From Acidobacteriota bacterium (lineage in GTDB: Bacteria > Acidobacteriota > Polarisedimenticolia > J045): 33,251 nt of DNA. Every line of letters starts with the position of its first letter. Positions within the stretch are counted from its first letter, which is position 1. This document shows positions 1 through 33,251 of this stretch, piece after piece. The DNA lies in NCBI GenBank assembly GCA_024763475.1, contig JANTFM010000006.1, positions 1-33,251 of the forward strand. The letters are read 5' to 3'. The notes under the pieces are model-generated. The model saw only the letters and a list, made by a program, of their open reading frames with translations, had not been told where the DNA came from and made no database searches. The position numbers and the translations under genes were made by a program.

Positions 1-227
1 ACGAACGAGGACCGTCGGTGGCAGGCACCTTGGGTTGAGCAATGTGGGACTCCCGGGTGGCAGGCACCTTGGGTTGAGCAATGTGGGCACACACGACGTA
101 TCCACGAACGAGGACTGTCGGTGGCAGGCACCCAGACTCCCGGGTGGCAGGCACCTTGGGTTGAGCAATGTGGGCACACACGACGTATCCACGAACGAGG
201 ACCGTCGGTGGCAGGCACCCTGGATTG
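1..227. repeat. Interspersed/tandem repeat array with 87-bp higher-order period, core GGTGGCAGGCACC
   Basis: Core GGTGGCAGGCACC at 17, 56, 120, 143 and 207. The 56->143 and 120->207 pairs are both 87 bp apart and the intervening sequence (TTGGGTTGAGCAATGTGGGCACACACGACGTATCCACGAACGAGGAC) is near identical. The array probably continues outside the window. Confidence 0.9.
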
Positions 228-248
228 AGCAGCGTGGGCGCGGCGGGT

Positions 249-938
249 CTACAGCAGCCCAAACACAGACCGCAGGGTCTCGATAACTCCCGCGATGATG
301 AAGATCCCCCCGGTGAGCCAACGCGCCCATTTCTCGAAGTCGGAGAAGCGCTCAAAGGTACTGGCCACCTTCCTGGCCCCAAACGCGATCAACCCGGCGA
401 AGAGGCAGACAGGCAAGGCCGTTCCGATGCCGTAGAGCGCGGGCAGGCTGAAGACCTCCTGCCGCTTGACGGCCAAGGGGACGAGAGTCCCGAAGAAGAG
501 GGCACCGGAGACCGGGCAGAAAGCGGTCGCAAAGAGCACACCGAGTATGAAGGCCCCCCAGACACCGTGAGTGGCCGCTCGTCGGCCCAGGGCGTCGATC
601 CAAGCGGGTGGCGTCGCCGTGAATCTGAACAGACCGAGGAGGAGCATGCCGACCAGGATCAGTGTCGGACCCAGCAGCTTGTAGACGACGCCCTGCAGGA
701 CGCGGGAGAGGTCGATCGCCGAAAGGGCACTGCTCGCGAGGATCATGCCGAGCGTGAGGTAAGTGAAGGTGCGCCCCGCGGTGTAGAGCAGGCCGGCAGC
801 GAAGACCTTCCGGGGCTCGTGCAGCTTGCGCCCGATGAAGGAAATGGCCGCGATATTTGAAGTCAGGGGGCAGGGAGAAATAGACGTCAACACTCCGAGC
901 CAGAGCGCCGTACCACACGCGAAGAGTGTCTCGTCCAT
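249..938 (-). CDS. CcdA/DsbD-like membrane protein, ArsG-family aromatic arsenical efflux permease-like
   Basis: 229 aa polytopic protein (SISPCPLTSNIAAISFIGRKL..., ATAFCPVSGALFFG) directly downstream of an ArsF-like thioredoxin-fold protein, the pairing typical of ArsFG. Confidence 0.75.
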   Translation of the reverse strand: MDETLFACGTALWLGVLTSISPCPLTSNIAAISFIGRKLHEPRKVFAAGLLYTAGRTFTYLTLGMILASSALSAIDLSRVLQGVVYKLLGPTLILVGMLLLGLFRFTATPPAWIDALGRRAATHGVWGAFILGVLFATAFCPVSGALFFGTLVPLAVKRQEVFSLPALYGIGTALPVCLFAGLIAFGARKVASTFERFSDFEKWARWLTGGIFIIAGVIETLRSVFGLL

Positions 939-950
939 GCCGTCCGACGA

Positions 951-1412
951 CTAGCCGGTGCCCGCAAGGAAGGCCGCCGTCTGCCGGCGGATGTACTCCC
1001 GAAGGGCATCCTCGTCCTTCGAGAGGGTCCAGACCTTATCGAGACGCTGCCAACGCAGCGTTTCGTCGCCCTTGACTTCCGCCAGTACGAGAGTCCGGGT
1101 CGTCATCTCGAAGTCGGCGAAGTAGTGCTTGTTCTCCGGAACTTCGATGTTGACCGGCGCCCAGATCAAAGTGCCGCTCGCGAGTGCATCGCCAAACGAC
1201 TCCTCGAGGACGGCGCTGCTGGCATGCTCGATCTTCTTGCAGGTCGGGCAGCGCGACGTGGCGTGGAAGTAGTATGCAACGACCCGATCGCCGTGTCCCG
1301 GCGCAACGGATGGGGCGACCTCTCCCCCGCTCATACCCTGGTAAACGATGGCGGAAACCGCCACCACCAGGAAAAGACCCAACAGCACGGCCACCAATGC
1401 CTTCACGCTCAT
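951..1412 (-). CDS. ArsF-family (nitroreductase-subunit-like) thioredoxin-fold protein, exported/anchored
   Basis: N-terminal hydrophobic segment MSVKALVAVLLGLFLVVAVSAIVYQ, then VVAYYFHATSRCPTCKKIE with CxxC. 12-bp gap to the ArsG-like gene. Start chosen at the internal ATG at 1412 rather than 1496. Confidence 0.7.
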   Translation of the reverse strand: MSVKALVAVLLGLFLVVAVSAIVYQGMSGGEVAPSVAPGHGDRVVAYYFHATSRCPTCKKIEHASSAVLEESFGDALASGTLIWAPVNIEVPENKHYFADFEMTTRTLVLAEVKGDETLRWQRLDKVWTLSKDEDALREYIRRQTAAFLAGTG

Positions 1413-1538
1413 TTCACGCTCCGTAAATCCGAGTTCAGATCGGTATGATACACGCGGCACGAAGGACGAGGAAGCGGAACAATCGGAAGACCACAAACAG
1501 CCTTGCCGGCCACAGCTCGTGGACTATGAAGCCAACTC

Positions 1539-1680
1539 CTCCACCGTGGAGCGAAGCATGTTGCATGCGGCTGATTCACCCGGAAGATCCTCTCGCGCAG
1601 CGTAGTTCAAATAAATACGGACACTAGCGGAACGACATCTTCGACGAGACGGGAGTGCAACAATCTTCGCTCCAGGGCGC
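1539..1680. repeat. Copy 1 of a ~147-bp-period element with inverted-repeat ends (MITE-like/hairpin)
   Basis: Ends TGGAGCGAAGCATGTTGCA (1547-1565) and TGCAACAATCTTCGCTCCA (1656-1674) are inverted repeats with 2 mismatches over 19 bp. Confidence 0.8.
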
Positions 1681-1685
1681 AACCC

Positions 1686-1827
1686 ATCCACCGTGGAGCG
1701 AAGAATGTTGCATGCGGCTGATTCCGTCAGAAGATCCTCTCGCGCAGCGTAGTTCAAATAAATACGGACACTAGCGGAACAACATCTTCGACGAGACGGG
1801 GGCGCAACAATCTTCGCTCCAGGGCGC
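1686..1827. repeat. Copy 2 of the ~147-bp-period element with inverted-repeat ends
   Basis: Near-identical to 1539-1680 at an offset of 147 bp; ends TGGAGCGAAGAATGTTGC and GCAACAATCTTCGCTCCA differ by one base as inverted repeats. Confidence 0.8.
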
Positions 1828-1843
1828 TATTCATCCCGTTGAC

Positions 1844-3175
1844 TCAGGTGCTGATCCCGAGGATAACCGCCACGATGACGACGACGATCGCTAAGGGGCA
1901 CACGTAGCGGATCAGGAAGGCCCAGAGGCGGCCGAAGGGCATCGGCCGACCACCCTCGATCTCGGCCAGCGCCGGACGAACACCCCACTTCCAACCAACG
2001 AAAAGCGAGATGAGGAGCGCGCCAATGCTCAGGGCGTACTTCCCGAAGATCGTGTTCTGCAGAGCGAGGAAGGAGACGTTCGTCGCCGAGGGGATCGAGA
2101 GCAGGAAGCAAGCGAAGCTCACCACCCAGGTTGATCTCTCGCGAGTCCAACCCTGCTCGTCGACGAAGTACGACACGACGACCTCAAGCAGGCTGATCGT
2201 GGAGGTCAACGCGGCGATGCCGAGCAGGACGTAGAAAGCCACCGCGAACAGAAAGCCCGCGGGTAGCTCGTGGAAGATCGTCGGCAGGACGGTAAAGACC
2301 AGCCCCTCGCCACCAGTAACCTGTGCGCCACCGCCCTTGGCGAAGAGTGCCGGGAAGATGATCAGCCCCGCCAGCATGGCGATCAGCGTATCGAAGAAGG
2401 CCACTGCGACGGCGGCTCCGGGAAGGCGGGCCTCTTTGCCCACGTAGGACCCGTAGGTGATCATCGCGCCCATGCCGAGACTCAGGCTGAAGAACGCCTG
2501 GCCGAGGGCTCCCGCAACGACGGGTATCGTCAGCTTCGACAAGTCCACCGCGAACAGGAAGTACAGCCCGGCGCTCGCGCCTTCGAGCGTGACCGAACGA
2601 ATCGCGAGGCCCACCAGGAGTACGAAGAAGATCGGCATCAGGATCTTCGAAGCCCGTTCGATCCCACCCTGGATACCGCCACGCACGACGAGCGCGGTGA
2701 GCAGCAGGAAGCCGCCGGTCAAGCCGATCGACAAACCCTTCGAGGTGATGAGTGCCGTGAACTGTTCGCTGCTCGTCGCGATGTCCATCCCGGCGGAGAA
2801 GTGCCCCGCGAGCGCCTTGCCGAGGTACCCGAGAACCCAGCCTGCCACGACACTGTAGAAGGCCAGGATGGCGAAACCGGTGAAGACGCCGAGCCCTCCG
2901 ACGAACTTCCACAGGCTTTCAGGGGCCAGGGCCTTGAACGCACCGACGGGGCTCTTACCCGTAGCCCGCCCGATGGCCAACTCGGCGAAGAGCGCCGGCA
3001 AACACAGAAACACGACGAAAATCAGGTACACCAGGATGAACGCAGCGCCACCGTTCTCCCCGGCCGTGTAGGGGAAACGCCAGATGTTCCCCAGCCCGAT
3101 GGCCGACCCGGCCGCAGCCAGAATGAATCCCATGCGGGAGGTAAACCCCCCTCTCTGCTGTTCCTTTAGTGCCAC
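1844..3175 (-). CDS. Sodium-dependent transporter, NSS/SNF family
   Basis: GFILAAAGSAIGLGNIWRFPYTAGENGGAAFILVYL is the NSS TM1 signature. GTG start at 3175 gives VALKEQQRGGFTSR; the track start (3262) adds an unlikely leader. Confidence 0.92.
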   Translation of the reverse strand: MALKEQQRGGFTSRMGFILAAAGSAIGLGNIWRFPYTAGENGGAAFILVYLIFVVFLCLPALFAELAIGRATGKSPVGAFKALAPESLWKFVGGLGVFTGFAILAFYSVVAGWVLGYLGKALAGHFSAGMDIATSSEQFTALITSKGLSIGLTGGFLLLTALVVRGGIQGGIERASKILMPIFFVLLVGLAIRSVTLEGASAGLYFLFAVDLSKLTIPVVAGALGQAFFSLSLGMGAMITYGSYVGKEARLPGAAVAVAFFDTLIAMLAGLIIFPALFAKGGGAQVTGGEGLVFTVLPTIFHELPAGFLFAVAFYVLLGIAALTSTISLLEVVVSYFVDEQGWTRERSTWVVSFACFLLSIPSATNVSFLALQNTIFGKYALSIGALLISLFVGWKWGVRPALAEIEGGRPMPFGRLWAFLIRYVCPLAIVVVIVAVILGIST

Positions 3176-3381
3176 GTGCCAGCCCTCACAGTCAACGGAA
3201 GCCGCGATTATCGACTGCCATGGTGTCCTTGGGCAAGACCCCCCCTTTTTCCGGAATGGCACCGAACTAACCTATGATATGCAGCGCAGGAACAGGAACG
3301 TGACACTCCGCCGGTTCCGGCCGGTGGGTCGTCGCGACGGTTCTAGGCAAGGACTCATAAGCTTGCCGAAGGAGGAGTCGG

Positions 3382-5469
3382 GTGCGGGAGCAGGTGGCAG
3401 GCGAACGAGAGAAGGCCACTGAGAAGTCCGGGATTGGCAGGGCGTCTGGTTGGTTTAGCCACTGGCACTCTCGTCTAAAGCACACCGAGCATGTCTACAT
3501 GGTCCTGCTCGCCCTCATCATCGGGCTTCTGGCCGGCCTTTGCGCCGTAGGCTTCCGGGAGTTCATCGGGCTGACGCAGACGCTGCTTTGGCAAACACAC
3601 CGTCCCTCCTTGGCCTTCTTCCACGGTCTTCCCGCCTGGTGGTTGCTCGCCATACCAGCGGCAGGCGGATTGGTCGTGGGCCTGATTATCCGCGTCTTCG
3701 CGCCGGAGGCGAAGGGGCATGGCGTCCCCGAAGTCATGGAGGCGGTGGCCCTGAAAGGCGGGCGGATCCGCGCGCGCATCGTGGCCGCTAAGATGGCGGC
3801 CTCAGGAATCTGCATCGCCTCGGGAGGATCGGTTGGCCGGGAGGGGCCGATCGTCCAGATCGGTTCCTCGCTCGGCTCTGCGATCGGACAATGGCTCGGG
3901 CTCGGAGAACGGCGGCTCAGGACCCTGGTCGGCTGTGGAGCGGCTGCGGGCATCGCCGCCACCTTCAACGCCCCGATCGCGGGAGCCCTCTTCGCCGTCG
4001 AGGTCATCCTCGGCGACTTCGCCGTCGGTCAGTTCTCACCAATGGTCATCTCTTCCGTGGCAGCGACCGTCGTGGGAAGGCATTTCCTCGGCGATACGCC
4101 CGCCTTCGAGATCCCTTCCTACAGCCTGATCCACCCCGGCGAGCTCTTCGTCTACGCCGTGCTCGGACTCATCGCCGGCCTCGCCGCACTCGCGTTCATC
4201 CGAGCACTCTACGCCACCGAGGATCTCTTCGACATGATCCGCCTTCCCGGGCCGGTCAAGACGGCCTTCGGCGGCCTGATCATCGGGTTTATCGCCCTCG
4301 AGTTCCCCCAGATCATGGGCGTCGGCTACGAGGCGATCGACGGCGCCCTGCGCGGAGAAATCGCCATCAGCATCATGCTTGTCCTGGTGCTGATGAAAAT
4401 CCTCGCGGTCTCGGTCACGATCGGCTCCGGGGGCTCCGGCGGTATCTTCGCGCCCTCCCTGTTTATCGGAGCCATGCTCGGGGGCGGCATCGGCACCCTC
4501 GCCAACTTAGCCTGGCCTGGCAGCATCGCAAGCCCGGGAGCCTACGCTCTCGTCGGAATGGGTGCGGTGCTTGCTTCCGCAACGCACGCACCGATCACCG
4601 CGATCCTGATCATCTTCGAGCTGACTTCGGACTACGAGATCATTCTACCGCTGATGATCAGCTGTATTCTCGCAACCCTGGTCGCGACGCAACTCCAGCG
4701 CTCATCGATCTACACGTTGAAGCTACTCCGGCGCGGCATCGACCTTTGGGGTGGCCAGAGCATCGACGTACTGGAACATCTCACGGCCCAGCATGTCATG
4801 CGGCCGAACTTTGCTTCGGTCTCTCCGGACGATCCGCTGATGCCGGTGATCACCCGTTTCATGGAGAACCCGGGCACAACCCTCTTCGTCGTCGACCACG
4901 ATGACACGCTCAAGGGCGTCGTGACGATCAACGAGATCCGGCCGATCCTGGCGGATCTCGACGCTCTGCAGCCGATCCTGATCGCCAGCGACTTGATGCG
5001 CACGAAGGAGTTCCCGATCTTTCACCCGGACGATCCCCTGGGCGAGGTCATGCAGCGCTTCGGCAACTACCGCTTCGACGCGCCCGTAATCGAGGATGGC
5101 CGTATGTGCTACGCGATTCATCCGGAGGACGTCATCCGCCGCTACAACGCCGAGTTGCTGCGAAGGGACATGGCCTCCGGCATGTCAAGCTCGCTCTCCG
5201 ATCGAGATCGGCTCCATACCATTCCGGGCGTGGAAGGCATGAGCATGGCGGAAGTTCCCGTTCCGGCCAGCTTCGCCGGAAGGACCATTGAGGAACTCGC
5301 CATCCGCCGCCGGCACAACGTGACCATCCTGCTGGTCAAGCGCCGCAACGAAGCGAGCCAGGAAGTCGTCAACAAGCTGCCCACGGCACATTTCGTCTTC
5401 GAGGAGGGCGATGTGCTCCTCGTCATGGGCGAAGATCGTCATCTCCTTGACTTCGAGCGAGGCGGCTGA
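3382..5469 (+). CDS. ClC-family chloride channel/antiporter with tandem CBS and C-terminal TrkA-C-like domain
   Basis: KGHGVPEVMEAV, GGSVGREGPIVQIGSSLG, GSGGSGGIFAPSLFIGAMLGG motifs; C-terminal CBS-like repeats and AGRTIEELAIRRRHNVTILLVKR...FEEGDVLLVMG. GTG start preceded by AAGGAGGAG. Confidence 0.93.
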   Translation: MREQVAGEREKATEKSGIGRASGWFSHWHSRLKHTEHVYMVLLALIIGLLAGLCAVGFREFIGLTQTLLWQTHRPSLAFFHGLPAWWLLAIPAAGGLVVGLIIRVFAPEAKGHGVPEVMEAVALKGGRIRARIVAAKMAASGICIASGGSVGREGPIVQIGSSLGSAIGQWLGLGERRLRTLVGCGAAAGIAATFNAPIAGALFAVEVILGDFAVGQFSPMVISSVAATVVGRHFLGDTPAFEIPSYSLIHPGELFVYAVLGLIAGLAALAFIRALYATEDLFDMIRLPGPVKTAFGGLIIGFIALEFPQIMGVGYEAIDGALRGEIAISIMLVLVLMKILAVSVTIGSGGSGGIFAPSLFIGAMLGGGIGTLANLAWPGSIASPGAYALVGMGAVLASATHAPITAILIIFELTSDYEIILPLMISCILATLVATQLQRSSIYTLKLLRRGIDLWGGQSIDVLEHLTAQHVMRPNFASVSPDDPLMPVITRFMENPGTTLFVVDHDDTLKGVVTINEIRPILADLDALQPILIASDLMRTKEFPIFHPDDPLGEVMQRFGNYRFDAPVIEDGRMCYAIHPEDVIRRYNAELLRRDMASGMSSSLSDRDRLHTIPGVEGMSMAEVPVPASFAGRTIEELAIRRRHNVTILLVKRRNEASQEVVNKLPTAHFVFEEGDVLLVMGEDRHLLDFERGG

Positions 5470-5567
5470 CGATCGACTCGGCAGCTCGTGATCATCGCCG
5501 AGAGAACAGCATCACCCAGGACGACAACATCCGCTCAAAAGGAATCGGTCACCGGAGCTCAGAGCGC

Positions 5568-5897
5568 TCAGCACCGACTGAACGAGCGATAGCGAACCCG
5601 CTCGAGTGTCACTAGACCATCTTCGATCACGCCTTCGAGACTGGGCAGGAAGGCATGGATCCGCTCCTCGTCGTCGACGATCTCGACGACCAGCGGCAGG
5701 TCTTCGGAGAGTCGGAGGATTTTCGCACTGTGGAGCTCCTGGCGGCATCCGTATCCCAAGAGTCCACGGAGCACCGTCGCGCCGGACAGGCCCTCGCCAA
5801 GCGCAGCCTGGGCGATCCACTCGTAGAGAGGACGACCATCGTGCTTTTCCGTCTCCGAGAGGAAGATCCGCAGCAGCAAACCTTGTTTCATTTCCAT
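5568..5897 (-). CDS. DUF190 domain-containing protein
   Basis: MEMKQGLLLRIFLSETEKHDGRPLYEWIAQAALGEGLSGATVLRGLLGYG; position downstream of crcB is the usual DUF190 context. Confidence 0.9.
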   Translation of the reverse strand: MEMKQGLLLRIFLSETEKHDGRPLYEWIAQAALGEGLSGATVLRGLLGYGCRQELHSAKILRLSEDLPLVVEIVDDEERIHAFLPSLEGVIEDGLVTLERVRYRSFSRC

Positions 5898-5990
5898 GGA
5901 TGATCCTCCGTAAGCACTGCCAGCCACTGCGATCCAACCGGGGGCGGCCGCAGCTGTTGCCGGCACCTTCCCGTTGGGGGCCGGCACCTT

Positions 5991-6362
5991 TCAGTAGCGT
6001 GCGATGGCGAACCCGGTCCATGCGGCGACCAGGCCCATAGTCAGCTGCAAGGCAACATTGCCGAAGGCGGTGGCCAGCTGCCCGTCGCGCAGAAGTTGCA
6101 GCGTCTCGAAACCGAAACTCGAGAAGGTCGTGAACCCGCCGAGAACGCCGATCATCAGGAAGGTGCGGGTGTCGGCGGTCAGCAGCCCGCGCTCTTCGGA
6201 CAACCCGCCGAGAATGCCGATCGCGAAGCAGCCGAGGACATTCACGACCAAAGTGCCCCAGGGAAAACCGGCAGGCAGGAAGCGATGCACCACACCACTG
6301 AGCGCATAGCGACCCGCCGAGCCGATGAAACCGCCGATCCCTGCGAGGATCCACTGGGGCAT
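5991..6362 (-). CDS. crcB: Fluoride efflux transporter CrcB (Fluc)
   Basis: IGGFIGSAGRYALSGVVHRFLPAGFPWGTLVVNVLGCFAIGIL...GVLGGFTTFSSFGFETLQLLRDGQ is the CrcB signature. ATG overlaps the upstream TGA (TGATG). Confidence 0.95.
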   Translation of the reverse strand: MPQWILAGIGGFIGSAGRYALSGVVHRFLPAGFPWGTLVVNVLGCFAIGILGGLSEERGLLTADTRTFLMIGVLGGFTTFSSFGFETLQLLRDGQLATAFGNVALQLTMGLVAAWTGFAIARY

Positions 6363-8617
6363 CAGTCGCTTCTTCCTGTCGTGACGTTTCCTGCGGCATC
6401 CACGACCCGCACGATGGCCATCTTCGTGGCCAGGGAGGCTTCGATCTCCGCGTGGAAGATCTCCTTCTGCCCATCAACAATCCCATCATCAGCCGACATT
6501 TCGATCCAGTGACCCTCGGCGTCAAGATACTCCGCTCGCGAGAGTCTGCCGCCGGGGTCACTGGCGTGAAGCGCGAGACGCGCCCCGCCCGCGGCCGTTT
6601 CATAGTCCAGGCTGTCGATCAAGGGGACGCTGTGGTCCACGCGGACCCTACTCGAGATCTCCCGCGCCTCGAGCCCTTCGCCCGCAACATTCGAGGACGC
6701 GTCATCTACAGAGACCCGAAAGCGGTAAACACCGTCAACGAGCATGCGGGAATCGAAGGAGAAGAACTTCTGCGTGAGCTCCTCAGCAAGTGTGAGCCAG
6801 TTCTCGCAGGGCTCGCCGCGATCGAGACAGTATTCGACGCCGTAGGCCAGCCGGTCCTTGTCCGGGTCCTCAGCCTTCCAGGTCAGGGTCAGCGCGCCGG
6901 GCTCGTAGACCTTCTTGGAGCGCCACACCGTGCTCTTTCCCTTGATCACCCGCAGAACCTCCTTCGATCGCGGCATGGGCACGACCGGGACATCCCCGGC
7001 GGTCATCGCGGGCGGGGGCAGCGGCCGGAAGGACACGCCAGCCGGCTCCATGTGGATGGCGCCCACGCGCGGAGGACGATTCCGAGACCGGTAGCGTGCC
7101 TCGAGCGCCTGGATCGTGTATTCGCGGGCTCGCGAAGCCGCCATCTCCACCTTCACCTGGAGGAAGCGGGCCTCGGGCAAGCTCATCGCTCCGCCCGCAC
7201 CCCCAGGGAGGCCGATGGCGTCCGTGACTTCGCGCCAGGAGCTCCAACCGTCTCCCGGCTCCGAGGTATTTCCACTGCGGGCGTAGATCTTCGAGGAGGA
7301 CGCAGCACTCTTGGGCGCGACCGCGGCCAGGCGCCCAAAGCGCGACAGGCTCCCCGTATCGAGAACGTCGGAGATCCAGCGCGAGCGGCTCGCAGCCTTT
7401 GCCGTGTAGAGCGCCGCCGCGGGCGGGTTGCTCGACGCCGCCAGGACGCGGCCATCATGAACACACAGCGCACTAACGCTCTTCGCAGCAGGGATCTCGT
7501 CGAACCAACCGTCTCGGCCATCTTCGTCGAAGAGCCAAATCCGCGCAGGAGTACCTGTCGCCATCAGGAGCCCCGCCCCGGGCAAGAACTCGAGATCGAG
7601 AGGCGTCTCCTTGCTGTCCTTCCACACCGTAACTGGCTGCCCGGAGGAGCCAATTCGCAGCAGCGCTCCTCCACCGCCAGGCATCGTCCCGCCCGCGCTC
7701 ACCTTCGATTTGCTCTTCTTGCCCTCCTTGGCGGCATCCGCACCGGGACCCTCCGCGTTCGCCCGGACGGTGATCGTCGTATGAGCACCTTTCCTGGCCT
7801 TCTCTTCTTCTCGAGGTCGCTCGCCCGTGCCACCGGACTCCGCCTTTCCCGGGGAGCCCGAGAGGGCAGCCCAGAGAGTCCCTTTGTCATCGACCAGCAC
7901 ATCGACAACCTCTGTCCGGTCGGAATCCCACAGGACGAACGCGTTGCCGTTGCCATCGAGTTCAGCAATCCAGCCGGAGCCCGCCGTTCCGGCCAGGATC
8001 TTTCCCTCCCGCAGCCCCAGGCAGCGCACATGGGGATCGAGAGTCTGCCACAGACGAGTGCTGCGACCGCTCTTGGGATCGACGCGCAGAACCTCTCCCG
8101 GCAGTCCGGTCGCAACAGCGAGATCCCCATCTTCCAGGACGAGGAGGTCCCAGATATACGTCGCCTCCGGCCGGAAGATCTCCTCGCTCGTTCCGCGCCG
8201 AACATCGATCCGGTACACGGCGCCCTTGGGGCCCGTCGCGGCATAGATCACGCCACGTTCACCGGCGGCCAGCGCGAGCACCTCGCCCTGGTCTGCGAGA
8301 GCAAAGCTGACGGGCTCGGCGCTTCCGGCCTCGAGCATGAGCACTCCGGCTCCGTCCCCGGCAGCCACGAAGTAGTGATCGTGCGCGATGAGGGCATCCC
8401 AGAGAACGGGGACCGGGGGCGTCGGAAGCCCGATCCTCTCGGCACCGGGCTGCAACCCCCCGTGGGGTGCCGCGATCATGTCCTCGAAGCTGCCCACCAG
8501 GAAGGTGCGCCCCTCGCGAGTCCAGGTTTCGGTTTCCACACCCAAGACGGCCGACGGCAGAACCCAGCAGAACAGACTCGTCGCGCAAAGAAGGGTAACG
8601 GTAAGTGAAGATCTCAT
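6362..8617 (-). CDS. Exported hypothetical protein with beta-propeller-like N-terminal region
   Basis: From ATG at 8617: signal-peptide-like MRSSLTVTLLCATSLFCWVLPSAVLG, then repeated blade-like segments (GVIYAATGPKGAVYRIDVRRG, LAVATGLPGEVLRVDPKSG, LLMATGTPARIWLFDEDG). Overlaps the upstream gene by ATGA. Confidence 0.7.
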   Translation of the reverse strand: MRSSLTVTLLCATSLFCWVLPSAVLGVETETWTREGRTFLVGSFEDMIAAPHGGLQPGAERIGLPTPPVPVLWDALIAHDHYFVAAGDGAGVLMLEAGSAEPVSFALADQGEVLALAAGERGVIYAATGPKGAVYRIDVRRGTSEEIFRPEATYIWDLLVLEDGDLAVATGLPGEVLRVDPKSGRSTRLWQTLDPHVRCLGLREGKILAGTAGSGWIAELDGNGNAFVLWDSDRTEVVDVLVDDKGTLWAALSGSPGKAESGGTGERPREEEKARKGAHTTITVRANAEGPGADAAKEGKKSKSKVSAGGTMPGGGGALLRIGSSGQPVTVWKDSKETPLDLEFLPGAGLLMATGTPARIWLFDEDGRDGWFDEIPAAKSVSALCVHDGRVLAASSNPPAAALYTAKAASRSRWISDVLDTGSLSRFGRLAAVAPKSAASSSKIYARSGNTSEPGDGWSSWREVTDAIGLPGGAGGAMSLPEARFLQVKVEMAASRAREYTIQALEARYRSRNRPPRVGAIHMEPAGVSFRPLPPPAMTAGDVPVVPMPRSKEVLRVIKGKSTVWRSKKVYEPGALTLTWKAEDPDKDRLAYGVEYCLDRGEPCENWLTLAEELTQKFFSFDSRMLVDGVYRFRVSVDDASSNVAGEGLEAREISSRVRVDHSVPLIDSLDYETAAGGARLALHASDPGGRLSRAEYLDAEGHWIEMSADDGIVDGQKEIFHAEIEASLATKMAIVRVVDAAGNVTTGRSD

Positions 8618-10383
8618 GGTGTGGACTCCGAAATGGTGATCAACGCCTTCAGCTGACCGGTAAGCGGACGCCCGAGTTCGAGCTTGGCTTCGGCCAGTTT
8701 CAACCAACGGGAACGGAAGAGTTCGTTCCCTCCAGGGCGGGAGCGAAGGAGGATGTGCGCCGTGCCCGGCAAGGCGGGGAACTCTTTCCCCTCGCTCACG
8801 ATGCCCTCCGCCTTCAGGGCGAGGACGAGCTCGAGCGAGGTCTCACTCGGCACCTCGCCCAGCGCTTTCAGGTACGCCCCAGCGCTGCGGGCCGAGCGGC
8901 GGCGCGCTTCATGCACCGCGCCGAATTCCTTGGCGACCGCGCGGCTGGAACCCGCGAAGATCGTGTACTCACCCGGAAGAAGATCTTCGGGGATCCCGAT
9001 CGGCAGGACGACTCTGCGCCGCCTCCCGCGCTCGCCCAGGTACTCGACGCTGACCGTGACACGTTCTCCAGCCCGCGCGACCAGGCGATCCGGCATGGCC
9101 CGCACGAGCTTGAGTGCGCCACCCCTGGGAATCGTTCGAACCTCGAGGTCCACGCGCGACACCGCGGGAAGCTCGAGGGGAGCCTGCACCAGGGCCGCAA
9201 GTTGCCGCGTCAGCGCAGCGCCCAGTTGCCGCTCCGGCGGCCCGGAAGCCCCTCCCGCACCCGCGGCGTGGAGCGGAACCCGTGTCCCGTCCTCAAGCGT
9301 CACAGCCCCACTCATCAGCATCGCCTGGTCCAACTCGTTGACGAGAGTTCCTGTCAGGGCGCTCCGCAGGGCGAAGTTCGCCAGGCTGCTCAAGTAGAAG
9401 GGGTCCTTGATGATGAAATACTCCTGGTCGACCGGTGGAGCCCCCGGACTGTTCACAGAGACATGAATCGGCAACCCGGCGGGCGCCTCGCCCACCTGGC
9501 CTTCAATCCCTGTCGCGCGATCCTGAGTGAGGGTCCCGGCCGACTTGCCGAAACGGGAAAGCTTGAATGAAGAGGCCTCTGAAGCCACGGTCCAGACAAT
9601 CTCGGATGGGGCGATCGGCATCGCACTCCGCCCGGACCCGAGAAAGGGATGCCCGAAGGCGAGCAGTCGATCGCCTTCGCGCCAGGTCACCGTTCCCGTC
9701 GCTCCGATCTCCATCGCTCCCCACATCAACAGGGCGGTGATGGGCTTGCCCGGGGCGAGATCCTCGCCGTCAAGGCTGGCCAACGCGCTCGGGGTGGGGA
9801 CGACCTCGATGCTACCGACCTCCCCGAGGCCCTCGAAGAGGTCCGAGAACGAAGAGAGCTGAGACTTCGTCAAACCCCGGATGCCGAGTGCCAGGGGGGC
9901 ACGCCGCAGATCCCCCGCGGCGCCCGCATCACCAAACCAAGGCAGGGGCCTGCGCGGATACTTGCCGACCGCGAGCATGGACTCGATCGGAGTGATTCCG
10001 CAGATCGGTTCCTTGGTGAAGGACCCGATACTGTAACTGAGAGCCCCAATGAGCTTCCCGTCGATGTGCACTGGGCTGCCGGACATCCCGGCAGCGACGC
10101 CCTCCCACGTCCCCTTCTCCCCGACGAAACGCCCGAGGATCAGCGGAAGTTCCGGCCCGATGAAGTCATCCAGCACGCCGAGGATCTCGATCTCGATGGG
10201 CTCGGGTTCAGTTCCCGTCAGGACAGTGAGAGCTTCCGCCTTCATCCCGACCTGGACCTGGTCGAGGGGCAGAATCTCGATGGCGCGGACCTCTGCCGAA
10301 GAACTCAACAGCAGCAGCACGACAGTCAGCAAGCACCAAACCGAGCCTGTTCGATATGTTTTCTTGGCGTTTCGTATTCGCAC
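8614..10383 (-). CDS. SpoIVB peptidase S55 domain-containing protein
   Basis: MKAEALTVLTGTEPEPIEIEILGVLDD...GVAAGMSGSPVHIDGKLIGALSYSIG matches the S55 family (GMSGSP serine motif). GTG start at 10383 gives a signal-peptide-like leader. Confidence 0.85.
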   Translation of the reverse strand: MRIRNAKKTYRTGSVWCLLTVVLLLLSSSAEVRAIEILPLDQVQVGMKAEALTVLTGTEPEPIEIEILGVLDDFIGPELPLILGRFVGEKGTWEGVAAGMSGSPVHIDGKLIGALSYSIGSFTKEPICGITPIESMLAVGKYPRRPLPWFGDAGAAGDLRRAPLALGIRGLTKSQLSSFSDLFEGLGEVGSIEVVPTPSALASLDGEDLAPGKPITALLMWGAMEIGATGTVTWREGDRLLAFGHPFLGSGRSAMPIAPSEIVWTVASEASSFKLSRFGKSAGTLTQDRATGIEGQVGEAPAGLPIHVSVNSPGAPPVDQEYFIIKDPFYLSSLANFALRSALTGTLVNELDQAMLMSGAVTLEDGTRVPLHAAGAGGASGPPERQLGAALTRQLAALVQAPLELPAVSRVDLEVRTIPRGGALKLVRAMPDRLVARAGERVTVSVEYLGERGRRRRVVLPIGIPEDLLPGEYTIFAGSSRAVAKEFGAVHEARRRSARSAGAYLKALGEVPSETSLELVLALKAEGIVSEGKEFPALPGTAHILLRSRPGGNELFRSRWLKLAEAKLELGRPLTGQLKALITISESTP

Positions 10384-10567
10384 ATCGATCTCCGGAGCTT
10401 TGTTTCCGGGGCTGATTATATGGTCCGGGCCGAGCTGGCACCCGTCTGCGTTTGCTCGAAACTCGGCCACTTAGGCCGCCTTTCTCTCGTCCCAGAACGA
10501 AACAGATCCTCCTCGATCGCTTCCCTCAGATTCGGAATCACGTACGGCCCGGGTTTGACCCACAACC

Positions 10568-10590
10568 CCATGGAACCCACGTTTCCATGG
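10568..10590. other. 8-bp perfect inverted repeat CCATGGAA-N7-TTCCATGG
   Basis: Direct reading: ccatggaacccacgtttccatgg, in the divergent spacer between the S55 gene and the small exported ORF. Confidence 0.5.
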
Positions 10591-10624
10591 AGAGAAACAG
10601 CTACGAGAGAATGAGGAGAACCCC

Positions 10625-10984
10625 ATGCGCACAAAAAGCCAACGACTACAGTCCCTGCTGATCGTAGTTGCCGTGCTCTTCGGCGGCTGCCTGACAAGCC
10701 TCGCAACCCCTCCCGGCGAGCAACCCATGGCGCGTGATCTCAGCTTCTCCCACGCGTGGGCCAAGGTCGCCGTGGCCGTCACCTCGCCCGCAGGCCTGGC
10801 GGCCGCCCTCTCTGAAACGAACCTGGTCGCACCGCTATGGCAGCTACTGCAGGCCAAACTCTCAAGCAATAACGAGCCGGCTGACTCCTCGGAACAGGCC
10901 ACAGTCCCGCCGGACACCATGCTCGATGAGCCGCTCTTTGCCGGCGGCGCAGGCGGTGACGAGCCCGCAGGCCCCTGGCCATAG
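10625..10984 (+). CDS. Small exported/lipoprotein-like hypothetical protein
   Basis: MRTKSQRLQSLLIVVAVLFGGCLTS has a basic n-region, hydrophobic core and Cys; AGGAG is upstream of the ATG. Confidence 0.5.
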   Translation: MRTKSQRLQSLLIVVAVLFGGCLTSLATPPGEQPMARDLSFSHAWAKVAVAVTSPAGLAAALSETNLVAPLWQLLQAKLSSNNEPADSSEQATVPPDTMLDEPLFAGGAGGDEPAGPWP

Positions 10985-11097
10985 GATCCACTCCTCATGG
11001 GCCCGGCGCTCTGTCGGCCCTTGCAAATACGTGGCGCCCGACCAGCAACCCCTGGCCGGGCGTCTTCCTGTAGACCCCGCCGTCTCGCCAAGAATCC

Positions 11098-11435
11098 GGT
11101 GCCAGTCACCATCGAGAATCCGGTGCCAGTCACCGTCGTGAGTTCGGTGCCAGTCACCATCCGGGCGAGAGTCTCGGAGTTCGGTCACTGGCACCATCGT
11201 GAGTTCGGTGCCAGTCACCATCGTGAGTTCGGTGACTGGCACCATCCGGGCGAGAGTCCCGGAGTTCGGTCACTGGCACCATCGTGAGTTCGGTGACTGG
11301 CACCATCCGGGCGAGAGTCCCGGAGTTCGGTCACTGGCACCATTGGGTTCGGTAACTGGCACCATCGTGAGTTCGGTGCCACTGGCACCATTGGGTTTGG
11401 TAACTGGCACCATCGTGAGTTCGGTGACTGGCACC
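11098..11435. repeat. Array of 13 copies of a GGTGACTGGCACC / GGTGCCAGTCACC core in mixed orientation
   Basis: Core starts at 11098, 11122, 11146, 11183, 11207, 11231, 11268, 11292, 11329, 11351, 11375, 11399, 11423; spacing is 24 or 37 bp (one 22). The spacer is either ATCGTGAGTTC-like or ATCCGGGCGAGAGTCCCGGAGTTC. Confidence 0.95.
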
Positions 11436-11486
11436 ATCGGGGCGAGAGTTCGGTGGGTTGCATCGGAGTGATAGAATCACTTCCTG

Positions 11487-14400
11487 ATGTCCGACACGCT
11501 GCCTGGCCACAGATATCGGCTTCTCGAAGAGCTCGGCTCGGGGGGGTGCGGGGTTGTCTTCCTCGCGCTGGATACCGTGAGCGGGCAACAGGTTGTCCTC
11601 AAACGTGCGCAGGAGGGTGACGAGGCGCAGGCCTCGCTCAGCGAAGAATTCTCGCGCGTCGCTTCGCTGTCGCATCCCGGGATCGCCCGCGCCCTGGACT
11701 TCATTCCCGGGAAGAAGCGCGAGAGTTCCTTCGTCGTATTCGAGAGGGCACCCGGCCGCGCGTCCACGGAACTCTGCGGAGAGGCCGCCGGCGAGCGCAT
11801 CCTCGGCTGGGCAGCTGCCGTCGCGGAAATCCTGGACTTCCTTCATCTCAGTGGCCTCCTGCATGGCGACCTGAAGCCGGAGCACGTCTTCATCGACGAG
11901 GAGGACGGCGTTCGGCTGATCGACTTCGGACTGGCCCGCGCTCCCGGAGAACCCGGCGGCGGCACGGCGGCGACGGCCGCACCAGAGATTCTCCTGCGCG
12001 GGACCGGAGACGAACGATCGGACCTCTTCAGCCTCGGGGCCACGCTCTTCTACTGGCTCTTCCAACGCTACCCCTGGGGAGAGACTCTCGAGGCTCGCCT
12101 GTCCGTAAAGGCAAGGCGACCCCACATTCCCTTGCGGGATGACCTGCCCAAGGGCGCTCGGCGCCTGCTGCGGGATCTCCTTGCGCCGGAAGCTGGCGAG
12201 AGGATCGGCAGCGCGAGGGAGATCGTCTCCCGCCTGGCCGAGATCGGGATCCCGTTACCCGACCCCTCCCTCTCCTCCCCGGCCACGCGTGCGGGATCCC
12301 TGCCCCTCGTGGGAAGGGACGAGGTCCTGCGACAGCTCGCCCCCGGCTGGTACGCGGGAGCGCAGCAACCCCCGCGCTTCCTCTCCCTGGTCGGACCGGT
12401 GGGTTCCGGACGCTCCCGACTGATCCGCGAGATCGCGCGCCGCGCGAAGACGGCGCAACGCCGCGTGCTCCAGGTCCACGGCAGCGAGAGCGAACTGCCC
12501 CTTTCGCGCCGCCTCGCCGTCGCGATTCGAGCCCAAGCCAGCGTCGGTCCATGCACGGTACTCTTCGACGATGTGGACGAGTTGCCCGAGGAGACCACGA
12601 ACCTGCTACAGGATCTTCCACGCCGCCTTGCCGCGCAGGACTCGCTCGTGGTCGTGACAGCGGGCAGCCGCGCCTTTGGCGACCTCTGGCAGGAGCTTCC
12701 TCTCGAGCCACTCTCCGCGAAACAGTTGCGCGAAGCGTGTCACAACCTTCTCCCCGGTCCACCACCGCCCGCCGGACTCGCGACGCGTCTACTCGAGGCC
12801 AGCGGGGGACGCCCGGGGATCGTCATCGACCTGCTTGCCGGAGCCGTGCGAGCGGGCGTGATCCGCTGCGACGCGACCGGCTGGGACCTGCATCGCCTCG
12901 AGCAGATGCCGCTTGGAGAGCAGGACTCGAAGTCCGCGATCTTACCGGCCTCGCTGCGCGGTGAGCAGAGGGTCGTCGCCCTCGCGCTGCTGACAGCCTC
13001 CGAGCCCCTCGGCCTGCATGCGCTGTCCCGCGCCTCGCACGTTTCCCATTCTCGCGTTGCGGAGGCCATGCGAACCCTCGTGGCGAGCCAACTCGCAGTG
13101 CGCGAAGCCTCCGGCCTGCTCCGCCCTTCGGTACGCGCCAAGAACCTCCAGGGAGTCGCCGATGCGGAGCGGCAACGGTGGCACCAGCGATGGCTCGCGC
13201 TCACGGCCCGCGCCACGCCGGAGCCGGATGCGGTAGCACGCGTGCGCTGGCTGCGGCGGCTCGTGCGACACGCCACGGGAAGCGGACGAACGGAGCTTGC
13301 GGCACGACTGGCGTTGCGTGCGGCAACCCAGGCCGTACGGGCCGGGCGCCCCGACCTGGCCTCCGCGACGCTCGCGGAACTGCCACTCCGAGAGACGTTG
13401 CCCGAGGTGCTGCAGGCGCACCTGCTCCTCGCTTCAGGCGAGATTCACATCGCAAGCGCACGACCCGGCATGGCCGCCCCGGAGTTTAAAGCGGCGCTGG
13501 CCCTCTTCGAACGCCTGGGCCGGAGCACGTCGGCGAGCCGCGCAACAGCGCGACTTGCGCGGGTTCTCGGCGATCTGGGCCAGACCGAGCGCGGCCTCGA
13601 ACTCGTTCGCAGCGCTGCAGCAAGCACGGCCAGCCCCGAAGTGCGATCCCTCGCCCTCGTCGAAGAAGGCATCCTCCTCGCGCGTCAGCACGAGTACACG
13701 GCCGCTCTCGGCCAGTTGGAAGAGGCGCTATCCCTTGCGCCGGCTTCGAGCCATGTCGAGGCGAGAGCTCACGCCGCCCGCGCACGCTGCCTCGTGTTGA
13801 TCGGCCAGCTGGACGAAGCCGAGCGGGAACTCGTCCTCGCTCGCGAGCCCGCCCAGGCCACCGGCGACCGCTCGCTAGAGGCCGCGCTACTCCTCGCCGA
13901 AGGCCAAGCCTCGCTCGCTGCAGGACATCCACGCCGCCTGCTCGACCAGGTTCCACGCATCCGCGAGGCGCTCCTAGCGCGCGGAGAGGCGGATGGCCTC
14001 GGTATGCTCTCCGCCCTGATCTCCGATGCGGAATCGATGCTCGGCAACTGGGACCGCGCACTCGAAGCCGCTCTCGATTCCGTGCGCTGGCGTGAGGTCC
14101 ACGGACATCTGGGCTGGCTCGCCGTGGCGTGGAACCGCCTGGCGCGCATCCACCTGCTGCGGGGTTCCCTCCCCGCCACCCGGGCGGCGGCTCGCCGCGC
14201 GAGAGATCTCGCGGAAGAGTCCCGCTTCGCCCCGGCGCTCAGCGAGGCCCGAGCCGTCCTCGCCCGTATCCTCATTCTCGAAGACAAGCTCCACGACGCC
14301 CGCCGTCTCGGCGACGCCGCGATCTCCTCGAGCGAAAGCTCGGAGCACGTGCCCGCCCGAGTGGAGGCCCTGATCGCGCGAGCGCTGGTCTGCCGGGCCG

Positions 14401-16268
14401 ATGGGGAATCCCGTGAGGCTGCCGACCTGGCAGGCCGGGCCCTCGAGATATCTCCCGTCCTCAAGACCAACTCTGCTGCAGAGGTCGAGGCCCTCGCGTT
14501 GAGCGCCGAGTCCCTGGCCAAGGACGATCCCGAAGAAGCCGTCGCACTCGCCCGCCGCGCATGGCGGGTCGCGGACCGGCGGGGTCTCTTCGACGCGGGC
14601 GTTCTGGCCCTTGCCGCGCGAGAAAGCGCCTTGATCGCTGCCGGACGAGACGAGGAAGCCTCGTCCCTCCGCCGCTGGGCGGCAGCACGGATCGAAGAGG
14701 CTGCCGGCCGCCTCGCAGATCACGTCGCGCGCCGCACCTTCCTCGAGCGCCCGGATCGACTCCGCCTGCTTGAGGCGACGGGCTCGCGAGAGGGACAACG
14801 CCTCGAGGCGCTCTACGAGATCGTGGCGGCACTCAACAGCCTGCACAACTCGGGCCGGGTGGCCGAGACGCTGATGGATAAGGCGCTCGAGCTTCTCGGC
14901 GCGGAGCAGGGTGCGGTCGTTCTGGCCAACTCCGAGGGCACACTCGAGGTCGTTCTCTGCCGCGGCGTCGAGGAAGAGACGGCTGCCGATGCGCTGAGGC
15001 TCTCGCAGACCATCCTCGAGAGAGCCCACGGCGGCGAGTCCATCCTGACGCTTTCCCCGGCCACGGATCCTCGCTTCCACGAGGCGGCCTCGGTCCGCCT
15101 CTTCGGCATCCGCGCGGTGCTCTGCGTCCCGCTGCGCTGGAAGGGCCGGCTCGTCGGTGCGATTTACCTCGACAGCCGGGATCCGGGCCATCGCTTCGAC
15201 CGGGGGGATCTCAGGTTCCTCGAGGCCCTCTCGGATCACGCTGCACTCGCACTCGAAAACGCGCGGGCCTTCACCCGGCTCGAATTGGAGAACGACCAGC
15301 TGCGCGCGGATCTCGGCGAGCGAGACCGCCTCGGTGAGATCCTCGGGCGCTCGGCCTCGATGCGGGAACTGTTCCGCGTCATCGAGGCCTCGGCGCCCAG
15401 CGACGTCCCGGTGCTCGTCACAGGCGAGTCTGGCACCGGCAAGGAACTCGTTGCACGCTCTCTGCATCGCCTGGGCCGCCATCCGGAGGGCCCCTTCGTC
15501 CCCGTCAACTGCGCCGCCATCCCGGAGGACATTTTCGAGTCCATGCTCTTCGGGCACGAACGAGGAGCATTCACCGGTGCGGAACGCTCGCGGCCCGGCC
15601 TCATCGCCCAAGCCCACTCCGGTACGCTCTTCCTCGATGAGATCGGCGACATGCCGACAACGATGCAGGTCAAGCTCCTGCGCGTTCTCGAGGAGCAGTG
15701 TGTGCAACCCCTCGGCGCCTCGACGACACGCAACGTGGACATCCGTGTCGTCACAGCCACCAACCGCGACTTGAGCGCGGCAACCCGCGCCGGAGCGTTC
15801 CGCGAAGATCTGCTCTACCGCATCGACGTCCTACGCGTGCGCATCCCCCCCTTGCGCGAACGCGTCGAGGATATCCCGCTCCTGGCACAACACATCCTCG
15901 CAGGGATGCAGTCCAGCTTCGGCCCGCTGCGAGCTACGCCCGAGCTCCTCGCGAGACTGGCAACCTGGTCCTGGCCCGGCAACGTCAGGGAGCTGGAAAA
16001 CACCCTCTCCCGCCTCGCTCTGCGCTGCGAGGGCGGCATCATCGACCTCGAGACCCTCATGGCCGATCCCGACTCGCGCCACTGCTTCGGCGACTCGCGG
16101 GAAGAGAGCCAGACCGACCTCGAGAAGGTCGAGCGGGACGCAATCCGCAGAGCCCTTGAAGTCACCTCCGGCCACCGCGTGCGCGCTGCGGGCCTCCTTG
16201 GCATCGGCCGGGCCACTCTCTTCCGCAAGATTCGCCGCTACGGGCTCGAGCAGGTGGGACGCTCCTGA
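11487..16268 (+). CDS. Ser/Thr protein kinase - NTPase - TPR - GAF - sigma-54 interaction AAA+ - Fis-type HTH fusion regulator
   Basis: Kinase: LGSGGCGVVFLA, VVLKRA, HGDLKPEHVF, DFG, APE. GPVGSGRS P-loop-like. GAF-like segment ~1130-1280. Sigma54 domain: GESGTGKELVARSLH, GAFTGA, GTLFLDEIGDMP. C-terminal helix-turn-helix RAAGLLGIGRATLFRKIRRYGL. Confidence 0.93.
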   Translation: MSDTLPGHRYRLLEELGSGGCGVVFLALDTVSGQQVVLKRAQEGDEAQASLSEEFSRVASLSHPGIARALDFIPGKKRESSFVVFERAPGRASTELCGEAAGERILGWAAAVAEILDFLHLSGLLHGDLKPEHVFIDEEDGVRLIDFGLARAPGEPGGGTAATAAPEILLRGTGDERSDLFSLGATLFYWLFQRYPWGETLEARLSVKARRPHIPLRDDLPKGARRLLRDLLAPEAGERIGSAREIVSRLAEIGIPLPDPSLSSPATRAGSLPLVGRDEVLRQLAPGWYAGAQQPPRFLSLVGPVGSGRSRLIREIARRAKTAQRRVLQVHGSESELPLSRRLAVAIRAQASVGPCTVLFDDVDELPEETTNLLQDLPRRLAAQDSLVVVTAGSRAFGDLWQELPLEPLSAKQLREACHNLLPGPPPPAGLATRLLEASGGRPGIVIDLLAGAVRAGVIRCDATGWDLHRLEQMPLGEQDSKSAILPASLRGEQRVVALALLTASEPLGLHALSRASHVSHSRVAEAMRTLVASQLAVREASGLLRPSVRAKNLQGVADAERQRWHQRWLALTARATPEPDAVARVRWLRRLVRHATGSGRTELAARLALRAATQAVRAGRPDLASATLAELPLRETLPEVLQAHLLLASGEIHIASARPGMAAPEFKAALALFERLGRSTSASRATARLARVLGDLGQTERGLELVRSAAASTASPEVRSLALVEEGILLARQHEYTAALGQLEEALSLAPASSHVEARAHAARARCLVLIGQLDEAERELVLAREPAQATGDRSLEAALLLAEGQASLAAGHPRRLLDQVPRIREALLARGEADGLGMLSALISDAESMLGNWDRALEAALDSVRWREVHGHLGWLAVAWNRLARIHLLRGSLPATRAAARRARDLAEESRFAPALSEARAVLARILILEDKLHDARRLGDAAISSSESSEHVPARVEALIARALVCRADGESREAADLAGRALEISPVLKTNSAAEVEALALSAESLAKDDPEEAVALARRAWRVADRRGLFDAGVLALAARESALIAAGRDEEASSLRRWAAARIEEAAGRLADHVARRTFLERPDRLRLLEATGSREGQRLEALYEIVAALNSLHNSGRVAETLMDKALELLGAEQGAVVLANSEGTLEVVLCRGVEEETAADALRLSQTILERAHGGESILTLSPATDPRFHEAASVRLFGIRAVLCVPLRWKGRLVGAIYLDSRDPGHRFDRGDLRFLEALSDHAALALENARAFTRLELENDQLRADLGERDRLGEILGRSASMRELFRVIEASAPSDVPVLVTGESGTGKELVARSLHRLGRHPEGPFVPVNCAAIPEDIFESMLFGHERGAFTGAERSRPGLIAQAHSGTLFLDEIGDMPTTMQVKLLRVLEEQCVQPLGASTTRNVDIRVVTATNRDLSAATRAGAFREDLLYRIDVLRVRIPPLRERVEDIPLLAQHILAGMQSSFGPLRATPELLARLATWSWPGNVRELENTLSRLALRCEGGIIDLETLMADPDSRHCFGDSREESQTDLEKVERDAIRRALEVTSGHRVRAAGLLGIGRATLFRKIRRYGLEQVGRS

Positions 16269-16412
16269 GTCAGCGTCGAGTGCGGCTCTTGAGCCAGGAG
16301 CAGACCCCCGGGACGGCACGGCTCTCGAAGCCGCTTTCAGCTGCAGCCGCCGTTTCGGACCCTGCTTGGCGACCTCGAATTCCGCTCCCGCGCCCGGGCC
16401 CGAGTCCGCATC

Positions 16413-16432
16413 GTCTCAAAACGAGACTTTTT
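16413..16432 (+). terminator. Possible weak Rho-independent terminator downstream of the kinase-bEBP
   Basis: GTCTC-AAAAC-GAGAC followed by TTTTT; the stem is only 5 bp. Confidence 0.35.
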
Positions 16433-17099
16433 CTGACTCCATGCGCTGGACCTCTCCCCGGAGGGTCGTGAAGCATCTCGCTATAACACAGCGTCTTAGG
16501 CCGTTTTCTTCGGATTCGCTCATTCTGGCTTACGCCTTGCATTAGCTGGTGGAGCGAACAGGAGCTGGCCCCCACCGGACCCTGCTTCGTCATGAGGCGT
16601 TCACGCAGCAGGCTGGATAGCAGCACCTGTCTGCAGAGCTTCATAACTCAGGACATTAACCTGGCTTTGGCATGTCAGGCGGCGAACTTCCCTTGAACTC
16701 CCTCCGACCGCTCCCCGGAGGTTCGCCGGTCCCGCCCGATGGATGGGGCCGCGATTCGGGCTTCCCCGACCCTGCAGTTCCCGAGCGCGGCCCCACCACA
16801 CTTGCCTGCCCGCGACAGGTTCCTGCGCCTCGAGATCTCCTGTTGCGTCTCTGAACTTCCCCGCCCCCTCCTCTCTCTGCACACCCCTTGCGCCTCTACA
16901 GCTTTCTGGCGCGTTGGTACCTCCTGCATCTCTCCACGTCCCTTGCTCCACCACTCTTCCCTGCACCACCACGGGTCCCCCCGCTTGAAGACCGGCCCAA
17001 CCAGAACCAGCCCTTTGCCTTGGCCTTGGCGGGATGCTCTCTGTTCGTTGGCTCCTGAGATGCACGAGGACGAACGAGCCTTTGCGAGATGCAAGGTCG

Positions 17100-17233
17100 A
17101 ACCCGATCCTGGGAGGCTCAAGGACGGACAAACTCAGGAGGCACAAGGACGAACCCGATCTCGCGAGGCGCAAGGACGAACAAACTCAGGAGGCACAAGG
17201 ACGAACCCGATCTCGGGAGGCGCAAGGACGAAC
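17100..17233. repeat. 52-bp tandem repeat (2.6 copies) built from ~26-bp half units
   Basis: AACCCGATC starts at 17100, 17152 and 17204; both half-units end in CAAGGACG. 52 is not a multiple of 3, so it is not a coding repeat. Confidence 0.85.
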
Positions 17234-17259
17234 GCGAAAGGCGAACTCGGCTCGGCGTT

Positions 17260-18756
17260 CTATTCGTTCCCTTGTCGCGGCTTGTGCCCTTGCCGCGGCG
17301 TGTGCCCGGGCCTCGCCTTGCTCTCGACCGCCGATGTCATCGCCTGCAGGAGCCTCAGTGCCGCATCAGATCCATCGAGCGGGGCACGCAGCCACTTGCG
17401 AAAGACCCCCTTGCCGATGCGCCCCTGCCTCAACCCCAACGCCAGCAGGCGGCCGAGCCAAGAGCCGAACACGCGGACCTTCCTGCGCTCATCGGCTGGG
17501 GAGGCGGGTTCTTCGGCACCGAGAAGCACTCGTTCCCAGCCAGGCTCCTCCTCGAGCGCGGGATCCACAACCATCGCCAGCGCGAACGCCAGCGCCTCGA
17601 CCGCGAGCAGGGACCAGAAGCTCGGGTCGTCCAGCTCAGGCCGCAAGGCCAGCGCCAGGAAACGGCCGCTCTCAAGGGCCAGGGGGCGAACACCCTTGCG
17701 ACCCACGAGAAAGACACCGTCCCGGTGAAGGTAGAGAGCACCTCGCCTCGCAGCTCGATCCCGCAACACGCGAGCCGAGGCCGGCGTCCGGCCAGACTCT
17801 CGCAACCTGCGCAGCACTCGTGCCTTCTCCAGGGGCCCGTAGACCTCGGGCTTGACATCCGCGAGCCAGCGACCTGGCCCCATGCGAAAACGGCGTGGAT
17901 CGATCCCCAGCGCCGCGGCCTCGGCGTCGATCACGCCATGGACCGCAAGGGGCAGATCGATCTCACCCTTCTCGATGATGTCCTCGGCCCAGGAGCGATA
18001 CACGCTGGCGAGGGCGCGCAGCCGCGCACCGGGGGCATGCGCCTGTCGCAGAAGAAGGTCGGGATCTCCCAGATACCAGCCTGGAGCCGCGAGATCCTCG
18101 CGCTCCGGATCGTGCAGGATGCGTACGATCCGAGAGCCAGGATTCAACCTGCGGAGGAGTTCCCGGGGCAAATGCGCCGAAGCCAGATGGGCCTCCCCGA
18201 ACAACACGAGGGCTCGCTCACCCTTCCCCTCCTCAAGGAGGCAGGCGAGGCGCTCGGCGGCGATTCGGTCCCGCAATGCGAGATCGGCACTCCCACCCCG
18301 CGGGGGAATGTCCAGCGCGCGGACGCGTGCGCCACAGCTCTTCGCCACCATCAGCAACTTGCGCAGAACAGGCCAGCTGTAACCCCACTCCTCCTCGAAG
18401 CGAATCCGGCGCCGGAACTCCCGCTGGCCGATCGCTCCTGAGAGGAAGGCGTCGAGGGCCGGCTGATCCCGCGCAAAGACGAACTCGAGACCGAGCAGGC
18501 ACTTCCGCCCACGCCGCGACCAGTCCTCCAGGAACTCGGCGCAACTCCGGGCAGCACTGTCGAGCGGGTGATACTCGCCAACGAGCAGGACATCCGCTCT
18601 GGCCGCGACATCGAGGGCTCGGGCCCTGCAAATCGACCCAAAGCTCGAGCAGGCCAGTTCGCGCTCGTAGCGCCTGACGTAGGGGGATTCCGCTGTCTTG
18701 TCGTAGATGCCGAGCGAACGCCTCAGCTCCTCGGCATCGAGGCAGCCGGTGGCCAG
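17260..18756 (-). CDS. ChaN-like (Tiki/TraB-superfamily-like) protein; start uncertain, probably CTG at 18756
   Basis: Manual translation upstream of the listed TTG start (18357) is open back to the tatA TAG stop and contains ADVLLVGEYHPLDSAA...CLLGLEFVFARDQPALDAFL...RRIRFEEEWGYSWPVLRKLLMVAKSCG, with a second LVLFGEAHLASAHLP motif, typical of ChaN. Confidence 0.75.
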   Translation of the reverse strand: MATGCLDAEELRRSLGIYDKTAESPYVRRYERELACSSFGSICRARALDVAARADVLLVGEYHPLDSAARSCAEFLEDWSRRGRKCLLGLEFVFARDQPALDAFLSGAIGQREFRRRIRFEEEWGYSWPVLRKLLMVAKSCGARVRALDIPPRGGSADLALRDRIAAERLACLLEEGKGERALVLFGEAHLASAHLPRELLRRLNPGSRIVRILHDPEREDLAAPGWYLGDPDLLLRQAHAPGARLRALASVYRSWAEDIIEKGEIDLPLAVHGVIDAEAAALGIDPRRFRMGPGRWLADVKPEVYGPLEKARVLRRLRESGRTPASARVLRDRAARRGALYLHRDGVFLVGRKGVRPLALESGRFLALALRPELDDPSFWSLLAVEALAFALAMVVDPALEEEPGWERVLLGAEEPASPADERRKVRVFGSWLGRLLALGLRQGRIGKGVFRKWLRAPLDGSDAALRLLQAMTSAVESKARPGHTPRQGHKPRQGNE

Positions 18757-18759
18757 CGT

Positions 18760-18966
18760 CTAGTCCTTCTTCTCGGCACCCGGATCGGAGGCCGAGCTAT
18801 CGTCCTGCATCTGCTTCATTTCGCCCTTGAAGTTCCGTATTCCCTGGCCGAGACCCTTCCCGAGTTCCGGGAGCTTCTTCACACCAAACAACAGAACGAG
18901 AATGGCTGCAAGCCCCGCGAGTTCCCACGGGCTGAGGAATGCAAGTAGTGCAATAGGTGCTGCCAT
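18760..18966 (-). CDS. tatA: Sec-independent translocase TatA/E family protein
   Basis: [52 protein letters not shown]: short TM, FG[19 protein letters not shown] hallmark. Confidence 0.92.
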
Positions 18967-19047
18967 GGTCTCTAGACCTCCGTGTTGATAACAACCCCTG
19001 CCATTATTCACGAAAAAGCGGGCGAGTCCATGCTCGGAGAGGCCTGA

Positions 19048-20943
19048 CTAGAAGCGCAGGACACGCTCGTTGCCCGCACGGCGCGTGATACCGGCGTCAT
19101 CCAGACGCTCAAGCAGGGGGATGGCGTACTTCCGCGACAATCCAAAGAGCTCCTTGAAGACCGGCACACCCAAGCGGCCTCTCCCGGCTTCGAATTCCCG
19201 GCGCAGCGCATCGACCATCTCCTGCCAGGCTTTCCCGGAGATCCAGCTGTCATCTTTCAGGCGCACAGCGCTCCCGGTACGAACCGCCCAATCAAGCAGC
19301 GCGGAGGACTCCCGCCCCACCTCCGCCTGCCGACGGAGTTCCATCTCTCCGAGCGCCTTGAGACCACTGGCATCGAGAGTGGCGATGAGACGCTCGAGAC
19401 TCTCTTTCTGTGCCGCCTCGAGGGAGGGAGCATGGGTCGACAGACGGACGAGTTCACGATCTGAGTCGATTCTTCCTTCCTCTCGAACGAGATCGAGGTA
19501 CTCACGGAAAAGGGCAAGAGACCAGCCCGGAGCGACCTCGCTCGCAACGCGTAACGGGGGCAGCCCCGGTGAGAGCGGCTGCGCCTCGTGATGCGCCGAC
19601 AGCAAGCTCTCGATACTGCGCCGAAGCGAACGGTCTCCCTCCGCAGACAGAATGCGGTCGCCCCCGATCAGGATGAGATCTCCCGAGAGCGCCTCACGAA
19701 TCTGCGCCGAGTCTGCGCCAACGCGCAGCGCACGCTCACCGAGGGAGAAACCGACCGGCCCGGCCTCTGCGACCAAGATCTCGACGCGTTCGACGGGCCC
19801 GGCCTGGGCAAGGCGCGGCGTGCGCTCCGACCAGGCGGGATCATCCCGGCGCCAGCGCGGCGGATCAATGTCCGCGACCTGCCCGCCGCCGAGCGTCGTG
19901 ATCGGGCTGTAGCGCCGGACGATGAAGCGATCTCCCGGCAGCACCGCAAGAGGCGCCTCGAGGCGCAACTGCGCGGCTCCGTGGGCCCCGGGAGCGAGAT
20001 GTCCCGGATAGGGAAGGCGCAGACGCGCCATGACCTCGGCTGTGCCGAGGTTCACGCGCACGCGCATGCCCTCTTCGAGGCCGACAGGAGCCTCACGAAT
20101 CAGGCGAAGTTCGGCATCGAAGAAGAGGGTTGAGACCCCCCTGCCTCGCGGGACCAGGGACATCCCCCGACCCAGCTCTTCACGGCTGACCCCCTGCAGG
20201 TTGATCGCGACGCGGCGATGCGGCCCCGCGCGATCGACACTCTGACCGTGGACCTGGATCCCCCGGACGCGACCTTCGATATCTCCGGGAACCGCGAGGA
20301 GTGCGTCGCCCACCGCAACGGAGCCACCCTGAAGCGTGCCCGTGATCACCGCACCGAATCCCCGCGCCGCGAAAACCCGATCGATTCCCAGGCGGGGCCA
20401 TGGCCCTTCCGTGCCGCGGACAAGTCCCTCGGCCGCCCGGCAGAGCGCGGCCCGCAAGTCCTCCATACCCTCTCCGCTCACGGGGCTCACACCCACGATC
20501 TCTGCCGACTCGAGGAAGGTCCCGGCCAGGGTCTCCCGCACCTCCTCTTCGGCGAGATCCGCGAACCCCTCTTCCGCCAGATCGATCCGGCTGAGAGCGA
20601 CGACTCCCGCCTTGAGTCCCAGCAAACTGCAGATGGCGAGGTGCTCCCGGGTCTGGGGCATGACCGACTCGTCGGCCGCAATGACGAGCAGCACGAGGTC
20701 GATCCCCGTAGCTCCGGCGAGCATGTTGTGGACGAAACGTTCGTGCCCGGGAACATCGACAAAGGAGAAGGAATGTCCCCCGATCTCCGCATGGGCGAAG
20801 CCGAGGTCGATAGTGATCCCGCGTCGCTTCTCTTCTTCCCAGCGGTCGGGATCGGTGCCCGTCAGCGCCTCCACGAGAGTCGACTTTCCGTGATCCACGT
20901 GGCCTGCCGTCCCGACAACGATGTGATCCAGGGCCTCGGTCAT
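19048..20943 (-). CDS. selB: Selenocysteine-specific translation elongation factor SelB
   Basis: VVGTAGHVDHGKSTLVEALTGTDPDRWEEEKRRGITIDLGFA, DVPGHERFVHNMLAGA and C-terminal winged-helix segment FKELFGLSRKYAIPLLERLDDAGITRRAGNERVL. Confidence 0.95.
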   Translation of the reverse strand: MTEALDHIVVGTAGHVDHGKSTLVEALTGTDPDRWEEEKRRGITIDLGFAHAEIGGHSFSFVDVPGHERFVHNMLAGATGIDLVLLVIAADESVMPQTREHLAICSLLGLKAGVVALSRIDLAEEGFADLAEEEVRETLAGTFLESAEIVGVSPVSGEGMEDLRAALCRAAEGLVRGTEGPWPRLGIDRVFAARGFGAVITGTLQGGSVAVGDALLAVPGDIEGRVRGIQVHGQSVDRAGPHRRVAINLQGVSREELGRGMSLVPRGRGVSTLFFDAELRLIREAPVGLEEGMRVRVNLGTAEVMARLRLPYPGHLAPGAHGAAQLRLEAPLAVLPGDRFIVRRYSPITTLGGGQVADIDPPRWRRDDPAWSERTPRLAQAGPVERVEILVAEAGPVGFSLGERALRVGADSAQIREALSGDLILIGGDRILSAEGDRSLRRSIESLLSAHHEAQPLSPGLPPLRVASEVAPGWSLALFREYLDLVREEGRIDSDRELVRLSTHAPSLEAAQKESLERLIATLDASGLKALGEMELRRQAEVGRESSALLDWAVRTGSAVRLKDDSWISGKAWQEMVDALRREFEAGRGRLGVPVFKELFGLSRKYAIPLLERLDDAGITRRAGNERVLRF

Positions 20944-23378
20944 GGAAAGGGATCCGCTCCCAGCTTCGGTGAACAGATCGGAGGCACCGGAGAGCGCGAC
21001 ACGGGAGGAGCGACCCGCAGGCTGTAGGTCTCTGCAACGACGCGCAGGACCTCGCGAAAATCAAAGGGCTTGGCCAGGCAGGGTCGCCCTGCTCTCTTCA
21101 AGACCGAGGACGCTGCCGCAGCTTCGAGATCGCCTGTCGTGAACACGAGGCGGGGAACGAGGTGTGGCGAGTCGCGCTGCAGCTCCTCCAGCAGATTCTC
21201 GCCGCTGACACGCGGCATCTTCAGGTCGGACACGATGACATCCGGCGCATCCCGCAACAGCGTCCCGAGAGCCTCTTCCGCTCCGTGGTAGACCGAGACA
21301 CGCGCTCCGGAATGACCCAGCACTTCGGCGAGGCAATCTGCCACTGCCGGTTCGTCGTCGATCACCATCACGCGCGCGCCACCGAGCGAGGTTGTGACGG
21401 GCAAGACCTCCGGCTCCGCTTCACAGGCGCAGGCCTCCCTCACCTCGGCAACGGGAAGCTCAATCCGGAACACGGCACCGCCGTCCGCCCCGCTCTCGAT
21501 CCGGATCGTGCCTGAATGGTCCTGCACCGTGGAGGCCACCTGGGCAAGTCCCAGGCCGGTCCCCTTGCCCTCGTCCTTGGTCGTGAAGAACGCATCGAAT
21601 ACCTTGACGCGGAGGGCCTCCGGGATGCCAGGACCGCTGTCACCGATGGCGAGGACGATCTTCCCGTCGCCCCCCGGACCGATCTCGACACGAACCTCCC
21701 TTCGTCCGGAGTAGTTTTCCAACGCATGGAGTGCGTTGGTCAGCAAGTTGATCATCACCTGGAGCAGCGCATCCTGGTCTCCCAGCACGGCGGGAGTCTC
21801 CGTGTCGATGCGCAGGGAAGCCTCGATGCTTGCGGTTCGGAAGGGGTAAGCCACCAGCGAAAGAGCACGCTCCGCAATGGCCTTCAGCGAGAGGATCTGG
21901 TGTCCCCCATCCTGGCGGCGCGCCAAGGCCAGCATGTTGTTGACGATCCGGTGGCAGCGCTGGCCTTCCTCGAGGATCGTCTTCATCCATTCTCCCCGGG
22001 TCGGAGAGTCCGGGACGCCGACGCTCATCTGCGCGTAGCCCAGAATCGTCGAGAGCGGGTTGTTCAGCTCGTGCACGACACCGGAAATCAGGGTCCCGAG
22101 CGCGGAAAGCTTCTCTGCCTGGACCAGCTGGCGCTTCTGCCGGAGCATCTCGCTGACGTCGTCCAGAACGAGCAGGACATCGCCCGAGGCATCACGGCCG
22201 GAGATCGCACGACGCAGAGCGGGGACCACCCGGACTTCGAGCGTGCGGCTCCCCTCCGGGAAGAACACCTCCGCGGAGTTGGCCCGCCCTTCACTGGCCT
22301 CGGCGATCATGGGCATCAATTCGACGCTGCCGAGCTTGCGCACGAGCCCCGAGCCCCCCTCGTGCCAGGCGTCCAGCTTCTCGAGGAGTTCGGTCGCCTT
22401 GTGGTTCACGAGGCGAATCTGTCCCCGGCGGGTCAGAAGAGCGACGCCCAGGGGCAATCCCTCAACGGTATCCTTCAGGCGGTTTTCCTCGCGCAGACGC
22501 TCACTCTCCAGCCGGTCAATCGCCATCGAAAGCGACGCATGCACGGCTTCAATCAGCCGGGTCGCGGAGCGGGGCACTCGGCCGGGCCACCCAAGCGCCA
22601 TGCGCACCGCTGAACCGTCCGCAGGTGGTATGACCCAAGACAGCGAATCGGAATCGATGGCTCCCGCCGCAACGGCGGCGGCCTCCTGACCCTTGGCGCT
22701 GTTCGGCCAGGACTCAACGAGCGCGTCCTGTCCCGCTGCCAGTTCGACCACGATAGCGCCCGCGAAGGGCTCGAGGTGCCGGCGCAGCGCGTCGATGGTG
22801 ACCGCGACCGCCTTGGAAGGAGTAGGCACTCGCGATAGCTCGCGAGTCAGTTCGAAGAGTTCCGCGACCTCGGCCGACGAAGAAGACTCTACGCGCTCCC
22901 GGCGCTCCTGGCGGACGAACCGTGCGAGCGTCGGCCCGAGCAGCAAAGCGTCTTCCTCGAGGGAAGCGATCTCATCGGAGCGGAACGAGGCTCCCGTTCT
23001 CGCTACGGTAAGGACGCCGGCGATCTCCGGAAGGAGCGGGAGAGCCAGCACTTGGGCAAGCCCCAGAGAGAAGAGCAGGTCTTCAAAGGCCGTACCCCGG
23101 CCTCCGCCGAGCGCAAGCTGGATCGTGCTCGCCGGGCGAGGACCCGCCGCGACAGGAGGCATCGGCAACGGCAGGAAGGAATTTCCCTCCCGCCGGAAGG
23201 CAGGCCCCACCAAATCGCTCTCGGCCTCGAGGACCGTCACGAGATCCGCATCCACTGCGGTATGGGAGAGCCAGCCGAGGAGCGCGGACGGAAGGTCATC
23301 CGCCGCAAGCAAGACGCGAGCAAGACTCGCCGTCCGGTCCGCAAACCCGTTTGATCTTGAAGAGGATCGACCGCTCAT
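20940..23378 (-). CDS. Hybrid sensor histidine kinase (GAF-like/PAS-like, HisKA, HATPase_c) with C-terminal receiver domain
   Basis: GVVHELNNPLSTILGYAQM (H-box), LTNALHALE, GDSGPGIP, GKGTGLGLAQV; receiver VMVIDDEPAVADCLAEVLG...DVIVSDLKMP...CLAKPF. Overlaps the selB start by 4 bp. Confidence 0.93.
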   Translation of the reverse strand: MSGRSSSRSNGFADRTASLARVLLAADDLPSALLGWLSHTAVDADLVTVLEAESDLVGPAFRREGNSFLPLPMPPVAAGPRPASTIQLALGGGRGTAFEDLLFSLGLAQVLALPLLPEIAGVLTVARTGASFRSDEIASLEEDALLLGPTLARFVRQERRERVESSSSAEVAELFELTRELSRVPTPSKAVAVTIDALRRHLEPFAGAIVVELAAGQDALVESWPNSAKGQEAAAVAAGAIDSDSLSWVIPPADGSAVRMALGWPGRVPRSATRLIEAVHASLSMAIDRLESERLREENRLKDTVEGLPLGVALLTRRGQIRLVNHKATELLEKLDAWHEGGSGLVRKLGSVELMPMIAEASEGRANSAEVFFPEGSRTLEVRVVPALRRAISGRDASGDVLLVLDDVSEMLRQKRQLVQAEKLSALGTLISGVVHELNNPLSTILGYAQMSVGVPDSPTRGEWMKTILEEGQRCHRIVNNMLALARRQDGGHQILSLKAIAERALSLVAYPFRTASIEASLRIDTETPAVLGDQDALLQVMINLLTNALHALENYSGRREVRVEIGPGGDGKIVLAIGDSGPGIPEALRVKVFDAFFTTKDEGKGTGLGLAQVASTVQDHSGTIRIESGADGGAVFRIELPVAEVREACACEAEPEVLPVTTSLGGARVMVIDDEPAVADCLAEVLGHSGARVSVYHGAEEALGTLLRDAPDVIVSDLKMPRVSGENLLEELQRDSPHLVPRLVFTTGDLEAAAASSVLKRAGRPCLAKPFDFREVLRVVAETYSLRVAPPVSRSPVPPICSPKLGADPFP

Positions 23379-23529
23379 TATTCCTTCTGCACGCAGAACA
23401 CCTGCCCAGACCCAATGGCGGAGTTTACACCACGCAAAGCGATCCGAGAACCCCGCCGATGACCCTCCAGCACTGACGGACGAACAACGCCCCGGGCCGA
23501 AATCGAGATCGGAGGGGCCGCTGGGCGCG

Positions 23530-23838
23530 TCAGCCCGGGTCGATTGGCCGGGCGACGCGGGGCATCAGTCCCCGGAAAGAGGGGGCTCTGGTGGATTGGC
23601 TCGGGGCTTTTTTTGGGCGCTGCTCGCACTCGGCTTCGTGTACCGGAGCCAGGCTCTGCGCAATCTGCTCGGGCCTGGGCGCGAACGGGACAATCGTGTA
23701 GACGGAAGCCACCGTCGCCATCCGCTTGGAGTTGCGCTTCCCACCTCTCGTCAACCCGTGGTATAGCCTGTGCTGCCGCTGCGCGACACCCTTGCGGGTC
23801 GCCGGGAGCAGCTCCAGATGATCCTGGTATCAACCAAT
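23530..23838 (-). pseudogene. Remnant of ISKra4-like transposase (C-terminal part)
   Basis: Translation LELLPATRKGVAQRQHRLYHGLTRGGKRNSKRMATVASVYTIVPFAPRPEQIAQSLAPVHEAE resembles the GKR-x-KRMATV-x-VY(T/D) segment of ISKra4-family transposases. An in-frame TGA lies just upstream and the similarity degrades downstream. Confidence 0.6.
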
Positions 23839-24033
23839 CCGGAGATCGCGGCACGCAACCCGTTGTCGGGGACCTATCGCACGCCACGATCGATAAGTCT
23901 GGCAAGACAAGCGTGAGAGTCTACGTTCAGGCTGGAAGCCAGAGGCGAGAGCCACCTTCGCTAACCAGAGATCGAGTTCGATGCTGCCCCACATCAGTGC
24001 GGATGCCACCCGATCCGAGCACAGCGGTCCGTC

Positions 24034-24897
24034 TCATGGCGAACTCGCGGTCACACCCCTTGCCGTAGCACTCCTCCTTGCGGAAGCCATCTGAATGCGC
24101 TGGGAGATGCCAGCCTCGTCGAGAGTACGGTAGAGGCGGTTGATGAACAGGGCCAACTCGGCCGTATCGGCCACATCGACCACCGCGGCATCCTGCTGGA
24201 TGGGCTCCATCACCCTATCAACGAGTCTCGCGTATTGTTCATCGCTCGCCATAAGGCGCCGATGTGCTTGCAAACAACTCTTGAGTTCGGGAATACCGAA
24301 ATCGAAGAACGTAACAAGCTGCCGTGAAGGACAGAACCAGAAGATGCGTGCGCATTCGTGGTCCAAGGGAGGAATCGTCACCGACGCGAAGACTCCTGGC
24401 GTGTCCCGAGCATTCGTCTCCACCTCCTCCAAGAACTTCTTGGTCAGGTAATGCTCGGGAACGGCAACCCGTACCGACCCATCGGCTGCTGCCCTCGCGA
24501 CGGCATCGTGAAGCAATCCGAGATCCAGGAATACCTCATATGCGCCCTTACGTACTTCGTACTCGCTCGGGCGAAGACCAAGTTGGGCGACGAGCCGGGC
24601 ACTACCCTCAGCGTAACGCCTCGCAGCATCCGGGTCTTCCGTTCGCAGATGATAGAAAGCTAGCGCTAGCTCGCGGAAGCGGATGAAGAATGCTCGATCC
24701 ACCTCATCAACGTTGTTCGGGTCAAAGCCTGGAAAGGTGAACTCGGGTCGCCAAGGCAAGTCGCCGTCTAGAATAACCCGCCCCTGAAACATCCTACTGA
24801 AGATCGCAGCGTCTTCCGGTTCGAGCATCTCCCTTGCCGAAACCGCGCTGATGAAAACGAGACCGATCAAGCACAGTAGTGTAGAAAATCGGAGCAT
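24034..24897 (-). CDS. Exported hypothetical protein
   Basis: From ATG at 24897: MLRFSTLLCLIGLVFISAVSA-REML signal peptide, then 260+ aa with no family I recognise. Confidence 0.7.
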   Translation of the reverse strand: MLRFSTLLCLIGLVFISAVSAREMLEPEDAAIFSRMFQGRVILDGDLPWRPEFTFPGFDPNNVDEVDRAFFIRFRELALAFYHLRTEDPDAARRYAEGSARLVAQLGLRPSEYEVRKGAYEVFLDLGLLHDAVARAAADGSVRVAVPEHYLTKKFLEEVETNARDTPGVFASVTIPPLDHECARIFWFCPSRQLVTFFDFGIPELKSCLQAHRRLMASDEQYARLVDRVMEPIQQDAAVVDVADTAELALFINRLYRTLDEAGISQRIQMASARRSATARGVTASSP

Positions 24898-25033
24898 CTT
24901 CTTCCTCTCGTGTGACCAGAGCCTAACATAGGGTGGAGCAGGCGCGGACGACAAGATCTGAACCTAATCTGAACCTAACCGAAAACCACGTTGCCGACCC
25001 CCGCGTGACCGTGCCGCACGGCGCGCCGTTTGC

Positions 25034-25651
25034 TCAGTTTGTCCCGATGTGAATAAACAACTCCTGCATTCCAACAGCACCGGCCTCGTAGCAGGCCCCA
25101 TCGAACGCGCCGCAATCCTGCACGCATAGGCCGGAACCGCAGAACACGGACTGTTTCTGACCATCTCGGCACACCGCGCAGTCATGGGACTTACCGCTTC
25201 CAAAGGGAACGGAACTCGGGATCGCACCTGACATTGCGGAAACGACCGCCAGGAGGGGCGCCCTGGGAAGCTCGGCCTGGCGAAAGGCAGCGAGAAGCAG
25301 ATCGTGGAAACCCGATTTATAATACGCCATCGTAATCGACGCATACGTCAACTCCCGGGCGCTCCGCGTCGTAGCAAGATCGATGCTCGCAGTCATGTCC
25401 AAGTAGATCGAAAACGCGGATACTAGCGCGGCAGGAGAACTTTCGAGCCGCATCGCCAATGCCTCCAGCGCGACTTGGGTTGGATACGAACCCGCCTCCC
25501 CGTTGGGAGCAGCAACGAGAAACAGCACCCCAGCCGCGTCAAACCCAATATAGGGAGGCTCAAGGTTCTCGATGCCCGCATCACCCATGACCGGATGCAG
25601 AACGACGGCAAACAGCAGGATCGCAAGAACACAGGTGCATAGCCGTTGCAT
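25034..25651 (-). CDS. Exported hypothetical protein with Cys-rich C-terminus
   Basis: From ATG at 25651: MQRLCTCVLAILLFAVVLHPVMG-DAG signal peptide; C-terminal DCAVCRDGQKQSVFCGSGLCVQDCGAFDGACYEAG (6 Cys). Confidence 0.7.
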   Translation of the reverse strand: MQRLCTCVLAILLFAVVLHPVMGDAGIENLEPPYIGFDAAGVLFLVAAPNGEAGSYPTQVALEALAMRLESSPAALVSAFSIYLDMTASIDLATTRSARELTYASITMAYYKSGFHDLLLAAFRQAELPRAPLLAVVSAMSGAIPSSVPFGSGKSHDCAVCRDGQKQSVFCGSGLCVQDCGAFDGACYEAGAVGMQELFIHIGTN

Positions 25652-25826
25652 GGTATTTCCTCCTCGGGATCGCCCAGTTCCGGAACCGCTTCCCAGCGAC
25701 CGACGACCCGTACGCATGCTCAAAGCCTAGGATGCCGTTCGCACAGTGAATAGCGTGAATTCGACCTTGCTGACAAGTCCTTAGGCACTCCTGCCTTCTC
25801 CACGATTCACGATTGCGTGAGCCCCC

Positions 25827-25840
25827 ATGCAGTTCTGCAT
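25827..25840. promoter_or_regulatory. Operator-like palindrome ATGCAG-TT-CTGCAT
   Basis: Perfect 6-bp arms with 2-bp spacer, in the divergent spacer between the Cys-rich exported protein and the XRE-TPR regulator. Confidence 0.4.
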
Positions 25841-25854
25841 ATTCGCACTGCAAC

Positions 25855-25876
25855 CATCGTATAAAACATCGTATAA
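25855..25876. promoter_or_regulatory. Direct repeat CATCGTATAA x2 at 12-bp spacing
   Basis: catcgtataaaacatcgtataag at 25855-25864 and 25867-25876, same divergent spacer. Confidence 0.45.
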
Positions 25877-25884
25877 GAAACGAT

Positions 25885-25914
25885 TTGACATGGAGTTAGC
25901 CAGCGTGGAATGAT
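25885..25914 (+). promoter_or_regulatory. Putative sigma70-type promoter for the XRE-TPR gene
   Basis: TTGACA (25885-25890), 18 bp, AATGAT (25909-25914; 4/6 to TATAAT); CDS start at 25968. Confidence 0.4.
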
Positions 25915-25967
25915 CGTCTTGGCGCAACACGACGTGATCTGTCTGACCGATGGGGAGGGCGTCGAAT

Positions 25968-27137
25968 ATGAAGGAAACGCAGGGGGCTTCGAGGGCTTTT
26001 CTCGAACTCGGCAGGTATTTTCGTCAGTTGCGGGAGAAGCGCCATGTCAGCCAAGTGGAACTCGCCAGCCGTTCGAGCGGGGCGGCTTTCCCCGTGGACC
26101 AGAGCTACGTCTCCCGTCTTGAGCGCGGCGACGTTGCGGGGTCGGTAGGCAAATTCTTCACGGTCCTGTCTCTCGTCAACGCAGACTCCGCACAGGTCTC
26201 CGAACTCCTGCGCTTGGGCCCGGCATCCGGGGGCGCGGAAGAAGCATCGCTCGACGAGTGCCTTGCGCACGCCCGTTCCAGTGCAGAAAACGGTCAACTC
26301 ACGGAGTCTTTGAGTTGGGCGTTGAGCGCACTTTTTCAGGCAAATGCCTCAAGAGATGCGGAAGCGGAAGCCAGATGCTTGGTGAGCGCCTCCATTGTCC
26401 TGAAGAACCGCGGCGCCAGGGAGATAGCTCGTAGCCTTGCCTTTCGAGCATTAAACCTCACCGGGACCTCGAAAAAGGTGCGCCTGCAGGCCACGCTCCA
26501 AACAGCAGCATGTTGTCTGGAAATGGACGAACCGGTCACCGCCGAGCTGCTCCTGGATCATGTAGGAAAAGAGGACACGGCATCTTCACCAGAGCTCATG
26601 GCACAGACTTGGCACAACCTCGGGATCGCGCGTTACCTCAGTGCCAACCCTGATGGCGCCCTCGAAGCCTTCGAAGTGGCAGCCGACTATTACGTGCGGA
26701 CTTCTATTCCCAGCAACCATGCTCGCCTCGCTTCGTTGCGAGCAAAGATCCACGCCGAACAAGGGAATCGTGAGGCCGCGATCCTCTCGATCTCGAAAGC
26801 GTTTGAGCTAGTCGAAGTGGCGGGTCATGCCGTGACACGAGTACGCGTGCTGCTTGACGCAGGACGCATCGACATTCTTCTCGGTCGCTTCCAGCTCTCG
26901 CGGCGTTGGCTCATCCAAGCAGAGGAACTGGCCGAGAATCTCCATCACGCGGAGTTCCTTTTCGAGGCTCGTCTGTGGCGGCTGGATCTCGCCTACCGCG
27001 AGAAGGACAGGATGGGCGCAAGGCTACTGGCCCAGGTTCTTCGCAAGCAGAAACGGAGTCTGGAAACAGGAATTGTACTCAGCAAAGCTTACGATGGCCT
27101 TGTGGGAGCTACGGGAGATGGAGGACTGGAGCAATGA
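25968..27137 (+). CDS. XRE-family HTH regulator with TPR-like C-terminal region
   Basis: LGRYFRQLREKRHVSQVELASRSSGAAFPVDQSYVSRLERGDVAGSVGKFFTVLSLVNA (HTH_3/XRE); remainder of repeated helical pairs (e.g. SPELMAQTWHNLGIARYLSANPDGALEAFEVAADYY). Confidence 0.85.
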   Translation: MKETQGASRAFLELGRYFRQLREKRHVSQVELASRSSGAAFPVDQSYVSRLERGDVAGSVGKFFTVLSLVNADSAQVSELLRLGPASGGAEEASLDECLAHARSSAENGQLTESLSWALSALFQANASRDAEAEARCLVSASIVLKNRGAREIARSLAFRALNLTGTSKKVRLQATLQTAACCLEMDEPVTAELLLDHVGKEDTASSPELMAQTWHNLGIARYLSANPDGALEAFEVAADYYVRTSIPSNHARLASLRAKIHAEQGNREAAILSISKAFELVEVAGHAVTRVRVLLDAGRIDILLGRFQLSRRWLIQAEELAENLHHAEFLFEARLWRLDLAYREKDRMGARLLAQVLRKQKRSLETGIVLSKAYDGLVGATGDGGLEQ

Positions 27138-28009
27138 TCCGCTACATCCAGACTGTTCTCATCGGCATGTTGTTCTGGACATCTGCCCTTATGCCCTGTG
27201 TGTACGCTGAAGTTGGGGCCAAGACGGCAGCACTTCAAAGCGGCGGCATTGTTTTCGAGCGCTTGGACGAGGCGGCATCTACGATCTGGAGGCTCGTGAG
27301 GCCCAGCGCCGGCCCAATCGCGCTCAACACGTCCGGAGAAGCGAACGGCGACCTGTCGCCCGACCTTCGAATCAACCCCCTCACAAGACGGCCCGAAGTC
27401 GTCTGGGCGTACTGGACCGGATCGAACTACGAGATCGCCTGGTCGTTTTTCGATGGAGAAACCTGGTCTTCTCCGCTTCTGCTGACGGACAGCCCCGCAG
27501 ATGATATTGAGCCGAAGCTCGCGTTCGATCACCTTGGCAACCTTGGGATCGCCTGGACTCGAATGGAGTCGGTGAGCCGTATCTGGTATTGCGAGAAAGA
27601 TCCAGAGGCGGGATGGTCTGGCGAGATTGTGGTCAGCAATGGCGAGAACCCCGCCAAGCAAGCCTCGATCGCTTGGGATGGTCTCATCCCGCGCATCAGT
27701 TTCCACGAAGACCTTTCGGGAGGCGGCGCCAGGATGATCGTCGCCGGAGGTGAAACACCAGATCCCTGGCCGCTCGCCTTCCTTCCCGAACTTGTGGCCA
27801 TGAGTACCTGGGAAGGGGAACTGGATCAGGGCCTGGATGTCACGCGAGGCAAGGTCTTCACAAGCTGGGTGGACTCGGCGTCTCATCTCGCCTTCTCTCG
27901 CCGGGTATACGGAAGCTGGCAGGTGCCGGAGTTCGAACCCTACGAAGGGGAAGATGACATTCCTCGCGCCAGGATCAGGATCAAATCGCGCGTCGGGAGC
28001 ACGCCCTGA
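27134..28009 (+). CDS. Exported protein with sialidase/BNR-like propeller repeats
   Basis: MIRYIQTVLIGMLFWTSALMPCVYA signal peptide; repeats such as SPDLRINPLTRRPEVVWAYWTGSNYEIAWSFFDGETWS and EPKLAFDHLGNLGIAWTRMES. ATG overlaps the XRE stop (ATGA). Confidence 0.75.
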   Translation: MIRYIQTVLIGMLFWTSALMPCVYAEVGAKTAALQSGGIVFERLDEAASTIWRLVRPSAGPIALNTSGEANGDLSPDLRINPLTRRPEVVWAYWTGSNYEIAWSFFDGETWSSPLLLTDSPADDIEPKLAFDHLGNLGIAWTRMESVSRIWYCEKDPEAGWSGEIVVSNGENPAKQASIAWDGLIPRISFHEDLSGGGARMIVAGGETPDPWPLAFLPELVAMSTWEGELDQGLDVTRGKVFTSWVDSASHLAFSRRVYGSWQVPEFEPYEGEDDIPRARIRIKSRVGSTP

Positions 28010-28399
28010 ACCATTTGGATGCGGCTCTTTTCTTGACGACGGAAAGAAGGGACGTTCGAACGAGAATCAGTTGTTTTCGATACGCAGCTTGCGCCCGCAG
28101 ATGTCTGCCATCGTCTCCGGTGGTCGCGTGGCATCTCGACTGACAGTGGTCAGCGTGAGGCGCCCGTTGTGTTGTCACGAAGAACCGAGCCTGGAAGAGG
28201 CCGGCTCGGAATATGGGCCTCAGAGAGACTCGACGCCCCGCCCGATACGAAGAGTATGATACCGCACCGTGATCTCGTGATCTCGCGACCACAGTGCACG
28301 ATCAACGGCGCTTCCGCGGCTGCCATGATCGCTCTCTCCGCCGTTGAAACACTGGTTTGGCCCTATCTGGCAGATTTTTCTTCCGCTGTTCACCCCCTT

Positions 28400-28453
28400 A
28401 ACGGATTGAGGCTTCTTGCCGTGCGGAGCCACGACAAGAAGCCTTAACCCGTT
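28400..28453. other. Long imperfect stem-loop: 24-bp arms, 6-nt loop
   Basis: AACGGATTGAGGCTTCTTGCCGTG - CGGAGC - CACGACAAGAAGCCTTAACCCGTT; 3 mismatches in 24. Confidence 0.75.
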
Positions 28454-28605
28454 CGTGCGACGAGAAGTATCCAGGCTCGGCCACACAACCCCGACACGCT
28501 TGGGGTTCCAGACACGCGCGTCAGGGCTGATAACCCTCCCAAAGGCACCGGATGTCGAGCACCTCGATCTCGCCGAGCGCTGGCTGGACTCGATCTCGCC
28601 GGACG

Positions 28606-29478
28606 CTAGCGACGCCGGGAGCGGGAACGGGCTTTCTTAGAGGGCGGCCGGAAACCCCGAGGACGACTGAACATCCGCCGCAGACGCATCTTGGCTTGGG
28701 TTTCGATCTGCCGAATTCGCTCACGGCTGACACCCATCTTCTCGCCGATTTCCTTGAGCGTAAGAATCGGGCAGCCATCCAGGCCGAAGCGGTGCTTGAT
28801 GACCGTACACTCCTGCTCGTTCAGGTGGCGCAGAGCCTCCACCACCAATCCGGCTCCCTCTCCACGCAGCAGCGAGTCTTCGGGGGAATCCGAATGATCA
28901 TCGACGAGGAAGTCACTGACGGGGGTCTTTCGCTCTTTGCCGACGGAATCGTCGATGGACATCTCACGGGAACTGACTTGAAGGGTCTGGTCCACCTTCT
29001 TGATCGGGACTTCGAGGCGGTCGCTGATCTCGTAACGCGCCGGAGTCCGGCCCAGCTCCTTTCGGAGCGCGAACTCGGCTTCGCGAACCTCCTTGACCTT
29101 CTTCATCTGGTAGGTTGGGACGCGGACGAGGTTCACCTGCTCCGCCAGTGCCTTGAGGATCGACTTGCGGATCCACCAGATCGCATAGGTGATGAACTTC
29201 GTTCCCTTCGAAGGATCGTAGCGGCGCGCCGCCTCGATCAGTCCGAGGTTGCCCTCGTTGAGCAGGTCTTCGAGGGGGAGCCCCAAGTTCCTATACTCAC
29301 TGGCAACTTTGACCACGAAGGAAAGGTTCGAGGCAACCAGCCTCTCGAACGCCTCGGTATCGCCCTCCCGCACCCGATGGGCCAAGCTCAACTCCTGCTC
29401 CTTGGTGAGGAGAGGATAGGCACGAATCTCGGTAAAGTAGCGACTGAGAACGGTCTTGTCGGCGTATTCCCTGGCCAT
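28606..29478 (-). CDS. RNA polymerase sigma factor, RpoD/SigA-like group
   Basis: LVASNLSFVVKVASEYRNLGLPLEDLLNEGNLGLIEAARRYDPSKGTKFITYAIWWIRKSI; region 4 LTLKEIGEKMGVSRERIRQIETQAKMRLRR. Confidence 0.95.
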   Translation of the reverse strand: MAREYADKTVLSRYFTEIRAYPLLTKEQELSLAHRVREGDTEAFERLVASNLSFVVKVASEYRNLGLPLEDLLNEGNLGLIEAARRYDPSKGTKFITYAIWWIRKSILKALAEQVNLVRVPTYQMKKVKEVREAEFALRKELGRTPARYEISDRLEVPIKKVDQTLQVSSREMSIDDSVGKERKTPVSDFLVDDHSDSPEDSLLRGEGAGLVVEALRHLNEQECTVIKHRFGLDGCPILTLKEIGEKMGVSRERIRQIETQAKMRLRRMFSRPRGFRPPSKKARSRSRRR

Positions 29479-29587
29479 GCAGCTCCCGTCTTCACCCCGG
29501 TGGCGCGTTGAGACTCCTGCCTGACCCCGACTCGAGAAGGCTCCTGACCGATCAAAATCGGCGTCTCAGGACACTCCGTCACTGCCA

Positions 29588-29770
29588 TCAGGATCCGACC
29601 TGCAGCTCCCTTCCCGCCTTTGCCGTCCTCCCGAACGGTTCCTTCCCCAGCTCGAACGGAACTCCCCTTTCTGTTCCGTTCGCCCAGAACTGTTCGACGT
29701 CTTCCAGAGAAATCCGCTCCTGTTCAGAGCATCCGGAACCCGCCAGCAATTCCATGGCCGCTATGACCAA
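29588..29770 (-). CDS. Possible small lipoprotein (non-ATG start)
   Basis: Track start is TTG; LLAGSGCSEQERISLEDVEQFW has a lipobox-like segment, but the hydrophobic region is short. Confidence 0.3.
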   Translation of the reverse strand: MVIAAMELLAGSGCSEQERISLEDVEQFWANGTERGVPFELGKEPFGRTAKAGRELQVGS

Positions 29771-29867
29771 TATGACGGATCGACAGGCCGTTAGTCAATA
29801 GCAAGGGGAGAATTGAGGGATTTTCGCCGCCGAGACGCAACGCGATCCACGACACCCCAGCGAGACC

Positions 29868-30623
29868 CTAGTGGACATCCCACGGGCCCCTGCGCCCCCC
29901 GTTGTGCACATCGAAAGACCTGCGCTTGCGGAACCAACTCTTGGGGCCACCCCCGCGCGATCCTCCTCCACCACGAATCATCTGCAGGTAGAGGTACGCC
30001 GCGCCCATCCCTCCGAGATGTGCAAGATACGCGACGCCACCACCCCGATCGACGAGCGCCCCGTAGAGGTTCAGCACGAGATAGACCGCTGCGAGAACCC
30101 AGGCCCGAATGGGTATGGGTATGGGGAACATGATCAGCTGGCGTTTTGGGAAGAGGATCGCGAACGCCAGGACAACACCAAGGACGCCTCCCGAGGCCCC
30201 GATAACGGGAACCGTACTCCCGACGAGTAGCCCAACCACGCCATAGAGCAACCCACCGCCCAAGACGCAGGCGATAAAAAAGCGCAAGAAGCCCTTAGAA
30301 CCGAGAGCTCGCTCGACATCACCCCCGAAGAAGTACAAGCCAAGACAATTCATCCCGAGATGCCAGAGGTTGCCCATCTGGGGACTCGCGATGCTCCCAT
30401 GCAGCAAGCCGTAACTGAGAAACTGCCAGAGAGCAAAGTGCTTGAGGCCCGGGGGTGAGAGCGCCAGCCACCACACGAGTTCCACCAGGCCCATCACTTG
30501 CATCGCGGTTTGAACAACAAATGCGATACCGAGAGCCATCAGGATCTTGCGAACCATCGGGGTCAGCGGCGGAAACGCGAACTGCATCCCGCCTCCTCCG
30601 TAGGAACCTCTGTAGTTGGACAT
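29868..30623 (-). CDS. Rhomboid family intramembrane serine protease
   Basis: WHLGMNCLGLYFFG, GASGGVLGVVLAFA (catalytic Ser), AHLGGMGAAYLYL (catalytic His). Confidence 0.93.
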   Translation of the reverse strand: MSNYRGSYGGGGMQFAFPPLTPMVRKILMALGIAFVVQTAMQVMGLVELVWWLALSPPGLKHFALWQFLSYGLLHGSIASPQMGNLWHLGMNCLGLYFFGGDVERALGSKGFLRFFIACVLGGGLLYGVVGLLVGSTVPVIGASGGVLGVVLAFAILFPKRQLIMFPIPIPIRAWVLAAVYLVLNLYGALVDRGGGVAYLAHLGGMGAAYLYLQMIRGGGGSRGGGPKSWFRKRRSFDVHNGGRRGPWDVH

Positions 30624-30743
30624 GGAGGGAGATTACATCGCTTTTGGCAACGAGACCGCCCCGAGCGGTGTCAAAAACTTGACGATTTCACTGGAATCAT
30701 CCGGCTCAAGGCACAAATTAGCCGATAGAAAGGAAGCGCCCGC

Positions 30744-32390
30744 ATGCCGCGTAGGAAGGCATTCACACTGGCGGATGACTCCGGGAAAGTGCTGCAAGAG
30801 TTGGAGGAAGCCCTCGAACGGTCTTCAGCAGTCCCGGGTGTCGAGTCGGCTAGCGCCGTGGAGGCGCTGAACTCCCTGGTCAAGGGAGACGTGGAAGCCT
30901 GCATCACCAAGGGTCCGCTCGACTGGGAACTGCTGCAGAATGCCCGGAAGGCCGGCCTGGAGCTGGCGATGGCCGTCTTCACGCCGTCGGCAGTCGAGGC
31001 GAAGAGCGACGCTGCCATGGTCGACAGCGAGGAGGCTGCCGCTCCGCCCCTCCGGCCACTGCCCACGACCTACTATGACCCCCTCACCGGGTTGCCCAAC
31101 CGGAGCCTGTTCACCCAGTGGCTCTCGCGCGCCATCGTGCGCTCCGAGCGGCAGGACCGGTACCGTTTCGCCGTGCTGCTCCTCGACCTGGATCGTTTCA
31201 AGATCATCAACGACAGCCTCGGCTACGACACCGGTGACCAGTTGCTGATCGCGGTGGCCAGACGCCTGCTCAAGCATCTCAGGTTCTCGGATGCGGTGGC
31301 CCGCATCTCGGGCGACGAGTTCACCATCCTCTTGGACGATATCGAAGATGTGTCCGACGCGGTGCGCATCTCGGAACGTGTTCACCTCGCGCTGCAGGAC
31401 CCGTTCTTCCTCGGCGGGCAGGAGGTCTTCCCCACCGTCAGCATCGGCATCGCCCTGAGCGCCAGCGGCTACGACCGCCCGGACGAAATGCTCCAGGATG
31501 CCGAGACTGCGATGTACCGCGCCAAGACGGCCGAAGCGGGTTACGAGATCTTCGACCCGGACATGCGGCGCATGGCGAGGGAGAAACTCCTGCTCGAGTC
31601 GGATCTGCGCCGTGCGGTCGAACGCCGAGAGTTCGTGCTCTTCTACCAGCCCATCGTCTCCCTCGAAGAGAAAAGCGTCATCGGCTTCGAGGCCCTGGTC
31701 CGGTGGATCCACCCCGTCAGGGGCTTTGTCTCGCCCGGCGACTTCATTCCGGTCGCGGAGGAGACGGGGCAGATCGTGCAGATCGGTGCGTGGGTTCTCG
31801 AAGAAGCCTGCCGGCAGATGGCACGTTGGACCGAGGAGATTCCCGGGGCGCAGTCACTCGTCATGAACGTCAACCTGTCGCGAAAGCAGCTCGCGGAGCC
31901 GGACATTGTCCAGCAGGTGGGCCGCGTGATTCGAATGACCGGCGTCGATCCCAGCCTGCTCCACCTGGAGATCACCGAGAGCATGGTCATGGAGAACACG
32001 AACTCCGCCGTCGATACGTTGATGCAACTGCGAGAGCTTGGCACCCAGATCGCCATCGACGATTTCGGTACCGGCTACTCCTCTCTGAGCTGTCTGCACC
32101 GCCTGCCGATCCAGACGATCAAGATCGACCGCTCCTTCGTCTCCCGCATGGGGCTCGATGTCGAGAGTTCGGAGATCGTGCGAACGATCGTCTCGCTCTC
32201 GGGCAGCCTCGGCAAGCAGGTTGTCGCGGAAGGCATCGAGACCCTGGACCAACTCTCCCGGCTCGAGTCTCTTGGGTGCAACAATGCTCAGGGATTCCTC
32301 TTCTCGCGACCGGTTGCCGCCGACGAAGCCGGGAAGCTGATCGGCACCAACCTTTTCAACTTCGCCGAAGCGGAGCTGGTGTCAAGCTAG
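30744..32390 (+). CDS. GGDEF-EAL domain protein (diguanylate cyclase/phosphodiesterase)
   Basis: DPLTGLPNRSLF, RFSDAVARISGDEF, EALVRWIHP, LEITESMVM, DDFGTGYSSL, VAEGIET. Confidence 0.95.
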   Translation: MPRRKAFTLADDSGKVLQELEEALERSSAVPGVESASAVEALNSLVKGDVEACITKGPLDWELLQNARKAGLELAMAVFTPSAVEAKSDAAMVDSEEAAAPPLRPLPTTYYDPLTGLPNRSLFTQWLSRAIVRSERQDRYRFAVLLLDLDRFKIINDSLGYDTGDQLLIAVARRLLKHLRFSDAVARISGDEFTILLDDIEDVSDAVRISERVHLALQDPFFLGGQEVFPTVSIGIALSASGYDRPDEMLQDAETAMYRAKTAEAGYEIFDPDMRRMAREKLLLESDLRRAVERREFVLFYQPIVSLEEKSVIGFEALVRWIHPVRGFVSPGDFIPVAEETGQIVQIGAWVLEEACRQMARWTEEIPGAQSLVMNVNLSRKQLAEPDIVQQVGRVIRMTGVDPSLLHLEITESMVMENTNSAVDTLMQLRELGTQIAIDDFGTGYSSLSCLHRLPIQTIKIDRSFVSRMGLDVESSEIVRTIVSLSGSLGKQVVAEGIETLDQLSRLESLGCNNAQGFLFSRPVAADEAGKLIGTNLFNFAEAELVSS

Positions 32391-32456
32391 CGCGCCTGAC
32401 GGAACACTCGTTTCCCGCGGCAGATGACGGTGCAGACTCCTGGACTCAACCCCAGC

Positions 32457-33059
32457 TCAAGGACGCTCGATCTCTGCCGTACCCTCGCGGTGATGCACAT
32501 AGATCCAGGCGCGGCCCGCAGGAAACACCCCGAACGCACGATCTGACCGGCCCTCCGCCCGGCACCCACTCTTCCGGGGAATGCCGCACTGGAAGGTCTC
32601 ACGCTGCGTGCCCGCCTCGAGAACCCAACGATAGGCCCAGACGTTTCGCTCGTTCTCCACCTCCGCGTTGATCTCGTTGGCTCCGTCATGCAGGAAGGGG
32701 CCCAGATCGACCCATCCGGCCTTGAGTTCCCCGGGCGAGGCCACCTCATCTCCATCCACGTAGATGCGTACCTTGTCGTCCGCCCCAAAGACCCGCACGC
32801 GAACCTTGATCGGGGGCAGGACGTCCTCGCCAAAGCGGATTGCAGCGACGGAAGACCTGGGGATCGTCTCGTGCCCACCATCCTCATGCTCGATCGTGAG
32901 CCGCTGCTTGGACAGATCAAGAACGCGGCAGACGATCTCACTGCCATCGCGCAGGGTCACCTGGTCCATCTCGGCCAGCACGGTCGCGGGCAGGACGAGC
33001 GCGAACAGCAGCAGGACCCAGGCACGGGTCACCTTTCGTGATTCTCCGATGCGGGACAT
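32457..33059 (-). CDS. Exported hypothetical protein
   Basis: From ATG at 33059: MSRIGESRKVTRAWVLLLFALVLPATVLA signal peptide, then MDQVTLRDGSEIVCRVLDLSKQRLTIEHEDGGHETIPRSSVAAIRFGE. Confidence 0.7.
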   Translation of the reverse strand: MSRIGESRKVTRAWVLLLFALVLPATVLAEMDQVTLRDGSEIVCRVLDLSKQRLTIEHEDGGHETIPRSSVAAIRFGEDVLPPIKVRVRVFGADDKVRIYVDGDEVASPGELKAGWVDLGPFLHDGANEINAEVENERNVWAYRWVLEAGTQRETFQCGIPRKSGCRAEGRSDRAFGVFPAGRAWIYVHHREGTAEIERP

Positions 33060-33139
33060 GACAGCTCCTTTCTCCTCCGGCAAAGCGCTCCTCTTCTCTA
33101 CCCTCAACACCCACGAGAACAAGGAGGAGGCATCTCATC

Positions 33140-33251
33140 ATGGCAGCAAGCACTCATTCCGGCATCCTTCCGGCTGACGAGCTCCTTCGTGAACTGCTGC
33201 GCAAGGAACTCACACACACCGAGCTCCGCATCCCTGCGGACGAGGACCTCG
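33140..33251 (+). CDS. Start of a CDS truncated by the window end
   Basis: AAGGAGGAGG-N9-ATG; MAASTHSGILPADELLRELLRKELTHTELRIPADEDL... Confidence 0.55.
   Translation, partial: MAASTHSGILPADELLRELLRKELTHTELRIPADEDL

Follow-up and report, generated by a model that had tools for sequence, protein, structure and literature searches.

A 13-copy array upstream of a kinase–sigma54 activator gene in an Acidobacteriota bacterium is very probably an expanded cluster of a dispersed REP-like repeat

The stretch of Acidobacteriota DNA analyzed here (33,251 nucleotides; hereafter, the window) carries a tandem array of 13 short palindromic cores directly upstream of a gene that encodes a 1593-aa regulator. 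We conclude that the array is very probably a locally expanded cluster of a dispersed, RAYT-associated REP-like repeat that landed upstream of the regulator gene. This reading is based on the occurrence of the repeat in dispersed, mainly intergenic clusters, on a RAYT gene that is flanked by the same repeat, and on the finding that, of the relatives searched, none shares the repeat with this lineage. The array most likely represents ordinary mobile repeat DNA and not a dedicated control array; its proximity to the regulator gene is most likely incidental, and it probably has no dedicated role for the regulator. An earlier note on this DNA, made from the sequence alone, had offered three readings: that the array is a set of binding sites, that it forms a structured RNA, or that a mobile REP-like repeat has expanded. 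Dispersal and the RAYT gene support the last of these, whereas the other two found no support.

Structure of the array

The features of the locus are collected in Table 1. The cores start at positions 11098, 11122, 11146, 11183, 11207, 11231, 11268, 11292, 11329, 11351, 11375, 11399, and 11423. The array with 24- and 37-bp spacing described in the earlier note is real, and its series of spacings (24, 24, 37, 24, 24, 37, 24, 37, 22, 24, 24, and 24 bp, including the one 22) is reproduced, provided that copy 11 is taken to be the 15-bp variant (GGTGCCACTGGCACC) with its start at 11375. The note had also described 13 copies of one core sequence. Thirteen cores are present, but only seven are exactly GGTGACTGGCACC, four of them on the - strand (11098, 11122, 11146, and 11207) and three on the + strand (11231, 11292, and 11423); the other six comprise three copies of GGTCACTGGCACC, two of GGTAACTGGCACC, and the single 15-bp variant. 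Similarly, the cores do occur in both orientations (nine on the + strand and four on the - strand), but the flanks of the four reversed cores are not flipped with them. In these copies, the flip is confined to the core, in effect to a 5-bp loop (CCAGT for ACTGG), and the flanks stay in the + orientation, with GAGTTC or GAATCC on the left and an ATC/GTC-type spacer on the right. In the whole window, there are 43 matches to the core at up to three mismatches, compared to a mean of 12.3 in shuffled sequences, and this number is not attained in any of 100 dinucleotide shuffles. The distance from the end of the array to the ATG of the regulator (11487) is 51 bp, in agreement with the approximately 50 bp given earlier.

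Table 1. Features of the array and its surroundings in the window.
Feature	Position	Strand	Basis
Five copies of a related variant of the repeat, GGTGGCAGGCACC, where the contig begins	17–219	+	
Conserved small ORF, 119 aa, ends GGDEPAGPWP; upstream limit of the intergenic region	10625–10984	+	
Inverted repeat GCCCG-A-CCAG...CTGG-C-CGGGC, possible terminator of the small ORF	11036–11061	+	inference, read from sequence
Array of 13 REP-like cores (9 +, 4 -), expanded in 24-, 37- (61-, 85-) bp blocks	11098–11435		
Two 85-bp blocks (11122–11206 and 11207–11291), 94 per cent identical	11122–11291	+	
61-bp block repeat; 11231–11282 and 11292–11343 are identical	11231–11343	+	
15-bp core variant GGTGCCACTGGCACC, more perfectly palindromic than the other cores, with a weak terminator-like match	11375–11389	+	
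Half unit GAGTTCGGTG, downstream edge of the array	11446–11455	+	read from sequence
TAGAAT, possible -10 element of the regulator, 3' of the array	11472–11477	+	inference
1593-aa regulator: Pkinase, AAA/TPR, GAF, Sigma54_activat, and Fis-type HTH_8 domains	11487–16268	+	

Tandem Repeats Finder detects periods of 24, 37, 61, and 85 bp in the array. The two 85-bp blocks differ at five positions, three of which belong to one loop flip (CCAGT to ACTGG), and the 61-bp block is also repeated. Given these near-identical blocks, the order of the two spacers is a trace of 61- and 85-bp block duplication and gives no evidence of a constraint on spacing. The order of the two-spacer alphabet, which the earlier note had called greater than that of a decayed tandem repeat, is therefore explained by the block duplications and does not support a function.

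The loop flips (11098–11219 versus 11231–11435) and the more palindromic 15-bp core resemble hairpin template-switch events. In yeast, template switching at short inverted repeats leads to spacer inversion and arm homogenization, and most spacer inversions required arms longer than 9 bp (PMC8604942). The array is similar in that a 5-bp loop is flipped in place with unchanged flanks and that one variant has more complementary arms. It differs from the yeast system in the length of the arms, which is mostly 4 bp in the copies in the window and 10 bp in the consensus unit.

The repeat across the genome

The core is dispersed and not specific to the regulator gene. Genome-wide, the exact core occurs 39 times (versus 0 for a reversed-pattern control), GGTNNCTGGCACC has 73 matches (versus two for the reversed pattern), and GAGTTCGGTNACTGGCACC, at up to two mismatches, has 54 (versus one in the control). 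The copies form about a dozen clusters (on contigs C6, which is the window, C11, C32, C74, C109, C138, C232, C236, C247, C259, and C318), although the numbers and sizes of clusters may be off in this fragmented draft of 4.05 Mb in 484 contigs. Several clusters are located at contig ends, as is expected if the repeats broke the assembly. Besides tandems, the repeat also occurs as single copies and inverted pairs. Four solitary matches inside genes (on C43, C113, C285, and C316), most of which lack the flanking arms, were regarded as unrelated or due to chance.

The consensus of 67 oriented copies is a 25-bp palindrome, GAGTTC-GGTGACTGGCACC-GAACTC, which can be written as GAGTTC-GGTG-ACTGG-CACC-GAACTC or as GAGTTCGGTG-ACTGG-CACCGAACTC. 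The unit is capable of forming a stem-loop and falls within the size range of ~20–40 bp; the copies in the window, however, mostly lack its right-hand arm. Across the 67 copies, no tetranucleotide is conserved beside the palindrome, and hence there is no GT(A/G)G head; there is little conservation outside of the palindrome in general.

The clusters are mainly intergenic, several of them situated between convergent genes, according to a codon-usage gene call carried out with a home-made script on the fetched stretches only. Overlaps with the ends of predicted ORFs occur in two clusters (C247 and C318) and in a single copy on C109. Scatter without relation to gene class, combined with copy numbers that vary between strains, was named in the earlier note as a sign that a regulatory role is unlikely. 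The clusters are indeed scattered, and no relation to this type of regulator was seen among those neighbors of the other clusters that were identified.

Other repeats were observed in the course of the search. The GGTGGCAGGCACC copies at the start of the window (17–219) lie in an 87-bp tandem repeat, and contig C106 starts with the reverse of this repeat; C6 and C106 may be neighbors that were split there. At one end of contig C318 (L034 17–146), a second array has the same core, a 24-bp period, and GAACCCTCGCT-type spacers, and it resembles the flipped part of the array in the window. Elsewhere in the window, a 147-bp unit is present between genes in two tandem copies (1533–1827; 93 per cent identical), and a tandem repeat with periods of 27 and 52 bp (17092–17237) adjoins a predicted gene (17260–18357).

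An associated RAYT-type transposase

Among the five PF01797 matches in the genome, the best (E = 1e-15) is a 224-aa protein encoded on contig C74 (C74:4297-4971; L021:2298-2972). Both the HUH motif NHVH and the single-tyrosine motif YVELNP are found in its translation. Its best NCBIfam model is REP_Tyr_transpos (E = 1.9e-19; 70 bits, with a cut-off of 80), versus 29 bits for IS200. The gene is present in a single copy, the next matches in the genome being ~30 per cent identical, and this low copy number is unlike that of an insertion sequence. A search of solved structures with the protein returned no match at E = 0.001. The earlier note had pointed to a REP-associated tyrosine transposase as the partner to look for, and the C74 gene does have the same repeat on both sides, in inverted arrangement: five copies precede it in one orientation, and one opposite copy lies 93 bp after its stop codon. 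With 12 clusters placed at random, the chance of a cluster on each side of the gene is ~2e-5.

By motifs only, the protein is assigned to TnpA-REP subclass 2.1 (RAYT group 1), which has NHVH and Y[IV]xLNP-type motifs and a median length of 238 aa, and which includes 20 of the 26 published TIRYTs (PMC6006769). The 224-aa C74 protein matches this subclass in NHVH, YVELNP, and an SS motif after the core (PWSSAAAH), but its W motif is WA and not W[EQ]. Moreover, the survey found no REP-like repeats beside subclass 2.1 genes (PMC6006769), whereas the C74 gene has flanking repeats.

The closest description of this arrangement is that of TIRtrons, in which RAYT-like (TIRYT) genes are flanked by untagged inverted repeats; some of these repeats are dispersed and clustered, some are self-complementary, and many, but not all, contain GGGGWSAS (PMC3733652). 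Likewise, the C74 RAYT-like gene lies between inverted repeats that lack a GTAG tag, copies of the repeat are dispersed and occur in dimers and clusters, and orthologs of the transposase carry the published GGGGWSAS in their flanking repeats. Unlike in TIRtrons, the repeat has GGTGCCAG in place of GGGGWSAS, is self-palindromic, and has grown into a 13-copy tandem array. With classical REPs and BIMEs and their RAYTs (PMC2817692; PMC8266576), it shares a short, mainly intergenic palindrome of 20–40 bp, clusters in both orientations, and a RAYT gene between inverted copies. However, it lacks the GT(A/G)G head that REPs in the sense of PMC2817692 carry, and its ~70 copies are fewer than those of most classical families. 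The repeat is RAYT-associated but untagged, and hence is not a classical GTRG REP; it represents a new family within a known kind of repeat.

Repeats and transposase orthologs in relatives

The GGTGACTGGCACC core is absent from all 11 of the same-family genomes searched. In one genome per species (84,980 species, a set that may omit the genome of the window itself), the exact 19-mer has 15 single matches in unrelated bacteria and no cluster. Because this number is of the same order as a rough chance estimate (~7), we regard these matches as chance.

Orthologs of the C74 transposase, 42–55 per cent identical, were found in six related genomes (G014, G031, G035, G023, G025, and G042), and all have inverted repeats on their flanks. 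Five of the orthologs have GGGGACAG or GGGGACAC in these repeats, the sixth (in G025) has AGGGACAG, and the GGGGWSAS motif is located beside the orthologs in G014, G031, G035, G023, and G042. Of 18 positions, 13 are shared between the repeat next to the G023 ortholog and the repeat described here, a level reached by 0.025 per cent of letter shuffles. In two of the relatives, TTTCGGGGACAGGC is dispersed, with 29 matches in G031 and 49 in G035 (two in each control). It is often arranged there in inverted pairs ~34 bp apart and flanks the RAYT-like genes of these genomes, and it constitutes a second family of dispersed repeats within the class.

The regulator locus and its array-free counterparts

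The domains of the 1593-aa ORF (Table 1) bear out its description as a kinase–sigma54 activator. A small ORF with a GD-x-x-x-GPWP end precedes the same regulator in G001, G003, G005, and G006, and the match in G002 is weaker (E = 5e-5). The gap between the small ORF and the regulator gene is 502 bp in the window, compared to 162 bp in G005, 61 bp in G003, 127 bp in G006, about 395 bp in G002, and 68 or 131 bp, depending on the start codon, in G001. In none of these five related genera is there an array upstream of the orthologous regulator, nor do these loci contain, upstream of the regulator, tandem repeats of the array's kind. Since all five keep the pair of genes, the regulator and its partner exist without the array. 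The small ORF may encode a cognate partner of the regulator or its signal. It has a likely signal peptide and a conserved C-terminal GD(D/E)xxGPWP and is present in one copy per genome; in G006, the motif GDDPSGPWP occurs three times.

The possible -10 element TAGAAT has counterparts upstream of orthologous regulators (TACGAT, TAGACT, TAGACT, and TAAAAT), and a scan for sigma-70 promoters in 10950–11520 returned nothing. In the same interval, a scan for terminators, which demands a T-rich tail and did not pick up the inverted repeat at 11036–11061, returned one weak site, within the 15-bp core variant.

Alternative explanations

The cores might be operator or enhancer sites that control transcription of the regulator gene, bound either by its product through the Fis-type HTH domain or by a different factor. 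Thirteen sites within 340 bp, placed so close to the start codon and followed by a possible -10 element, would suit such a role, and imperfect palindromes fit a dimeric binder. Yet the same repeat is found in about a dozen other clusters, several of them in gaps between convergent genes, where a promoter would not be expected, and it flanks a transposase gene. In addition, orthologs of the regulator in five related genera have no such array. Neither 24 nor 37 bp corresponds to a whole number of helical turns, and block duplication explains both distances. We therefore consider a dedicated binding array improbable, although a repeat cluster could have been co-opted for regulation afterwards. 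Even less credible, and in our judgment very improbable, is a minisatellite that formed in situ through slippage, without mobile origin, and whose likeness to the other clusters would be a coincidence or the result of gene conversion. Tandem expansion with nested periods is evident in the array, but the identical 19-bp unit recurs in many separate clusters while hardly appearing in random controls, and it is also present as singles and inverted pairs and around the transposase gene. In-place slippage is thus contradicted as the origin by the dispersed copies, and it holds as the mode of local growth.

Folding bears on the remaining alternative, according to which the array acts as RNA, in the form of a leader, attenuator, or terminator, when the regulator or the small ORF before it is transcribed. 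The 406-nt region as a whole is more stable than shuffled sequences (RNA z = -5.28; DNA z = -6.14) and contains the one terminator-like match (11375–11389), but a single, one-armed core from the window folds no better than shuffles (z = 0.13); the form of the repeat on C74, with both arms, has a z of -2.97. The folding signal in the window is that of opposite copies pairing at a distance. Such pairing is expected of any array with both orientations. Furthermore, no Rfam match was found in 10400–11700 at E up to 1, and the array is not conserved in relatives. These results make a structured RNA very improbable.

Proposed origin and implications

For the mobile REP-like repeat that we favor, the RAYT-type HUH/Y1 transposase encoded on C74 most probably mobilizes the repeat as folded single-stranded DNA. 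In the order of events that we envisage, one unit would have been inserted between the small-ORF gene and the regulator gene and would have lost one outer arm. Replication slippage or unequal recombination may then have duplicated 24-, 61-, and 85-bp blocks, which would account for the 24/37 spacing, and both the loop flips and the 15-bp variant resemble products of hairpin-templated template switching.

A more tentative proposal, which we regard as possible but rather doubtful, is that a subclass 2.1-like RAYT turned GGGGACAG-type terminal inverted repeats into a new, untagged palindromic repeat that is spreading and being amplified in the genome. The similarity of the G023 repeat to the repeat of this genome hints at such a transition from terminal repeats to REPs, which, if true, would be visible by comparison within one bacterial class.

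The analysis recasts a striking "regulatory array" as a cluster of mobile repeats and guards against false annotation of operators. For the evolution of REPs and RAYTs, it provides a transposase and orthologs with differing flanking repeats that can be compared within one class, and this comparison makes it possible to test whether REP families originate from terminal repeats.
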